A stretch of DNA of 64,000 nt from an uncultured Tidjanibacter sp. (GTDB lineage Bacteria > Bacteroidota > Bacteroidia > Bacteroidales > Rikenellaceae). Below the pieces are notes generated by a model. The model was not told the origin of the DNA. It ran no database searches and was given only the letters and a program-made list of their open reading frames with translations. Below are positions 1 to 64,000 of the stretch, piece by piece; position 1 is the first letter of the stretch; every line of letters starts with the position of its first letter. The stretch is from assembly GCA_947852905.1 (NCBI GenBank), contig CANTVF010000003.1, forward strand, positions 124,001-188,000, in the 5' to 3' direction. The translations under genes and the position numbers were made by a program.

Positions 1-749
1 GACATGTCGCCTATCTCGTCCAGAAACAACGTTCCGCCGTCGGCCTGTTCGAATTTTCCCTTGCGCTGTTTTATCGCCGAAGTGAAAGCACCTTTTTCAT
101 GCCCGAAAAGCTCGCTCTCTATAAGTTCCGAAGGAATAGCGGCACAGTTGACCTCTACGAACGGGCCATCGCAACGGCGGCTCTTCTCGTGCAGCCATCT
201 TGCAACCATTTCCTTGCCCGTTCCGTTGCTTCCCATTATAAGTACCCTCGCATCGGTAGGCGCGACCTTGTCGATAAGTCTGTTCAAATAGGTAACAGCC
301 GCCGATTTTCCGACTATCTCCCCCACACGTATATGCGAAGTTTTCGGACGCCTTACCTGCACAGTTTCCTCACGCGGCCCGTGAGATATGACACCAGTAA
401 CAGGAGGTACCGGACTCGCTGCCGGCGCTTCGGACAACACCTTGCGTATAGTCTCCAACAACCGATTCATATTGATCGGTTTGGGAATAAAATCTACGGC
501 ACCTTGCTGTATGGCCAGAACTGCGCTTTCGGGACTTCCGTCCAGCGACAGTCTGATCCACGGAGTGGACATACGTAAAGGCGAATCAGGTTGCCCGCAC
601 AAGACCAGATCGAACTGCTTGCTCGCATAGATAGTCATGCCGGATATCGTATCCTCAGCCACCTCAACACTGTGTCCTTCAAACTCAAGGCGTTCCCGCA
701 AAGTACTTCGGATACTGCGCGAAGGCTCTATAACCAATATATTAGCCAT
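1..749 (-). CDS. Sigma-54 (NtrC-family) response regulator, C-terminus outside window
   Basis: An enhancer-binding activator that would use ATP hydrolysis to open sigma-54 promoters. Seen: an N-terminal receiver-like domain (about residues 1-115), a linker, then the start of an AAA+ domain with Walker A GSNGTGKE, the loop GAFTSA (the sigma-54-contacting loop, usually GAFTGA) and the start of the Walker B region LFLDEIGDM. The gene runs off the left edge, so the rest of the AAA+ domain and the HTH are missing. Odd: the receiver lacks the usual acidic pair (E8-P9 instead of D-D) and the phosphorylated Asp (G52 in LVLCG), although the Lys in DFIPKP is kept. Start is the ATG at 749, about 65 nt from a palindromic divergent promoter. 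Family certain; phosphorylation-independent control is inferred. Confidence 0.93.
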
Positions 750-781
750 AACAAGTCGGGGGACAAAATATTAAAGCGAAA

Positions 782-845
782 TTGTTTTTTCTGAAAAATC
801 CAATTAACTTTGTACAAAGTTAACGTAATTAGTTTATCCTGTCAA
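782..845. promoter_or_regulatory. Divergent promoter with palindromic overlapping -7 elements
   Basis: The 20-bp perfect palindrome at 804-823 contains TAACTTTG on each strand, separated by two bases (TAACTTTG-TA-CAAAGTTA). Each matches the Bacteroidota -7 consensus TAnnTTTG. A TTG lies 19-20 nt upstream of each copy (782-784 on plus, 845-843 on minus). The plus promoter would serve the DUF4290 gene with a leader of about 180 nt; the minus promoter serves the sigma-54 activator. Mutually exclusive firing is inferred. Confidence 0.65.
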
Positions 846-1001
846 TAGACACGCTGTTTTTTATTTTCCTGAACGTCGATATTCCGATTCTCATTCGACA
901 CGTATCCTGACCGGAACAAAATGCTCTGAGAGACAAAAGGATCAACAATCAGCAAGATTAAAAGTCCACATCCAAGCACAAAAAGCATACCATAAAATTT
1001 A

Positions 1002-1658
1002 ATGGAAAAAAATTATAACGTATACCGCAAAAAATTGCAGTTGCCCGAATACGGCCGCCACATACACCAAATGGTAGACAATCTTATGACCATAGAAAAT
1101 CGCGAAGAACGCAACCGCAAGGCACGTGTGGTGATAAACGTAATGGGCAATCTCAACCCCCTTTTGAGGGATACTCCGGAATTCACCCATAAACTATGGG
1201 ACCACATGTTCATCATGTCCGACTTCAAACTCGACGTGGACTCCCCGTATCCCATTCCCACCTCTATGACGCTTACTCCGGTACCGCGCCGCATGGCCTA
1301 TCCGGACAAAAGAGTGAGTCAGAAACACTACGGCAAATATGTCAAGAACGTGATACAGTCGCTCGAGCATTCGTCCGACAGCGAAGCCGTACACGAAGTG
1401 GTCAGCGACGTAGCCAGATACATGCGTACCAAAAGCTACGAATACAATCAGGAACATCCCAACAACGAAGCTATCATAAAAGATATAAAACGCATGTCGG
1501 ACAACCGCCTGTCTGTCGACGAAGATGCACTGAGTCTCATCAAAAGCGAGTACCGTCAGAACCAGCCTGTCCGCATGAAAAAGAACAACGTATACGCCAA
1601 CAACAAAAAGGGCAACAACAAAAACAATAACCAGAGATACGCACACAAAAAACAGTAA
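1002..1658 (+). CDS. DUF4290 domain protein
   Basis: A cytoplasmic protein of unknown function, 218 residues, that I recognise as DUF4290, a family essentially restricted to Bacteroidota. The start is marked by the typical YRKKLQLPEYGRHIHQMVD stretch, and the body is charged and helical with no signal peptide or membrane segment. The last 30 residues are low complexity, rich in Asn and Lys (KKNNVYANNKKGNNKNNNQ), suggesting a disordered basic tail that could contact nucleic acid; this is inference. It stands alone, divergent from the sigma-54 activator, and the 250 nt that follow contain no gene. No biochemical role can be assigned from sequence. Confidence 0.85.
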   Translation: MEKNYNVYRKKLQLPEYGRHIHQMVDNLMTIENREERNRKARVVINVMGNLNPLLRDTPEFTHKLWDHMFIMSDFKLDVDSPYPIPTSMTLTPVPRRMAYPDKRVSQKHYGKYVKNVIQSLEHSSDSEAVHEVVSDVARYMRTKSYEYNQEHPNNEAIIKDIKRMSDNRLSVDEDALSLIKSEYRQNQPVRMKKNNVYANNKKGNNKNNNQRYAHKKQ

Positions 1659-1883
1659 CCGGCCGCAGCACATGAGACAGCACGGCCGACCGGCACGGCA
1701 TCATTCCCCGACTATAAAAGCGTACTCAACGGATTCTATCCAGTTTTTCAACATACTCACTGCCGCATGCAGTAATATCCCGAGGCCGTTTTACGTTTTA
1801 TTTTATAATCCGATTGGACAAACGTGCCGCCCGCACAACATTATTTATTATACATAATACAATCGGGCACACGGTTTCAGGGT

Positions 1884-1891
1884 TATATTTG
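1884..1891 (+). promoter_or_regulatory. -7 promoter element before the thioredoxin-fold lipoprotein gene
   Basis: TATATTTG matches TAnnTTTG and sits 20 nt before the ATG at 1912. I see no TTTG at the matching -33 distance, so only the -7 half is supported. Confidence 0.4.
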
Positions 1892-1911
1892 CACCACAAA
1901 ACAACTATAAG

Positions 1912-3078
1912 ATGAGAAACACGATGCTGCTTCCGGCAATCACTGCAATAGCGATTCTGGGAGCGTCATGCGACCGTAACGGCGCTAAAGTATCCGGCCG
2001 TCTTCCGGGATCGGTCTCGATGCCGGTAGTTCTGGAACATGTCACCGCCTCCGGCAACGTATCGGCAGATTCCACTACGACTGACAACAAAGGCAACTTC
2101 AAGATGAAGATAACTTTGCCAGACAGCAACGCCACGTTCTACTACCTGAAAGTGGACGGACAGTCGCTACCCTTGTTCATATCCCCTAAAGAACACATAC
2201 GCATAACCTCCCGCTACTGCAATCCGGGCGATTACACCGTCGAGGGCTCCGAAGAATCGGAACTTACCAAGGAAATATACGACATGATGAATGCCGGAGC
2301 GGGCAGACTCGACTCGTTGGGCGCTCTCATATCGACTCCCGGCATAAGCAAAGCCCAACGCAAGGAACACCTCGACCGTTACGTGAGAGAGTTCGGCCGT
2401 CTGAAACGCGACCAGATCAGATTCATCGTAGTAAACAGCACTTCGCTGGCCGCACTGTACGCCCTGTATCAGAGATTTCCCAATGACGAAATGCTGTTCA
2501 GCGGCGACAACGACATAATATACTACCGCATGGTGGCCGATTCGGTATCCAAATACCACCCCGGGTCGCCGTATGTGGCAGCCCTGCGAAGCCAGATCGA
2601 TTCCGAAGATTCCAACGAGGAACTCGCACGCATGGTCTGCGAAAGCATGAAAACGCCGGTGTCCTATCCCGATCTGGCATTGCCCGACATGTACGGCGAG
2701 ACACGCAGGCTGTCCGACGGCAACGGAAAGGTCATTTTGCTCGACTTCTGGCTTTCGGAATCGGCGGCGGCAGCCGTATACAATGCCGAACTGAAGGAAA
2801 TATACGACGAATACGCCGGAAAGGGATTCGAAATATATCAAGTATGTCTGGATACATCCAAACAGCAATGGATCAACGCCGTCCAGACACAGAATCTGCC
2901 GTGGATCTCCGTATGCGACCTCAACGGCATGAACGGAATCGCGCCGAAAATTTACAATATATCGCAGGTACCGGCCAACTACATCATAGACAAATCCGGC
3001 GAGATAGTAGCTCGTAACGTCTCCATAGACGATATGCGCCGCACGGTAGGCAGACTCACCGCCGCCAACGGCAAATAA
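1912..3078 (+). CDS. Thioredoxin-fold (TlpA/AhpC-TSA-like) lipoprotein lacking the CxxC motif
   Basis: A 388-residue exported lipoprotein: signal peptide with lipobox ILGASC (Cys20). Residues about 25-130 resemble the DUF4369 beta domain commonly found before TlpA-like domains in Bacteroidota. The C-terminal third is a thioredoxin fold: VILLDFW (from residue 274), a helix ending in YAGKGFEIYQVCLD, and the cis-Pro strand ISQVPANYIIDKSGEIVARN. The canonical WCxxC that should follow FW is replaced by LSESAAAAV, so a disulfide reductase activity is not expected. It may be a scaffold or binding protein; that is inference. The following lpxH begins 26 nt downstream and is probably cotranscribed. 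Confidence 0.85.
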   Translation: MRNTMLLPAITAIAILGASCDRNGAKVSGRLPGSVSMPVVLEHVTASGNVSADSTTTDNKGNFKMKITLPDSNATFYYLKVDGQSLPLFISPKEHIRITSRYCNPGDYTVEGSEESELTKEIYDMMNAGAGRLDSLGALISTPGISKAQRKEHLDRYVREFGRLKRDQIRFIVVNSTSLAALYALYQRFPNDEMLFSGDNDIIYYRMVADSVSKYHPGSPYVAALRSQIDSEDSNEELARMVCESMKTPVSYPDLALPDMYGETRRLSDGNGKVILLDFWLSESAAAAVYNAELKEIYDEYAGKGFEIYQVCLDTSKQQWINAVQTQNLPWISVCDLNGMNGIAPKIYNISQVPANYIIDKSGEIVARNVSIDDMRRTVGRLTAANGK

Positions 3079-3104
3079 TCCTCATACCGCAAATCCGCCG
3101 CACG

Positions 3105-3863
3105 ATGTACTACTTCGCTTCAGACATACACCTCGGCCTCGCTCCGGCAGAGGTCTCTGCCGCCCGCGAACGTCTGTTCATCGAATGGCTCGAACAGGTT
3201 GCCGCCGACGCAGAAGCCATATTCATCGTGGGCGACATGTTCGATTTCTGGTACGAATATCGCCGGGTAGTGCCGAAAGGGTTCACACGTCTTCTCGGCA
3301 CCTTGTCAGCATTGACAGACCGCGGTGTCCCCGTACATTTCTTTCCCGGCAACCACGACATGTGGGTAGGCGATTACCTGTACCGCGAGTGCGGCGTCAC
3401 GGTACACGACACCGTATGGGAGACACGGCTCTGCGGCAAAAACCTGTTCATCACCCATGGCGACGACATCACGGCACGCGAACACGGCTCTCTCACACGC
3501 CTTATGAACTGGGCTTTCCGCTCGACGACGGTAAGATGGCTATTCTCGCACCTGCTGCATCCCGACGCCGCCATGCGTCTGGGACATGCATGGTCATCGG
3601 ACAGCCGAAAATCGAAATCGGTAAGCCACCGTTTCCTCGGTGAACAAGAACCCATGGTACGTTTTTCGCGACGGTACGCTGCAACGCACGACGTGGATTA
3701 TTTCGTATTCGGACACAACCATTGCGCGGAAATATATCCTCTCGACGACCGTTCCGCGGCCATTTTTCTCGGAGAATGGATAGAAAAACCGACATACGCC
3801 GCTTTAGACGAAACCGGAAAATTCTCGCTGCACCGTTTCCCCGCCGAACGTACTCAATCCTGA
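3105..3863 (+). CDS. lpxH: UDP-2,3-diacylglucosamine diphosphatase LpxH
   Basis: Hydrolyses UDP-2,3-diacylglucosamine to lipid X and UMP, the fourth step of lipid A synthesis, at the cytoplasmic face of the inner membrane. The protein is 252 residues (E. coli LpxH about 240) and carries the complete calcineurin-like metal-binding set: SDIHLG (D7, H9), VGDMFDFW (D44), GNHD (N83, H84), THGDD (H118) and FGHNH (H204, H206). The insertion with RLMNWAFRSTTVRWLFSHLLHP fits the LpxH cap that binds acyl chains. It follows the thioredoxin-fold lipoprotein by 26 nt on the same strand. A general metallophosphatase is less likely given full motif agreement. Confidence 0.93.
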   Translation: MYYFASDIHLGLAPAEVSAARERLFIEWLEQVAADAEAIFIVGDMFDFWYEYRRVVPKGFTRLLGTLSALTDRGVPVHFFPGNHDMWVGDYLYRECGVTVHDTVWETRLCGKNLFITHGDDITAREHGSLTRLMNWAFRSTTVRWLFSHLLHPDAAMRLGHAWSSDSRKSKSVSHRFLGEQEPMVRFSRRYAATHDVDYFVFGHNHCAEIYPLDDRSAAIFLGEWIEKPTYAALDETGKFSLHRFPAERTQS

Positions 3864-3955
3864 ACGCACCGCAATTCACTCTTTTCCCAAAACGACGGCA
3901 CTCTCCGTGCAAAATCGCCGAACACTTCATTTCTGTTTTATTCGGGATAAATTCA

Positions 3956-3963
3956 TAGCTTTG
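3956..3963 (+). promoter_or_regulatory. -7 promoter element before the Gcw_chp-type barrel gene
   Basis: TAGCTTTG matches TAnnTTTG. Transcription would start near 3970, which argues against an in-frame ATG at 3969 as the start of the next gene. The -33 region (TTCTG) is only a partial match. Confidence 0.45.
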
Positions 3964-4055
3964 TACCCGTGAACTACGGACAAACGTTATGCGCATATAC
4001 TTTCCAGCATGCAGACATAACGTTCCGACAACTACCAACTCAAACACGACAAGTT

Positions 4056-4826
4056 ATGATACGCTCAATCGCCCGAAACAAACTCATGCGCATGGCAATA
4101 ACCGTAGCGACGCTCCTGTCGTTCGCCGAAGCCGCCGCACAGGAGAACGACAGCCGCGGAGTAACGTTCAGCGGCAACGCAGACATAGTCAGCAGTTACA
4201 TATGGCGCGGCATGAGGGAGGCCGGCGTCAGCTTCCAGCCTTCGCTGACCATGGAGGTCGCCGGATTTTCTGTTACGGCATGGGGATCGGCCGACTTCGC
4301 AGGAACATCCTATCGGGAAGTAGACCTATCGGTAGCATATCTCATCGGACCGGTCAAAATCTCCGTTCTGGATGCCTACTGCGTAGACTTGAAAGCAGAA
4401 CGTGGACCGGACGGTTACGGGTATTTCCGATACGGCAAAGGATCGCCGCACCGCGTGGAGGCAGGAATAGAATGGCGCATATCGCAAAGGATACCGTTCA
4501 CGGTAGCGTGGTACACGACTCTTACGGGAGGCAACGATTACGACGCCGAAGGGAAACGCACTTTCGCATCGTATCTGGAACTTTCGTATCCGTTCTCCGT
4601 CAAAGGCATCGACCTTAACGCAGGCATAGGCATCGTACCGTGGAGCGCTCCGGGCGTATACGTCGTAGACAACGGATTTCATGTCAACGACATCTTCCTG
4701 AAAGCAGGCCACACATGGAGCATAGAGAACGCAGGTGGAATGAAGATAGGCCTTTTCACGAAAGCGAGCTGGAATCCGGCATTGGAAGACGTCAATGTCA
4801 TGGGGGGAATATCCGTAACGATGTAA
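4056..4826 (+). CDS. Predicted outer-membrane beta-barrel, Gcw_chp/TorF-type
   Basis: A secreted protein of 256 residues with a signal peptide ending near FAEAAAQ, followed by the motif SGNADIVSSYIWRGM and a run of alternating amphipathic strands to the C-terminus, which ends in the barrel-like MGGISVTM. The motif and layout match the Gcw_chp family (putative porins, function unclear). I chose the ATG at 4056 because the promoter lies at 3956-3963; the ATG at 4086, nearer the hydrophobic core of the signal, is an alternative. It is monocistronic: the preceding lpxH ends 190 nt upstream and 730 nt without a plus-strand gene follow. Confidence 0.75.
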   Translation: MIRSIARNKLMRMAITVATLLSFAEAAAQENDSRGVTFSGNADIVSSYIWRGMREAGVSFQPSLTMEVAGFSVTAWGSADFAGTSYREVDLSVAYLIGPVKISVLDAYCVDLKAERGPDGYGYFRYGKGSPHRVEAGIEWRISQRIPFTVAWYTTLTGGNDYDAEGKRTFASYLELSYPFSVKGIDLNAGIGIVPWSAPGVYVVDNGFHVNDIFLKAGHTWSIENAGGMKIGLFTKASWNPALEDVNVMGGISVTM

Positions 4827-5494
4827 CTTCGGCAAGCTGTTACATATCGGACGCCGACTAAATACAAGCCGATTCCGCAATACATACAAAACCAGATTCA
4901 GTACGGTTTGCTTTCCGTACAGTTAATCACACCCGTTAATCGGCCTACCGATTCGGAAACAAAATATCGCTACATATATTGGATATCGCCACAAAACCCC
5001 TGACAATCGCCACGCAGAAGACACAACAACAAATCGGTGTACCTCCCGATACCGACACCACTCCGACAATCCCATTAACAGGACATTAACTTCAACAAGC
5101 AGTTATCCCAACCATTATCCGATATGGGAAAGAGGCCGAAGCATGTAAATCCCGCCGCAGCGATCCGGCTTTTATCACAAACGTACAAGACCGCACTATC
5201 GACAACTCCTTACTTGCTGCAAACACACCCTCTGTGCGTATCGACTGCAACATCCGTAAATGCGGTCGTGCCTACTCTCTAATCGTTACCGCCAAATCAC
5301 GTACCTTCTTACGGAGACAATTTTCCCATTTCGCAATCTATCCCGGTATCAACAGCGATAATATAATCGAGTATCTTGCAGCGTCCCGCCTCCAACTATA
5401 TACAATAAGGGTTCCGCCAATATTCGGATAAAACCTTAAAAGATACATCATGAGATGCATGCGAAACAGCAAGCTGTATCTGCGTTGCTGTAAA
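4827..5494. other. Intergenic stretch with no recognised feature
   Basis: About 670 nt between the barrel gene and the terminator of the DUF3127 gene. Open frames are short and lack family resemblance or good starts. I see no tRNA, repeat or clear promoter. Confidence 0.6.
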
Positions 5495-5536
5495 GACACA
5501 GTCGGCCGGACATACAAATGTCCGGCCGACTGTGTC
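5495..5536 (-). terminator. Terminator of the DUF3127 gene
   Basis: A perfect 19-bp inverted repeat (5495-5513 with 5518-5536) with a 4-nt loop, 18 nt beyond the stop of the minus-strand gene and followed on that strand by TTTA. Confidence 0.75.
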
Positions 5537-5554
5537 AAACGACTTCTCGACGCA

Positions 5555-5917
5555 TCAGAAAGGCAGATCGTCCGCCGGATCGTTGGCATAAGGTACGCCG
5601 TCCTCGGCGAAAGGCGGCATATCGGGTACTGCGGCCGGTTGCGACTGCGCTGCCACACGCGAGAATTTCCATGCTCTGGCCTCCGTAAACCAACGGCCGT
5701 TATACTCGCGCGACTCCAGATTGATCGAAACGGAGACCTTATCCCCCTCGCGAAGAACACCGGCATCCTGTGCCTTGTCACCCCAGAAACCGACGCATAG
5801 TTTCCTGTTGAACTCTCCGGGCAACTCGAACACTACCTCCTGCTTTATCCATTCGCCCCTCTGGCTCGTCCCCTTTACCACTGGCAAAACCCTGTAAACA
5901 ATACCTTCAAAATCCAT
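5555..5917 (-). CDS. DUF3127 protein, SSB-like
   Basis: A 120-residue protein I recognise as DUF3127, a Bacteroidota family predicted to have an OB-fold. Seen: MDFEGIVYRVLPVVKG at the start, a basic WIKQEVVFEL strand, REGDKVSVSINLESREYNGRWFTEARAWKF in the middle, and a disordered acidic C-terminus ending NDPADDLPF. That ending closely resembles the acidic tip of bacterial SSB (DDDIPF), which recruits replication and repair proteins. Single-stranded DNA binding is inferred from fold and tail. The start is the ATG at 5917; an upstream ATG at 5938 would add seven residues not typical of the family. It is alone in its transcription unit and ends in a strong hairpin. Confidence 0.8.
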   Translation of the reverse strand: MDFEGIVYRVLPVVKGTSQRGEWIKQEVVFELPGEFNRKLCVGFWGDKAQDAGVLREGDKVSVSINLESREYNGRWFTEARAWKFSRVAAQSQPAAVPDMPPFAEDGVPYANDPADDLPF

Positions 5918-6119
5918 AATAATATTATTATATCTCAATTCTAAATCAACAAACCGAACAGCAGCTGCAACTTCTTTCTACAAAGATTATGCATGACCGC
6001 TGCCGCAAACGGATCGCCGGTTGCAACCAACAACATACGATTCGAAAACTCGCGAACTCCGCAGTCCCCGACCGCATAGTAAAATTATCCGAAAACCGAC
6101 CGTTTTGCAGGTACAACAG

Positions 6120-6740
6120 CTATTCTTCCACTATACGAATGGAGAGAATCCTGTCGCCGGGACGTATATCGTCTATCACGTCCACCCCCTCCACAACCTT
6201 TCCGAAACAGGTATGCACTCCGTCCAGATGCTGCGTATTGCGTCGGTTGTGGCAAATAAAAAATTGCGATCCGCCCGTATCCTTTCCACGGTGTGCCATG
6301 GAAAGCACACCTCTGTCATGATACTGACGCTCGGCATCCGTCTCGCATTTTATTGTATAGCCGGGACCGCCCGTGCCGTCGCCTTTGGGACAACCGCCCT
6401 GTATCACGAAATCGGGTATGACGCGATGAAACGTCAATCCGTCATAAAAACCGCTTTCGGCCAGCTTTATAAAATTTCCGGCAGTGCCGGGAGTCTCTTT
6501 GGTATAAAGTTCGGCCTTCATATCGCCCTTCTCGGTACTTATTATCGCGTATGTCATAATATTTTCATTTTTGGATTCGGACTTTTCCGCAACCGCTGTT
6601 CCGACAGCAGCCGTATCGTTTGCCGCAGCGGAAGTCTTGCCGGTCTTGCTACCCCCGCGCTGACCGCACGAAACAAGAGAAAGTGCGGCGACCGCAATGG
6701 CCACCGCACCGACTGTCCGTAATATCTTTCCGATATTCAT
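6120..6740 (-). CDS. Cyclophilin-type peptidyl-prolyl isomerase, lipoprotein
   Basis: Catalyses cis-trans isomerisation of X-Pro bonds in exported proteins. A signal peptide with lipobox SLVSC (Cys25) is followed by a short Gly/Ala/Lys linker and a complete cyclophilin domain: [13 protein letters not shown] with the catalytic Arg, a [12 protein letters not shown] loop, [17 protein letters not shown] and [15 protein letters not shown] linker starting with Gln-Arg after the Cys does not suggest inner-membrane retention. It lies 43 nt downstream of an FKBP-type isomerase on the same strand, so two unrelated folding catalysts are probably made together. Start chosen at the ATG at 6740, directly before the hydrophobic signal. 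Confidence 0.92.
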
Positions 6741-6783
6741 AAAGTTACTTATCCGAAACAGGTTCAAGTTTTATCCCGACGGA

Positions 6784-7542
6784 TTATTTCTTCTCCTCGA
6801 CAGTAGCCTGCGGCGCTGCCGGAATGACTTCGATCAGATCTATATCGAATACCAGAGGTTCGTTGGCGCCGATCTTCGGACCGCCGCCCCTCTTGCCGTA
6901 ACCGAGTTCCGACGGAATGTAAAGTTTGATCTTGCCGCCCTCGCCTACGAGCTGGAGACCTTCGCCCCATCCCTTGACTACTCGGTTCAGACTGAACTGT
7001 GCGGTATCCGCCTTATCGTAATTGCTATCGAACTCGGTACCGTCCTTGAGGGTTCCGCGATATTTAACCCTCACTTCGTCCATAAGGCTGGTAGCCTTCT
7101 TGTCGCTTCCGGGCTCTATGATCTCGTAAAGCAGACCGCTTTCGGTTTTCTGAACGCCCTCTTTCTTGGCCATTTCTTCCATGAATTTCTCTCCTTCCAC
7201 GCGGTTGCGTTCAGGAATACGGACGAGGAAGAAATCCTGCATCACGGTACGCGATTCGGTAAACGTAAGAGTATTCTTATCATTCAGTACATCGCGTATT
7301 GCGGCTATAACCATTTTCTCGTCGAAGTAATCGCCGAGAGTACCCTCGATGCTTTTCAAGTAACGGCCATAGTCCACGCCCACAGCATACGAAAGGGAGT
7401 CGGACGCTGTTTTGAGCTTCGTACCTACTTTACGTTTAGCCGTTTCGCCATTTTCCGTGGTCTGCGCGTTTTCGCCGCTCTGGGAGTTGCAAGCCGTCAG
7501 GCCGAGCGCGAAAACAGAAAGAACGATCAATAACTTTTTCAT
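6784..7542 (-). CDS. FKBP-type peptidyl-prolyl isomerase, Mip/FkpA-like lipoprotein
   Basis: A 252-residue lipoprotein (lipobox LTAC, Cys18) with a Mip-like layout: a helical dimerisation region at about residues 45-135 (SDSLSYAVGVDYGRYLKS...VEGEKFMEEMAKKEGV), the connector TESGLLYEIIEPG, and a C-terminal FKBP domain VRVKYRGTLKDGTEFDSNYD...VVKGWGEGLQLVGEGGKIKLYIPSELGYG...LVFDIDLIEV. All core active-site aromatics for an FKBP are present. It acts in envelope protein folding and is first in a two-gene unit with the cyclophilin. The acidic-rich C-terminal tail is short. A -7 element TAAGTTTG (7624-7617 on minus) lies about 75 nt upstream. Confidence 0.93.
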   Translation of the reverse strand: MKKLLIVLSVFALGLTACNSQSGENAQTTENGETAKRKVGTKLKTASDSLSYAVGVDYGRYLKSIEGTLGDYFDEKMVIAAIRDVLNDKNTLTFTESRTVMQDFFLVRIPERNRVEGEKFMEEMAKKEGVQKTESGLLYEIIEPGSDKKATSLMDEVRVKYRGTLKDGTEFDSNYDKADTAQFSLNRVVKGWGEGLQLVGEGGKIKLYIPSELGYGKRGGGPKIGANEPLVFDIDLIEVIPAAPQATVEEKK

Positions 7543-7616
7543 TTTCTGTTTCTGATTTTTATTTAGTTCATCAATTCGAGTCGCCTATCGTACGGACCTC
7601 GTCCGCCTTATAAATG

Positions 7617-7624
7617 CAAACTTA
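7617..7624 (-). promoter_or_regulatory. -7 promoter element of the isomerase pair
   Basis: TAAGTTTG on the minus strand matches TAnnTTTG. The -33 region is T-rich but has no clean TTTG at the right distance. Confidence 0.4.
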
Positions 7625-7808
7625 ACTATTTTCCATGAAAAACGATTATACGTTTCCCATTTTTTTAGTATCGTTCAAATATTGCCGCATGACACATCGT
7701 ATTGATTAATAACCCATTCACCGCAGAAAGGTTCGCAGGGTCGATAACAAGCCCCCTTTACCCCGAGATTTAACCGCTGACGATCAACACCTTACCGTTC
7801 GAAACAAA

Positions 7809-9185
7809 TTATTTTGCACCGCACCATATACTTTTATCGCCGGCGGAAGCCATCTTACGGCAGGAATGTCTAATAAGCCATACGCCCGACAATGCGGCCA
7901 GCGCAGACGCTACCAGTATGGCGATCTTGCCCGTAGCGATAAATTCGGCATTCGACGCAAAAGCGAGCGTATCTATGAATATCGACATGGTGAATCCTAT
8001 GCCGCCCAGACATGCTACGGCAAAGAACATGGGCCATGAAGCCCCCTGAGGCATGACGGCGAGACGTGTCTTAACGAACAGCCAGCTCACCAGAGTAATG
8101 CCGAGAGGCTTGCCGACCCACAACCCGAACAATATGCCGAGTCCCTGCGTCGTCCCGAACACGTTGAGTTCTCCGACCGAAGAGATATGAACACCCGCAT
8201 TGGCAAGGGCGAACAGAGGCATGATAAGGAAATTGACCCACGGGGCGAGCATGTGCTCGAAACGTTGTGCGAGGCTCATGGAACGGTTTGCTATCGTCCC
8301 GATACGTTGCAATTCGTATATCTGCACGTCGCTGAGCGAAGGGGCGGAACTGTCCTTCTGCACGAACTCGTCCATCAGATGTCTTATCTTGTTTATGAAA
8401 TACCGCTTGTTGTAACGCGGTGTGGACGGAATGAACATGGCAAGCAATACGCCGGCTATGGTGGCATGAACTCCGGAGAAATAGAACAGAAACCAAAGTC
8501 CGACACTCACCAGAACGTAAGGCAGGAACGAATCCACTTTCAGTTTGTTCATGCCCCACGTCACAAACAACAGTACGGCAGCCAAAGCCAGCAACGTGAA
8601 ATTGACCGACGATCCGTAGAATATGGCGATGACGACTATGGCTCCGAGGTCGTCGGCGACAGCCAGTGCCGTAAGGAATATCTTCAGGGCTACGGGCACG
8701 CTTTTCCCCACCACCGACATTATAGCTATCGCAAAAGCTATATCTGTCGCCATGGGTATTCCCCAGCCTGCCGCATAAGGAGTTCCATTGTTGAAAAGCG
8801 CATATATCAACGCAGGGAACAACATTCCACCGGCAGCTCCGGCCACCGGCAATATGGCCTGTTTGACGCTCGACAGGTGTCCGTAAAGGACTTCCCTTTT
8901 TATTTCGAGTCCGATGGTGAAAAAGAATATCATCATCAGACCGTCGTTTACGAATTTCTCGACCTCGAATTCGAACTCGAAACCTCCGACGAGAATGCCT
9001 ACCGGAGCCTGCAAAACGTCATGATAAAACCGGGCCGTCCACGGCAGGTTGGCCAGAATCATCGCCACGACCACAAAAAAGAGCAGTACGACGCCGCCTG
9101 CCCACTGGTTGCTGAAAAAGTTGCGTCCTTTCTGAAGTATCATATAAGAACGTCTTTTGAATCCGTACCCCAAGGATAATCCCAT
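7809..9185 (-). CDS. nhaA: Na+/H+ antiporter NhaA
   Basis: Inner-membrane electrogenic antiporter exchanging cytoplasmic Na+ for external protons; controls pH and sodium. The 458-residue sequence has the family hallmarks: NDGLMMIFFFTIGLEIKREV, GIPMATDIAFAIAI, the twin-aspartate ALAVADDLGAIVVIA that forms the ion-binding site, VHATIAGVLLAMFIP and GKPLGI. About a dozen membrane segments are evident. It is longer than the E. coli enzyme (388) through an extended N-terminus, a large loop between VHATIAG and the following PWVNFLIMPLFALANAG, and a basic tail. The ATG at 9143 is an alternative start that would remove 14 residues. No neighbour is obviously cotranscribed. Confidence 0.95.
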   Translation of the reverse strand: MGLSLGYGFKRRSYMILQKGRNFFSNQWAGGVVLLFFVVVAMILANLPWTARFYHDVLQAPVGILVGGFEFEFEVEKFVNDGLMMIFFFTIGLEIKREVLYGHLSSVKQAILPVAGAAGGMLFPALIYALFNNGTPYAAGWGIPMATDIAFAIAIMSVVGKSVPVALKIFLTALAVADDLGAIVVIAIFYGSSVNFTLLALAAVLLFVTWGMNKLKVDSFLPYVLVSVGLWFLFYFSGVHATIAGVLLAMFIPSTPRYNKRYFINKIRHLMDEFVQKDSSAPSLSDVQIYELQRIGTIANRSMSLAQRFEHMLAPWVNFLIMPLFALANAGVHISSVGELNVFGTTQGLGILFGLWVGKPLGITLVSWLFVKTRLAVMPQGASWPMFFAVACLGGIGFTMSIFIDTLAFASNAEFIATGKIAILVASALAALSGVWLIRHSCRKMASAGDKSIWCGAK

Positions 9186-9301
9186 TTTGATATTCTTTTT
9201 TCGTTATGTAATTGCAATTTTTCCGAGTCGCAGAAATTTTCCGGACAGCCTCATGCACCGCGACAGGCTGCCATATATCCCTTGCCGGCGGTCAGGCCGC
9301 G

Positions 9302-10348
9302 TCAGACATTGCCGTCCGCACGCAGCGTCACGCCGCAAAGTTTGAAAAGCACGCGCGCGCCGACATTCGCATCTATCGAGCCCTCCTTTGCAGGAGCCAC
9401 CTCGCACAGGTCGAAACCCACTATCCGGCGCCCGCTGCGCACCACGCTGTCGAGCAGCCACACGGCTTCGTTGAATGTAAGCCCTCCCGGCACGGGAGTT
9501 CCCGTAGAGGGACAATATTCCGGCGAAAGCACGTCTATGTCGAAACTTATATACACCTTGTGCGGCAACCGCTCCACTATGGAATCGCATATGCTGTTCC
9601 AGCTTTCGCCAGCGAACTTCCGTGCGCACAACGAATGATCGTCGAACATTTCGATCCGCGGCGACTCTTCGGCCAAACGGAACTCCTCCTCCGAATAGTC
9701 GCGTTGCCCCACCTGCACGATTTTCTCCACTCCGGCAGCCTGCTGCAACACATTATACATTATGGAAGCGTGGGAATAGGTAAAGCCCTCGTATGCACGC
9801 CGGAGGTCGCAATGGGCATCCAGATGAAGCACGCCTATACACTCCTCCCTTTCGGCCACAGCCCTCACAAGTCCAAGAGGAGTACTGTGGTCACCGCCCA
9901 CGAGACCCACTATCTTACCGGCATCCAACCTCTTGGACGCGGCTTCGTACACCTCGCCGTTGAGCTCCTCGGAAGCGCCGTTGATCCTCTCCAGCCGACG
10001 CGGCATCAAATAATCCTCGAACATTATGCCGCCTTTTTGCAGACTTTCCATCACCTTGCGGGCATCCGGCCTCAACCGCGCACTACGATCCTGTATCGAA
10101 TAATCTATACCTATGGTCGCTATTCCGCGTCTCCAGGCACCCGGCGACACCGGATCGTAAAAATCGAGCTGGGTGGAAGCCTCTATAATGGAATCCGGAC
10201 CGAACGCCGCTCCACCGCCATAAGACGCTGTCACGTCCCACGGCACCGACAGCAGAACGAGCCGCGCATTCGATTCGTCGAAAGGAAACCCGAAATAATT
10301 ACCGTTGTCCACGCCTACTCCGTCGGGATCGAAATCTTTAATATCCAT
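9302..10348 (-). CDS. Arginase/agmatinase-family ureohydrolase
   Basis: A cytoplasmic binuclear manganese hydrolase. Metal-ligand motifs are complete: GGDHSTPLG, LHLDAHCDLR and SFDIDVLSPEYCPSTGTPVPGG. The length (348) is longer than agmatinase (about 306) because of an N-terminal extension and an insertion near residues 85-125 (RRLERINGASEEL). It is the form often annotated as agmatinase in Bacteroidales; agmatine to putrescine plus urea is the likeliest reaction, but guanidinobutyrase or formiminoglutamase-like substrates cannot be excluded from sequence. It has no polyamine gene beside it here. The start ATG at 10348 is followed by the family-like DFDPDGVGVDNGNYFGFP segment. Confidence 0.85.
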   Translation of the reverse strand: MDIKDFDPDGVGVDNGNYFGFPFDESNARLVLLSVPWDVTASYGGGAAFGPDSIIEASTQLDFYDPVSPGAWRRGIATIGIDYSIQDRSARLRPDARKVMESLQKGGIMFEDYLMPRRLERINGASEELNGEVYEAASKRLDAGKIVGLVGGDHSTPLGLVRAVAEREECIGVLHLDAHCDLRRAYEGFTYSHASIMYNVLQQAAGVEKIVQVGQRDYSEEEFRLAEESPRIEMFDDHSLCARKFAGESWNSICDSIVERLPHKVYISFDIDVLSPEYCPSTGTPVPGGLTFNEAVWLLDSVVRSGRRIVGFDLCEVAPAKEGSIDANVGARVLFKLCGVTLRADGNV

Positions 10349-10427
10349 ATATCAATGCCTTACTTATATATCAAATATCTTTTTACAACATTAACCGAAC
10401 TTTTTTGCAAATAAAAATCGAATACGG

Positions 10428-10458
10428 TTTGTCATTTATATTTTTGTGTCTATATTTG
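10428..10458 (+). promoter_or_regulatory. Consensus promoter of the small RNA
   Basis: TTTG at 10428-10431 and TATATTTG at 10451-10458, separated by exactly 19 nt: a perfect match to the Bacteroidota primary sigma factor consensus. No coding start follows within the transcript. Confidence 0.8.
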
Positions 10459-10464
10459 CAATGC

Positions 10465-10608
10465 ACACAATAACTGAAACGTCATCAGCGTTCTGTTAAT
10501 GAACCGCAGTCATTATTGACGCTAATGGTTGTTTTAGTGATTCTTTCATAATCAGTATTTTAAGTTGGGGGTTCCCGTAGTCGTGAGACTGTGGGAACTA
10601 TTTTTTTG
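10465..10608 (+). ncRNA. Structured small RNA, possibly 6S-like
   Basis: About 145 nt between a perfect promoter and an intrinsic terminator, without an ORF. It folds into a rod: 10469-10477 with 10552-10559 (one bulged A), an asymmetric internal loop, 10482-10485 with 10525-10528, 10487-10492 with 10518-10523, and 10497-10502 with 10510-10515 capped by a 7-nt loop. The terminator (10571-10582 with 10587-10598) has a GUGA tetraloop, 12 pairs of which two are G-U; on the other strand these would be C-A mismatches, so the plus strand is the transcribed one. The rod with one large open bubble recalls 6S RNA and the Bacteroidales-1 motif, but I could not run a covariance model, so identity is open. 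Confidence 0.6.
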
Positions 10609-10801
10609 CCCGTTTCCGAACGCGATCGTCGCATACCGGAAACGCCTATGACAAGGTCTTCCGACCACCGTCCCCATAAAATACCATGAAAAAACCGGTG
10701 TCATACAGGACAAAATTAAATAAAAAAACGTGAGTTTCCCTATCCGTTTGTCCCATAACACAATATTATGATAAAATAGCCGATATATTCGGAACCTGAG
10801 A

Positions 10802-11908
10802 TCAGTTGTTCTTGCGGTAGCTGAGTATGGCCCATGTATTGAGAACGACCGCCATGACACTCAAGGCTATGAGATCGGTTTTAAGATCAGCGACGGTACT
10901 GCCTTTCAGATAGACGCATTTCAGAACGTTGACCAGATATTTCGTGGGAGTGAAAGCCGCTATCGCCTGCGCCCAATCGGGCATGCTTTCCACAGGTGTC
11001 AACAATCCCGACATCATGATGAAGATCATAACGAAAAACAACATCACGAATACGGCCTGCTGCATAGTGGAAGACTTGTTGGACACAATCAGTCCCATCC
11101 CCGTCATGGTCAGTATGAACAGACACGAGAAGAAATATATGGTAAGCACGCTTCCTACCGGCACCATGCCGAAAATGATCCACGAAAGGAAAAACCCGAA
11201 CGACAGGGCCACCAGACCTATGGCCCAATACGGAATCAGCTTGGCGAGTATGAACGTGAACTTCGATACCGGCGTCACGTTGATCTGTTCTATGGTACCC
11301 AGTTCCTTCTCCTGCACTATGTTGGCAGCAGGCAGAAAACCGCACAACAGCACGAGTATGACCATCATAAGCCCCGGTATCATTGTATATTTGTAATCCA
11401 GCAACGGATTGTACATATTCTTGACCGATATGTTCACCGAAGGCGACAATGCGGCGGCGGACGATGCCGCAACATGTCTGGCGGAAAACTCCTGCAACAA
11501 CGATTGGAGGTAGGCCTGTCCCAGCACGCCTTTAGTACTGTTGACGGTATTTATGGCGGCCAGAATATCGGAACCGCCAGCTCGTGTGAGATCGTCACCG
11601 AATCCGGCCGGTATTTCCACTATGAGATCGGCATCCCCGAATTCGACGAGAGTCATGGCTTCTTCGTAACTGTCCACCACATCCCGCAGTTTGAAATACG
11701 AGGACGCATTTACCGTTTCGGCAAGTTCTTTGGAAACCGAAGAGACATCATGGTCGACGATAACGGTATTTATGTTCTTTATGTCGAGCGTGGTCGCCCA
11801 CGGCATGAGCGCGATGATCATCACCGGGAACAGTATCACCAGCTTCGGCATGAATTTGTTGCGGAAGAACTGTTTGAACTCTTTTTCCAAAAGATACTTG
11901 ATGACCAT
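10802..11908 (-). CDS. ABC-2 type permease, YbhR-like
   Basis: Membrane subunit of the efflux operon reaching back to 17149. The 368-residue protein has one N-terminal membrane helix (LVILFPVMIIALMPWAT), a periplasmic domain of about 150 residues, and five C-terminal helices, with the conserved EKELGTIEQINVTPVSKFTFILAKLIPYW signature of ABC-2 permeases. Start is the ATG at 11908, whose A overlaps the TAA of the preceding permease (TAATG), showing translational coupling. It is the last gene of the operon. The pair of different permeases suggests a heterodimer as in E. coli YbhS/YbhR, a drug or cation exporter; substrate here is unknown. Confidence 0.9.
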   Translation of the reverse strand: MVIKYLLEKEFKQFFRNKFMPKLVILFPVMIIALMPWATTLDIKNINTVIVDHDVSSVSKELAETVNASSYFKLRDVVDSYEEAMTLVEFGDADLIVEIPAGFGDDLTRAGGSDILAAINTVNSTKGVLGQAYLQSLLQEFSARHVAASSAAALSPSVNISVKNMYNPLLDYKYTMIPGLMMVILVLLCGFLPAANIVQEKELGTIEQINVTPVSKFTFILAKLIPYWAIGLVALSFGFFLSWIIFGMVPVGSVLTIYFFSCLFILTMTGMGLIVSNKSSTMQQAVFVMLFFVMIFIMMSGLLTPVESMPDWAQAIAAFTPTKYLVNVLKCVYLKGSTVADLKTDLIALSVMAVVLNTWAILSYRKNN

Positions 11909-13020
11909 TATTCGAGGCGGTGTTTGAGTTGTTTGAGGCTCGTCGCTATCAATACGATCGTCATGGCGAGAAGTATGACGGTCTCTTTCCATGCGAATAT
12001 CCACGGCAAACCCTGTATCATCAGTTTACGCACTGCGGCTATGTACCACGTAGGCGGCAATATGTAGGAAACGAACTGCAATACGCGCGGTATGCTCTCT
12101 ATCGGAAATATCATGCCAGACAATATCATGGTCGGCACCATGAGCACGAGACCGGATATCATCAGCGCGATAACCTGCATGTTGGCCATGGTCGATATGA
12201 GCAGACCGAGCGACAGGTTTGTTACGATATATAGCAGCGAGACCAGACACAGCGACAGCAGACTGCCGGCGACAGGCACGCCGAGCACGAAAACCGACAA
12301 CAGCAGTATGGTTATGAGGTTGATGCACGATATCACGAAATAGGGCACCATTTTGGATACGACGATATATATCGGCCGTACCGGGGATACGAGCAACACC
12401 TCCATGGTTCCCATCTCCTTCTCTCTCACTATAGATATGGAGGTCATCATGGCGCATATGAGCATCATGATAAGCCCCATTATGCCCGGCACGAAATGGT
12501 AGGCGGATTTCATTTGCGGATTGTAGAGGAATTGTACGGACGATGAGATTCCCTCCTGAGCGGACGTACCCGTACCGGCAGCCATTTCCCGACTGAAATC
12601 GGCTATTATGCCGCCGGCATAGGATATGTAGCTGCGTGCCATGTTGGCATCACTGGCATCCACCACCAACTGCATCTGCGATCCGTCGGGCGAGAACAGA
12701 TTGCCGGAAAAATGTTGTCCGAACGCCACGACGAGCTGCGCCTCTCCAGCCCGCAACGTCTCGTGTATCTCCGTCGGAGTGTCGAGCCAGCGGACTACCG
12801 TGAAATATTCGCTGGCGTCTATGCGCTCGACTATGCGACGAGTCATGTCGTCCGGTTCGGGAGCGAGTATGGCCACGTTCACATTACGCACCTCGGTGGA
12901 AAGGGCGAACCCGAAAAGTATTATCAGCACTACGGGCATGACGAGCACTATCAGCATCGTGCGCCTGTCGCGCAAAATGTGGAAAAACTCTTTTCGTATG
13001 AACGCTCCGAACTGTCTCAT
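11908..13020 (-). CDS. ABC-2 type permease, YbhS-like
   Basis: The partner permease, 370 residues. Layout: cytoplasmic start MRQFGAFIRKEFFHILRDRRT, membrane helix at about residues 22-42, a soluble periplasmic domain to about residue 170, then five helices with VREKEMGTMEVLLVSPVRPIYIVVSKMVPYF and the ending MIFPIESIPRVLQFVSYILPPTWYIAAVRKLMIQG typical of the family. It starts 20 nt after the ATPase gene and its stop overlaps the next permease start by one base. Together with the two ATPases, the HlyD lipoprotein and TolC it should form a trans-envelope exporter. Confidence 0.92.
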   Translation of the reverse strand: MRQFGAFIRKEFFHILRDRRTMLIVLVMPVVLIILFGFALSTEVRNVNVAILAPEPDDMTRRIVERIDASEYFTVVRWLDTPTEIHETLRAGEAQLVVAFGQHFSGNLFSPDGSQMQLVVDASDANMARSYISYAGGIIADFSREMAAGTGTSAQEGISSSVQFLYNPQMKSAYHFVPGIMGLIMMLICAMMTSISIVREKEMGTMEVLLVSPVRPIYIVVSKMVPYFVISCINLITILLLSVFVLGVPVAGSLLSLCLVSLLYIVTNLSLGLLISTMANMQVIALMISGLVLMVPTMILSGMIFPIESIPRVLQFVSYILPPTWYIAAVRKLMIQGLPWIFAWKETVILLAMTIVLIATSLKQLKHRLE

Positions 13021-13040
13021 TGTCTCTGTGCATATGTTTT

Positions 13041-13832
13041 TTATTCAGATCGTTCGGCCTTTCGGGCAAGACTGCGGAACACTTCGTCCATTGATTCGGC
13101 TCCGAACTGAGCCTTAAGATTGGCCGGAGTATCGAGCGCATCTATTCGTCCGTCCACCATTATGGAAACACGATCGCAATACTCCGCCTCGTCCATGTAG
13201 TGCGTGGTGACGAAAACCGTAATGCCCCTGTCCGCGGCTTCGTATATCATCTCCCAGAATTGCCGGCGCGTGTAGGGATCGACGCCGCCGGTAGGCTCGT
13301 CGAGAAACACTATTGCGGGATCGTGGAAAATGGAGACGGAGAAGGCGAGTTTCTGTTTCCAGCCCAACGGCAGCGAGCGCACCATCGCATTGCGTTCGCG
13401 CGTAAAATGCAGGCGTTCGAGCAGTTCCGCCGTCTTGCGTTCTATCTCCTTATCCTTCATGCCGTATATTCCGGCATAGAGTCTTATGTTTTCCCAGACT
13501 TTCAGGTCTTCGTAAAGCGAAAATTTCTGGCTCATGTACCCTATGCTGGACTTTATCTTTTCGTATTGACGCGAAATGTCGTATCCGGCTACGGTACCCG
13601 TTCCCGAGGTGGGACGGCTGAGTCCGCACAGCATGCGCATGGCGGTAGTCTTTCCCGCTCCGTTAGCACCGAGAAACCCGAATACTTCGCCTTTATACAC
13701 ATCGAACGAAATACGGTCTACGGCCGTGAAGTTGCCGAAACGCTTGGTCAATTCTTCGGTATGTATCACTATTTCGCGTTCCATATACGATTCGTCTGAA
13801 ACTCCATTACAGTTTACCTTCTCTTCGGTCAC
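13041..13832 (-). CDS. ABC transporter ATPase (YbhF C-terminal-half type)
   Basis: Energises the exporter. 263 residues with Walker A GANGAGKTT, Q-loop YMSQKFSLYEDLKV, Walker B IVFLDEPTGGVDP and H-loop TTHYMDEAEYCDR. The signature position reads LPLGWKQ instead of LSGGQ, a feature I associate with the second half of YbhF-type ATPases. The ATG at 13832 overlaps the upstream ATPase stop (ATGA), so the two are translationally coupled. In E. coli the two nucleotide-binding domains are fused in YbhF; here they are separate genes and probably heterodimerise. Start alternatives exist at MEREIVIHTEEL, 16 residues in. Confidence 0.93.
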   Translation of the reverse strand: MTEEKVNCNGVSDESYMEREIVIHTEELTKRFGNFTAVDRISFDVYKGEVFGFLGANGAGKTTAMRMLCGLSRPTSGTGTVAGYDISRQYEKIKSSIGYMSQKFSLYEDLKVWENIRLYAGIYGMKDKEIERKTAELLERLHFTRERNAMVRSLPLGWKQKLAFSVSIFHDPAIVFLDEPTGGVDPYTRRQFWEMIYEAADRGITVFVTTHYMDEAEYCDRVSIMVDGRIDALDTPANLKAQFGAESMDEVFRSLARKAERSE

Positions 13833-14758
13833 TCTCTCGCCAGCGACATGTAACAGTCCTCTATGGTCGCCCTCGTGCGTTCGAGCCTTATGTCTCCGTG
13901 CCCGACGGCACGCAGCCTGTCTTTAAGGGCGTCGGGTGAGAAGCTGCCGTCCCCGAAAGTCGTAAAATGGACGGTTTCGCCGAAAGCGTAACAATTATCC
14001 ACTCCGCGGAACGACCTTACGGCGTACAGAAGTTCGTGCATGCGGTCGCTGCGTACAGCCCACAATTCGTCCGCAAAGCCGGCACGTATGTTTTCCGGCG
14101 TGTCGATCGTCATGAACCGCCCCTCCTTTATAAGAGCTATACGGTCGCAAAGCACCGCCTCGTCCATATACGGAGTGGATACTATGATCGTTATGCCGTC
14201 CTGCTGTAGTTTTTTGAGCATCTCCCAAAACTCCTTGCGCGACACCGGGTCCACGCCGGTAGTAGGTTCGTCGAGGTAGAGTATGTCGGGCTTGTGGATC
14301 AGAGCGCAGCACAGGGCGAGTTTCTGTTTCATGCCGCCCGACAGCTTTCCTGCCCGGCGCTTGCGGAAAGGCTCCAGCATCTTGTAGATATTCTCTATGA
14401 GATAATAGTTCTCCTTTATGGTGGTGCCGAACACGGATGCGAAAAACGAAAGGTTTTCCTCTACGGTAAGATCCTGATACAACGAAAAACGTCCCGGCAT
14501 GTAACCTATGCGCTTGCGCAGCTCCTTGTAATCCTTCACAACATCGAATCCCTCCACCGTAGCCGTACCTTCATCGGCCAGGATCAGAGTGGCTATTATA
14601 CGGAACAGGGTGGTCTTACCGGCCCCGTCCGGCCCTATGATACCGAACAGTTCGCCCTTGCCGACGTTGAAACTGACGCCGTCGAGCGCTACGGTGTCAC
14701 CGTAACGTTTCCTTATATCTGATACCTCGACGGAAAGCATGTCGTTTTCGTTTTTCAT
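13829..14758 (-). CDS. ABC transporter ATPase (YbhF N-terminal-half type)
   Basis: 309 residues: Walker A GPDGAGKTT, Q-loop YMPGRFSLYQDLTV, a canonical signature LSGGMKQK, Walker B ILYLDEPTTGVDP and H-region STPYMDEAVLCDR, in which the usual switch His is Pro (STP instead of TTH). A C-terminal extension of about 90 residues follows the core, as in the YbhF/DrrA group. So this domain has the good signature but a substituted H-loop, while its partner has the poor signature and an intact His: a complementary pattern that would leave one competent composite ATP site. That asymmetry is seen; its consequence is inference. The gene lies 47 nt after the HlyD-type lipoprotein gene. Confidence 0.92.
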   Translation of the reverse strand: MKNENDMLSVEVSDIRKRYGDTVALDGVSFNVGKGELFGIIGPDGAGKTTLFRIIATLILADEGTATVEGFDVVKDYKELRKRIGYMPGRFSLYQDLTVEENLSFFASVFGTTIKENYYLIENIYKMLEPFRKRRAGKLSGGMKQKLALCCALIHKPDILYLDEPTTGVDPVSRKEFWEMLKKLQQDGITIIVSTPYMDEAVLCDRIALIKEGRFMTIDTPENIRAGFADELWAVRSDRMHELLYAVRSFRGVDNCYAFGETVHFTTFGDGSFSPDALKDRLRAVGHGDIRLERTRATIEDCYMSLARE

Positions 14759-14805
14759 GTCGCCGTTGTCTATCCCTGCCGCAAAATGCCGCGATCGCGT
14801 TCATG

Positions 14806-15714
14806 CTACAGGATTACGCCGCCGTACATTCCTATCTTGACGTAACCGTCGTTAGGTACGGCAACCTTGACCGCATATACCATATTGGCGCGGTCGTCGG
14901 CAGTTACGATATTCTTGGGCGTAAATTCGCTTACGTCCGATATCCATATTATCGTTCCTTCGTATTCTCGCCTATCGCCTCCCCCGAAATCCGCGTAGAC
15001 CTTTACCTTCTGTCCTATAGTCACACGGGCGAGCTGCGAAGATACCAAATACGCTTTCAGATATACATTGCCAATGTCGGCCACTTTCATAAGAGGTTTA
15101 CCTGCTATGGCGAGTTCTCCCGCCTGCGCATACTTGGCCAGTACGGTACCGTTTATCGGAGATGTTATGCGGCATTTGGACAGCTGGTCTTCCACCTGTG
15201 CCAGTTGCGCTTCGGCGGCGGCTATCTGGGATGAAATGCTTTCCAGAGAATTGTCTATGGAACTTCTCTGAGCTGCGAGCTGTTTCTCGAGAATGCTTAT
15301 CGAAGAGGTTATATCGTCGAGCTGCTTCTCGGTGGCGACGTCGGCCTCGAGCAGATTTTCCACACGCCGACGCTCCCTCTGCTGTTTGGCGAGCTGTTCT
15401 TCAAGCGGAGCGAGCTGCTCCTCCGCGTCGGGACGCGAACTCTCCAACGCACGTATGGAACTCTCCAACTGCAATTTCTGGAGATACATCTGGGTAGTAT
15501 CTATCAATCCCACTTGCACCCCTGCGGTAAGTGAATCACCTTCGGAAATGTCGAAATCCACTATTCTGCCGTTCACCTCGCTCGACACGATTACTTCCGT
15601 AGCCTCGAAATTACCGGTCGCATCGTAACGGTCGCCGTTCTTATTGCAGCCTGTGAGCGCGGCCAATGCCATTATCGCGGCGGCACTGCCCAGTATCAGG
15701 TCTTTCTTTATCAT
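14806..15714 (-). CDS. HlyD/YbhG-family membrane-fusion lipoprotein
   Basis: Periplasmic adaptor linking the ABC pump to TolC. Lipobox ALTGC (Cys23), then a short biotinyl-lipoyl half motif (NFEATEVIVSSEVNGRIVDFDISEGDSLTAGVQVGLID), a coiled-coil hairpin at about residues 75-180 rich in Glu, Gln and Leu (EEQLAPLEEQLAKQQRERRRVENLL...QIAAAEAQLAQVEDQLSK), the returning lipoyl half CRITSPINGTVLAKYAQAGELA and a beta-barrel domain. Length 302 matches YbhG (about 330). Second gene of the operon, 103 nt after tolC. The lipid anchor replaces the usual N-terminal membrane helix. Confidence 0.93.
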   Translation of the reverse strand: MIKKDLILGSAAAIMALAALTGCNKNGDRYDATGNFEATEVIVSSEVNGRIVDFDISEGDSLTAGVQVGLIDTTQMYLQKLQLESSIRALESSRPDAEEQLAPLEEQLAKQQRERRRVENLLEADVATEKQLDDITSSISILEKQLAAQRSSIDNSLESISSQIAAAEAQLAQVEDQLSKCRITSPINGTVLAKYAQAGELAIAGKPLMKVADIGNVYLKAYLVSSQLARVTIGQKVKVYADFGGGDRREYEGTIIWISDVSEFTPKNIVTADDRANMVYAVKVAVPNDGYVKIGMYGGVIL

Positions 15715-15817
15715 ATCGTTGTTTTTGTAATATACTCAATTTTAACCACATGCGATTCACATCCGGAAGAAAGCGGGGTTTACACTCCAATACCCGCCGT
15801 CGATATGCCGTAACCGT

Positions 15818-17149
15818 TTATTCCTGATGATTAACGGTATATTTCAGGTCGTATATGTTCTTCAACCATTCTATCTCGTGGGCGGCCTTGTTCTGACGCG
15901 CACGGTCTTCGGCATTTATATCCCTGAGCAGGTCGTTAACATTGCCCTCCCCGTTCTCTACAGAAGCCTCCGTCCGGCGTCTTATAGAGCTGCGCAGCTC
16001 TATTATCTCGTCGTCATAACGCATTATCTCCTCCATTTTCTCTATCGCGGCACGCTCCTGCGCACTCTGTAGCGATATATTGTACAGGAACGTCTCTTTC
16101 TGCGAATCTATGCGCCTTTGATTAAGATCGATCTGGGCGAGACGGTTTTTCTTGGTATAGAACCCGCCTATGTTCCACTGGAATTTTACGCCGGCGATGA
16201 AATACGGCGACCATCGGTTATGCACCATATCTTCCAGAAAGTTCAGCCCCGGATTGGCATAAGCTCCCTGGAAAAACGCACCTATCTGCGGCATTACGCT
16301 GGAACGTACCGCTCTGCGCTGTGCTTCGAGAAGATTGCTCTGGGCATCGAGCGCGGCCATTTCCGGTCTTGCCCGCCCGTCGTCGGTATGCGGCACGGAT
16401 TCCGGTTCAGGTTTTACCAGCACGACATCTTCGCCGAGCTGGAGACCGGTCATCAGTCCGAGCACCTTGAGATAAGCCTTATGCGCAGATGCCGCCTCTG
16501 CCCTTTTCTGACGGGCGCCGAGTATCTCGACATCCAGCAGATCGAGATCGTTGCGGCCGGCAGCTCCCAATTCAACCGTGGCGGCCAGCATCCGCCGGTT
16601 ACGTTCGAGATCCTCTATCAGGAGGTCTGCGGTCCGAAGATTCTCCTGCAACAACAGCGATCCGAAATAAAGCTGGTTGACACGCTCCGCTATAGCATAG
16701 AGTTCCGTTTCCAGACTGCGGCGCGACGCTTCGCCTTCGGCCTTAGCCGCTTCGGTCTGGGCTTTTATCATGCCACCGTCCCATATGACCTGCTCTATCT
16801 GAATAGCGGCCTTATACTGGTCTTTAGGAAGTCCTTCGAAGGTCAATCCGTTTTTCTCCAACATGTCCGTCACCCCGTCGGGAAGATCGTCGATAAATTT
16901 ACGCCACGATTCGGGCAAGTCTATGGCTTCGGACTGATAGGTGGCCTGTCCGGATACTGAAATCTGGGGCAACCAATTGCGGCGCGCGTTCGATATGCTG
17001 TACTCGGCCAGCCGGTCTATAAGCTCGGTTTGCGCTATGGCGGGATAATGGTCACGTGCCAATATCTGGCACTGTTCGAGCGTTATCGTCTGCGAACGTG
17101 CGGTCATGGCGGCCAACAGCGAAATGATGAGAAATACGGTACGTTTCAT
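15818..17149 (-). CDS. TolC-family outer-membrane efflux protein
   Basis: First gene of the six-gene exporter operon; forms the outer-membrane channel and periplasmic tunnel. 443 residues with a cleavable signal peptide (to about SRSQ) and two repeated halves of long amphipathic helices and strands: ITLEQCQILARDHYPAIAQTE...GQATYQSEAIDLPESW in the first, and RPEMAALDAQSNLLEAQRRAVRSSVMPQIGAFFQGAYANPGLNF...FQWNIGGFYTKKNRLAQ in the second. No lipobox, unlike many OprM-type proteins. The gene is preceded by about 380 nt without a coding region, so the operon promoter should lie there, though I see no consensus-quality pair. Confidence 0.92.
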   Translation of the reverse strand: MKRTVFLIISLLAAMTARSQTITLEQCQILARDHYPAIAQTELIDRLAEYSISNARRNWLPQISVSGQATYQSEAIDLPESWRKFIDDLPDGVTDMLEKNGLTFEGLPKDQYKAAIQIEQVIWDGGMIKAQTEAAKAEGEASRRSLETELYAIAERVNQLYFGSLLLQENLRTADLLIEDLERNRRMLAATVELGAAGRNDLDLLDVEILGARQKRAEAASAHKAYLKVLGLMTGLQLGEDVVLVKPEPESVPHTDDGRARPEMAALDAQSNLLEAQRRAVRSSVMPQIGAFFQGAYANPGLNFLEDMVHNRWSPYFIAGVKFQWNIGGFYTKKNRLAQIDLNQRRIDSQKETFLYNISLQSAQERAAIEKMEEIMRYDDEIIELRSSIRRRTEASVENGEGNVNDLLRDINAEDRARQNKAAHEIEWLKNIYDLKYTVNHQE

Positions 17150-17530
17150 TCGTTTGCATTATGTTTTGCGGGAATATCCGGCATCCCGGCACACGTCATT
17201 CCGCAATCCGCACCGCAGAGAAAACCGCTTCTTTACGACTTACGGAATCATATACAAAGATACTGTTTTTAGTCCTCTAAAAACGTGCCGTTGATACTTA
17301 TTCGTCTGTTTTTTACGCAATTTTTTTAGCAGAAAATCTTGCCTTCAGCGAGACGGCCGTATTCTTCGCTCCGAAGTGCGGCGACAGGCAGCGATTGTGC
17401 ATTCTACCTTTCCTGCGTATTTGCGCCGATTCAAAGCACCGCAGATACGTATCTGCGGTGGAATGCGGCCAGTAGGAACGACACTCAGACAAGCAAGCGA
17501 CCTACAACGGCATCCTATACAGCCCACGCC
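17150..17530. other. Intergenic region with a 24-bp perfect palindrome
   Basis: Upstream region of the efflux operon and downstream of the ABC ATPase gene. It holds no gene. At 17437-17460 is a perfect 24-bp palindrome (CACCGCAGATAC and its complement, no spacer). It is not followed by a T-run on either strand, so it may be an operator or a weak terminator. Confidence 0.5.
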
Positions 17531-18181
17531 CTACGGCATATATCCCAACATACGCAAATCGTCGTAACCGTCGATCATTCTCGTAGCGCCTCCGAACAGC
17601 AATACCGTTCTGGTCGCCGTTTCGAGCAGACTGCGGTAGTTGTGATCCGTTATTATGAAACCCTTGGTCGCCGCCTGCGACAGGATATGTTTTCGTATTT
17701 CCGATATGCGCAAAGGCGAAATGCCGTTGAAAGGCTCGTCGAGGAGAACGAATTCGGCATCAGAATATACGAGCAGCATCACTTCCACGAACCGGCGCTC
17801 GCCTCCGGAAAGTTCGCGGCTTCTTTTGGAAAGAAAAGGCTTTATCGCCGGATCGTCGGCGACAAGATACCCATGCTGGCCGCATAACAAATCCACAGCA
17901 GTGCGTATTTTCAGATGTCCCGGCAGAAACGCGGTTTGCGGCAGATACTTGATGCGGCGGTATTTTTCCCGCAGATTAGCGAGACGGCAGCCGTCTATTC
18001 CAACGAAACTGTTTTCCGCATTCAGTGTTCCGGCGATTATTTTCATAAGCGTAGACTTGCCGCTACCGTTACGGCCGACGAGTCCTACGACTTCTCCCGT
18101 ATCGCACGAAACGAATATGTCGCTCAGCACACTGCGCGATCCATAATTCTTGACAACGCTGTCCACGTGAAGATTGCTCAT
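17531..18181 (-). CDS. ABC-type ATPase of unknown partner
   Basis: A 216-residue stand-alone nucleotide-binding domain with Walker A GRNGSGKST, Q-loop YLPQTAFLP, signature ELSGGERRF, Walker B FVLLDEPFNGISP and switch His in ITDHNYRSLL, the last reminiscent of LptB. The start is the ATG at 18181, which overlaps the stop of an upstream gene for a 96-residue membrane protein by four bases (ATGA), so the two are coupled. No standard permease is next to them. Either the small protein oligomerises into the membrane part or the ATPase acts elsewhere. Function unknown; ABC fold certain. Confidence 0.85.
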   Translation of the reverse strand: MSNLHVDSVVKNYGSRSVLSDIFVSCDTGEVVGLVGRNGSGKSTLMKIIAGTLNAENSFVGIDGCRLANLREKYRRIKYLPQTAFLPGHLKIRTAVDLLCGQHGYLVADDPAIKPFLSKRSRELSGGERRFVEVMLLVYSDAEFVLLDEPFNGISPLRISEIRKHILSQAATKGFIITDHNYRSLLETATRTVLLFGGATRMIDGYDDLRMLGYMP

Positions 18182-18468
18182 ATAATGGCCGATATTATAA
18201 GAATACCCATACCGATTCCGGCTGTCGAGAGCCACAGACCGAGACGGGAAAAGCCGAGATTACCGTAGAAAGAATATTCGCCCTTATTGCGAATCTCGTA
18301 TATGAAATAATGAAACAGCAACGACGATAACAAATATCCGAATCCGAAAGTCGTCGCCACGTCCGCATACGGCAACGAACTCGCCCCGACACAGATTATA
18401 GCCGTCAATATTATTCCGGGCAGGAATATTTTTCTTTGAAATATTAGCAACGCTCTCGCCTTTTTCAT
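18178..18468 (-). CDS. Small membrane protein coupled to an ABC ATPase
   Basis: 96 residues, not recognised as a named family. A basic N-terminus (MKKARALLIFQRK) precedes three hydrophobic segments: about 14-32 (IFLPGIILTAIICVGASSL), 40-56 (TFGFGYLLSSLLFHYFI) and 74-96 (LGLWLSTAGIGMGILIISAI), with a charged loop EIRNKGEYSFYGN between the last two. The stop overlaps the start of the ATPase gene by four bases, so the pair is made together. It is far smaller than any ABC permease. Confidence 0.7.
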   Translation of the reverse strand: MKKARALLIFQRKIFLPGIILTAIICVGASSLPYADVATTFGFGYLLSSLLFHYFIYEIRNKGEYSFYGNLGFSRLGLWLSTAGIGMGILIISAII

Positions 18469-18714
18469 ACCCTACTCGCCTTTTCGTTCAGCAATATAGC
18501 AAAAAGCATGAGAACAGCCGCAATATTCCGGATGCTCCCCGACAAATATTTTCCTGATGACATGATTCGACCTCCGCAGGCAAACCGTAAAAAATCCGGC
18601 GCACTCGCCTCTCCCGACAACGCGAAGCCGACTCCCACAATGCCCGGCTCCCCCGAAATAGATTCTCAAGATTAAGCATCGGATCGCCTACATGCACGCA
18701 TATCCGCAAAACAA

Positions 18715-18744
18715 AAAAACAGAGGCTTATGTAAGCCTCTGTTT
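18715..18744 (-). terminator. Terminator of tRNA-Asn
   Basis: Inverted repeat 18718-18729 with 18732-18743, followed on the minus strand by a run of T. It begins six bases after the 3' end of the tRNA. Confidence 0.8.
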
Positions 18745-18749
18745 TCCAG

Positions 18750-18823
18750 CTCCTCAACTAGGACTTGAACCTAGGACCCCCTGATTAACAGTCAGGTGCT
18801 CTAACCAACTGAGCTATTGAGGA
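18750..18823 (-). tRNA. tRNA-Asn (GTT)
   Basis: 74 nt on the minus strand. Acceptor stem TCCTCAA pairs with TTGAGGA, discriminator G; D-arm TAGCTCAGTTGGTTAGAGCA; anticodon arm CTGACTGTTAATCAG with anticodon GTT; T-arm CCTAGGTTCAAGTCCTAG. The terminal CCA is not encoded. It has its own consensus promoter and terminator, so it is a single-gene unit. Confidence 0.97.
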
Positions 18824-18884
18824 ATATTTCCCGAAACGGTTACCACTATCGCCCAAGCTGAACTAACGTTCCCGTTTCGGAGTG

Positions 18885-18915
18885 CAAATATATGGCAAAT
18901 ATTTTTTTGTACAAA
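18885..18915 (-). promoter_or_regulatory. Consensus promoter of tRNA-Asn
   Basis: On the minus strand TTTG (18915-18912), 19 nt, then TATATTTG (18892-18885): a perfect match to the Bacteroidota consensus. Transcription would begin about 50 nt before the mature tRNA. Confidence 0.8.
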
Positions 18916-19134
18916 CAAAAACGCATATTTTTCTCGTTTTAGCCACAGATAATTTATTTCGATCTCTTCGACGCTTTGTCGAGCGTGCCTACAGCCACGA
19001 CGAGTAATGCCGACGAACACGATATCGTCCACATAGAAAAGACGCCGTAAAAGATTCGGTAAACGTTTCAATAAATCGTGTGCGGCTATGTGCCGGTCTG
19101 TCGGTGTAAAATCTTGATATGCGAAGATGTCGGG

Positions 19135-19165
19135 TTGACATTGGCACTAATATTTTATAGCTTTG
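19135..19165 (+). promoter_or_regulatory. Promoter of the DUF1573 gene
   Basis: TTGA (19135-19138), 19 nt, TAGCTTTG (19158-19165). The short distance to the ATG at 19189 gives a leader of roughly 15-20 nt and supports that start over an in-frame ATG at 19078. Confidence 0.7.
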
Positions 19166-19188
19166 CAATCGTTATTCGGATTACGATC

Positions 19189-20283
19189 ATGCGTGGTTTG
19201 AGAATTAGGGCTGTCGCAGCGGGTATTTTGCTGACGATAGCGACAAATACACCGTGTCTCGCACAGAACTCGACATCGGAACTGGCATTCGACACATACG
19301 AATGGGACTTCGGCACCATACGCGAAGCGGACGGTCCGGTAAGCCATGTCTTCACTTTCAAGAATACGGGAGACAAAGCCATAATAATAGAAAACGTCAA
19401 GGTAGACTGCGGTTGTACCACTCCGCGATACAGCCGCGAGCCCGTCAGACCGGGAGGCAGCGGGACCATAGAAGTAGTCTTCGATCCCGAAAAATTTTCG
19501 GGGGCGTTCACCAAAGGCGTTACCATATACAGCGGGCGGGGACGTAACCGTAATCTGCTTAAAGTGACCGGATCGGTCATCGGCCGACCGTTGAGCGTAG
19601 AGGAGGAATTTCCGTTCTCGCTCACCGAGGGCATGCGTGCCGATGCATTGTACAGGGCTTTCGGATATGTCGAAAACGGAGCCGTCAAATCCATGACCGT
19701 TGAACTCGCCAATGTTTCGGGCATGACGGCTTTTCTGAAAGCCATACCGGACTCGGGTAGCGGCTACCTTGAAGTGTTCGTTCCGCAGAGCATAGAGGCC
19801 GGCGGACGTGGTACCGTAACAGTCACTTACGATCTGAGCGACGCCGAGAACGTATACGGCATACTGACCGACAGAGCGTATATTTCGGTTAACGGTCAGA
19901 CGGCCGCGCTTCCCATAAACACGAGCGCCATTGCCGTAGACGATTTCAGTTCTCAGGACTTGTCCGTGGCGGCGGCATGTCGTATTTCGCCCGCATACCG
20001 CAATTTCGGCAGCGTGAAGGCGGGCGATGAACTCATACTGGAGTTCACCGTCTACAACGAGGGGAAAAGTCCTCTCGTGATACGTTCGGTATCGCCGCGC
20101 CGCGGTACGCGGACCACACTGAAAACGGGAGATACCGTTATGCCGGGCAGCGAACTGAAGGCTACTGCATCCGTTACCGTTTCGGCCGAGGATTACGGTG
20201 CGGTATCCGGCGGAGTATCGATCATCGTCAACGATCCGGCGCGCCCGTTCCGCGAAGTACGAATAGGCGCCGACGCGGAGTAG
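19189..20283 (+). CDS. DUF1573 (ASH-like) secreted protein
   Basis: A 364-residue exported protein with a signal peptide ending near CLAQ. The first domain (about residues 30-125) is DUF1573: FDTYEWDFGTIREADGPVSHVFTFKNTGDKAIIIENVKVDCGCTTP, with the family CGCT motif, and a second Ig-like repeat occupies about residues 255-360 (ISPAYRNFGSVKAGDELILEFTVYNEGKSPLVI). Such Ig-like domains usually mediate protein binding in the periplasm; the substrate is unknown. It has its own promoter and is followed after 65 nt by the NfnA-type gene, so readthrough is possible, although the functions look unrelated. Confidence 0.85.
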   Translation: MRGLRIRAVAAGILLTIATNTPCLAQNSTSELAFDTYEWDFGTIREADGPVSHVFTFKNTGDKAIIIENVKVDCGCTTPRYSREPVRPGGSGTIEVVFDPEKFSGAFTKGVTIYSGRGRNRNLLKVTGSVIGRPLSVEEEFPFSLTEGMRADALYRAFGYVENGAVKSMTVELANVSGMTAFLKAIPDSGSGYLEVFVPQSIEAGGRGTVTVTYDLSDAENVYGILTDRAYISVNGQTAALPINTSAIAVDDFSSQDLSVAAACRISPAYRNFGSVKAGDELILEFTVYNEGKSPLVIRSVSPRRGTRTTLKTGDTVMPGSELKATASVTVSAEDYGAVSGGVSIIVNDPARPFREVRIGADAE

Positions 20284-20348
20284 ACCGGCAAACCTTCGCG
20301 GAATGGAAACAAGAAAAAGCATAAACACGAAATAACTTTAAAGAAATT

Positions 20349-21206
20349 ATGTTTAAAATCGTTGAAAAAAGATTACTCGCTCCGGACATTTGGCTGATGA
20401 ACGTCGAAGCTCCGAGGGTGGCGCATTCGGCACAGCCCGGTCAGTTCGTCATAGTCAGAGGACCGGAAGACGGGGAGAGGATACCCCTGACGGTAGCGGA
20501 TTACGACCGTGAGAAAGGCACCGTAAGCATAGTGATACAGGCCGTCGGAGCTTCCACGCGCAAGATCGTCGCTATCGGACAGGGAGAATGTCTGGCAGAC
20601 TTCGCCGGCCCTCTGGGACAGCCGTCGGAATTCATACACGAGGACATCGAGTCCCTGCGTGGAAAGAAGTTTCTTTTCATAGCCGGCGGGGTCGGTGCGG
20701 CTCCCGTCTATCCGCAGGTCAAGTGGCTGCACGAACACGGCATACAGGCAGACGTCATCGTAGGCGCCCGCAACAAGGATATGCTCATAATAATAGACGA
20801 ACTCAGGAAGATTGCCGGAAATCTCTACATCTCCACCGACGACGGCAGCGAAGGTTTCCACGGTAACGTCACGGCACTGATGAAAGACCTGATAGACAAC
20901 CGCGGCAAACGCTACGACGAGGTGGTGACTATCGGTCCCATGATAATGATGAAATTCGTCGCTCTGGCTACGAAGGAGTACGGCATACACACCATAGCCA
21001 GCCTCAATACGCTCATGATCGACGGCACCGGCATGTGCGGCGCCTGCCGTGTCAGCATAGGCGGCAAGATGAAGTTCGCCTGCGTGGACGGTCCGGAATT
21101 CGACGCCTCGCTGATAAATTTCGACGAAGCCATGCGCCGGCAGGGCATGTACAAAAACAAGGAAAAAATCGCCGACCACCGTTGCCGCATAGGGCGCGAC
21201 CAATAA
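20349..21206 (+). CDS. Ferredoxin-NADP+ reductase subunit alpha (NfnA/SudB-like)
   Basis: FAD/NAD-binding subunit of an NADH-dependent reduced ferredoxin:NADP+ oxidoreductase (electron-bifurcating transhydrogenase). 285 residues: N-terminal FAD barrel with ERIPLTVADYD, NAD-binding region FIAGGVGAAPVYPQVKWLHEHG, and a C-terminal [2Fe-2S] loop MIDGTGMCGACRVSIGG followed by FACVDGPEFD, which matches the Asp plus three Cys ligand pattern of NfnA. The partner large subunit follows on the same strand after 118 nt. Related sulfide dehydrogenase (SudB) or PyrK-type roles are possible, but the tandem with an NfnB-type gene makes NfnA the best call. Confidence 0.88.
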   Translation: MFKIVEKRLLAPDIWLMNVEAPRVAHSAQPGQFVIVRGPEDGERIPLTVADYDREKGTVSIVIQAVGASTRKIVAIGQGECLADFAGPLGQPSEFIHEDIESLRGKKFLFIAGGVGAAPVYPQVKWLHEHGIQADVIVGARNKDMLIIIDELRKIAGNLYISTDDGSEGFHGNVTALMKDLIDNRGKRYDEVVTIGPMIMMKFVALATKEYGIHTIASLNTLMIDGTGMCGACRVSIGGKMKFACVDGPEFDASLINFDEAMRRQGMYKNKEKIADHRCRIGRDQ

Positions 21207-21324
21207 CAATGCTTCCGGAAAGACCGCACGTTCGTGCGGCGGCATTGCGGCCGAGGTAGGGATAATTCCCGTATCACGACCGTTACAATAATAAAGTAAA
21301 AGATAAATCGAGAATTAAGAAGAT

Positions 21325-22710
21325 ATGGCTAATAAGATTCCGCGTGTCCCGGTGAGGGAACAGGATCCTGCAGTGAGGGCTACTAATTTCGAAGAGGTGT
21401 GCTACGGTTACAATCTCGAAGAGGCCCGTTTGGAGGCATCGCGTTGCCTTAATTGTAAGAAACCCCAGTGCGTGGCGCACTGTCCAGTGTCGGTCAAGAT
21501 ACCGGATTTCATCGCAAAGGTACTCGAAGGAGATATGGCGGCTGCGGCGCGCATCATAGCGCAGGATTCGCTGCTTCCGGCAGTGTGCGGACGCGTGTGC
21601 CCGCAGGAGGCGCAGTGCGAAGGCTCCTGCGTACTCGGCATAAAGGGCGAGCCGGTGGCTATCGGCAAACTGGAACGCTTCGTAGGCGACTGGGAACTGG
21701 AAAACGGCTCAAAGGAGAAAGCCGACATTCAGTCCAACGGCCATAAGGTGGCGGTCATAGGCAGCGGACCTTCGGGTCTGGCATGTGCCGCCGATCTCGC
21801 GAAGCTCGGTTACGAAGTTACCGTTTTCGAAGCGTTGCACAAACTGGGCGGCGTATTGCAATACGGCATACCGGAGTTCAGGTTGCCGAAAGACAAGGTC
21901 GTCTCGCGCGAAATAGACAAAGTATCGCGTCTGGGCGTCAAGTTCGAGCGCGACACCATAGTGGGCCGTACCGTCACCATAGACGATCTCATGGACAACG
22001 AAGGCTTCGAAGCCGTTTTCATCGGTTCGGGAGCAGGACTCCCCAAATTCATGGGTATTCCGGGAGAGAACCTCAACGGCGTATTCTCGGCCAACGAGTT
22101 CCTGACACGCAACAACCTCATGAAAGCCTATGAAGAAGATTCCGACACGCCCTGCTACGTGGGCGAGCGTTCGGTAGTGGTCGGCGGCGGCAACGTGGCC
22201 ATGGATGCCGTGCGTACAGCCAAACGTCTCGGTGCCGATGCATACATAGTCTACAGACGTTCCGAACAGGAGCTGCCCGCCCGTCAGGAAGAAGTACACC
22301 ACGCCAAGGAAGAGGGCATCAATTTCCGTATGCTCACCAATCCTATAGAGATACTCGGCAACGAGGAGGGTTGGGTTACCGGTATCCGTTGCATCCGCAT
22401 GGAACTCGGCGAGCCGGACGAATCGGGACGCCGTTCGCCCAAAGCCGTTCCGGGATCGGAATTCGAAATACCGTGCGACACGGTCATCATGTCTCTCGGT
22501 ACGTCACCCAACCCGCTTCTGGCTTCAACGACCGAAGGACTGCAAACCACCCGTTGGGGAGGACTGATCGCCAACGACGAAGGGGCTACGACGCGCGAAG
22601 GCGTATTCGCCGGAGGCGACGCGGTGACGGGAGCAGCTACGGTAATCCTCGCCATGGGCGCAGGACGTAAGGCCGCTGCCGCGATAGACGAATATATAAG
22701 GAACAAATAA
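21325..22710 (+). CDS. NADPH-binding large subunit NfnB/GltD-like (gltA-type)
   Basis: 461-residue flavoprotein often annotated as homotetrameric glutamate synthase, small-chain type. N-terminal iron-sulfur region CLNCKKPQCVAHCPVSVKIP and CGRVCPQEAQCEGSC, then a FAD site VIGSGPSGLACAADLAKLGYEVTVFE, an NADPH site VVGGGNVAMDAVRTAKRLGADAYIVYRR, and the GD motif of the second FAD segment GVFAGGDAVTGAATVILAMGAGRKAAAAID. Its place behind an NfnA-type subunit indicates the NfnAB complex, which balances NADH, NADPH and ferredoxin in anaerobes. Without a large GltB-like amidotransferase gene nearby, glutamate synthesis is unlikely. A strong terminator follows. Confidence 0.9.
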   Translation: MANKIPRVPVREQDPAVRATNFEEVCYGYNLEEARLEASRCLNCKKPQCVAHCPVSVKIPDFIAKVLEGDMAAAARIIAQDSLLPAVCGRVCPQEAQCEGSCVLGIKGEPVAIGKLERFVGDWELENGSKEKADIQSNGHKVAVIGSGPSGLACAADLAKLGYEVTVFEALHKLGGVLQYGIPEFRLPKDKVVSREIDKVSRLGVKFERDTIVGRTVTIDDLMDNEGFEAVFIGSGAGLPKFMGIPGENLNGVFSANEFLTRNNLMKAYEEDSDTPCYVGERSVVVGGGNVAMDAVRTAKRLGADAYIVYRRSEQELPARQEEVHHAKEEGINFRMLTNPIEILGNEEGWVTGIRCIRMELGEPDESGRRSPKAVPGSEFEIPCDTVIMSLGTSPNPLLASTTEGLQTTRWGGLIANDEGATTREGVFAGGDAVTGAATVILAMGAGRKAAAAIDEYIRNK

Positions 22711-22762
22711 AACGCTGGGAAACAATAGTCGCCGGTAATAATGCCCGGCGGCATCGTCCTAT

Positions 22763-22813
22763 GCCGGGCAGAAAGCCGGGATTATAGATCCGGCTTTCTG
22801 CCCGGCCGTTTTT
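22763..22813 (+). terminator. Terminator of the NfnAB unit
   Basis: Perfect 17-bp stem (22763-22779 with 22790-22806) followed by CGTTTTT, about 50 nt after the NfnB stop. Confidence 0.85.
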
Positions 22814-22866
22814 ATGGGAAATCGTGAAAGGAACGCTGCGACATGCGGCATTTACGGCGTATTTAG

Positions 22867-22874
22867 TAAATTTG
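22867..22874 (+). promoter_or_regulatory. -7 promoter element of the BtuG/BtuB-like locus
   Basis: TAAATTTG matches TAnnTTTG, 57 nt before the first gene. No clean TTTG is seen at -33. I looked for cobalamin riboswitch elements in 22814-22930 and did not find them. Confidence 0.4.
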
Positions 22875-22930
22875 CGGGAATCCGATCGCCGGAACACGGA
22901 CGGCGGATCGGCATAACCTGATTTGGGCAC

Positions 22931-24019
22931 ATGTATGTACGTATAACGGAAATATGCGGTCGTATCGCGGCGGGAATAGCTACCGCATTTTGCTGCGCGG
23001 CTATGGCCGGATGCATGAAATACGGACCGCTCCCCCAAGAGAGCTTTTCATACCCGATGCCCGACGACGGTACGGCCGAAGGCGTCTTCATAATCTGCGA
23101 GGGCAATTTCATGTACGGCAACGCCAGCATGTCGTTCTACCTGCCCTCCACGGGCGAACTTCAGAACGAGATATTCGCCCGCGCCAACGGCATGAAACTC
23201 GGCGACGTAGCGCAATCGATGACCATGTACGACGGCACGGGATACGTGGTCGTCAACAATTCGGGAGTCATATTCGGTATGGATCCGGAAACGTTCGTCG
23301 TGAAACGGGTGATACGTGGCATGGGCTCGCCACGTTATATACTTTTCCACGGCGATAAGGCTTACGTCACTTCCCTGTACGAGCCTGAAATAACCGTGCT
23401 CGATGCGCATACCATGCAGCCGGTGGGCAAAATCCCAACGCCGGGACATACCTCCACGGAACAAATGGCCGTCTTCGGCGACCTCATGTACGTTACGTGC
23501 TGGTCTTACGACAATACGGTTTTGAAGATAGACACGAGAAGGGACGAAATCGTCGGCAATATCGAGGTGCGCAACCAGCCGCGCCAGCTGACTATCGACT
23601 CCCGCGGCAAGCTGTGGGTGCTTACCGACGGCGGATCGGCGGAGGGCGGCACTACGGATGCTCCGGCGCTTTACCGCATCGACGCCTCGAACGGTACTGT
23701 GGAAAAGGAGTTCGTTTTCCGCCGCGGCGACAGCCCCAAAGGTCTGTGCAGCGACGGAGCCGGAGAGACTATATATTTTCTCAACGGAGACCTGTGGCGC
23801 ATGGACTGCGATGCGGAGAATCTGCCCGACGAGCCGTTTCTGGAATCTTCCGGAACTATATATTATGCCATAGGCGTGGATCCGCACAACGGCGACGTCT
23901 ATGTCGGCGATGCCGTAGACTATCAGCAACAAGGTGTTGTATACAGGTTGAACGATTCGGGACGATGTCTCGATACCTTGCGCGTCGGCATAACGCCTAC
24001 GGCATTCTGTTTCAGGTAA
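22931..24019 (+). CDS. Surface lipoprotein beta-propeller, BtuG/YncE-like
   Basis: A 362-residue lipoprotein (lipobox AMAGC, Cys28) with repeated propeller blades: GVFIICEGNFMYGNASMSFYLPSTGELQNEIFARANGMKLGDVAQSM, GYVVVNNSGVIFGMDPETFVVKRVIRGMGSPRYI, AYVTSLYEPEITVLDAHTMQPVGKI and so on. This is the DUF5074/YncE pattern of Bacteroidales lipoproteins; BtuG, which binds cobalamin at the cell surface and docks on BtuB, belongs to it. It heads a three-gene locus ending in a TonB-dependent receptor. Cobalamin as ligand is inferred from the locus type, since no riboswitch was seen; another cofactor is possible. Confidence 0.75.
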   Translation: MYVRITEICGRIAAGIATAFCCAAMAGCMKYGPLPQESFSYPMPDDGTAEGVFIICEGNFMYGNASMSFYLPSTGELQNEIFARANGMKLGDVAQSMTMYDGTGYVVVNNSGVIFGMDPETFVVKRVIRGMGSPRYILFHGDKAYVTSLYEPEITVLDAHTMQPVGKIPTPGHTSTEQMAVFGDLMYVTCWSYDNTVLKIDTRRDEIVGNIEVRNQPRQLTIDSRGKLWVLTDGGSAEGGTTDAPALYRIDASNGTVEKEFVFRRGDSPKGLCSDGAGETIYFLNGDLWRMDCDAENLPDEPFLESSGTIYYAIGVDPHNGDVYVGDAVDYQQQGVVYRLNDSGRCLDTLRVGITPTAFCFR

Positions 24020-24115
24020 TGCCACTGCATGCACGGGAACACGTGAGGACAGGAGCATCCGCACACGAAACAATTCAGACCGGCCGTCTTAATGACAAGA
24101 GCCGTATTATATGAT

Positions 24116-25060
24116 ATGAGAAATATGAAAGTAACATTCTTGCGCTTAGTGCCGATCGCCGTTGCGACCGTAGCCGTTGCGTGTAACAGAAGCATTACCG
24201 TCATGCAGGAGGGCGAAGGTCCCCGTCCGCCCGTCGAGGAGAGTTCTCCCTACAGCGACAGGGTCATAGAATACGTCCCCGCGCCGGGACAGTTCATAAA
24301 CAATCCGATGGTAGGATTTACCGGCGATGAGACTACCTCCCGACAGGCGCTGGAGTATGCCGACCGCAGATTGCATTCGTCCGACAAGACAGAACGCGGT
24401 ATGGTGTCGCTCGGCGGTTTCGGAGGATATATAGTCGTGGGCTTCGACCACAGTATACAGGCTGCCGGAGGAATGGAGGGATACGACTTCTCCATTACGG
24501 GCAATCAGTTCGAGGGAAGTTCCGAGCCGGGCATAGTATGGGTGATGCCCGATGAAAACGGCAACGGCCAGCCCGACGAGGTGTGGTACGAGCTGCGCGG
24601 CGCGTATTCCGACGGAAGCACGAAGAACTATGCCGTGACGTATTATAGGCCGACTACCGACGGAGAAGCGGTGCGCTGGACGGACAATGCGGGCGGCAGC
24701 GGCGAAATGACGCCCAACGCCACCCATACGCAACCCTATTTCCCCGCATGGATAACCGACGGAAAATATACCCTGACCGGAACGCTGCTAGAAGACCGTT
24801 CCGGAACACTCGACAACGGACGGTTTACGACCGGAGACTACGGTTGGGGCTATGCCGACAACTGGGGCGAAGACATGCTGTCGCCTTCGGTGCAGAAGAA
24901 CTATTTTCGAATCAGCGATGCGATGGACGGCGACGGCAATCCCGCAGAACTGAAATACGTGGATTTCATAAAGGTGCAGACCGGCGTCAATGTTCAGGGA
25001 GGCGCCGGAGTCGGAGAACTTTCCACCGAGGTGCTCCGTTTCAGGGACGAAAATCTGTAA
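24116..25060 (+). CDS. Surface lipoprotein of a TonB uptake locus
   Basis: 314 residues, lipobox VAVAC (Cys23). The body has a beta-rich domain with GFGGYIVVGFDHSIQ, YDFSITGNQFEGSSEPGIVWVMPDENGNGQPDEVWYELRGA and the C-terminal AELKYVDFIKVQTGVNVQGGAGVGELSTEV. I know this pattern from Bacteroidales cell-surface proteins encoded beside BtuG/BtuB-like genes; the DENGNGQPDE segment resembles a calcium-binding loop. Probably an auxiliary binding protein on the cell surface. Start chosen at MRNMKV (24116); an ATG at 24092 would put eight extra residues before the signal. The receptor gene starts seven bases downstream of its stop. Confidence 0.7.
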   Translation: MRNMKVTFLRLVPIAVATVAVACNRSITVMQEGEGPRPPVEESSPYSDRVIEYVPAPGQFINNPMVGFTGDETTSRQALEYADRRLHSSDKTERGMVSLGGFGGYIVVGFDHSIQAAGGMEGYDFSITGNQFEGSSEPGIVWVMPDENGNGQPDEVWYELRGAYSDGSTKNYAVTYYRPTTDGEAVRWTDNAGGSGEMTPNATHTQPYFPAWITDGKYTLTGTLLEDRSGTLDNGRFTTGDYGWGYADNWGEDMLSPSVQKNYFRISDAMDGDGNPAELKYVDFIKVQTGVNVQGGAGVGELSTEVLRFRDENL

Positions 25061-25066
25061 GGGTCT

Positions 25067-27259
25067 ATGCTCCGCACGGCATGGTTTCGACGATTGGCGG
25101 CGTGCGTCGCGCTTGCGGTACTGCAACCTGCGGCTTACCGAAATGCGGCCGCTTCTGTCGTAGCACACTATCGCATGCCTGCGGTTGCAATGCATTCCGG
25201 TCTGCCTGCAACCTGCGGCATGATATCGAGCCATGAAATGCACGGCAAGGATAAGATTCCTCCGCCCGATGACACAGAAAATATGCCGGAGGAGAGAATA
25301 GACTCCGTTACAGTAGTCGGAGCACGCCCCATGAAGGACATAGGCGTACAAAAAACGGTGATAGACGGCAGCGTGCTGTCGGAAGACGTTACGCTGTCGC
25401 TCGGTGACATGCTCGCGCATGCGACGCCGGCCTTCGTGCGGTCTTCCGGCCGAGGCAGCATGTCGTCGCTGTCGGTGCGCGGCACAGGGTCTTCGCATAC
25501 GCGCGTGGTGTGGAACGGCATGAGCATGAACTCGCCTCTGTTCGGAATGATGGACCTGTCTTATATCCCGTCCTACTTCATAGACGGCGCCGCACTGTAT
25601 TACGGTGCGAGTTCGGTAGCCGCGGCCGGCGGCGGACTCGGAGGCGCTCTGGTGCTCGACACCCGTCCCGAAGACATACTCGGTTTCGGGATGCGGTACA
25701 TACAGGGTATCGCTTCGTTCCGGACGTTCGACGAATATCTGAAACTCTCCTACGGAAACGACAGGGTGCGCAGCGAAACGAGTCTTCTCGTAACCACCTC
25801 GCGGAACGACTTCCCGTACCGCAACTATGCTAAAAAAGATTTCGTAACGGACGATTACGGCAACATCGTCGGGTGGAGCTACCCTGTCGAACGTAACCGT
25901 AACTGCGATTATAGGGACATCCACCTTCTTCAGGAATTGTATTACGATGCGGGCGATGCGGGACGGTTCGACCTGTCGGCGTGGTACATGGATTCATCGC
26001 GCAACCTTCCTCTGCTGAGTACCGACTACAGCGAAAGCAACAGTTCGCTGTCGTCGCAAAAGGAGAAAACGTTCCGCAGCGTGGTACGGTGGGAAAAGTA
26101 TGCCGGCAAAAACAAGCTGTCGGCCAAGGCAGGTTACCACTACAGCGACATAAGATACACGGAGCGTACGGAAAGGGCCTACGGCGAAGGAGGACACGAA
26201 GTACAGATACGCTCCGCATGGCGCAACTACATAACCACCCTGTTCGGGAACGCCGCATGGGAACGCGGACTCGGCCGTAAGCTATATCTCGCGGCCGATA
26301 TATCTGTATTGCAGCATTTCGTATATACGATCAACGACAAGCCGGTACGTCCCGTCGCCCAACCGGTCGTGTTCGACGATGCACGGACGGAGCTGTCGGC
26401 TCTGGTATCCGCGCGTTACAGGCCTGTGGAGAGTGTCGGCATAGCCCTGAACTTACGACAGGAGGTCATCGGCACGGACGGGGCGCCGTTCATTCCGTCG
26501 TTACAAGCCGAATGGACGCCCGGCAGGGGAAACATCACTTTCAAAGCCTCCGCAGCACGGAACTACCGGTTCCCTACGCTCAACGACAAACATTTCGCCG
26601 TGGAGCCGATAATGCCGGAGGTGGGTTTCACCTACGATGTCGGAATAGTCTTCAGAAATATACGCAGAGAGCGATTCGCTTACGACATAAGCCTCACCGC
26701 ATACGATTCGCGTATCCGCAACTGGATATTGTGGTACCCGGACAAGGGCGGGACGCAGTGGCTGCCTACCAATATCAGACTCGTCAGGTCGTTCGGCGCC
26801 GAGGCGGCTCTGAATATAGAGTGGCGTATGGGCGGAGATTGGCGGATAGCGCTGGACGGCGTTTTCGCATGGACGCGCTCGCTGAACATGCGTAAGCCGA
26901 TAAACGACAACGACAATGCCGTCGGTAAACAGCTGCCGTATGTCCCCGTATGGTCAGGAGCCGTCACCGGCAGATTGTCGTGGCGACAATGGCGCTTGGT
27001 TTACAAATGGGATTATTACAGCGAACGTTTCACATCCACGGACAACTCCGCCACGATTTCCGGCCGCATATTGCCGTATTTCATGAACTGCATATCGGTA
27101 GGCTATACGTTAGGCACCCGTTTCGCAGACTTTTCCTTCAATTTCAAGGTAAACAATCTTTTCGACGAAGAGTATGAAACGGAAATGTCGCGTCCCATGC
27201 CCGGCCGCAACTACGGTCTGTCGATAGAGATAACTCCTCGTTTCGCTTCCCGCCGTTGA
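25067..27259 (+). CDS. TonB-dependent outer-membrane receptor, BtuB-like
   Basis: 730 residues. After a long signal peptide and an acidic spacer comes a TonB-box-like segment RIDSVTVVGARPM, then the plug domain (LGDMLAHATPAFVRSSGRGSMSSLSVRGTGSSHTRVVWNGMSMNSP...AAAGGGLGGALVLDT) and a 22-strand-type barrel with the terminal NLFDEEYETEMSRPMPGRNYGLSIEITPRF. It lacks the N-terminal carboxypeptidase-like domain of SusC proteins, which fits BtuB and siderophore-type receptors. It follows two surface lipoproteins with almost no spacing; together they should capture and import a scarce nutrient, most likely a corrinoid (inferred). Confidence 0.88.
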   Translation: MLRTAWFRRLAACVALAVLQPAAYRNAAASVVAHYRMPAVAMHSGLPATCGMISSHEMHGKDKIPPPDDTENMPEERIDSVTVVGARPMKDIGVQKTVIDGSVLSEDVTLSLGDMLAHATPAFVRSSGRGSMSSLSVRGTGSSHTRVVWNGMSMNSPLFGMMDLSYIPSYFIDGAALYYGASSVAAAGGGLGGALVLDTRPEDILGFGMRYIQGIASFRTFDEYLKLSYGNDRVRSETSLLVTTSRNDFPYRNYAKKDFVTDDYGNIVGWSYPVERNRNCDYRDIHLLQELYYDAGDAGRFDLSAWYMDSSRNLPLLSTDYSESNSSLSSQKEKTFRSVVRWEKYAGKNKLSAKAGYHYSDIRYTERTERAYGEGGHEVQIRSAWRNYITTLFGNAAWERGLGRKLYLAADISVLQHFVYTINDKPVRPVAQPVVFDDARTELSALVSARYRPVESVGIALNLRQEVIGTDGAPFIPSLQAEWTPGRGNITFKASAARNYRFPTLNDKHFAVEPIMPEVGFTYDVGIVFRNIRRERFAYDISLTAYDSRIRNWILWYPDKGGTQWLPTNIRLVRSFGAEAALNIEWRMGGDWRIALDGVFAWTRSLNMRKPINDNDNAVGKQLPYVPVWSGAVTGRLSWRQWRLVYKWDYYSERFTSTDNSATISGRILPYFMNCISVGYTLGTRFADFSFNFKVNNLFDEEYETEMSRPMPGRNYGLSIEITPRFASRR

Positions 27260-27526
27260 CACGCGCGGCAACAGACAACGACGTCTTGCCTTCATTTCTT
27301 AGTCATGCGCAACGGATGCTTATCATTTGCATGAAACGTAATGAACGACTCCGCATACCGACACCATTCAGAGGCGCGTTTACGGTATGTATCGAAATTC
27401 GAACGCCGTCCGACGACACCGCAACGCCATTTTCAGCATATCCGACATCGCCAAATCATCCTTCAACAACTCATGCAACCGCACATATCGGACAATACGA
27501 TTCCCATACGAAACGGCACCATACGA

Positions 27527-27558
27527 TAAGGGCGATGATTTGCAAATCATCGCCCTTA
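27527..27558. terminator. Bidirectional terminator between convergent genes
   Basis: A perfect 32-nt palindrome (arm TAAGGGCGATGATTTG) between the converging receptor and dCMP deaminase genes. It has no distinct T-run, so it relies on the A/T steps within the arms. Confidence 0.55.
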
Positions 27559-27628
27559 CAGTTCATTTACGACCGCTTCTGACAAGACCGATCCAGTCCC
27601 GTCCGCAACCGTTACGATTCCCGGCAAC

Positions 27629-28063
27629 TCACCCCTGCATCTCGACCTTGCAGACCTCTATGCCTATACGCCGCAACAGTTTCACCCCTTCGTCGGAATG
27701 ATAGTCGTCGCAATAGACCACGCGCTTTATTCCGGCCTGTATTATCAGCTTAGCGCATTCGATACACGGCGCAGCGGTTATGTATAACGTAGCCCCGTCG
27801 CCGTTATTGGCGCTTTTGGCCAATTTGGTTATGGCATTGGCCTCGGCATGCAGGACGTACGATTTGGTCTTCCCGCTCTCGTCCTCGCATATGTTCTCGA
27901 ATCCGGACGGCGTACCGTTGTAACCGTCCGATATTATCATCTTGTCCTTTACTATCAACGCACCGACCTGACGCCTTATGCAATACGAATTTTCCGCCCA
28001 GATCTTCGCCATGCGTATATATCGCATATCGAGCTGCCGTTGCTTCTCCTCCTGATATCCCAT
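27629..28063 (-). CDS. dCMP deaminase (ComEB-like)
   Basis: Converts dCMP to dUMP for thymidylate synthesis. 144 residues with the cytidine/deoxycytidylate deaminase zinc motif HAEANAI and PCIECAKLIIQAG, plus the family SYCIRRQVGALIVKDKMIISDGYNGTPSG. A TP-type allosteric region seems reduced, as in other short bacterial members. It lies 52 nt downstream of tsaB on the same strand. Start taken at MGYQEEKQRQL (28063); an ATG at 28081 would add MRIYFD. Confidence 0.92.
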   Translation of the reverse strand: MGYQEEKQRQLDMRYIRMAKIWAENSYCIRRQVGALIVKDKMIISDGYNGTPSGFENICEDESGKTKSYVLHAEANAITKLAKSANNGDGATLYITAAPCIECAKLIIQAGIKRVVYCDDYHSDEGVKLLRRIGIEVCKVEMQG

Positions 28064-28115
28064 ATCGAAATAAATGCGCACTCCTACCGCAATGAATCAC
28101 GGCATCTATGCTCCT

Positions 28116-28826
28116 CTAAAAAAGTTTCTTTTTACCGGTCGTAACCACGAAATCCTTAAGATAAGACGGCTCGAAATATGCCACGTCTTCCGTCCGCCCC
28201 ATATCGAAGAGCCGTTGGGCCGGGCGGCACAGGCCCCTCGCGGAGGTCTCCACCTCTATCAGCCGGACGGACCCTTGCGGCAGAACATCCACCGTCTTCG
28301 CAGCTCCGTTTCCGAAGATGAAAAATTCGCCGCCACCGTGCAGGAACCCGTCGAAACTCTGCGGAGTAACAACTTCGGCCGTCACATCGCCCAATGCCCT
28401 GAGCGACGTGTCGAAAACGCATGTATACACCTCCATACGACGGGCGTCGATCATCGGACACAGACGCGCCGACGCCCAATCCTCCGACTGAAACAGCCCG
28501 GCTTCGTGATCCTCGACGGCTATCTCGGCCAATGCCTCCAGCGATTCCACCGCCACCAACGGAATACCGAGCGCATAACAAAGTCCCTTCGCGAACGACG
28601 TTCCTATCCTGAGACCAGTATACGAGCCGGGGCCGCGCCCTATAGCCACGGCATCGAGTTCATCGGCATCGACTCCCGACTCTCTTAGCAACTCATCGGT
28701 AAATACCGCCACCTTGCGGGCATGGTCCCTTCCGGCCTCCTCACGCAGGGAAACGGGCTCCCCGTCGCGGGACAGCGCCACGGAACAGACGTCCGTTCCG
28801 GTTTCAATACATAATATCAAAGACAT
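28116..28826 (-). CDS. tsaB: tRNA t6A synthesis protein TsaB
   Basis: Non-catalytic partner of TsaD in forming N6-threonylcarbamoyladenosine at position 37 of ANN-decoding tRNAs. 236 residues of the ASKHA fold: LCIETGTDVCSVALSRDG, RDHARKVAVFTDELL, the hallmark AIGRGPGSYTGLRIGTSFAKGLCYA and PMIDARRMEVYTCVFD. TsaD and TsaE are not in this window. Probably cotranscribed with the downstream dCMP deaminase. The plus-strand reading frames covering it have no family support. Confidence 0.93.
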   Translation of the reverse strand: MSLILCIETGTDVCSVALSRDGEPVSLREEAGRDHARKVAVFTDELLRESGVDADELDAVAIGRGPGSYTGLRIGTSFAKGLCYALGIPLVAVESLEALAEIAVEDHEAGLFQSEDWASARLCPMIDARRMEVYTCVFDTSLRALGDVTAEVVTPQSFDGFLHGGGEFFIFGNGAAKTVDVLPQGSVRLIEVETSARGLCRPAQRLFDMGRTEDVAYFEPSYLKDFVVTTGKKKLF

Positions 28827-29088
28827 CTATCTTCACTGCAATCGTTCCGCCGCACAATGCACGACGGAAAGTATAAAACAATACCGAATCTCTACACCGC
28901 AGGCGCCGCCACGTTCCGGGAAGCTCTCCGAGGCTACATTATCCTGACGACACCGTCGCCTACTCCGACGCTCTGCATCGCGACACTGCGACACCCCGCA
29001 ACCGATACTCTCTGTCGGGTAGTTAAAAATACCCGACACATTGCCGTGAACACCGGCACAGAGACGCAGGCCGGTGCTCACGGAACGT

Positions 29089-29547
29089 CTAATGTTTCAT
29101 AGCCCGGTCCATCTCGCGCCGCGCATCCTTCTCCTTTATATAATCGCGTTTGTCGTATTTCTTACGTCCGCGGGCAACTCCGATCACCACTTTGGCAAGC
29201 CCGCGTTCGTTTATGAACAGACGCAAGCCCACGACAGTCATCGACTTATCCTGCAAGGCTCTCTCTATCTTGTCCAGTTCGCGACGGTTCAGCAACAGTT
29301 TACGGTCGCGCTTGGGCTGATGATTGTTGTACGTTCCCCAATGGTACTCCGATATGTTGAGGCCGCGTAGATATAGTTCGTGGCGGTCGAAATAACAATA
29401 GCAGTCCACCATGGACGCCTTTCCCAGCCTGAGAGACTTTATCTCCGTACCGGTCAGCACTACGCCCGCAATATACTCGTCTATGATTTCATAGTCGAAC
29501 GTAGCCCTTTTGTTCTTTATGGATATTTTCTTCGTATAATCTGCCAT
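29089..29547 (-). CDS. smpB: SsrA-binding protein SmpB
   Basis: Binds tmRNA and delivers it to stalled ribosomes. 152 residues with the OB-fold signatures [28 protein letters not shown], the central [34 protein letters not shown] and the basic C-terminal tail [27 protein letters not shown] that occupies the decoding channel. Start at MADYTKK (29547) fits the family; an ATG at 29574 would add nine atypical residues. The tmRNA gene is not in this window. Confidence 0.95.
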
Positions 29548-29697
29548 AACTTCTCTCGCCCGTAAAGCGATCAAAAATTTTTATCCGTATTTCAGGCTCT
29601 CCGAAAACCGGCAACGCACATCCGGTCTGCCGCATAATAGTCCGGCTGCCATTCCCAATCCGCAAACACGCAGAAAACGCCGCCGCCAGTTTCGTAC

Positions 29698-31665
29698 CTA
29701 TAATATAAGTCGCGATATCTTGCGCGCTATCCGGGTACGTACCTCGTTAAGAGCCGATATGTTTTCCATAATGGCCGTCAGTTCATCCTCCGAAAGGTCT
29801 TCGTCGGCCAGCTTCGCCTTAAGCTGTCCTATTATAGCCTCTATCGTCTTGGTCTTGTACAACGTCACCGCACGCGGGATAAGCGTAGCCAGTTTGTCCT
29901 CCTCCTTGTTGATGAATATCTCGTGGCGCTTCCACAATTCGCTCATCACATAATTGGAGTCGGACGTAAGTATATCCACCGCCGCATTGCAGACCTGAGG
30001 ATCCGAATGGTTGGTGAAATAGTGTTCCGGCACCTTGACCCCTTCGCCGAGCTCCCTGTAATGCTCCTCGTAACACTCGTATATGGCCCTGTACTGCGGA
30101 TTCTGTATGGTAACGTCGTCCTGCAGATCGCTGAATATGGTTTCGGCCACATTGAACCGCACCATATTGCGCCCCTCCTTATGCTCGAAATACATGTGAC
30201 CGTATTTCATGAGATAGCCGACTATCTCCTTTTCGAGCTCTTCCATACTGCTGCCGGCCGTAACCCCCTTCAGAGAAACGAGCCGCGATGCTTCGGCTTC
30301 CTCGTTGCGCCGACGCTGCTGCATGCTTCTCAGAAACTCGCCCGTCTGCCTGTCGTAATTGACCGAATGACGCTTTCGCGCCACCTCGCTCACGAGTACC
30401 TGTTCGTCCACGTCCATCTCCTTGGCGCAATCCTTTATGAATACCGACCTGATTATCGGATCGGGTATTTCGGATATGGACTGCACGATGTCCGTAATGA
30501 GCGCGGCACGTCTGAGAGGATCGTCTCCGGCCTCCGACAACAACAAATGCGTCTTGAAGCGTATGAAATCCTCCTCATGAGCGGCTATGTACGCCTTGAC
30601 CTCCTCGGCGGAATGCTTGCGGCCGAACGAATCGGGATCGTCCCCGTCGGGCAACAACACCACCCTGACGTTCAACCCCTCGCGCAATATCATGTCTATA
30701 CCGCGCAACGAAGCCTTGATTCCCGCCGAATCGCCGTCGTATATCACCGTCACATTCTTGGTGAAACGCGATATGAGCTTTATCTGATCCACCGTAAGCG
30801 AGGTACCCGACGACGCCACCACATTCTCGACACCCGTCTGGTGCATGCGCATGACGTCGGTATATCCCTCAACGAGTATGCAATAATTCTCCTTGACTAT
30901 CGCATTCTTGGCATAATATATTCCGTAGAGGCTGTGGCTTTTGTTATATACTATGCTCTCCGGCGAATTGAGGTATTTGGCCGTCCTCTCGCTCTGTTTC
31001 AACACCCGGCCGCCGAAAGCTATCACACGGCCGCTTATGGAGTGCACTGGAAACATGACGCGGCCTGTGAAACGGTCGTAATATCCGCCCGACTCCCGCT
31101 TTATGGTCAATCCCGTATCCACGAGAAACTGCTCCTTATAACCTGCCGCAAGAGCCGCCATAGTCATGGCATCGCCTTTCGCAGGACAATATCCGAGCGT
31201 GAACTTGCGTATCGTGGCGTCGGTGAATCCTCTTTCGCGGAAATACCCCATTCCGACACTCATCCCCTCGTCCGTCTCACGGAGCATCTTCTGGAAATAT
31301 TCGGCAGCCCAGCTGTTGACCACCATCATGCTCTCGCGGTCGTCGTTGCGCTTGGCCTCCTCAGGCGACAACTCCCGCTCCTGCACCTCTATGCCGTACT
31401 TCTTGGCAACATATTTGAGGGCTTCGACGTAGGTCATCTTCTCGTGCTCCATGACGAAAGTGACGGCATTGCCGCCCTTGCCGCAACCGAAACACTTGAA
31501 AAGCCCCTTGGACGGCGACACTACGAACGACGGAGTACGTTCGCTATGGAACGGACAGCAAGCCTGATAGTTCACACCCTTCTTCTTGAGAGTGACGAAA
31601 TCGCTCACCACCTCCACTATATCCGCCGCCGCATATATTCTGTCTACCGTATCTCTGTCTATCAT
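29698..31665 (-). CDS. dnaG: DNA primase DnaG
   Basis: Makes RNA primers for replication. 655 residues: N-terminal CHC2 zinc-binding domain (C37, H40, C58, C61 in CPFH and CFGC), RNA-polymerase core starting near YFRERGFTDATIRKFTLGYCP, Toprim motifs LVEGYTDVMRMHQTGVENVVASSGTSLT and IYDGDSAGIKA with PDGDDPD, and a C-terminal helicase-binding helical region. It lies 124 nt downstream of the ROK kinase gene. Codons for residues 96-152 have a decayed second copy at 43752-43923. Confidence 0.96.
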   Translation of the reverse strand: MIDRDTVDRIYAAADIVEVVSDFVTLKKKGVNYQACCPFHSERTPSFVVSPSKGLFKCFGCGKGGNAVTFVMEHEKMTYVEALKYVAKKYGIEVQERELSPEEAKRNDDRESMMVVNSWAAEYFQKMLRETDEGMSVGMGYFRERGFTDATIRKFTLGYCPAKGDAMTMAALAAGYKEQFLVDTGLTIKRESGGYYDRFTGRVMFPVHSISGRVIAFGGRVLKQSERTAKYLNSPESIVYNKSHSLYGIYYAKNAIVKENYCILVEGYTDVMRMHQTGVENVVASSGTSLTVDQIKLISRFTKNVTVIYDGDSAGIKASLRGIDMILREGLNVRVVLLPDGDDPDSFGRKHSAEEVKAYIAAHEEDFIRFKTHLLLSEAGDDPLRRAALITDIVQSISEIPDPIIRSVFIKDCAKEMDVDEQVLVSEVARKRHSVNYDRQTGEFLRSMQQRRRNEEAEASRLVSLKGVTAGSSMEELEKEIVGYLMKYGHMYFEHKEGRNMVRFNVAETIFSDLQDDVTIQNPQYRAIYECYEEHYRELGEGVKVPEHYFTNHSDPQVCNAAVDILTSDSNYVMSELWKRHEIFINKEEDKLATLIPRAVTLYKTKTIEAIIGQLKAKLADEDLSEDELTAIMENISALNEVRTRIARKISRLIL

Positions 31666-31789
31666 CGCCTCCGGACTTAGGGACTACAAAGTTACTAATT
31701 TTCCGTTACGGCGATCACAAGCCCTAAGACACTATCCCCAGATTGTCATCACGGCGCCTAAAACACCGCACGTCGGGAAACGCCTGCCG

Positions 31790-32797
31790 TCATAGAGACT
31801 CCAGACGCATCAGTTCCTTCCATACGAGAGCCGAAGCCCCAAGCACGGCCGCATTGGAGCAATCTATCCCCGACGGCAACAGCTTTACCATTCCGGCAAA
31901 GTTGCGCATCATATTGGCCTCCATGTAACGTTTGGCAGGCTCCCACAACAATCCGCCCGACTGCGCCAGTCCCCCGAACAAAAATATGGCCTCCGGATAC
32001 GAGAATACCACGAAATTGGCCATGGCCAGACCCAGTATCTCGCCCGTGCGCTCGAACGCCTCGGCCGCGAGCGCATCGCCCTCGGCCGCCGCATCGGCTA
32101 TCATCTTGGAATTCATCTCCGCGACCGCCACATTACGCAACCGGCTCGGACGGTCGTCCGAAGCGAGTATCTCCAGCATGGTGCGCACTATACCGGTAGC
32201 CGAAACATAAGTCTCAAGACACCCCCTACGCCCGCAACCGCAACTGCGCCCTCCGGGACGGACTATTATGTGTCCCAACTCTCCGGCCATACCGCCGTAA
32301 CCGTAAACCATATCGCCGTTGGAAACTATGCCCGCGCCCAATCCCGTACCGAGAGTTATCTCGATAAAATCCTTCATGCCGCGTGCGCCGCCGTATATCA
32401 TCTCGCCCGTCGCTGCGGCATTGGCATCGTTATCCACCAGCACAGGCAAAGACGGGAAATACCCCTTCAACGCCTCCACGAACGGAATAACCTTCATATT
32501 GTCCGGTCCGAAAGGCTCGCTTCCCCTCTCGTACCAGCGGATGTTCACCGGATTAAGCAACACGCCCTTGAAATGGTCGGCATTAGGCGCCCCTATTCCT
32601 ATTCCCGCCAAAACGGCGCCTTCGTTCTGCCGGACGAGGAAATTTATATCCTGTACCAGACGCTCCACGTAATCGCAGAAATACGGATAATCCTTGGTCT
32701 TGAAACTTCTCTGACCGTATATTTTCCCTTTGGCATCGACCAGTCCCGTCACAGTATTGGTACCGCCCACATCGACACCCGCAGCAAGTCTTTCCAT
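31790..32797 (-). CDS. ROK-family sugar kinase, probable glucokinase
   Basis: 335 residues, actin-like fold. ATP phosphate loop GVDVGGTNTVTGLVD, sugar-binding VDNDANAAATGEMIYGGARG, ITLGTGLGAGIVSNG and GELGHIIVRPGGRSCGCGRRGCLETYVSA, where the His and the Cys cluster bind the structural zinc of ROK kinases. No N-terminal HTH is present, so it is an enzyme and not a repressor. Glucose is the commonest substrate for this subgroup; other hexoses or N-acetylmannosamine cannot be ruled out. It is divergent from the prenyl synthase gene across a 391-nt region holding a palindromic promoter. Confidence 0.88.
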   Translation of the reverse strand: MERLAAGVDVGGTNTVTGLVDAKGKIYGQRSFKTKDYPYFCDYVERLVQDINFLVRQNEGAVLAGIGIGAPNADHFKGVLLNPVNIRWYERGSEPFGPDNMKVIPFVEALKGYFPSLPVLVDNDANAAATGEMIYGGARGMKDFIEITLGTGLGAGIVSNGDMVYGYGGMAGELGHIIVRPGGRSCGCGRRGCLETYVSATGIVRTMLEILASDDRPSRLRNVAVAEMNSKMIADAAAEGDALAAEAFERTGEILGLAMANFVVFSYPEAIFLFGGLAQSGGLLWEPAKRYMEANMMRNFAGMVKLLPSGIDCSNAAVLGASALVWKELMRLESL

Positions 32798-32941
32798 AAT
32801 GTCAAACCTTTTTAAGCCGCCGCACGATCCGCCGGCGATGAAGTAAATGTATCGAATTTATACGATTATGCAAAATTATCCGCGCTTTACCTATCTTTGA
32901 CTTCGTCTTAGATACTCCCGCTCGGCAAAATGCAAGTAAAC

Positions 32942-32983
32942 TTGCTTTTGCTCTCGGCTTATTCGTATCTTTGTGCAAAGATA
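32942..32983. promoter_or_regulatory. Divergent promoter with palindromic -7 elements
   Basis: TATCTTTG-TG-CAAAGATA at 32966-32983 presents the -7 consensus on both strands with a two-base spacer, the same geometry as at 804-823. On plus, TTGC at 32942-32945 lies 20 nt upstream. On minus the -33 match is poor. A separate TATCTTTG on plus occurs at 32892-32899. Confidence 0.5.
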
Positions 32984-33188
32984 GGGCCGCACAATAGCGA
33001 AACGACGGAAGTTCGACGCACAAAACGCTGGAAACGGTACGCCGCCTCGGAAAGCCCTGCAAACAGACACGGACAAACAACGAAAACGGCATCGCCCGCT
33101 ATCCGGCCGCGGAAGCGTCCAAACGGCTACCGGTGCCTGTTTGCGACATCGCATTTAAAAGTCCAACGACGAAAACAGACACGAAAAT

Positions 33189-34163
33189 ATGTACAGCAAA
33201 GAAGAACTTTCGGCAATCATCGAAGATTATATCGGACGGCTGCCGTTCCCGGAAGAGCCCGACACGCTCTACGAACCGATCATATATTCGCTCGCGGGAG
33301 GCGGGAAACGCCTGCGTCCGCTGCTCGCGCTCATGGCATGCAACATCTTCAGCGACGACGTAAAACAGGCGCTGCCTTGCGCTGCGGCCATAGAGGTATT
33401 CCACAACTTCACGTTGCTGCACGACGACATCATGGACAATGCGGCCGTGCGCCGGGGCAAACCAGCCGTACACCGCAAATGGGGCGCCAACAGCGCCATA
33501 CTCTCCGGAGACGCTATGCTGATATATTCATACAGCCTGCTCGAACAGGCCGCTGCAGAACTGCTCCCGCGGATGCTGCGCATCTTTAACGACACCTCCA
33601 TGAAAGTATGCGAAGGGCAGCAATACGACATGGATTTCGAATCGCGCGAGAAAGTCTCCATGGAGGAGTATCTGACAATGATCTCGCTCAAGACGGCAGT
33701 ACTTCTCGCCGGAGCCACGGCCATAGGCGCTTTGGCCGGAGGCGCTTCGGAAGCCGACTGCAAAAATCTGGAAACTTTCGCCACGCAGTTGGGTATGGCT
33801 TTCCAGATACAAGACGACATACTCGACAGCTACGGTACGGAGAACACGCTCGGCAAAAAGATAGGCGGCGACATAAGCGAAGGCAAAAAGACATTCCTCA
33901 CGACGGCCGCGATGGAGATAGCCGACGAGGATACGCGCATACGTCTTGCCGGGCTGATGCACAACAAGGAGATGATAGCCGACGACAAATTCGCCAGAGT
34001 GCTCGCCATATACGAGCGCCTCGGCATAAGGGAACACGCAGAGAAGGCCGTGGACGAATACACGCGTCAGGCTATCGGAGCACTCGATGCGCTCAGCGTC
34101 CCGGCCGAACGTACCGAGCCGATACGCCGACTCGCAATGGAACTGTTAAGGAGGGAACACTGA
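33189..34163 (+). CDS. Polyprenyl (all-trans) diphosphate synthase
   Basis: Condenses isopentenyl diphosphate with allylic diphosphates for quinone or carrier lipid precursors. 324 residues with GGGKRLRPLL, the first aspartate-rich motif LLHDDIMDNAAVRRGKPAVH (DDIMD, residues 79-83), FQIQDDILDSYG as the second, and a conserved GDISEGKKTFL. The residues before the first motif (FHNFTLLHDD) include bulky Phe, which often limits chain length, so a geranylgeranyl- or farnesyl-type product is plausible; this is inference. Its TGA overlaps the ATG of the U32 gene. Confidence 0.9.
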   Translation: MYSKEELSAIIEDYIGRLPFPEEPDTLYEPIIYSLAGGGKRLRPLLALMACNIFSDDVKQALPCAAAIEVFHNFTLLHDDIMDNAAVRRGKPAVHRKWGANSAILSGDAMLIYSYSLLEQAAAELLPRMLRIFNDTSMKVCEGQQYDMDFESREKVSMEEYLTMISLKTAVLLAGATAIGALAGGASEADCKNLETFATQLGMAFQIQDDILDSYGTENTLGKKIGGDISEGKKTFLTTAAMEIADEDTRIRLAGLMHNKEMIADDKFARVLAIYERLGIREHAEKAVDEYTRQAIGALDALSVPAERTEPIRRLAMELLRREH

Positions 34164-35437
34164 TGAACATTTCGCGCGAAGACATAGAGATCATGGCGCC
34201 TGCCGGTTCATACGAATCGCTCATGGCGGCCATAGATGCCGGCGCCGACTCGGTATATTTCGGGGTCGGCCAACTCAACATGCGCTCCAAATCGGCGGCA
34301 AACTTCACGCTCGACGACCTTTCGCGCATAGTGGCGATAGCCAAGCGACACTCTCTGAAAACGTATCTGACGGTAAACACCATCATCTACGACGAAGAGA
34401 TACCGGCCATGCACGCGGTAATAGACAAGGCGAAGGCCGAAGGAGTAGACGCCGTGATCGTGGCGGACCAGTCGGCCATACTCTACGCCCGTAAAGTCGG
34501 TATGGAGGTACACATATCCACGCAACTGAACGTCTCGAACAGCGAAACCCTCGAATTCTATTCACAGTGGGCCGATGTGGTGGTACTGGCGCGCGAACTC
34601 AACCTCTCCCAGATCGAAACCATACACTCCAACATAGTCTCCCGTAACATATGCGGTCCGAAGGGCGAACAGGTCAAAATAGAAATGTTCGCTCACGGAG
34701 CCCTTTGCATGAGCATATCCGGCAAGTGCTATCTCAGCCTTCACGAGTGCGGCCAGTCGGCCAATCGCGGAGCATGCCGCCAGATATGCCGTAGGTCCTA
34801 CGTACTGCGCGACCGAGAAACGGGTTACGAGATAGCCACGGAGGGCCAATACCTGCTGTCCCCGAAAGACCTGTGTACCGTTCCGTTCCTCGACAAATTC
34901 ATAAACGCCGGAGTACGTGTCCTGAAAATAGAAGGACGCGCACGGTCGGCCGAATACGTCAAACGCGTAGTGGAGACATACGACGAAGCCGTCCGCGCCA
35001 TAGCCGACGGCACATTCTCCGCCGAAAAGGCCGACACGTGGACGCAACGCCTGTCCACCGTATTCAACCGCGGTTTCTGGAGCGGCTACTATCAGGGCGC
35101 CACGACAATGGAACTGAGCAGCAACTACGGCTCGGCGGCCACCACGCGGAAAGTATACATAGGCAAAGTGACCAACTTTTTCAAAAAGATAGACGTCGCC
35201 GAAATACTCGTCGAAGCCGCTCCTTTGGAACAAGGCTCACAATATGTCATAATAGGAGAAACGACTGGTGCGCTGGAAGGTACGGCCGATGAAATATATG
35301 TAGACGAAAAACCTGCCGGAACAGCGCCTCAGGGAGTATTCTGCTCTATCAAAACGGACAGACCCGTGCGACGGGGAGACAAATTCTACAAGATAGTCCC
35401 GGCATCGCAGGTACCGGACCGCCAGACCGAACTATAA
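34163..35437 (+). CDS. Peptidase U32 family protein (TrhP/YegQ-like)
   Basis: 424 residues. N-terminal (beta/alpha) domain [33 protein letters not shown], the U32 signature [19 protein letters not shown] with nearby [17 protein letters not shown] Cys residues that could bind an iron-sulfur cluster, and a C-terminal beta domain. Most bacterial U32 proteins of this type are tRNA U34 hydroxylases (TrhP) that use prephenate, and not collagenases; assignment here follows the family. The start overlaps the stop of the prenyl synthase gene (TGATG), giving translational coupling. An intrinsic terminator follows at 35575. Confidence 0.87.
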   Translation: [424 protein letters not shown]

Positions 35438-35574
35438 ATACCGTCCAGACCACTGAATCAGCCGCCACGACATACGACGCCTTCGCACATTTGCGTCTGA
35501 CGCCGGATATAAGGCACGCGACATAACGGTCGCATGCCGACCGTAGTTACACCAATCCAAGATACACATTCCTG

Positions 35575-35605
35575 CTAAGGCGGCTGCATAATGCAGTCGC
35601 CTTAG
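35575..35605 (+). terminator. Hairpin after the U32 gene
   Basis: Stem CTAAGGCGGCTGCAT with ATGCAGTCGCCTTAG (one G-T pair), single-base loop region. Not followed by a T-run, so efficiency is uncertain. Confidence 0.45.
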
Positions 35606-35723
35606 TGACAAGACCCGCATTTCCGGCAACATCCGGCGTCATTCGGACGGGAAACATCCCGGTCACATTACCTGTACGCAAAACGACAGCCGCACGAAAA
35701 CAATGATACATCCCGCGAAAAAC

Positions 35724-36512
35724 ATGAAAATACGCCTGCGGACTATAGTAGCGGCATCCGCAGCGTGCATACTGTTGGGATGCACGCACAAACTGCCGTG
35801 GTATCTCGACTACGGAAGATTGCGGACGAGTTACCTCGCTGCCATGGAAGACGCACGGACGACTGAGCCGGGGAAAGTACGCTGCGAACTGCCCGTAATC
35901 ACCGTACCGGGCGAAGACAGCAGGATACAATGGCTCTATGCGGAGGGCTGCGATTTCGTTCTGGTGTGTTCCATGACCGGCAACATGTATGCCGACGAAT
36001 GGCGGGAAGGCCGTGATTTCCGGACAGGCGATTACGTTTCATGGGTAGTTCTTCCGTATCAGTTGCGGCAACGCATAGCGCAACAGCCTGAAATGGCGGA
36101 CTCGCTCGAATGCTGCATGAGGTTGCTGCAAATGCTGGGGCTTCCGCCGGACTGCACCCACGACCGCCTGATATTCTTCTATACGGAAAGGGACAAACTG
36201 ATGCGCCCCACTCCCGACCCGGCGATATCCCGTTGCGAAATATCTTCGAAATTTCCGGACGGAACGCCTCCGGCCTACAAAGAATGGTTCAGCGCCAACG
36301 CGGAAAAATCGTACTGTTCCGACACTCCTTATCCGTGGACACGGGCAGGCTACACATACGACTGGCATGAAGGATCCGGAAACGGCACAGGCCTCGGAGA
36401 ATTCATAGTCCCGCCCGGTACGCGCGTAATAGTAAAGGAACAGACGACGGTATGGTCGTGGTACAGACAATCGATTACCGGCACTGCAATCGACCCGACG
36501 GCGCGTCCATAA
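35724..36512 (+). CDS. Lipoprotein of unknown function
   Basis: 262 residues, not assigned to a family. The start at 35724 places MKIRLRTIVAASAACILLGC as a clean lipoprotein signal (Cys20); an ATG at 35703 would add seven residues. The mature protein is soluble and contains no repeats: a middle segment resembles a structured alpha/beta domain (GEDSRIQWLYAEGCDFVLVCSMTGNMY), and the C-terminal part has the Gly-rich GSGNGTGLGEFIVPPGTRVIVKEQTTVWSWY. Three further Cys (two adjacent at ECCMR) could form disulfides. Monocistronic, between a terminator-like hairpin and a convergent phosphatase gene. Confidence 0.7.
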   Translation: MKIRLRTIVAASAACILLGCTHKLPWYLDYGRLRTSYLAAMEDARTTEPGKVRCELPVITVPGEDSRIQWLYAEGCDFVLVCSMTGNMYADEWREGRDFRTGDYVSWVVLPYQLRQRIAQQPEMADSLECCMRLLQMLGLPPDCTHDRLIFFYTERDKLMRPTPDPAISRCEISSKFPDGTPPAYKEWFSANAEKSYCSDTPYPWTRAGYTYDWHEGSGNGTGLGEFIVPPGTRVIVKEQTTVWSWYRQSITGTAIDPTARP

Positions 36513-36765
36513 TATCACGGACAATCCCACCTTAATTTATATAGGCTTACCGTCTGCCATGACCGCATATCCGGCAACACATCCCGATTGCGGCCGTCTT
36601 CAACAAATCTTATCCGAAACCGTCCGTCGAATACGAATCACCCGAAAATGAAATTCTCTTACCACAAACTACATTAACAAATCCCGCCTCGAATCCGAAA
36701 ACAGTCTGCAACAGCACAAGATGCACCGGAACCACCATACCGACATGCCGCCATACAGACAGAAA

Positions 36766-36797
36766 AAGGTCGGAAGAAATTCGTTTCCTCCGACCTT
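36766..36797 (-). terminator. Terminator of the Cof-type phosphatase gene
   Basis: 14-bp stem (36766-36779 with 36784-36797). The single non-pair is A-C on plus but U-G on minus, and the minus strand continues into TTTTTCT, so it acts on minus transcripts. Confidence 0.75.
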
Positions 36798-36891
36798 ATA
36801 ATATATAAAGGCGCACTATACCGTCCGCACTAAAAATATATCGGCATCTAACCGTAACACGGCCGGCTATACGTCGCAGCGATACACAAGC

Positions 36892-37662
36892 CTACAATAT
36901 CCCGAAACGACGCATGGCAGCCGCTACCCCGTCCTCGTCCGCAGTACCGGTCACATAATCCGCCGCAGCTTTCACCTCGTCGGCCGCATTACCCATGGCC
37001 ACACCGATGCCGGCATAACGCAACATGGTTATGTCGTTCTCCCCGTCGCCGAGCGCCATACATTCCTCGCGGCCGATACCGTAACGGTCGAGCATCTTCC
37101 CGATACCTATATGTTTACCGCCTCCCTTGGGTATGACGTCGCATAAAAGATGCGTCCAGCGCGTGGATTCGCACGAGGGCATCCCAGCGAGCAACTCCCT
37201 TTCCCTATCCTCGTCGGTAAACACTATAAGCTGCAATATCTTTTCGGCGGACACGCCGGTTACATCCTCCTCGGGAGGCAATCCGAGATTTATCAATTCC
37301 GCACCGCGGCGAGTGGTATCCGTCGCTACGTTCATGCGCAGAAAATCCGTTCCCTCGAATATCACGGAAACCCCGCTCTCCAATGCGAATCTTTCGGCAG
37401 CACGGGCATCCTCTTCCGGCATGGCATGTACATGTATTATCTCACCCCCGGCACGGACACACTGTCCGTTCAGCGACACTATACCGTCGAACAATCCCGT
37501 ATCGACATTGTCGATCAACAGTTCGTGCCGGCCGGTAGCAATGAACACCTTTATACCCCGACTGCGCAACTGCGCCAAGACATCGAGCGTACTGTCGGGT
37601 ACACGGTGTGTCTTAAAACTCACCAGAGTCCCGTCTATATCGAAAAATACGGCTTTTATCAT
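36892..37662 (-). CDS. Cof-type HAD-family phosphatase
   Basis: 256 residues with all four HAD motifs: FFDIDGTLV, the Thr of FIATGR, a Lys in IPKGGGKHIGI, and ALGDGENDITMLRYAGIGVAMGNA. The C2B cap at about residues 80-185 places it among Cof/YidA-type sugar-phosphate or phosphoramino phosphatases, whose in vivo substrates are usually unknown. Start taken at MIKAVFFDIDG (37662), where family members begin; an ATG at 37680 adds MPTAAD. Divergent from the EF-G2-like gene. Confidence 0.88.
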   Translation of the reverse strand: MIKAVFFDIDGTLVSFKTHRVPDSTLDVLAQLRSRGIKVFIATGRHELLIDNVDTGLFDGIVSLNGQCVRAGGEIIHVHAMPEEDARAAERFALESGVSVIFEGTDFLRMNVATDTTRRGAELINLGLPPEEDVTGVSAEKILQLIVFTDEDRERELLAGMPSCESTRWTHLLCDVIPKGGGKHIGIGKMLDRYGIGREECMALGDGENDITMLRYAGIGVAMGNAADEVKAAADYVTGTADEDGVAAAMRRFGIL

Positions 37663-37864
37663 ATCTGCTGCGGTGGGCATACTGTAACAAACCCGCGCAA
37701 CTGTGCGCGGAACGACATAACGGCCGCAAGTTCAATAATATCCGTGCGACGGATACGCTCTCCGGCATTCACCGGGGGAGGCATTGCGGCGGACAAAAAT
37801 AGGAAAAACTTCCCGCTTACAGAAACTTCGACGCCCCGTACGACACAATAAATGCCCTCTGCGT

Positions 37865-37895
37865 TTTGATTTCTGTTTCCAATTTCATATATTTA
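37865..37895 (+). promoter_or_regulatory. Promoter of the EF-G2-like gene
   Basis: TTTG (37865-37868), 19 nt, TATATTTA (37888-37895), one base short of the perfect consensus. It leaves a leader of about 190 nt without ORFs of note before the ATG at 38093, room for regulation of the transcript. Confidence 0.65.
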
Positions 37896-38092
37896 TGGTC
37901 GCCGCGGATAAGGCTGGATACATGTCGAAAGGTTTCGGGACCCCGGCTCCCTGTACAGGAGACCTACCCCTTCACGAAAACCGCCATATGTGTCCGACCG
38001 ACCAAACGACTCGGGCCTTACGGCCGGACAGCAATATGCGAACGCAGCCGTGTGCGGCGTTATCGTAATCGTTAACCTAAAAAATACGAGCA

Positions 38093-40249
38093 ATGAAAAA
38101 TTATCAAACTTCAGAGATCAAGAACGTGGTTCTGCTGGGCGCGCCCGGCTCGGGTAAAACTACCTTTGCAGAGGCCATGGCCTATGAGGGTAAGGTCATC
38201 GACCGCAGAGGTAGTATAGAAAACGAAAATACCCTCTCAGACAACACCGATCTTGAAAAGAGCAACCGCCGCAGTATCTATTCCACGATACTTTATACGG
38301 AATTTCTCAACCATAAGCTCAATATAATAGACGCTCCCGGGTCGGACGATTTCAGCGGCGGTCTCTTCTCCGCCTTCAAAGTAGCCGACGTGGGGCTTAT
38401 GCTTTTCAACGCCCAGAACGGATTCGAGGTGGGAAGCGAAATACAGTCCCGCTACGCCAAAACCTACAACGTACCTCTGATCGGAGCCGTCAACCAGCTC
38501 GACAGCGACAAGGCCAACTGGGAATCGACCATAGAGAGCATCGAATCCTTCTCCAAGGTAAAACCCGTCATAGTACAGTATCCCGTCAATCCCGGTCCCG
38601 GATTCGACGCATTCATCGACGTGCTGCTGATGAAAATGTTCCGTTTCAAAGACGACAACGGCACCCGCGAAGAACTCCCCATACCGGCCGAAGAGGCCGA
38701 AAGGGCGGCCGAATATCATACCGCATTGCTCGAAGCGGCCGCCGAAAACGACGAGGGTCTCATGGACCTTTACTTTGAAAAGGGCGACCTGCAACCGGAC
38801 GACATACGCAAAGGTCTGGGTATGGGCATAGCCAACCGCGACTGGATGCCAATATTCTGCGCATCGGCCAAGAAGGACATCGGCACCAAACGCATCATGG
38901 AATTCATCATCAACGTGGCTCCCAATCCCGACCAGAGGCCTCCCATGACCGACACCGAGGGACGCGACGTGATAGCCGACTCGACAGCTCCGGCGATACT
39001 GTTCGTATTCAAGAGTTCGATAGAGCCGCATGTAGGCGAGATCAGCTACTTCAGGGTTGTCAGCGGCAAGGTAACCGAAGGCATGGAACTCGTGAATACA
39101 CGTACCGAGAACAAGGAGAAAATATCGCAGCTTTTCGCCGTAGCCGGCAAAAACCGCATAAAAGTCACCGAAATGAATGCCGGCGACATAGGCTGCACTG
39201 TAAAACTGAAATCGACACGCACGGGCGACACACTCGCCGCAGCGGGTACCAACGTGACCATATCGCCCATGATATTCCCCGAACCGCGCTACCGTGCGGC
39301 TGTCAAGGCCGTCAATCAGGCCGATGAGGAGAAACTGGGCGAACTGCTCAACAAGGCCAAATACGAAGACCCCACCCTGCTCGTGGAGTACTCGAAAGAA
39401 CTCAAGCAGACGATAGTTCAGGGACAGGGCGAACTTCACCTCAAAATACTTCGCGACCAGATACTCGCCAACAACAAGATCGACATAGAATATTTCGCGC
39501 CCAAGATACCGTACCGCGAAACCATCACCAAAACGGCTGCGGCCGACTACCGCCACAAGAAACAGTCGGGCGGTGCAGGACAGTTCGGCGAAGTACATTT
39601 GGTAATAGAGCCGTATTACGAAGGCATGCCGGAACCGGGCAAATACAAGATCGACGGCAAGGAACTCGCGCTCAACGTAAAGAACAAGGAAGAATACGAT
39701 CTCGAATGGGGCGGCAAATTACAGTTCTACAGTGCGATAGTCGGCGGTGCGATAGACGCCCGCTTCATGCCCGCGATACTGAAAGGTATCATGGAGAAAA
39801 TGGAAGAAGGCCCTCTGACCGGCTCTTACGCCCGTGACATCCGCGTCATAGTTTACGACGGAAAGATGCACCCGGTAGACTCCAACGAAATATCGTTCAA
39901 ACTGGCCGGCCGCAACGCATTCAAGGAGGCTTTCCGCCATGCAGGTCCTAAGATCATGGAGCCGATATACAGCGTCGAAGTCCTCGTTCCGTCCGATAAA
40001 ATGGGCGACGTGATGAGCGACATGCAAAACCGCCGTGCCATGATCGAGGGCATGTCGTCAGAAGGAGGCATGGACCGTCTGTCGGCACGCGTTCCGCTGG
40101 CCGAGCTGTACCGTTACTCGACTACGCTGAGTTCGCTCACCAACGGCCGCGCCACATACACCATGAAGTTCGCCTCCTACGAACAGGTTCCGTCCGATGT
40201 TCAGGAAAAACTTCTCAAGGCTTACGCGGATACCGACAGCGACGAATAA
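38093..40249 (+). CDS. EF-G2-like elongation factor G paralogue with degenerate G domain
   Basis: 718 residues with the complete EF-G domain layout: G domain (1-280), domain II (EISYFRVVSGKVTEGMELVNT), III, IV (KKQSGGAGQFGEVHLVIEP, VDSNEISFKLAGRNAFKEAFRHAGPKIMEPIYSVEV) and V. The GTPase motifs are altered: G1 GAPGSGKT instead of GHIDAGKT, the G2 region RRSIYS instead of RGITI, G3 DAPGSDDF where the catalytic His of DTPGHVDF is Ser84, and NQLD instead of NKMD. In Bacteroides thetaiotaomicron an EF-G2 that works without GTP hydrolysis is known and is induced on carbon starvation; this looks like the same type. A canonical EF-G gene should lie elsewhere. Confidence 0.88.
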   Translation: MKNYQTSEIKNVVLLGAPGSGKTTFAEAMAYEGKVIDRRGSIENENTLSDNTDLEKSNRRSIYSTILYTEFLNHKLNIIDAPGSDDFSGGLFSAFKVADVGLMLFNAQNGFEVGSEIQSRYAKTYNVPLIGAVNQLDSDKANWESTIESIESFSKVKPVIVQYPVNPGPGFDAFIDVLLMKMFRFKDDNGTREELPIPAEEAERAAEYHTALLEAAAENDEGLMDLYFEKGDLQPDDIRKGLGMGIANRDWMPIFCASAKKDIGTKRIMEFIINVAPNPDQRPPMTDTEGRDVIADSTAPAILFVFKSSIEPHVGEISYFRVVSGKVTEGMELVNTRTENKEKISQLFAVAGKNRIKVTEMNAGDIGCTVKLKSTRTGDTLAAAGTNVTISPMIFPEPRYRAAVKAVNQADEEKLGELLNKAKYEDPTLLVEYSKELKQTIVQGQGELHLKILRDQILANNKIDIEYFAPKIPYRETITKTAAADYRHKKQSGGAGQFGEVHLVIEPYYEGMPEPGKYKIDGKELALNVKNKEEYDLEWGGKLQFYSAIVGGAIDARFMPAILKGIMEKMEEGPLTGSYARDIRVIVYDGKMHPVDSNEISFKLAGRNAFKEAFRHAGPKIMEPIYSVEVLVPSDKMGDVMSDMQNRRAMIEGMSSEGGMDRLSARVPLAELYRYSTTLSSLTNGRATYTMKFASYEQVPSDVQEKLLKAYADTDSDE

Positions 40250-40270
40250 CCGCCGGAAACACAACTACAG

Positions 40271-40306
40271 AAAACGTAGCCACCTACAATGGTGGCTACG
40301 TTTTTT
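40271..40306 (+). terminator. Terminator of the EF-G2-like gene
   Basis: 14-bp stem (40271-40284 with 40291-40304), 6-nt loop, followed by TTATT with a T6 run at the 3' edge; 21 nt after the stop. Confidence 0.85.
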
Positions 40307-40782
40307 ATTCACATAGCCCTCCCACCGTATCAGCCGAGACCGGGAGATACCGTAAAGCAGGGATGACAGCTCGGCACCGCAACGGAAAAACAATGTAACT
40401 AAAGCAGCGTAAAATGCCGCACATTCGTAAAACCACGCCAACGACAGTGCAGACAGTCTACCGACAATCAAATCCCTGCATTCGACATGCAAGGCAGCCG
40501 ATGCACTATGGCGACACAAGACAAACAAAACGCAATACGCACGCGAACAGAGTGTTGCAGCACACATACCTATGTTTTACCGGCGATAATGTTACTTGCG
40601 GCCGAACGAATAATAGACAGTATATCCGGCAATATAGACACCCGATACCCGTCCGTTTCGTCAAAAAAGTATTACTTTTGTTTTTTACAATGCAAACGCC
40701 TGTACCCGACCGGCGAAGCGGCGGAACGACCGCCGCAACGACAGCGGTCGCGGCAGGCATAAAGTTCACATAACAAATTGCA
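40307..40782. other. Intergenic region, only a -7 element seen
   Basis: No credible gene. TACTTTTG at 40673-40680 matches the -7 consensus about 100 nt before the ABC ATPase gene; no convincing -33 element. Confidence 0.45.
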
Positions 40783-41715
40783 ATGGACGATATTTTAAGG
40801 GTAGAAAACGTCACCAAACGTTTCGCCGACCACACCGCCCTCGACAACGTGTCGCTCGCCATCCCGCGCAGGTCGGTATACGGACTGCTGGGCCCCAACG
40901 GCGCGGGCAAATCGACTCTCATAAGGATCATCAACCGCATCACCGCCCCCGACAGCGGCAAAGTGTACCTCAACGGTCGCGAAATAGCACCGGAAGATGT
41001 ATACAAGATAGGCTACCTCCCCGAAGAACGCGGTCTCTACAAACAGATGAAGGTCGGAGAACAAGCCATATACTTCGCCCAGCTCAAAGGGCTTTCACGC
41101 CGTGAGGCCACCGACCGTCTGCGCACATGGTTCAAACGGTTCGGTATCGAATACTGGTGGGACAAGAAGGTCAGCGAACTAAGCAAGGGAATGGCGCAGA
41201 AAGTACAGTTCATAGTCACAGTACTCCATGAACCCGAACTGCTCATATTCGACGAGCCGTTCAGCGGCTTCGACCCCATAAACGCCAACCTGCTCAAGGA
41301 TGAGATACTCCGCTTGCGCGACCAAGGCGCTACGGTAATATTCTCCACCCACAACATGGCATCCGTCGAAGAGATCTGCGACCACATCACACTGATAAAC
41401 CAGTCGCGCAACATACTGACCGGACCTCTCGAACAGATTCGCGAACAGCACGGCACCAACATTTTCGAAGTGACGTTCCGCGGCGACAGGGAAAGGCTGA
41501 AGCAAGCCCTCGGCGAACGCTATGCGGTACTCGAATCGCATGAGCCCGAAGAGGAGGCATTGTCGCCCAACAAGATCAAGATCACGCCGAGGGAGGACGG
41601 AAACGTCCGCGACCTCGTCTCTCTGATAAACGACAACGTCGAGATACGCTCTTTCGCCAGAATCATACCGAGCATGAACGACATTTTCATAAAGGCCGTA
41701 GCCGGCCAGCTTTAA
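40783..41715 (+). CDS. ABC transporter ATPase, NatA-like
   Basis: 310 residues: Walker A GPNGAGKST, Q-loop region YLPEERGLYKQMKV, signature ELSKGMAQK, Walker B LLIFDEPFSGFDP and H-loop STHNMASVEEICD, then a C-terminal domain (about 215-310, DUF4162 type: NIFEVTFRGDRERLKQALGERYAVLE). The GLYKQMKVGEQ segment is typical of NatA-like ATPases in Gram-negative ABC-2 exporters. The permease starts 15 nt downstream, so the pair forms one exporter, possibly for sodium or an antimicrobial; substrate unknown. Confidence 0.92.
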   Translation: MDDILRVENVTKRFADHTALDNVSLAIPRRSVYGLLGPNGAGKSTLIRIINRITAPDSGKVYLNGREIAPEDVYKIGYLPEERGLYKQMKVGEQAIYFAQLKGLSRREATDRLRTWFKRFGIEYWWDKKVSELSKGMAQKVQFIVTVLHEPELLIFDEPFSGFDPINANLLKDEILRLRDQGATVIFSTHNMASVEEICDHITLINQSRNILTGPLEQIREQHGTNIFEVTFRGDRERLKQALGERYAVLESHEPEEEALSPNKIKITPREDGNVRDLVSLINDNVEIRSFARIIPSMNDIFIKAVAGQL

Positions 41716-41730
41716 ACCGCATACGCAACC

Positions 41731-43050
41731 ATGGGAAAAATAGGATTGATAGCACGCCGAGAGTTCAACGAACGGGTGCGCAAGAAAAGTTTCATCATCA
41801 CTACCATACTGATGCCGCTCTTCTTCGTCGGCATCATGGTGCTTATGGTCTGGATCATGACCCGCCAAAGCGATACGGTACGCGAAATAGCCGTAGTAGA
41901 CCGCAGCGGAATGATAGCGCCGCGTCTGACGAACGAAGGTACGATAAAATACCTGCCATCGGACCGTTCGTTCGAGGAGCTTCGCGACGAAGGGACAAGC
42001 GACGGTCTGTTCGGAATACTCGTCATAGGCGAAAACATAATGGACGATCCGCGGGTGCAGCTCTATACCTACGAATCGTCTACCGTCACCATAGAAGAAT
42101 CCATAACATCGCAGATACGCAAAATCGTCGAGGACGAAAAACTTAAAACATACAACATAGACAATCTCGACCAGATACTCCGCGACGTGGATACGCCGAT
42201 CTCCATACAGACCAAAGAGATAACCTCGTCGGGCGAAACGCGCGACTCGTCGAGCGTACTCTCCATGGCCGCCGCGTACATATTCGGCATTCTCATCTAC
42301 ATGTTCGTATTCATGTACGGCAATATGGTCATGCAGGGCGTCATAGAGGAGAAGAGCAACAAGGTGCTAGAAGTCATGGTATCGTCCGTCCGTCCGTTCC
42401 AGCTCATGATGGGTAAGATAATAGGTATAGCCACGGTAGCAATCACACAGCTGCTCATATGGGTGGTCTTCATAGCTCTGGTCGGCGGTGCCGCTATCAA
42501 CTATTTCGCGGGTGACGCGATAGACGCCGCGGCAGCCATGAACATGGCCGAAGGAGGAATGCCGGTCAACGTCGATCCGGACGCAATAGACCAGGCCGCC
42601 CTGCTGAGCCGCCTGACGGACATGCGCTATCTGCTGACCATGACACTGAGCTTCATAGTTTATTTCATAGGTGGATACCTGCTCTATGCGGCCATGTTCG
42701 CAGCCGTCGGCAGTGCGGTGGACAACGAAAAGGATACCCAGAACCTGCAACTTCCTATCACCATACCGTTGATTCTGGCATTCATAGTAATGATAAGCGC
42801 CATGCAGGATCCGCACAGCCAGATGGCCGTATGGTTCAGTATGATACCGTTCACCTCACCCATCATAATGATGGCGCGCATACCCTACGGCGTACCGTCA
42901 TGGGAGATAGCCCTTTCGATAGGATTGCTCTATGCCACGTTCATCGGCATGGTATGGCTCGCAGGCAAAGTATATCGCGTCGGAATATTCATGTACGGCA
43001 AGAAACCGACGTTCGCCGAACTGTTCAAATGGATACGGTACAAATATTGA
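41731..43050 (+). CDS. ABC-2 type permease, NatB-like
   Basis: 439 residues. Starts MGKIGLIARREFNERVRKKSFIITTILMPLFFVGIMVLMVW, i.e. cytoplasmic start plus first membrane helix, followed by a periplasmic domain of about 130 residues, then five or six helices with VIEEKSNKVLEVMVSSVRPFQLMMGKIIGIATVAITQLL, the ABC-2 coupling region. The loop between helices contains an alanine/aspartate-rich insert AGDAIDAAAAMNMAEGGMPVNVDPDAIDQ. Partner of the NatA-like ATPase immediately upstream. Confidence 0.92.
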   Translation: MGKIGLIARREFNERVRKKSFIITTILMPLFFVGIMVLMVWIMTRQSDTVREIAVVDRSGMIAPRLTNEGTIKYLPSDRSFEELRDEGTSDGLFGILVIGENIMDDPRVQLYTYESSTVTIEESITSQIRKIVEDEKLKTYNIDNLDQILRDVDTPISIQTKEITSSGETRDSSSVLSMAAAYIFGILIYMFVFMYGNMVMQGVIEEKSNKVLEVMVSSVRPFQLMMGKIIGIATVAITQLLIWVVFIALVGGAAINYFAGDAIDAAAAMNMAEGGMPVNVDPDAIDQAALLSRLTDMRYLLTMTLSFIVYFIGGYLLYAAMFAAVGSAVDNEKDTQNLQLPITIPLILAFIVMISAMQDPHSQMAVWFSMIPFTSPIIMMARIPYGVPSWEIALSIGLLYATFIGMVWLAGKVYRVGIFMYGKKPTFAELFKWIRYKY

Positions 43051-43193
43051 TCGCCCTCGCGGTATGCCGCCAACGCAGGAAAACGGCTGGGACGATATAC
43101 TGTCCGCTCCGAACTCCGGCACATATTTTGACATCTTAAAAAATACATATCCCCAATGCAGAAGGACGCTCTGCATTAAAACAAAAACATAGC

Positions 43194-43640
43194 ATGAAAA
43201 AGTTTCTAATTATCCTCGGAGTGGCTTTACTCGCCGCGAGTTGTATCGGACCGCAGGGACCTCAAGGTATTCCCGGTCGCGACGGCGACAGTGCGCCCAC
43301 CTTCATACTCCACTACACGGTATACGGCGGAGACTGGCGCAAACAGTACGACGACAACGGTAACTTCCTGTTCTGGTACAACGACATTCCTATTCCGGAA
43401 CTCTCGCGCAACATTTTCGAGAACGGCTATTTCCTGGCATACGTGCGCAGCGGCGACGTGCAGGAGCTGATCCAGACTATCATTTACAACGAAACCGACG
43501 GACAACTTTGGGAAGGCAAATACGCCTGTGAATTTTATGTCGGCGGAGCTACCGTAATGTATCAGGAGAATGATTTCGCGAACGAGAACTACGATCCCGG
43601 AACAGTAGAGTTCCGAATAGTTCTGGTGGGCGAAAGATAA
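43194..43640 (+). CDS. Small lipoprotein with a collagen-like GXY segment
   Basis: 148 residues: lipobox LLAASC (Cys17), directly followed by GPQGPQGIPGRDGD, four to five Gly-X-Y triplets, and then a compact beta-rich domain without known family (ILHYTVYGGDWRKQYDDNG...VEFRIVLVGER). Short collagen-like linkers after the lipid anchor are common in Bacteroidales lipoproteins and may serve as stiff spacers to a surface domain; role unknown. Own unit, ended by a strong hairpin. Confidence 0.75.
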   Translation: MKKFLIILGVALLAASCIGPQGPQGIPGRDGDSAPTFILHYTVYGGDWRKQYDDNGNFLFWYNDIPIPELSRNIFENGYFLAYVRSGDVQELIQTIIYNETDGQLWEGKYACEFYVGGATVMYQENDFANENYDPGTVEFRIVLVGER

Positions 43641-43703
43641 TGTAGTCTCACTACCGTGCAGTCGATACATCGAAACGACACGGTTATATAGAACGCCATG
43701 AAA

Positions 43704-43739
43704 TTCGGGACAGGGAAATGAAAATTTCCCTGTCCCGAA
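43704..43739 (+). terminator. Terminator of the collagen-like lipoprotein gene
   Basis: Perfect 16-bp stem (43704-43719 with 43724-43739) capped by GAAA, followed by ACTGTTTTA. Confidence 0.8.
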
Positions 43740-43751
43740 ACTGTTTTACAG

Positions 43752-43923
43752 GAGCGGGGAGTCGTCGCTGGAAGAAGCCAAACGCAACGACGTCCGCGAG
43801 AGCATGATAGTGGTCAACAGCCGGGTGTCCGAATATTTCCTGAGAATGCTACGCGAGACGGGCAAGGAAATGAGTGTCAGAATGGAGTATTGCCGCGAAA
43901 GGTAATTCACCGACGCCACTATC
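43752..43923 (+). pseudogene. Decayed fragment of dnaG
   Basis: About 170 nt aligned by eye with codons 96-152 of the intact primase (31380 down to about 31207). Shared blocks include GCCAA(A/G)CGCAACGACG, CGCGAGAGCATGAT, GTGGTCAACAGC, CGAATATTTCC, GATGAGTGTC and TTCACCGACGCCAC. A one-base insertion near the start shifts the frame, and GGA of Gly146 is TAA here. The readable part is EEAKRNDVRESMIVVNSR. No start codon, zinc domain or Toprim part is present. It lies 12 nt after a terminator and no flanking mobile element is visible. Confidence 0.8.
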
Positions 43924-43930
43924 GGTATCG

Positions 43931-44640
43931 GGTCGATGCCAGAATCATTTTTCGGCCGCGACACACTCGCCCCATTCTATCGAGACGAATATCCCCATTC
44001 CTGCGGAACATAACACGAAATAGTACGATCCATGCCATAACGGAAATCAGGAAACCGTTAGCAACCGCTAAAGATTCATATGCCCCACATCGTATGAGCT
44101 GTAACGACCCCATGTTTCGCCCGGAAACGACGTTATTTTATCGTTTTACACCATAAATAGGACAGCCGGCAAATAGCAGCATAAAAGCCCGTATTTGCAT
44201 ATCGGCAAATACTCTTTACCGTTCGCGACAACCATTACCGATCTCACCACACATACAGTCCCATTCAAGCTCTTCCTGCAAGCCGTATTATACGCAAAGC
44301 CGATAAACCTTACAAAGTCCAACCGTATTCCGATTCGCTGTCATAAAACCGGCATAGCACTCCACCGGCATTATACTTCCCTACCTTGAGGCTATCGGCA
44401 TCCCGGAACACGATATACACCCCACCCCAAACAACAAGAAACATAGAAAAGAAAAGTCCCGTACACCAAACCCAGACTCTCTATGTTTTCACCCACCTCC
44501 TTTTCCAATCATCAGCCTGCGGATTTTTCAAAACATTCGCCCGCCGACGACATCCGCCATACTGAACGCACGATAACACCACGGATACTCCGACCGCAAC
44601 CGTAATTCTTCGTCATTCTCACAACCTGCATGAATAAAAA
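43931..44640. other. Intergenic stretch with no recognised feature
   Basis: About 700 nt between the dnaG relic and the fumarate reductase terminator. I find neither ORFs with family resemblance nor further primase homology. Confidence 0.6.
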
Positions 44641-44672
44641 ATGCAGGCCGCACTAATCAGTGCGGCCTGCAT
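44641..44672 (-). terminator. Terminator of the fumarate reductase operon
   Basis: Perfect 14-bp stem (44641-44654 with 44659-44672) and a 4-nt loop; the minus strand continues into TTTTT. 25 nt after the FrdB stop. Confidence 0.88.
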
Positions 44673-44696
44673 CCTAATCGAAACAACCTCCGACCG

Positions 44697-45440
44697 TTAG
44701 TTCTTAAATCTCGATATGAGGAACTTACGGTTCAGACGGGCTATATGTGAAATGGAGATAGCCTTCGGACATTCGGCCTCGCAGGCGCGGGTATTGGTAC
44801 AGTTACCGAATCCGAGTTCGTCCATTTTCGATATCATGGCATTGGCACGGCGAAGCGTCTCCACCTTACCCTGAGGCAGTTTGGCGAGCGAAGAAACACG
44901 GGCTGCCACGAAAAGCATAGCCGATCCGTTCTTGCAGGTAGCCACACATGCGCCGCAACCGATACATGCGGCCGCATCCATACTCTCCTCTGCATCGTCG
45001 TGCGAGATCGGAATGGTGTTACCGTCGGGTACGCCGCCGGTATTCACCGATATGAAGCCGCCGGCCTGAAGTATCTTGTCGAATGCGCTGCGTTCCACTA
45101 CGAGGTCTTTGATGACCGGGAAAGCCGCCGAACGCCAAGGTTCGATGGTTATCGTATCGCCGTCATGGAACTTGCGCATATGAAGCTGGCAGGTGGTGAT
45201 TTCCGTATCCGGACCATGAGCTTCGCCGTTTATATGCAGCGAACACATGCCGCATATACCTTCGCGGCAGTCATGATCGAATGCCACCGGATCCTTGCCC
45301 TCGTGGATCAGTTTGTTGTTAAGTATATCGAGCATCTCAAGGAACGAGGTATCTGCCGATATGTCGGTTACTTCGTAAGTTTCAAAGCGACCTTTTGACT
45401 TTGCGTCGGGCTGACGCCATATTTTAAGTTTGAAATTCAT
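44697..45440 (-). CDS. frdB: Fumarate reductase/succinate dehydrogenase iron-sulfur subunit
   Basis: Transfers electrons between the quinol-oxidising membrane subunit and the flavoprotein. 247 residues with the three cluster motifs: CREGICGMC...C for [2Fe-2S], [11 protein letters not shown] for the [4Fe-4S] cluster, and [13 protein letters not shown] for the third cluster. Last gene of the C-A-B operon, 19 nt after frdA. In anaerobic Bacteroidales the complex mainly reduces fumarate to succinate; direction is inferred from lifestyle. Confidence 0.95.
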
Positions 45441-45459
45441 TGCTTACAGTTTTTACCGG

Positions 45460-47403
45460 TTAGTCCTTGTAGTTACGCTGTGCCACCTTGATAGCCTCGA
45501 AGGTAAGCGGCTCTTTGTGCATAACGGGCTCCTTGCCCTCGCCCTGATATTCCCAGATAGCCACGAACGCGAAATTCTCGTCATCGCGCTGTGCCTCTCC
45601 GTCGGGAGTCTGGTACTCTATACGGAAGTGTCCGCCGCACGACTCGTTACGCTGCAAACCGTCGCGAGCCATGAGTTCACCCTCTTCGAGGAAGTCGGCC
45701 AGACGGAGCGCCTTTTCGAGTTCCTGATTGAACTCTTCGTTCTTTCCGGGTACCTTGACGTCTTTCCAGAACTCCTCACGGACTTTCCTGATCTCCACGA
45801 TAGCCTTTTCGAGCGACTCCTTGGAACGTGCCATGCCGACATTTTCCCACATTATGTGACCGAGTTTCTTATGCAGCTCGTCCACAGTCTGCTTGCCGTT
45901 GATCGAGAAAAGTTTGGCGATCCTGTCGCGCACCTCTTTCTCGGCAGCATCGAACTCCGGAGTATCGGTTTTGATCTTCGGCGTCTGTATTTCATGCGAA
46001 AGGTAGTCGCCGATAGTGTAAGGCAATACGAAATAACCGTCGGCCAGACCCTGCATGAGCGCGGAAGCGCCGAGACGGTTGGCTCCGTGGTCGGAGAAGT
46101 TCGCCTCGCCGATAGCGTACAGGCCGGGGATAGTGGTCATGAGGTTATAATCAACCCAGATACCGCCCATGGTATAGTGTACTGCCGGATAGATCATCAT
46201 CGGCTCCTCGTAAGGATTGACGTCGGTGATCTTTTCGTACATCTGGAACAGGTTGCCGTAACGGTCCTTGATGACATTCTTGCCCAGACGCTCGATAGCG
46301 GTCTTGAAATCGAGGAATACGGCCAATCCCGTTTCGTTCACACCGAAACCGGCGTCGCAACGCTCCTTGGCGGCACGCGAAGCCACGTCGCGGGGAACGA
46401 GGTTACCGAATGCCGGATAACGGCGTTCGAGATAGTAATCCCTGTCCTCTTCCGGTATTTCCGACGCCTTCTTGAGTTTGGCGCGGAGTTTCTCTACGTC
46501 CTCTTTTTTCTTCGGCACCCAGATACGGCCGTCGTTACGCAGCGATTCCGACATAAGCGTCAGTTTGCTCTGCTGGTCTCCATGCACCGGTATACAGGTC
46601 GGGTGAATCTGAGTGAAACACGGGTTGGCGAACATTGCGCCCTTCTTGTAGCACTGCCATGCGGCCGAACCGTTGGAGTTCATCGCGTTGGTAGAGAGGA
46701 AGAACACGTTGCCGTAACCGCCCGTGGCTATAACGACCGCATGCGCGCCGTAACGCTCGATTTCGCCGGTCACGAGGTTACGAGCTATGATACCGCGCGC
46801 CTTGCCGTCCACCATGACGAGGTTGAGCATCTCATGACGGGGATAGCTCTTAACGCTTCCTTTGGCGATCTGACGGTTGAGAGCGGCATACGCACCGAGA
46901 AGAAGCTGCTGTCCCGTCTGGCCGCGGGCGTAGAAAGTACGCGATACCTGTGCACCGCCGAACGAACGGTTGGCCAAAAGACCGCCGTAATCACGTGCGA
47001 AAGGCACGCCCTGAGCGACGCACTGGTCTATAATATTGTTGGAAACTTCGGCAAGACGGTAAACATTCGCCTCGCGAGCGCGATAGTCGCCGCCCTTAAC
47101 TGTATCGTAGAACAGGCGGAATACCGAGTCGTTGTCGTTCTGATAGTTCTTGGCAGCGTTGATACCACCCTGCGCAGCGATAGAGTGCGCACGACGAGGT
47201 GAGTCGGAGATACAGAATATCTTGACGTTGTATCCCAGTTCGCCGAGAGTGGCGGCAGCAGACGCACCGCCGAGACCCGTACCTACTACGATTATATCGA
47301 GTTTACGTTTGTTGGCCGGGCTCACCACTTTGATTTCCGCTTTATGTTTGCTCCATTTATCGGTAATGGGGCCCTGCGGTATATGAGATTCTATCTTTGT
47401 CAT
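45460..47403 (-). CDS. frdA: Fumarate reductase/succinate dehydrogenase flavoprotein subunit
   Basis: Catalytic subunit, 647 residues, facing the cytoplasm. FAD-binding [25 protein letters not shown], the [19 protein letters not shown] stretch with the His that attaches FAD covalently, HPTCIP with the active-site region, [37 protein letters not shown] and the C-terminal helical domain ending in [35 protein letters not shown]. Sequence style is that of the Bacteroidota/Wolinella/Bacillus type. Spacing to frdC is 37 nt. Confidence 0.96.
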
Positions 47404-47440
47404 ATCGAGTGTTTTTTATTATTCACAAAGGTTGGTAAAA

Positions 47441-48121
47441 CTACATCAGCCCCTGAATGTAGATAATGATAACGGTCAGAGCGAAACCGCCTACTATAAG
47501 CGTTGCAAGTATGTAGGAGATGCACCTGAGGCGCTTCATCCACACCTTGCTGTTCCAGCCTACCGTATGCAGCATGCTCCACACGCCATGGGTGAGGTGG
47601 AACCAGATACCTACGAGCCACACCAGATAAACGATCACATAGCCGAGATGCGAGAAAAGATCCCTTACCATGACCGCGCCGTCCTTCGGCCCCATGCCGA
47701 GACTGTTGGTATGTTCGCCCATTATTTCCGTCCACTGCATGTTGTACCAGAAGTTGTACAGGTGGAGCAGAAGACCGCAGATCACTACCAGTCCGAGAAC
47801 GAACATGTTTTTAGAAGTCCATTCCACGTTGGGTTCGCGTTTTGCCTCCGCATAACGGATCTTACCGCGAGCGCGACGGTTCTGGAGCGTCAGAATGATA
47901 GCGTAGATGAAGTGGATCACTACGCCGGCAGCGAGGATCACCGTACCGATGAGAGCGTACCAGTTGGCCCCGAGGAAGTTTACGATAGCGTCGTAAGCCT
48001 CGTCGGAGAATACCAGCGCACCGTTCATCAGCATGTGAAACGTCAGGAACAATACGAGGAATGCTCCTGTGATACTCATGATCAGCTTTTTGCCGATAGA
48101 TGAAGTGAAAATATTAGCCAT
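47441..48121 (-). CDS. frdC: Fumarate reductase/succinate dehydrogenase cytochrome b subunit
   Basis: Membrane anchor with di-haem b, 226 residues and five hydrophobic helices: SIGKKLIMSITGAFLVLFLTFHMLMNGALVF, NWYALIGTVILAAGVVIHFIYAIILTL, NMFVLGLVVICGLLLHLYNFWYNMQW, HLGYVIVYLVWLVGIWFHLTHGVWSML and ILATLIVGGFALTVIIIYIQ. His residues in each of the first four helices (FHML, IHFIYA, LHLYNF, FHLTHG) supply haem ligands as in the Wolinella/Bacillus type. First gene of the operon. Confidence 0.94.
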   Translation of the reverse strand: MANIFTSSIGKKLIMSITGAFLVLFLTFHMLMNGALVFSDEAYDAIVNFLGANWYALIGTVILAAGVVIHFIYAIILTLQNRRARGKIRYAEAKREPNVEWTSKNMFVLGLVVICGLLLHLYNFWYNMQWTEIMGEHTNSLGMGPKDGAVMVRDLFSHLGYVIVYLVWLVGIWFHLTHGVWSMLHTVGWNSKVWMKRLRCISYILATLIVGGFALTVIIIYIQGLM

Positions 48122-48227
48122 AAAACAGTAGGTTATTTGTGTTGTTGTTTATGTTAGCCGTTCTGCCGCTCCGGTGCCGTAAACGGACTGCATCGCCCGA
48201 TGTAAGCACATGATTGTTTTCAATGTA

Positions 48228-48259
48228 CAAAAGTATTCCATTGTTTTTTAAATAACAAA
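48228..48259 (-). promoter_or_regulatory. Promoter of the fumarate reductase operon
   Basis: On minus: TTTG (48259-48256), 20 nt, TACTTTTG (48235-48228). Leader of about 100 nt to the frdC start. Confidence 0.7.
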
Positions 48260-48406
48260 AAGAACTCGATTAATTTTACCCTCCTCCGGCAATCATACTA
48301 ATCCGGAACCCCACAGCACGACTGCCGCACCGTTATTATCTGTACTTTCCCGTATGACATCACTCCCCTCAGCAACGTCAGCCGGAACAGACAGGTACAT
48401 AAAAAA

Positions 48407-48442
48407 GTTCCGGACTGCGAAAGACAACTCACAGTCCGGAAC
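48407..48442 (-). terminator. Terminator of the DUF5723 unit
   Basis: 11-bp stem GTTCCGGACTG with CAGTCCGGAAC, 14-nt loop; minus strand continues into TTTTTT. 21 nt after the gene's stop. Confidence 0.8.
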
Positions 48443-48463
48443 GTATCCAAAGCTCTGCCGGCG

Positions 48464-49879
48464 TCAATGACATCTGTCGTATTTCGGGCCACGCAACGGA
48501 ACCGAAAGTCCGAACGTAAAGTTAAATACTTTCTGACCGGTAGGGATGAATTGCGGATTCACCTTGAATATCATATAATCCGTACCGACGAACCAGTTGA
48601 TCCAACTCGTATGCACGTTCAACGCGAAGCCGAACGAGTTGAAGAAATTGTCGCCTATATTCTTGTAATTTCCTGCGGTATAGCTGAGCGATGCGGTCAG
48701 CCAATGCAAAGGCCTTACGGTGGCCAATATCGAAAACTCCGTGCGGGCTATATACTCGTTACGACGGTGCGTGAACAACATGCCGGCACCCAACAGATTG
48801 TTGCCGAAAATGTCGTATTCGGCACCCAGCACGAATCCGGGATACATCTTAGTGCGCGCCTTGTCGCCGCTCTCGCGGAATTTGGTAAATCCGGTGAAAT
48901 CGAAATCCGCATCTCCGTCGCTCACCCATTGGTTGGTCTCGGGATCGAGCGTATAATTCATTCCCCGGAACTCGTACGACTCTTCCGAACGTCCGGTAAA
49001 ACTGTTTCCTCTATTCCACGACATGAAACCGAGATTCAATATGGCCGCCGAAAATTTGAAACGCTCCATGAGAACATATTCAGCGCCTATATCTGCCGTC
49101 ATACCGAAACCTGCGATACCGTTGAATCCCGATATCAGATTTTCTGAATCCATAGAAGCGAGATCGACGTAACCGTCGGGACCTACAGGCATGTTGAGTC
49201 CGCTCATGCTCGCCTGTATCGTACCGCGCGCATCTATGGCCCAGCGGTCGCCGTTAAGCACGAGATTCATATGATCGTAATTGACATTCATGCGCGCAAG
49301 CCCTAATTTGAAATTCAACCGACCGCCCACGGTCAATTCAGGCGTAATGCGGCGTGAATAACCCATGGCTATATTGGCGTAGGCATCTGCCCCGGCCTGA
49401 ATGTCGCTCATATCGTAAGCCTGAGCCTGCGAACCGAGCTTTATAAATTCCACGAGTTCCTTAGGCAGATTCACTCCGGAATAAGCATCCATGCTGACCT
49501 CTATGCTCCAGAAATCGCGGCCTGTATAGAATCCTGCGCCGAGCAACGCCATATGAAGGTCTACACCGACCTTGTTGTTGTCCCTCAGATTGGCAGCGAC
49601 GTCATGCCATGTCACACGGTGGTCGAGCAACGAAACCATGGTCCCGTTCTCGCCGGCCGGGTAGAACATGGTGTTCATGGCCAGAGCGTTGGAATTTAGA
49701 TTCACGGAGGTAGTACCCAACACGGGAATCAACACGTATCCCCTTTCGGGACGCAATGCCGGATTGAGATACCCGCGGACTGTAGATCCCTCCATAAAAT
49801 AAGACGTGCGGTACTGCTGGGCATAGGCAGCTGCGAAGGTCATCGCCATAACAGCCAAGAGTGCGTATAATTTTCTCAT
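48464..49879 (-). CDS. DUF5723-type outer-membrane protein
   Basis: 471 residues with a signal peptide (to about AAAYAQ) and a long series of amphipathic strands: FMEGSTVRGYLNPALRPERGYVLIPVLGTTSVNLNSNALAM, IAGFGMTADIGAEYVLMERFKFSAAILNLGFMSWNRG, FVLGAEYDIFGNNLLGAGMLFTHRR and a C-terminal KVFNFTFGLSVPLRG. The pattern matches DUF5723 proteins of Bacteroidota, related in layout to FadL/PorV-like barrels. Function unknown. Translated one base after a lipoprotein gene (TGA-C-ATG), so the two probably work together at the outer membrane. Confidence 0.8.
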   Translation of the reverse strand: MRKLYALLAVMAMTFAAAYAQQYRTSYFMEGSTVRGYLNPALRPERGYVLIPVLGTTSVNLNSNALAMNTMFYPAGENGTMVSLLDHRVTWHDVAANLRDNNKVGVDLHMALLGAGFYTGRDFWSIEVSMDAYSGVNLPKELVEFIKLGSQAQAYDMSDIQAGADAYANIAMGYSRRITPELTVGGRLNFKLGLARMNVNYDHMNLVLNGDRWAIDARGTIQASMSGLNMPVGPDGYVDLASMDSENLISGFNGIAGFGMTADIGAEYVLMERFKFSAAILNLGFMSWNRGNSFTGRSEESYEFRGMNYTLDPETNQWVSDGDADFDFTGFTKFRESGDKARTKMYPGFVLGAEYDIFGNNLLGAGMLFTHRRNEYIARTEFSILATVRPLHWLTASLSYTAGNYKNIGDNFFNSFGFALNVHTSWINWFVGTDYMIFKVNPQFIPTGQKVFNFTFGLSVPLRGPKYDRCH

Positions 49880-49880
49880 G

Positions 49881-50549
49881 TCATTCTCCTCCGTTCAACT
49901 TTATGCCGCCCGTCTTTTCAAGTCGCAGGCTTACTTCTATATAATTATCCAACAAAAACTTGACCTTTTCCAAATCAGGCCTCAACAGAGTTATGTCTAT
50001 GCCGCTGACACGGTGCAGCTGTTCCAGCAGCTCGCTCACATCCTGTCTCTGGGTCTCCGTTACAGTACTGCCTTCGACGGCTTTTGCTATAACTATATCC
50101 TTGAATTCGGTGACCACGTTACCGCTGTCGTCCACAAAATCGAGATGGAACTCGACGGTCATCGGCAGCGTACTGTTAACATCCAGCAACAACTCCAGTG
50201 TCCCGGAACCGGTATCGAGCATATCCATCATCTCCTCCGGTATTATTGGGGCCTCCAGAGGCACGTTCATCGAAAATTCCTGCTCGCCGATGAACATTTC
50301 GACAATGCCTATATCGTCCATCGTAAAACCGTTCTCTTCCAGGATTCTCTCTATTTCCTCCATGCCGCCCATCATCCCCTCGAACGATATATGGGCGTTC
50401 ACGGGCGGCGTCGTTATCACATCTCCGATGTATATCTCGTCCTGCCCGAAATTGTCCAAACTGTACTCGCGGTCTACGCAGCCATGTGCCGTAACGACAC
50501 ACACTGCCGCCACCGCCGCCAGCCGGAAGTGTCGTAAAACCTGTTTCAT
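49881..50549 (-). CDS. Lipoprotein partner of the DUF5723 barrel
   Basis: 222 residues; signal with lipobox TAHGC (Cys24), then VDREYSLDNFGQDEIYIGDVITTPPVN, an opening common among Bacteroidales lipoproteins. The rest is acidic and beta-rich (SGTLELLLDVNSTLPMTVEFHLDFVDDSGNVVTEFKDIVI), with a helical C-terminal region VSELLEQLHRVSGIDITLLRPDLEKVKFLLDNYIEVSLRLEKTGG. No named family recognised. Its stop is one base from the start of the barrel gene, indicating coupling. Confidence 0.72.
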   Translation of the reverse strand: MKQVLRHFRLAAVAAVCVVTAHGCVDREYSLDNFGQDEIYIGDVITTPPVNAHISFEGMMGGMEEIERILEENGFTMDDIGIVEMFIGEQEFSMNVPLEAPIIPEEMMDMLDTGSGTLELLLDVNSTLPMTVEFHLDFVDDSGNVVTEFKDIVIAKAVEGSTVTETQRQDVSELLEQLHRVSGIDITLLRPDLEKVKFLLDNYIEVSLRLEKTGGIKLNGGE

Positions 50550-50957
50550 AAACGAATGAAATTAATTTTCGTAAATGCCCTGCGCTCCTGCGACACACGC
50601 CCTTTGCGCCACGAATGAACGTACCGCACGAAACGTCCCTGCAAAAGCTCAGGCATATTCCCTATCAGGAACAAAAATACAATATTTTTTCCAAATACGT
50701 CAACCGCCGTCAAACCAGAACAATAGTATATGCCCTCACCCGACAGAATACATCCGGTTCAAGAGCGATTCGTGCCGCCGACACGCCCCGAAACCGCCGG
50801 ACACAGTCACAAATTCACAAAAAGAAGGTCATAACACACCGTTAAGCACGCTCCCGTTCCCGAGACACAGTTCACATATCAAAAAGATATGGTTTCCCGT
50901 AAATCGTCAATCCGTAATTATCACATCACAATACATACTCCATCTCGGTTGTTTTCG
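50550..50957. other. Intergenic stretch with no recognised feature
   Basis: About 410 nt between the divergent lipoprotein and lgt genes. No gene, repeat or hairpin of note. Confidence 0.55.
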
Positions 50958-50965
50958 TATATTTG
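50958..50965 (+). promoter_or_regulatory. -7 promoter element of the lgt unit
   Basis: TATATTTG, matching TAnnTTTG, about 130 nt before lgt. No TTTG at -33. Confidence 0.4.
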
Positions 50966-51093
50966 TAGCTAATAAGACAAATAGCCGATACTACGGAAGC
51001 AAGCCATACTGGTAGGTATCGGACGTTGGCAACCCGAAGAAAACGGTACCGGAACGGCCTCCGAAACCGCTGCGCAAAACAAAAACACGACAT

Positions 51094-52014
51094 ATGCTGA
51101 ATCAATTTTTAACCGTCGTCTGGAAATTCAATCCGACATTCATCAAAATAGGCAACTTCGACATACGCTGGTACGGGGTGATGTGGGCCTTGGCTATAGG
51201 CATCGGCCTCTGGTTTTTCGTAAAATTCTGCAAACGCGAGGGACTTCCTGAAAAACTCGCCGACTCCATATTCATCTACGGAGCTCTCGCGACGATAATC
51301 GGAGCCCGTCTGGGACACTGCCTGTTCTACGAGCCTGCATACTATCTGGCCGACCCGATAAAATTCCTCGCGTTCCGCGACGGAGGCATGGCGAGCCACG
51401 GCGCCGCCATAGGTCTGCTGCTGGGACTGTGGCTGTTTTCCCGTAAAAACAAGATGCCTTATCTGTGGTCTTTAGACAGGGTTATGATCCCAGTAGCCGT
51501 AGGCGGCGCACTGGTACGTCTGGGCAACCTGTTCAACCACGAGATATACGGTCACCCGACCGACAAGCCTTGGGGATTCCAGTTCATCGAAAACCTGAAC
51601 GCATGGATGCATGGAGCGGCCCCGGTCTACGGTCCGCCGAGCCATCCGACGCAGATATACGAAGCGCTGGCCTATCTCGTTCTGTTCGGCATACTGTGCC
51701 TGCTGTATTACAGATACGACGCCGGACGCCGTTATCCGGGACTTCTGTTCGGAGTAGGGCTCATAGGCATATTCCTGTCGCGTTTCCTCATCGAATACGT
51801 TAAAAACGATCAGGTGGATTTCGAGGCGACAATGTTGCTGAACATGGGCCAATGGCTGAGCATTCCTTTCATCATAGCCGGAGTGGTAATGATAATATAC
51901 TCCGTGAAACATCGCCAGAATCCGCCATCGCTTGCCGAGGTGCAGGCTGCGGCAGCAAAACGCGAAGCGAACGAATCCCGCAAAGACGACCGTAAGAATA
52001 ACCGCAAGAAATAA
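51094..52014 (+). CDS. lgt: Prolipoprotein diacylglyceryl transferase Lgt
   Basis: Transfers diacylglycerol from phosphatidylglycerol to the lipobox Cys of prolipoproteins in the inner membrane; essential for the many lipoproteins of this window. 306 residues with seven membrane helices, IRWYGVMWALAIGIGLWFF, ARLGHCLFYEP, FRDGGMASHGAAIGLLLGLW, GGALVRLGNLFNHEIYGHPTDKPWG (Lgt signature) and SHPTQIYEALAYLVLF. The basic C-terminal tail KREANESRKDDRKNNRKK is longer than in E. coli (291). The HU/SPOR gene follows after 58 nt. Confidence 0.96.
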   Translation: MLNQFLTVVWKFNPTFIKIGNFDIRWYGVMWALAIGIGLWFFVKFCKREGLPEKLADSIFIYGALATIIGARLGHCLFYEPAYYLADPIKFLAFRDGGMASHGAAIGLLLGLWLFSRKNKMPYLWSLDRVMIPVAVGGALVRLGNLFNHEIYGHPTDKPWGFQFIENLNAWMHGAAPVYGPPSHPTQIYEALAYLVLFGILCLLYYRYDAGRRYPGLLFGVGLIGIFLSRFLIEYVKNDQVDFEATMLLNMGQWLSIPFIIAGVVMIIYSVKHRQNPPSLAEVQAAAAKREANESRKDDRKNNRKK

Positions 52015-52072
52015 CCCGCCGCCGGAGATATACACTCCGGCGACTAAACCCACTCGATCAAAATAAGGTACA

Positions 52073-52996
52073 ATGAACGACATAGATAAGATAATATTCG
52101 ATACGCTCGCCGCAGGCAGGGGAATCAACCTGCCGGGCATAGGCTCTCTGTCGGTAGAGCGTCACGCAGCCGAACGACTTCCCGACGGACGGATAATACC
52201 GCCCCACGGGAAAGTAGTGTTCTCTTCCTCCGAAAACCCGGCATACGGCTCCGCAGCATTGCATCAGGGATACAACGAATGGCTGCAACAGGCGGCATGT
52301 TCCAACGGCGTGATAGAAATAAAGGGTGTAGGAGTTCTGCGCGAAGGGATATTCTACCCGTCGGTGGAACTTCACGAACGTCTCAATCCGCAGGGTACCG
52401 AACCGCTCAAAATAAAAAAGGCCGGTCAGAAAGGCCGCATGGCATTATGGATAACTATCGCGGCGGGTGCTGTGATACTCGCAGTTACGGCAATCATATG
52501 CCTGCCCGACAGAGGACGGTACGCAAAAAAGCCTGCAACTGCGGCCACAGTAAATGAAACAACCAGCACGCCACGTCAGGCGACCGCACGAACGGTTATC
52601 GAAGAACCGGAATCCGCAGCCGATAACATCGTAACAACGGCAAATGGTATGACAACGCCTGCCGATGAAACGTCCCTGACAGCCTCCGCTAACGGAACGG
52701 AAGCTACGACGGTAGAAAAAGCTACGCCGGACCGACCGGCAGACCACGCTGCGACAACGGCACATGCAGGTATCAGCCATCTCGTTGTGGGTGTATTTTC
52801 CGATCCTGCCAATGCTGACAAACTGATCTCGCGCGATCCTCTCGGCATCGGCTCGGCCTCCTATTCCAAAATTCCGTTCAAAGGAGGCAAAACGCTCGTA
52901 AGCGCATTCTCCTCCGACGACAGGGAGAAAGTGGAAAACCGCCGCAGGGAACTGTCGCACATAAACAACGAACTCTGGGTCTACGAAACCAAATAA
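52073..52996 (+). CDS. HU-CCDC81-like and SPOR-like membrane protein
   Basis: 307 residues. Residues 1-100 resemble the HU-CCDC81_bac tandem of Bacteroidota (HU-fold, DNA-binding relatives): IIFDTLAAGRGINLPGIGSLSVERHAAERLPDGRIIPP and YNEWLQQAACSNGVIEIKGVGVLREGIFYPS. A single membrane helix at about 123-145 follows, then a Thr/Ala-rich disordered stretch to about 235, and a C-terminal SPOR-like domain (HLVVGVFSDPANADKLI...LVSAFSSDDREKVENRRRELSHINNELWVYE) that should bind denuded septal peptidoglycan. So the N-terminus is cytoplasmic and the C-terminus periplasmic. Role in division inferred. Confidence 0.8.
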   Translation: MNDIDKIIFDTLAAGRGINLPGIGSLSVERHAAERLPDGRIIPPHGKVVFSSSENPAYGSAALHQGYNEWLQQAACSNGVIEIKGVGVLREGIFYPSVELHERLNPQGTEPLKIKKAGQKGRMALWITIAAGAVILAVTAIICLPDRGRYAKKPATAATVNETTSTPRQATARTVIEEPESAADNIVTTANGMTTPADETSLTASANGTEATTVEKATPDRPADHAATTAHAGISHLVVGVFSDPANADKLISRDPLGIGSASYSKIPFKGGKTLVSAFSSDDREKVENRRRELSHINNELWVYETK

Positions 52997-53014
52997 AACA
53001 CATGCTTTACAACA

Positions 53015-53053
53015 ACGTTCAGGGGAGGCTTTGTAAAAGCCTCCCCTGAACGT
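53015..53053. terminator. Bidirectional terminator between convergent genes
   Basis: Perfect 18-bp stem (53015-53032 with 53036-53053), 3-nt loop, between the HU/SPOR gene and the convergent HxlR gene. Confidence 0.75.
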
Positions 53054-53098
53054 ATACAGCCATTACATGCCGGTTTCCGACATCTGTCCTAATCAAGG

Positions 53099-53467
53099 CT
53101 AACGGCTCTTGTTCCTCTTTCGATCGTCGATAATATCTTCCATATTCTCCTTTGCCCACATGATCAACGCATTGATATGCGGAAACAGAGAGAGGGCCCG
53201 CTCCGTAAGCGCATATTCCACACGCGGCGGCACTTCCGGATAAATCGTTCTCGTAACGAAGCCGTCCTCCTCCAGAGTCCTCAGCGTAACGGTCAACATC
53301 TTCTGGGAAATATCCGGAATAGCACGTTTCAGGTCGCCGAAACGCATCTTGTCGGTTCCGGTAAGCGTATATATGACCAGCAGCGACCATTTGTCGCTCA
53401 TCCTTGCAAGCACATTACGTATCGGACATCGCGGATCATATGCGTCCAGTATCGTCATTCTGTCCAT
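53099..53467 (-). CDS. HxlR-family transcriptional regulator
   Basis: 122-residue winged-helix protein: CPIRNVLARMSDKWSLLVIYTLTGTDKMRFGDLKRAIPDISQKMLTVTLRTLEEDGFVTRTIYPEVPPRVEYALTERALSLFPHINAL. Cys14 in RCPIR matches the redox-sensing Cys found near the N-terminus of HxlR regulators such as YodB and HypR, which respond to quinones, diamide or hypochlorite. It is the only Cys in the protein. Divergent from a three-gene redox-type set; likely controls it through the inverted repeat at 53678. Confidence 0.93.
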   Translation of the reverse strand: MDRMTILDAYDPRCPIRNVLARMSDKWSLLVIYTLTGTDKMRFGDLKRAIPDISQKMLTVTLRTLEEDGFVTRTIYPEVPPRVEYALTERALSLFPHINALIMWAKENMEDIIDDRKRNKSR

Positions 53468-53494
53468 AACATTCTACAGATTAATATTGGTATG

Positions 53495-53525
53495 CAAAAG
53501 TATCCGAATCTCTTTTAATCTGCAA
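53495..53525 (-). promoter_or_regulatory. Promoter of the HxlR gene
   Basis: On minus: TTG (53525-53523), 20 nt, TACTTTTG (53502-53495), 28 nt before the start. Confidence 0.6.
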
Positions 53526-53618
53526 CAGTAAAAAAAATTTGCATTTTTTTATTGTCACAACATCTTCATTTCCAGTGATCGTAACCGCCGGGTAACTATG
53601 TGCATATCAGGTGCCTAC

Positions 53619-53649
53619 TTGACAAGATATAATCCTCATCATATATTTG
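53619..53649 (+). promoter_or_regulatory. Promoter of the redox-type gene set
   Basis: TTGA (53619-53622), 19 nt, TATATTTG (53642-53649). Confidence 0.7.
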
Positions 53650-53677
53650 CAGCAGAAAATATACTATAAAACTTTCA

Positions 53678-53691
53678 TATACTAAAGTATA
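53678..53691 (+). promoter_or_regulatory. Candidate HxlR operator
   Basis: Perfect inverted repeat TATACT-AA-AGTATA, between the expected transcript start (about 53656) and the ATG at 53710, a place where a bound repressor would block elongation. YodB-type operators also use TACT and AGTA half-sites but with a wider spacer, so this is a candidate only. Confidence 0.45.
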
Positions 53692-53709
53692 AACCAAATA
53701 ATTAATCTC

Positions 53710-54369
53710 ATGAAAGATGTGATTTTAATCGGAGCGAGCGGATTCGTTGGATCCGCTATCTTGAAAGAGGCACTCAGCCGCGGTCATAAGGTGACAGCAA
53801 TAGTCCGTAATCCGGAAAAGATTACTAGGGACAGTCCGCTATTGACTGTTTTCGGAACGGACGCCACCGATCCCGTCACACTGGCCGAACTGGCCAAAGG
53901 CAAAGACGCCGTAATCAGTGCCTATAATCCCGGCTGGGCAAATCCGCGCCAATATGAAGAAACTCTCGAAAATTATCCGAAAATCGTCGAGGGTGTGAAA
54001 CGTTCCGGCGTGAAGCGCCTGCTTATAGTCGGCGGAGCCGGAACACTGTTCGTAAAGCCGGGCGTCAGACTCATAGATACGGGCACCCTTCCCGAAGCAT
54101 GGCTGCCGGGAGTGAAATCTTTGGGCGAATTTTACCTGAATACGTTGATGAAAGAGAAGGAGATCGATTGGGTATTCTTCTCTCCTGCCGGAAATCTCGG
54201 CAACATGGGACCGGGCATTCGCACAGGCAAATACCGCACGGGAAAGGACGACATGATTTTCGACGACAAAGGCGAGAGTTTCATTTCGGTCGAAGACTAT
54301 GCGGTGGCGATGATAGACGAACTCGAACAGGAGAATCACCACCGCGAACGCTTCACAGCAGCATATTGA
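53710..54369 (+). CDS. NAD(P)H-binding SDR-like oxidoreductase
   Basis: 219 residues, atypical short-chain dehydrogenase of the NmrA/NAD(P)-binding class: dinucleotide motif LIGASGFVGSAILKEALSRGHKVTAIVRNPEKI, DATDPVTLAELAKGKDAVISAY, RLLIVGGAGTLF and a C-terminal FISVEDYAVAMIDELE. No Tyr-x3-Lys catalytic pair is visible, as in other members often linked to quinone or flavin stress. First of three genes next to an HxlR regulator, which supports a role in handling electrophiles or redox stress; substrate unknown. Confidence 0.88.
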   Translation: MKDVILIGASGFVGSAILKEALSRGHKVTAIVRNPEKITRDSPLLTVFGTDATDPVTLAELAKGKDAVISAYNPGWANPRQYEETLENYPKIVEGVKRSGVKRLLIVGGAGTLFVKPGVRLIDTGTLPEAWLPGVKSLGEFYLNTLMKEKEIDWVFFSPAGNLGNMGPGIRTGKYRTGKDDMIFDDKGESFISVEDYAVAMIDELEQENHHRERFTAAY

Positions 54370-54402
54370 AAACAGAAATCCAACGAAAAACAAGAAAAGA
54401 AA

Positions 54403-55242
54403 ATGAAAAAGATTATTTTGACACTGGCCGTTACCAGTACGGCTCTGGGTGCTTCGGCACAGGACAAAGGGCGTTTCGAGGTATATGACCTCGGCAATTT
54501 AAAACTGCATGTCTACTACACGAATGACGCGCTGGGAGACGCCAGCTATATCATAGAAGGACGCAATTCGCTCGTAACCATGGAACATCCGCTTTTCAAG
54601 GAAAACGCGACGGAATTCGACGCATATATAGACGGACTGGGCAAACCCGTAGAACAAGTCATTACCGACTATCACGAAGGCAGCAGCGGAGACAAGCCGC
54701 AAGCCATGGCTGCCGGAATGCCGGCATTCATGAAAGGCCCGATTTACGGGGGCATGATCGAAGGATTCCGGCAGACTTTCGGCGATAGCATGACCGCTCT
54801 TCCCTCCGGCGAGATCACTGAAATCCCGTTCGGCTCCACACAATATTGGAGCGGCATAAGTTTCGAATTCATTCCGGGAGCCTCTTCCGATTTTCCGGCA
54901 GCCAGCATTCTGATAGGAGGCAAAGTATACTACACGCACTGGACTCCCGCAAAAGCGCATGTCAGCAACCTGCAGATAAATTCCGAAGCTGCAATAGACG
55001 CCGAAATCGCCGAAGCCAGAAAATCCCTCCTGTCGGGTGCGGAAATCTTTATAGGCGGACACGGAGGCGCCGCGACAGCCGATGCCGTCGAATTCAAGAT
55101 AGCCTATCTGCAAAAGATGAAAGAGTCGCTGCACGCCAACCGGACACCCGACTCTTTCACCGAGGCAATGAAGGAAGCCTATCCGAACCTGCCCGGAACG
55201 GATGGACTGAAAGAGTTGGCAAAAGCGCTATATAATAAATAG
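54403..55242 (+). CDS. Secreted metallo-beta-lactamase-fold protein without metal ligands
   Basis: 279 residues with a signal peptide ending near GASAQ. The layout follows the MBL fold: DASYIIEGRNSLVTMEHPLF, then VITDYHEGSSGDKPQ where HxHxDH should be, ASILIGGKVYYTHWTPAKAHVSNLQ at the place of the bridging Asp strand, and IFIGGHGGAATADAVEFKIAYLQKM where the pGHG motif lies. Since the first motif is lost, hydrolase activity with two zinc ions is doubtful. The assignment to the fold is moderate; it could be another alpha/beta family. Second gene of the HxlR-linked set, 33 nt after the oxidoreductase. Confidence 0.6.
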   Translation: MKKIILTLAVTSTALGASAQDKGRFEVYDLGNLKLHVYYTNDALGDASYIIEGRNSLVTMEHPLFKENATEFDAYIDGLGKPVEQVITDYHEGSSGDKPQAMAAGMPAFMKGPIYGGMIEGFRQTFGDSMTALPSGEITEIPFGSTQYWSGISFEFIPGASSDFPAASILIGGKVYYTHWTPAKAHVSNLQINSEAAIDAEIAEARKSLLSGAEIFIGGHGGAATADAVEFKIAYLQKMKESLHANRTPDSFTEAMKEAYPNLPGTDGLKELAKALYNK

Positions 55243-55251
55243 TCAAAACCG

Positions 55252-55294
55252 ATACGTTCCGTCTCCTCCTTGACAGGAAGCGGAACGTATTTTC
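55252..55294 (+). terminator. Terminator inside or at the end of the redox-type set
   Basis: 10-bp stem ATACGTTCCG with CGGAACGTAT, followed by TTTT, between the MBL-like and PPOX genes. It may separate or attenuate the third gene. Confidence 0.6.
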
Positions 55295-55310
55295 CCAAAA
55301 GGTACCGAAT

Positions 55311-55718
55311 ATGGAAAAAGCATTTGAATTTCTGAAAACGAACAAAGAGGTGGCATTCGCTACTGTGGAAGACGACAAACCGAAAATCCGCATCTTCCAG
55401 ATTATGAAACAAGAAAAAAATACCCTCTACTTCGCTACCGCACCGGAGAAAGAGGTTTACCGACAGTTGCAGGAAAATCCGAACATCGAGGTACTTGCCA
55501 TGAAAGAGAACATATTCGTCCGCATGGCAGGGCAAGCCGTATTCGACGTGGACGACAAGACGGCGCGGGAGATATATGCCGCCAATCCCGTACTGTCGCG
55601 ACTTTACAGGGCATACACGGATCTAATCTATTTCCGTCTGCCTGCCTTAAGTCTCGATTATTACGACCTGACACCTGAACAGCCTTTGCAGGAGCATTAC
55701 GACTATGAACAGAAGTGA
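55311..55718 (+). CDS. Pyridoxamine 5'-phosphate oxidase-family flavin-binding protein
   Basis: 135 residues of the split-barrel FMN-binding fold: FLKTNKEVAFATVEDDKPKIRIFQIMKQEKNTLYFATAPEKEVYRQLQENPNIEVLAM and a C-terminal LIYFRLPALSLDYYDLTPEQPLQ. Members of this short group bind FMN or F420-type cofactors and are usually annotated as pyridoxamine 5'-phosphate oxidase family; true PNPOx activity is unlikely for this length. Third gene beside the HxlR regulator, behind a hairpin. Confidence 0.85.
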   Translation: MEKAFEFLKTNKEVAFATVEDDKPKIRIFQIMKQEKNTLYFATAPEKEVYRQLQENPNIEVLAMKENIFVRMAGQAVFDVDDKTAREIYAANPVLSRLYRAYTDLIYFRLPALSLDYYDLTPEQPLQEHYDYEQK

Positions 55719-55807
55719 AAATCTCAGTTAAATAATTCGGGGCGTTGCCCAATGTGCGGGCAGAATATACCACCCGGCAAATTCCCGATCAGTTGACGGA
55801 GCAGCGA

Positions 55808-55846
55808 ATGAAAAACGCCCCCGCTACAGTGGCGAGCGTTTTTCAT
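55808..55846 (+). terminator. Terminator after the PPOX-family gene
   Basis: 11-bp perfect stem ATGAAAAACGC with GCGTTTTTCAT plus an inner GC-rich part; the T-run lies in the stem's 3' arm. Confidence 0.6.
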
Positions 55847-56017
55847 GCTTTGTCGCGCATATCTACTACATGCTTGCACTACGTTATCAGGCAAACCGAA
55901 ACACGGAACGTCGACCTGACCCCACTCCACGAGAACAAAACCCGGTACCGTACAACCCGTTACTCCTACAATCGCTATTTATCCCGTATCGCACCGCAAT
56001 CTGAGAATCTTTTTTCG

Positions 56018-56025
56018 TATTTTTG
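56018..56025 (+). promoter_or_regulatory. -7 promoter element of dnaX
   Basis: TATTTTTG matches TAnnTTTG, 48 nt before the start. No TTTG at -33. Confidence 0.35.
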
Positions 56026-56072
56026 TAAAATGGGTAAAAGCATGATGCCGCACCCGATTTCAGGTCTCCGAT

Positions 56073-57989
56073 ATGGATAACTTCATAGTTTCAGCAAGAA
56101 AATACCGTCCCGCCACCTTCGAATCGGTCGTGGGACAATCGCATATAACATCTACGCTAAAGAATGCCATAGCGCGCGGACAGCTGGCCCACGCATATCT
56201 GTTCTGCGGACCGCGCGGTGTCGGCAAGACCACCTGCGCACGTATATTCGCAAAATCCATAAACTGCCTCAATCCGAAAGACAGCGAGGCTTGCGGGGAA
56301 TGCGAGTCATGCCGGGCATTCAACGAAGGCCGCAGCTTCAACATACACGAACTCGACGCCGCATCGAACAACTCGGTGGACGACATCCGGTCGCTCACGG
56401 AACAGGTACGGATACCGCCTCAGATCGGACGTTACAGCGTATACATAATAGACGAGGTGCACATGCTTTCGCAGGCGGCATTCAACGCTTTTCTAAAGAC
56501 GCTCGAAGAACCTCCGGCACACGCCATATTCATTCTGGCCACGACCGAGAAACACAAGATAATCCCCACGATATTGTCACGGTGCCAGATCTACGACTTC
56601 AACCGGATACGCGTGGAGGACGGAGTGGGTTATCTCAAATACATAGCATCGAAAGAGGGCATCTCCTATGACGACGAGTCGCTCAACCTGATAGCGGCCA
56701 AGGCAGACGGCGGCATGCGCGACGCGCTGAGCATGTTCGACAAAGCCGTGGCATTCTGCGGCACGACGCTGAATTTCCGAGAAGTGGCACGTACGCTCAA
56801 CGTACTCGACTACGACACGTATTTCAACGTGACGGCCATGGCCGCGAAAGGCGACTACAAATCGGCGCTGCTGCTGCTCGACGAGGTATTGCGCAACGGA
56901 TTTTCGGCACAGACGTTCATCGGCGGCCTCGCCGCACATCTGCGCGACCTGCTCATGTGCAAAGATCCCGCTACGGCTCCTCTGCTCGAAGCCACCGGAA
57001 CATTACTGGACAGATACAAATCCCAGAGCGCACAACTCGACACGGGTTTCCTGTTCAATGCTGTTTCGCTAATCAACTCTACGGACGCTTCGATGCGCAG
57101 TGCGACCAACACACGGCTCCACACCGAACTCGGTCTGATGAAACTGTGCGGCCTCGGTCAAAAAAAAAATGATTTAGAGCCGGACGCCCCGCAGTTGCCG
57201 ACACTCGACACGGCTCCGAAACATACGCCCGCACAGCAGACAGGCCAACAACCTGCACAGCAACGCCCGCAAACCGTCTACAATACGGAACGACATGTCG
57301 CACCACACCCCGCTCCGGGCCGACAGAATTACGCAGACCCCGCCACCTCTACCGCCGGCACCGGAACGGCTACCCCAATGTCAATGCCCAACACTACGGG
57401 CAATCAGCCGCAATCAGCCGCAACGGTACAAAATACGTCAAGGCACTATGAAACGAGCCCGACACCCGCAACGAACACAACCGAGACAACGCACCAACGA
57501 CCCTCGCAGGCAAAACCCACTGCCGGCAAGACCATATCCGGAGTATCCATTTCCGATCTGCTGAAAGGCGGCGGCCAAGCCAAATCCGCCACAAACGAAG
57601 CGACGCCGGTCGCCGCGCGCACGTCAGAAATAGATCCCGACAGTCAGGAGAAACTGCTCGCCGCCAGAGACAGATTCGTCGAGGCGCTGGGAAACAACCG
57701 CCCCCGGATAGCGACGGCTTTCGCCAACATGACGGTAAACGGAAACCGGATAGCGTTGACCGTATCCACCGATCTGCTGAAAGACGACATAGTACAGCAC
57801 CAGAAAGAATTCGCCTCATTGATGAGGCAGATCTCCGGCGTCACCGGCCCTATAGAATTCGATATTACCGTAAAAGAGGACAAAGGCGCCGTTCGTCCCA
57901 TAAAACCGGAAGACAAACTCGCTCACCTGCGTGCAAAAAACGAACTGCTGGACGAACTGCGCAAAGAATTGACTCTGGAAATAGAATAA
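56073..57989 (+). CDS. dnaX: DNA polymerase III subunit gamma/tau
   Basis: Clamp-loader ATPase, 638 residues. Domain I: KYRPATFESVVGQ, Walker A GPRGVGKT (46-53), zinc Cys C65, C74, C77, C80, Walker B YIIDEVHMLS and sensor-1 FILATTEKHKIIPTILSRCQ; domains II-III reach about residue 360. A Pro/Gln/Thr-rich linker (about 370-510) joins a C-terminal tau-type domain (about 515-638). At codons 363-366 lies an uninterrupted A10 run (57160-57169) in frame as CAA AAA AAA AAT. Slippage either way meets a stop at once (TGA at 57170, or TAG at 57175), giving a product of about 366 residues equal to domains I-III, as gamma is in other bacteria. Confidence 0.95.
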   Translation: MDNFIVSARKYRPATFESVVGQSHITSTLKNAIARGQLAHAYLFCGPRGVGKTTCARIFAKSINCLNPKDSEACGECESCRAFNEGRSFNIHELDAASNNSVDDIRSLTEQVRIPPQIGRYSVYIIDEVHMLSQAAFNAFLKTLEEPPAHAIFILATTEKHKIIPTILSRCQIYDFNRIRVEDGVGYLKYIASKEGISYDDESLNLIAAKADGGMRDALSMFDKAVAFCGTTLNFREVARTLNVLDYDTYFNVTAMAAKGDYKSALLLLDEVLRNGFSAQTFIGGLAAHLRDLLMCKDPATAPLLEATGTLLDRYKSQSAQLDTGFLFNAVSLINSTDASMRSATNTRLHTELGLMKLCGLGQKKNDLEPDAPQLPTLDTAPKHTPAQQTGQQPAQQRPQTVYNTERHVAPHPAPGRQNYADPATSTAGTGTATPMSMPNTTGNQPQSAATVQNTSRHYETSPTPATNTTETTHQRPSQAKPTAGKTISGVSISDLLKGGGQAKSATNEATPVAARTSEIDPDSQEKLLAARDRFVEALGNNRPRIATAFANMTVNGNRIALTVSTDLLKDDIVQHQKEFASLMRQISGVTGPIEFDITVKEDKGAVRPIKPEDKLAHLRAKNELLDELRKELTLEIE

Positions 57990-58257
57990 TCTCTTCGTCG
58001 AACTAACGTACCGGAACGGCTCAGGAGAAGTTATGACTCCGATTAATATATACCCTCCAGAACATATGTATCCGGTCGCGTTACCGTCCCTTTATAGGAA
58101 ACAACTCAGTTTTTCAAAAGGTTGACCCCAAAATCGGCGGATGTCAACGCAAAACAGACAACATATATTGTCTATAAAGCCGCCTCCGACCTAAAACGGA
58201 GCCACCATATATCATCCGGTTTGAACGCGACACTTGCGGCAAAACACAATTAAAAGC
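57990..58257. other. Intergenic stretch with no recognised feature
   Basis: Between convergent dnaX and a lipoprotein gene; no hairpin that clearly terminates dnaX was found. Confidence 0.5.
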
Positions 58258-58287
58258 AAAACGGCAGGAAGGTTTTCCTGCCGTTTT
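58258..58287 (-). terminator. Terminator of the lipoprotein gene
   Basis: Perfect 13-bp stem (58258-58270 with 58275-58287), 4-nt loop; the minus-strand T-run is in the distal arm. Confidence 0.7.
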
Positions 58288-58307
58288 ACATTACATGCAA
58301 ACAAAGT

Positions 58308-59063
58308 CTACTGCTCGGACATAGTCATGCCGATTTCGATCTTGGTAAGACCGTTTATTATGCCAGGTACCTGTTCGGATACCGACGTCAACATAGCTGC
58401 CGTAGCTGGATCCTGTGCCTCAAGCATGAGGATAACCATGTCGAGAACGCTGTCCGCACAAGTCCATGTATCGTTGACGAGAGCTTTGTCGGCAAATATT
58501 TTCAACTGACCTCCAGAAAGGGAATAACGCAGGTTCACGATAAACTTGCTGTCGCTATCCGAATAAACCAGCAAACCCTTGTCGAAAACCTTGAGCATCG
58601 GTTTGATCTGAGCTACGGTCTCGGCAGGTATCTCGAGTTCGGAGAAAATCAGATCGGCATCCATTTTTAAGGTGAAATTGTTTTTATTAACCGAATAAGA
58701 AATCTGGTCTGCCGTATAATCGGGGATATCTTCGGTACCGTCATTTACCTGAGGCTCGGCATCTATAGTACCGTCGTTATTGAAAGTAACGTATACAGGG
58801 TCTACCTCTGCGGACTCTATAGTGCTTTTAGCGGCCGTTATAAGATCGCCGAAAGTCAGTTCGATCACACCTTCCATAGAGAAAGCCTTCGCGCTCTCAT
58901 CGGCTGCGGTCATTTCGCACGAAAAAGGTTTGGACGACATCAGGTAACGTCCGGCTATACCCGTCTCTCCGGACTCGCCGCCCGAATTTTTGTTACAACC
59001 GGTAAACAATGCGGCTGCGATACCCATTGCGACCGCGAACATTCCGAATAATGATTTTTTCAT
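58308..59063 (-). CDS. Lipoprotein of unknown function
   Basis: 251 residues; lipobox LFTGC (Cys23) and a Gly/Ser/Glu-rich linker. The mature part reads like the lipocalin-like or DUF4923-type lipoproteins of Bacteroidales (AGRYLMSSKPFSCEM...VYVTFNNDGTIDAEPQVNDGTEDIPDYTADQISYSVNKNNFTLKMDADL...LSGGQLKIFADKALVNDTWTCADSVLDMV), a beta-rich body followed by C-terminal helices. Function unknown. Single gene with its own terminator. Confidence 0.7.
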   Translation of the reverse strand: MKKSLFGMFAVAMGIAAALFTGCNKNSGGESGETGIAGRYLMSSKPFSCEMTAADESAKAFSMEGVIELTFGDLITAAKSTIESAEVDPVYVTFNNDGTIDAEPQVNDGTEDIPDYTADQISYSVNKNNFTLKMDADLIFSELEIPAETVAQIKPMLKVFDKGLLVYSDSDSKFIVNLRYSLSGGQLKIFADKALVNDTWTCADSVLDMVILMLEAQDPATAAMLTSVSEQVPGIINGLTKIEIGMTMSEQ

Positions 59064-59343
59064 AGCTGTAATATTTTAAATAATTCCGATAATACCTAAA
59101 CAAAGATCCGCAATAACATGCTGAAAATCTCCGCACATCCAACAGATCTTAACTACGGCAAATGTAATAATAATTCCCCACCGATCTTCGCTTCCGCACC
59201 CCGGCAGTCCGCATGAAAAATCAATAATACATTTATTACACACAAACTGACGACTGTCGGAAATATTTTCTAATTTTACAACCGGACTGAGTTGTAACTC
59301 TTTCCGGACATACGAAATAAGAAGAAGCGTTATGCTCATCTCG

Positions 59344-59461
59344 TAATTTGAAAACGTAGGAAATTTTCAATGTGCACAAGGGATAGCATAGTGGTTCTCA
59401 CGCTATAGCGTGGGCTGCTATTACCATATCTGTGCACAGGTTTCCTACGACCTTCAAATTA
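59344..59461 (+). repeat. Long nested inverted repeat before an AT-rich gene
   Basis: Five nested arms in order: 59344-59352 with 59453-59461 (9 bp), 59355-59363 with 59441-59449 (9 bp), TGTGCACA 59371-59378 with 59431-59438, ATAGCA 59383-59388 with 59416-59421, and CACGCTATAGCGTG at 59399-59412. It could fold as a rod of 118 nt, either in RNA (leader of the next gene) or as a MITE-like element. A further hairpin (CGTGG-N10-CCACG) follows near 59464. The next ATG is at 59543. Confidence 0.65.
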
Positions 59462-59542
59462 GACGTGGCATTGCAGTTCCACGCTTCCGCATTTCTATAA
59501 ACATAGTCTCGTGGCAACTGGGAGACAATAAACCTTGGCAAT

Positions 59543-60232
59543 ATGAAAAATTTACTATCGATCACAATGTTGCTCATGTTATCAATATCCGCACATGCGC
59601 AACAAGATGTCACTAAATTTCTTGGAATTCCTGTCGACGGGAGCAAAACCGAAATGATAAGCAAGCTGAAAGAAAAAGGCTTTCGGTACGACCCCACGAC
59701 AGATTGCCTAATAGGGGAATTTAATGGCGCCTCCGTTTATATTTCCGTCGTAACGAATAACAACAAAGTGTGGCGTATTTGGGTAGCTGATGCCACTACC
59801 TTTAACGAACAGTATATTAAAAACAGATTCAACGCACTTTGCATGCAGTTCGCAAACAATCCTAAATACATAACGCTTCCATTAGCAGAAGATTATACCA
59901 TTCCCATAGAAGAAGATATTTTCTATGAGATGACAATCAATAAAAAATGCTACGAAGCTGCTTTCTATCAATTCTCAGGAGATGCCAGAGCTGCCGTTGC
60001 AGCTATTTTAGAAAAAGCAAAATCTACACTATCGTATAAATATACGGAAAAACAATTAGAAAATCCAACAGAAAAAATCAAAGAAGAGATAGTCAGAATC
60101 TGTATGACATATATAATAGAATATGTTGGTAAAAAATCCGTTTGGTTTATGATATCCGGAAATAATGGGGAGTATCGCATTATTATGTTTTACGACAATG
60201 AATACAACATGGCAAACGGCGAAGATTTATAA
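59543..60232 (+). CDS. Secreted protein of unknown function, AT-rich gene
   Basis: 229 residues with a signal peptide ending HAQQ; the mature part opens VTKFLGIPVDGSKTEMISKLKEKGFRYDPTTDCLIGEFNGASVYISVVTNNNKVWRIWVAD. I know this opening (a short repeat-like unit with FLGIPVDG...MISKLKEKGF) from multi-copy secreted proteins in Bacteroides and Prevotella, function unknown. The gene is visibly richer in A/T than its neighbours, with AAA, ATT and AAT codons frequent, which suggests transfer. It stands behind a long nested hairpin. Confidence 0.7.
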   Translation: MKNLLSITMLLMLSISAHAQQDVTKFLGIPVDGSKTEMISKLKEKGFRYDPTTDCLIGEFNGASVYISVVTNNNKVWRIWVADATTFNEQYIKNRFNALCMQFANNPKYITLPLAEDYTIPIEEDIFYEMTINKKCYEAAFYQFSGDARAAVAAILEKAKSTLSYKYTEKQLENPTEKIKEEIVRICMTYIIEYVGKKSVWFMISGNNGEYRIIMFYDNEYNMANGEDL

Positions 60233-60290
60233 CCGAAACGCATCCCTAAGAAAATAGCGCCGGGATGCCACATCAACATATTTCCCCTTA

Positions 60291-60321
60291 GATATTCCGC
60301 AGAATTTTGTCGCGGAATATC
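60291..60321 (+). repeat. Inverted repeat after the AT-rich gene
   Basis: GATATTCCGC with GCGGAATATC, 11-nt loop. No T-run on either strand, so a terminator role is uncertain. Confidence 0.4.
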
Positions 60322-60385
60322 ATAAATAGGATTAACCTGTTACGAAACCCGGACGAATAAACACATACCTGTCGGCAAACACCGG

Positions 60386-62806
60386 TCACCCCACGACTTT
60401 CAGATTCGCGTAACGACTCAAAAGACTTTTCCGCCCTATTGTCGGATCGTCGAAAACGACGGTCACCTTAATATCCGATGCCAACGTTTCCACTCCTGTA
60501 ACTTCTCCGCGGCCGAACTTGGCGTGTTCCACTCTCATGCCGACACGGTAGTTTCCTGCCGAAGCCGCAGTCGGCGCCACCTGAGCACCTGCGTCCGATA
60601 CTGCCTTACGACTGCCTACGCTTTTCAGATTGCGCGTCGTCGGCGCCACGTTCACATTGACCGCAGGCCTCATGTCACGGCGCACATCATCCTGTCTGTC
60701 GCGAATTGCTCCCCCGTTGCGGAACCGATGCCCGCCGGAATATTCGGAACGATCGCCGCGTCCCGTATCCAGTCTGCGCCGCAACTTCTCAACAGGACTT
60801 TCATCGCCGTCATCCGTCATATCGTCGGGTAATTCCACATAACGTTCGTCCATCTCGGATATGAACCGGCTCGGATTGCACATCTCCGTATTGCCCCATT
60901 TGAATCTCTGACGGGCAAATGTCACGAACGCCTTTTTACGCGCACGTGTGACAGCCACATAGAACAGACGGCGTTCCTCCTCAAGTTTTTCCTGCGAAGC
61001 GGTGCTCATCAGACTCGGAAACAGATTCTCCTCCACACCGACTATAAATACGGTGTCGAATTCGAGACCTTTGGCCGAATGCACCGTCATAAGCACGACA
61101 CGGTTCTTGGCATCCTCTTCGGACTTGTCCATGTCGGTCATGAGCGAGATATTCTGCAACCACTCCTCGACGGTCGGCTCTGCAATCTCCTCGCCTTCGT
61201 CATAGGCGAGCACTATACGCTCCTCCTTGAAATTCTGCATGGACGAGAGCAACTCGCCGATATTTTCAAGCGCACTCTCCGATTCGGGCGACGGATTAAG
61301 ACGATAACTTCCGATAAGCCCCGAACGGGTAGCCACTTCGAGGCCGAACTCATACAACGGCTTCTCGGTACGCTCCAGAGACAACGAACGGATCATGCCG
61401 GCGAACTCGGACAATTTACGTGCGGCCGATTTCAGTTCCGGAATCTCCTCCTCGCGTATCGTCTCCAACACCTCCCACATGCTTTTCCCGCGCTCCTCGG
61501 CCACCGCAGCCAGACGGCTGACGGTCACCGCGCCTATTCCGCGGGCAGGGGTATTTATTATCCTCCGCAACGCCTCGTTGTCGCGCGGATTGACTATAAC
61601 TCTGAAATAGGCCACCAGATCCTTTATCTCCTTACGGTCGTAGAACGAATGTCCGCTGTATATACGGTAAGGAATGTCGCGACGACGCAACGCATCCTCT
61701 ATGAGGCGCGACTGGGAATTGTTACGGTACAATACGGCTATCTCGCTCCACAAACCGCCGTTACCGCGTCCCTCAGCCTTGATCTTATCGGCCACTATAA
61801 GGGCCTCTTCCTGATCGGTATAGGCTCTTATGACCTTGACTTTGTCCCCCTCGTCGTGTTCCGAAAACACCTTTTTCGGTATTTGGCGGCTGTTACGGGC
61901 AATGATACTGTTGGCCGCATTGACAATGTTCTGCGTCGAACGATAATTTTGTTCCAGCTTGAATACCTGCGCCGACGGGAAATCGCTCTGGAAACGAAGT
62001 ATGTTCTCTATCTTGGCACCCCGGAACGAATATATGCTCTGCGCGTCGTCACCCACTACGCATACGTTAGAATGAGCCTGCGCAAGACGCCTCACTATCA
62101 GATACTGCGCATAGTTCGTATCCTGATACTCGTCCACGAGTATATATTTGAACTTATCCTGATAACGCGCCAGCACCTCCGGAAAATCGCGGAACAGGAT
62201 ATTGGTATATATCAACAGGTCGTCGAAATCCATCGCATTGTTGGCCTTGCAACGACGCGCGTATTCCGAATATACGGCGGCGAACTCCGGCCGCTTGCGG
62301 TGACGGTCCTCGGCCAGAAACGATTCGTTGGACGCATACGCTTCGGCCGTCACGAGATTGTTCTTGGCGAGCGATATGCGCGAATGTATGTCCCTCGGCT
62401 TGTATTCGTCCGTACTGAGATTCTTCTCCTTGACTATCGCAGAAATAAGGCTCTCGCTGTTGGCAGTGTCGTATATGGTGAAATTGCCGTCGAAACCCAG
62501 ACACGCCGCCTCCTGACGCAATATACGGTAAAATACGGAATGGAACGTTCCCATCCATATATAACGCGCACGACCGTCGGGAACGATAGCCCCTATACGC
62601 TCGCGCATCTCCCGTGCGGCCTTGTTGGTGAAGGTCAGCGCCAGAATGGAGCCGGGATGAACCCCCTGCTCTATCATGTACGCTATCCGGCTGGTCAGCA
62701 CCCGCGTCTTGCCGGAACCCGCGCCCGCCACTATGAGCGACGGTTTGTCGTAATTGAGTACGGCCTCCCTCTGGGCCGGATTGAGCGTATCTGTAAAATG
62801 AGGCAT
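60386..62806 (-). CDS. UvrD/PcrA-type DNA helicase
   Basis: Superfamily 1A 3'-5' helicase, 806 residues from the ATG at 62806 (MPHFTDTLNPAQREAVLNYD); an upstream ATG at 63010 would add 68 residues unlike the family. Motifs: Walker A AGAGSGKT (27-34), FTNKAAREMRERI, YILVDEYQDTNYAQ, VVGDDAQSIYSFRGA, FKLEQNYRST, VLYRNNSQSR, LMTVHSAKGLEFDTVFIVGVEENLFPS and EERRLFYVAVTRARK. A disordered linker leads to a PcrA-type tudor domain (VGMRVEHAKFGRGEVTGVE...) known to contact RNA polymerase. Involved in nucleotide excision repair, mismatch repair or replication-transcription conflicts. Confidence 0.95.
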   Translation of the reverse strand: MPHFTDTLNPAQREAVLNYDKPSLIVAGAGSGKTRVLTSRIAYMIEQGVHPGSILALTFTNKAAREMRERIGAIVPDGRARYIWMGTFHSVFYRILRQEAACLGFDGNFTIYDTANSESLISAIVKEKNLSTDEYKPRDIHSRISLAKNNLVTAEAYASNESFLAEDRHRKRPEFAAVYSEYARRCKANNAMDFDDLLIYTNILFRDFPEVLARYQDKFKYILVDEYQDTNYAQYLIVRRLAQAHSNVCVVGDDAQSIYSFRGAKIENILRFQSDFPSAQVFKLEQNYRSTQNIVNAANSIIARNSRQIPKKVFSEHDEGDKVKVIRAYTDQEEALIVADKIKAEGRGNGGLWSEIAVLYRNNSQSRLIEDALRRRDIPYRIYSGHSFYDRKEIKDLVAYFRVIVNPRDNEALRRIINTPARGIGAVTVSRLAAVAEERGKSMWEVLETIREEEIPELKSAARKLSEFAGMIRSLSLERTEKPLYEFGLEVATRSGLIGSYRLNPSPESESALENIGELLSSMQNFKEERIVLAYDEGEEIAEPTVEEWLQNISLMTDMDKSEEDAKNRVVLMTVHSAKGLEFDTVFIVGVEENLFPSLMSTASQEKLEEERRLFYVAVTRARKKAFVTFARQRFKWGNTEMCNPSRFISEMDERYVELPDDMTDDGDESPVEKLRRRLDTGRGDRSEYSGGHRFRNGGAIRDRQDDVRRDMRPAVNVNVAPTTRNLKSVGSRKAVSDAGAQVAPTAASAGNYRVGMRVEHAKFGRGEVTGVETLASDIKVTVVFDDPTIGRKSLLSRYANLKVVG

Positions 62807-63034
62807 TATGCGAAAGCTGATAAATTGCGTAAACAGTAGTACCGCCCTACCGTAAAGTCTTCGTACGGCAAGGCATGCAAAGGTACTCAAAATAGCCCTA
62901 TCTTCACACCCCCGCGGGCCATACCGCCACGACACTCCACGCCGTACAACCAAAGAAACGTCGCTTCGCACGATGCAAACCACGTAGAAACAGAAAGAGA
63001 TGCACGACATTCAAAAAATTATGTATTTTTATAC

Positions 63035-63042
63035 TAACTTTG
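63035..63042 (+). promoter_or_regulatory. -7 promoter element of the MoxR gene
   Basis: TAACTTTG matches TAnnTTTG, 117 nt before the start. No clear -33 element. Confidence 0.35.
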
Positions 63043-63158
63043 AATGCAGGCCGTTACTAATTTTTGCAGGCGCTACAACAGACGCGGTTTGCCGGCAGCG
63101 GTTTCACCGACTGCGGATACACACTTACCGGAATCAAGACAAACAACAAATAAGAGAC

Positions 63159-64000
63159 ATGAACGAAGTAGTGAATATCAATGAATTGAACGAACGCATC
63201 GAGCGCGAAAGCCAATTCGTGGATACCCTCTGCCGCGAAGTGGGCAAGGTGATCGTAGGCCAACGTCACCTGATCGACACATTACTTATCGGCCTCCTGT
63301 CCAACGGCCACATCCTCCTCGAGGGCGTACCGGGACTGGCTAAAACGCTGGCCATAACGACGCTCGCCAAAGCGGTAGACGCCAAATTCAGCCGTATACA
63401 GTTCACTCCCGACCTGTTGCCGGCAGACATAATAGGTACGCTGATCTACTCCCAGCGCAACGAGGAGTTCCACGTCAAGAAAGGACCGATATTCGCCAAT
63501 TTCGTCCTCGCCGACGAGATAAACCGTTCTCCGGCCAAAGTGCAGAGCGCACTGCTGGAAGCCATGCAGGAACGTCAGGTGACCATAGGCGAGGAGACCC
63601 ACCGACTGCCGCAGCCGTTCCTCGTGCTGGCCACGCAGAACCCTCTCGAACAGGAGGGAACCTATCCCCTGCCAGAAGCTCAGGTAGACCGTTTCATGCT
63701 CAAGGCAAAAATCACCTACCCGAAGAAACAGGAGGAACGCGACATCATACGCATGAATCTGCTCGGAGGCGGATTTCCGGAGCCGGCACGCATCGTCAGC
63801 CCCGAAGACATAGTACGCGCCCGCAAGGTGGTAACAGACGTCTACATGGACGAGAAGATCGAACAATACATAATCGACATCATATTCGCCACACGCGAGC
63901 CGCAGGAATACAAACTGCAACGTCTCGCCTCCATGATAGCCTACGGAGGATCGCCCCGTGCCAGCATATCGCTCGCCAAGGCTGCCAAAAGCTATGCGTT
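63159..64000 (+). CDS. MoxR-family AAA+ ATPase, C-terminus outside window
   Basis: A chaperone-like ATPase that usually acts with the VWA-domain proteins encoded next to it. 280 residues present, open at the right edge. Motifs: VIVGQRHLIDTLLIGLLSNGHILLEGVPGLAKT (Walker A GVPGLAKT), RIQFTPDLLPADIIGT, VLADEINRSPAKVQSALLEAMQERQVTIG (Walker B), LATQNPLEQEGTYPLPEAQVDRFMLK (sensor and Arg finger) and the lid domain reaching GGSPRASISLAKAAK. Start at MNEVVNINELNERIE. In Bacteroidota this gene heads the aerotolerance (Bat) operon; the following genes are outside the window. Confidence 0.95.
   Translation, partial: MNEVVNINELNERIERESQFVDTLCREVGKVIVGQRHLIDTLLIGLLSNGHILLEGVPGLAKTLAITTLAKAVDAKFSRIQFTPDLLPADIIGTLIYSQRNEEFHVKKGPIFANFVLADEINRSPAKVQSALLEAMQERQVTIGEETHRLPQPFLVLATQNPLEQEGTYPLPEAQVDRFMLKAKITYPKKQEERDIIRMNLLGGGFPEPARIVSPEDIVRARKVVTDVYMDEKIEQYIIDIIFATREPQEYKLQRLASMIAYGGSPRASISLAKAAKSYA

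Follow-up and report, generated by a model that had tools for sequence, protein, structure and literature searches.

Does a run of ten adenines inside an otherwise uninterrupted dnaX gene mark the point at which a second, shorter clamp-loader subunit is made, and if so, is it the RNA polymerase or the ribosome that slips there? In the window that raises this question (the whole stretch of 64,000 nucleotides that we analysed), dnaX lies on the + strand, as do all its features given here, at 56073..57989. It is a single frame of 638 codons, and its full-length, tau-like product of 638 residues matches the dnaX_nterm model (TIGR02397) with 433 bits for a cut-off of 250. Domain III, the last domain of the short form, covers residues 237-361 (56781..57155; PF12169, E 0.0012, below the gathering score), and because this weak match ends at residue 361, the A10 run directly adjoins the domain, as a sequence-only reading had proposed. 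That reading had also placed the run, correctly to the base, at 57160..57169, in codons 363-366, codon 363 beginning at 57159 (CAA AAA AAA AAT GAT TTA). One extra A, or a -1 shift, leads to the TGA at 57170..57172 and to a product of 366 residues; one A fewer, or a +1 shift, gives ATG ATT TAG, a product of 367 residues, and the TAG at 57175..57177, also reached with two A more, thus ends a product of 367 or 368 residues. The two stops end 3 and 8 nt past the run (all stop distances here are counted from run end to stop end), and both can be read off the sequence just as had been claimed, the expected product of about 366 residues with domains I-III coming to 366-368. The remainder, 57178..57989, holds the linker and the conserved C-terminal region recognised by our C-terminus profile, and is missing from the short form.

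Taken by itself the run is unremarkable, since an A10 tract is expected 0.27 times per window and at least one such tract was found in 16 of 100 shuffles; its conservation is the remarkable part. The whole 2.24-Mb genome has four A/T tracts of at least 9, two of which are of at least 10. The gene combines the features of the Thermus type (at least nine A, tau as a single ORF and nearby stops in both other frames) with an E. coli-type heptamer, A_AAA_AAA, which stands in phase and is followed by the -1 stop at 57170; the favoured A_AAA_AAG is absent.

Our preferred reading, to which we give a probability of about 0.72, is that of programmed slippage by the RNA polymerase producing a gamma-like DnaX. 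The A10 run would be a maintained recoding signal on which the polymerase slips, yielding some dnaX mRNAs with 9, 11 or 12 A; these slipped mRNAs would encode a gamma-like protein with domains I-III, 366-368 residues long, and those left in register the 638-residue tau-like protein. We infer the occurrence of slippage, its transcriptional nature and its rate alike. It seems very probable from the comparisons below that a short DnaX is programmed and, if it is, the polymerase would probably be the route.

Conservation of the run among relatives

The family Rikenellaceae, in which the sequence-only reading had proposed a comparison, agrees with the nearest named records. Among 23 genomes of the genus, domains I-III of dnaX were found in 22, and one contig stops short of the site, leaving 21 genes. 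The run is present in all of them (A9 in five, A10 in 13, A11 in two and A12 in one). A break of the run by synonymous codons in close relatives, an outcome that the sequence-only reading had considered, was looked for: at least nine A are kept in all 21 despite a Lys usage rich in AAG, this codon being found 240 times and AAA 135 times in codons 1-358 (n=375), whereas at codons 364-365 all 42 Lys codons are AAA.

The run extends well beyond the genus. A draw across the phylum comprised 296 genomes, 293 of them with dnaX, and included 72 other genomes of the window's class, whose 72 loci were all read. Of these 72 genes, 68 have a run of at least nine A no more than 130 nt from where domain III ends (A9 in 8, A10 in 52, A11 in 7, A12 in 1), representing 39 of the 41 genera sampled, as told apart by genus codes, with g2 and g15 lacking the run. 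Elsewhere in the same genes such a run occurs neither in 75,930 nt of upstream coding sequence nor in 46,800 nt taken at 150-800 nt past domain III. A second set, of named genomes, owes part of its members to a search with the peptide GQKKNDLE, which biases it to runs; here 57 of 78 loci have it (L012 and L015, of the 80 loci, were too short, and L003 is the same record as genus locus L085), with no occurrence in 83,484 nt upstream and two in 49,252 nt downstream. Named strains that carry it include Pedobacter puniceum (L017), Chitinophaga terrae (L042) and Hymenobacter polaris (L031). In other classes the run is present in 10 of 37 loci, hand-picked from the 220 other-class matches of the phylum draw.

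When the class and named sets are put together (n=150), the longest A-run near the site measures 9-13 in 125 genes (A10 in 96). In the remaining 25 it measures 2-6 (22 genes) or 7 (three genes), and a length of 8 does not occur. Across the class, the position of the run and its codon phase drift while the run itself persists. On these counts the conservation of the A-run is beyond chance. It is nevertheless dispensable in some lineages, since 4 of the 72 genes of the class and 21 of the 78 in the named set lack it (L009, L022, L115 and L116 are examples of such relatives). In 22 run-less loci, in-phase A_AAA_AA(A/G) sites were found in six, and no clear replacement for the run appeared.

Reading frames and stops behind the run

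In the class, tau is encoded as one ORF, as in the window, in 37 of 72 genes, 33 of which have the run. The other 35 are split: the zero frame ends at the run, present in 35 of 35, and the conserved C-terminus continues in another frame, which is -1 in 34 genes and +1 in one. A C-terminus profile built from 148 long-ORF genes, the window gene included, matched out of the gamma frame in all 35. Because tau is out of frame in these 35 of 72 class genes, its production there needs the slip. The window gene, with tau in frame, does not have this two-ORF arrangement. Class and named sets together, the C-terminus is in -1 in 45 of 47 split genes that have the run and a placed C-terminus; it was not placed in L029, and L019, which has a long zero frame and its C-terminus in -1, was counted as single and excluded from the comparison of stops below. 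The two +1 cases of the 47, L074 and L150, stand behind A10 and could reflect deletion-type slippage or a surplus A from an assembly or sequencing error. Another +1 arrangement was seen in L063, a dnaX without an A run: about 70 nt beyond domain III its zero frame closes at ...TGC TAA, and the tau C-terminus follows in +1. The GGGAG ahead of the stop is reminiscent of prfB, and this single case may be an error.

The history of these arrangements was traced on a FastTree tree of 166 rows, to which the genus contributed 8 of its 22 loci and the other classes 7 of their 37, with L003 excluded. The label run or no run changes nine times along the tree, and the label single or split changes 18 times among the genes with the run; nine of the latter changes are left when only starred branches are trusted, many forks being weak and several long branches meeting. 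Since the split state needs 18 changes while the run stays, the run outlasts the frame that it serves. Such a pattern is expected where a gene yields substantial amounts of both the slipped and the unslipped product; the portion consulted of a review (PMC5009743) says as much for dnaX. Flips of lone rows, such as L112 and L150, may be assembly errors, but an error would less easily account for the split clades, which comprise 17, 6, 5 and 3 rows.

For each gene, we measured in both non-tau frames how far behind the run the first stop lies, and took the same measure at other places in its tau part for comparison. In the genus, 18 of 21 genes have both stops no further than 30 nt away, for 1.3 expected. 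In the class this holds for 27 of 33 single genes (7.6 expected) and 35 of 35 split genes (10.6 expected), and in the named set for 40 of 43 single (10.8 expected) and 11 of 12 split genes (2.2 expected). With sequences clustered at 70% identity, and with L003 and L019 excluded, the count is 24 of 26 versus 5.7 expected, the maximum in 2000 resamplings being 12. Each non-tau frame also closes early by itself in these clusters, with mean ranks of 0.16 and, for the +1 frame, 0.26 versus 0.5. By this test, the presence of stops in both frames is beyond chance.

Polymerase, ribosome or accident

E. coli makes the short form of DnaX by -1 ribosomal frameshifting. The dnaX of the window would share with it the outcome and the stop in the -1 frame, but it differs in that its genus has no Shine-Dalgarno-like element, in having A10 instead of A_AAA_AAG, and in the closure of both shifted frames. 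A ribosomal -1 shift on A_AAA_AAA, taking place on a uniform mRNA, is the first alternative to weigh, and we consider it unlikely, although several observations speak for it. Every run of at least nine A also holds an in-phase A_AAA_AAN heptamer, and in the window the -1 stop follows immediately. The predominance of -1 among split relatives is not decisive, as it suits insertion-prone slippage and -1 ribosomal frameshifting alike. Shine-Dalgarno-like words before the run, searched with a wide list that finds E. coli's element, are somewhat more frequent than expected in the class (11 of 68 genes versus 5.3) and in the named set (10 of 57 versus 6.2), which would fit ribosomal shifting in some lineages; in the genus, the window included, they are found in 0 of 21 genes versus 3.3 expected. 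A narrower list, which misses E. coli's element, gave 0 of 21 in the genus, 7 of 68 versus 4.1 in the class and 6 of 57 versus 4.3 in the named set. Downstream folding is slightly stronger in the genus (mean z -0.86 versus -0.10 at a control place, in a test of low power). The same low-power test yielded no class-wide signal (mean z -0.42 versus -0.32 at the control; -0.44 versus -0.24 in the named set). In the window itself z is 0.39 and 0.31 for two stretches, so that no hairpin stands out, in line with the earlier impression that there was no clear one, but the test is weak: the E. coli dnaX site reaches only z -0.87, and we therefore draw nothing from folding.

Three properties of the run would favour transcriptional slippage over the ribosome, and make the polymerase the more likely of the two slipping agents. 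The runs measure at least 9 and never 8, whereas a ribosomal heptamer needs only 7; polymerase slippage and selection are described for A9 in the part consulted of an earlier study (PMC1088944). The run also appears indifferent to codon phase. Finally, both shifted frames tend to be closed, including the +1 frame, which a -1 shift does not reach, and a ribosome shifting to -1 would need one stop only.

Other explanations do without a programmed shift. The run could be an accident of the Lys codons of the linker, on which rare slippage would occur to no purpose. An A10 is indeed not improbable in a window, and L009 and its like manage without one, but we hold this explanation to be very improbable: AAA is invariant at codons 364-365 where AAG is the commoner Lys codon upstream, the run persists through drifts of position and phase, the stops in both frames exceed chance, and the split genes would yield no tau at all in the absence of a shift. 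Still more improbable, in our judgement, is phase variation at the DNA level, in which gain or loss of a genomic A would switch cells between tau and gamma. An A10 is a mutable tract and frame flips did happen in evolution; within the genus, however, the tau frame is kept in 21 of 21 genes, the run starts at the same aligned codon position or one later, and its length differences resemble substitutions at the run end. Besides, tau is expected to be essential.

Programmed slippage by the polymerase, the reading that we prefer, has precedents in dnaX. Larsen reportedly described in 2000 transcriptional slippage on an A9 run in the dnaX of Thermus thermophilus. The window gene resembles it in having tau in one ORF, an A homopolymer, stops in both shifted frames and gamma as the presumed product of slippage; it differs in its A10 versus the A9 of Thermus, and in the place of the run, which adjoins domain III at codon 363 of 638, that of Thermus lying seven-eighths of the way along the gene. 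Slippage is established in Thermus, whereas the case of the window is known from sequence. The consulted parts of two papers cite the Thermus slippage (PMC1088944, PMC5009743). In the sections consulted of Antonov 2013 (GeneTack, PMC3711429), 17 two-ORF dnaX genes from 12 genera are given, nine of them with A10, in which tau needs the shift, and transcriptional slippage is proposed for them. Judged on those sections, and by arrangement, not by species names, these genes share the A10 with the window and the -1 arrangement with 45 of our 47 split relatives; unlike them, the window dnaX is one ORF with tau in frame, a form that we would not expect a screen for frame transitions to return. This kind of dnaX is thus already known, from Thermus and from the two-ORF genes, and the window would be a further member. 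In the literature searched, whose coverage is incomplete, we found neither class-wide conservation of the run nor repeated frame flips.

An in-frame UAG and a second A10 tract

In one distant genus, two loci that lack the run (L069 and L081) are interrupted by an in-frame TAG where gamma would end, and their tau C-terminus continues in that same frame. This TAG is present in 35 of 35 loci inspected in that genus, and the open frame is at most 439 aa in 93 of 94 dnaX matches from 93 genomes. The TAG-type loci (L069, L081, L250-L252, L254, L257, L258, L260, L264 and L329-L356) share, in 36 of 36 distinct loci, the motif TAGATWGCNAGR, that is, TAGAT[T/A]GC[A/T/C]AG[A/G]. The third codon positions 5, 8, 11 and 17 vary and the encoded Ile-Ala-Arg is kept, so that the stretch after the TAG looks translated in frame. 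This looks like a candidate for programmed UAG readthrough, by which that genus would make tau, although reinitiation or a suppressor tRNA is possible instead. A consensus hairpin after the UAG was rejected (RNAalifold gave none, energy 0), as was an interspersed repeat, each of the two genomes tried having a single copy. UAG as a sense codon is not favoured, 13 of 42 long open frames besides dnaX ending in TAG in the stretches inspected, a weak count based on mechanical ORFs. Other members of that family have an A9-A11 run (12 of 14 split and 5 of 24 single loci) or neither run nor TAG, as typed in 79 loci, four of them untypable. The UAG pattern was found in 0 of 393 genomes of the window's own order; as an observation, it may be newer to the literature than the A-run. 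Readthrough in dnaX was not found in the literature searched, of incomplete coverage.

The role of gamma was long disputed. According to the portion consulted of the review, the place of gamma in the E. coli holoenzyme is now established, and the subunit is important for UV resistance and for mutagenesis by Pol IV (PMC5009743). The odds seem to us slightly in favour of a phylum that keeps its tau/gamma pair of clamp-loader subunits by recoding dnaX through exchangeable routes: slippage on A9-A13, with either tau or gamma as the in-frame product, and, for one run-less genus, programmed UAG readthrough at the same domain boundary, with the slippery run reused in copA of the window's genus. A run kept class-wide while the frame flips, together with another device where the run is gone, would be comparative evidence for a selected short DnaX far from E. 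coli. It also suggests that the annotated dnaX of many species is cut in two or misses one product.

A copA-like gene outside the window holds the genome's only other tract of at least 10 (L225, G000:C6:59187-59196, - strand). The zero frame of this gene encodes a metal-binding domain and closes just behind the run (...IQKKK-stop), and the ATPase continues in -1, all these names being a reading of the sequence. In the genus, A10, stop and frame are common to six of the eight genomes having this ATPase; in the two most divergent, the gene is one ORF and its junction is without a run. As a class-wide feature this run was rejected, since A-runs of at least 8 near the junction were found in 0 of 29 loci (the best 29 of 66 genomes with this ATPase, our own included); it was seen in the window's genus only, and as an observation the split of copA by the tract may be newer to the literature than the run in dnaX. 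The 37 exact A10 tracts across the genus comprise 13 in dnaX, six in copA-like genes and 18 elsewhere; of the latter, 15 were inspected, and in no case does a long open frame extend to both sides of the tract; L366 comes closest, with 85 open codons before and 13 after. In E. coli, the short product of copA arises by -1 frameshifting, according to the consulted passages of the review (PMC5009743). As far as these passages allow the comparison, the A10 here likewise parts a metal-binding domain from an ATPase, but the short product is that of the zero frame and it is the pump that needs the shift. Also outside the window, a helicase-like ORF contains an in-frame A9 at about codon 23 (L222, G000:C2:40073-40081, + strand; CAA AAA AAA ATA), where one A fewer would lead to an immediate TAA.
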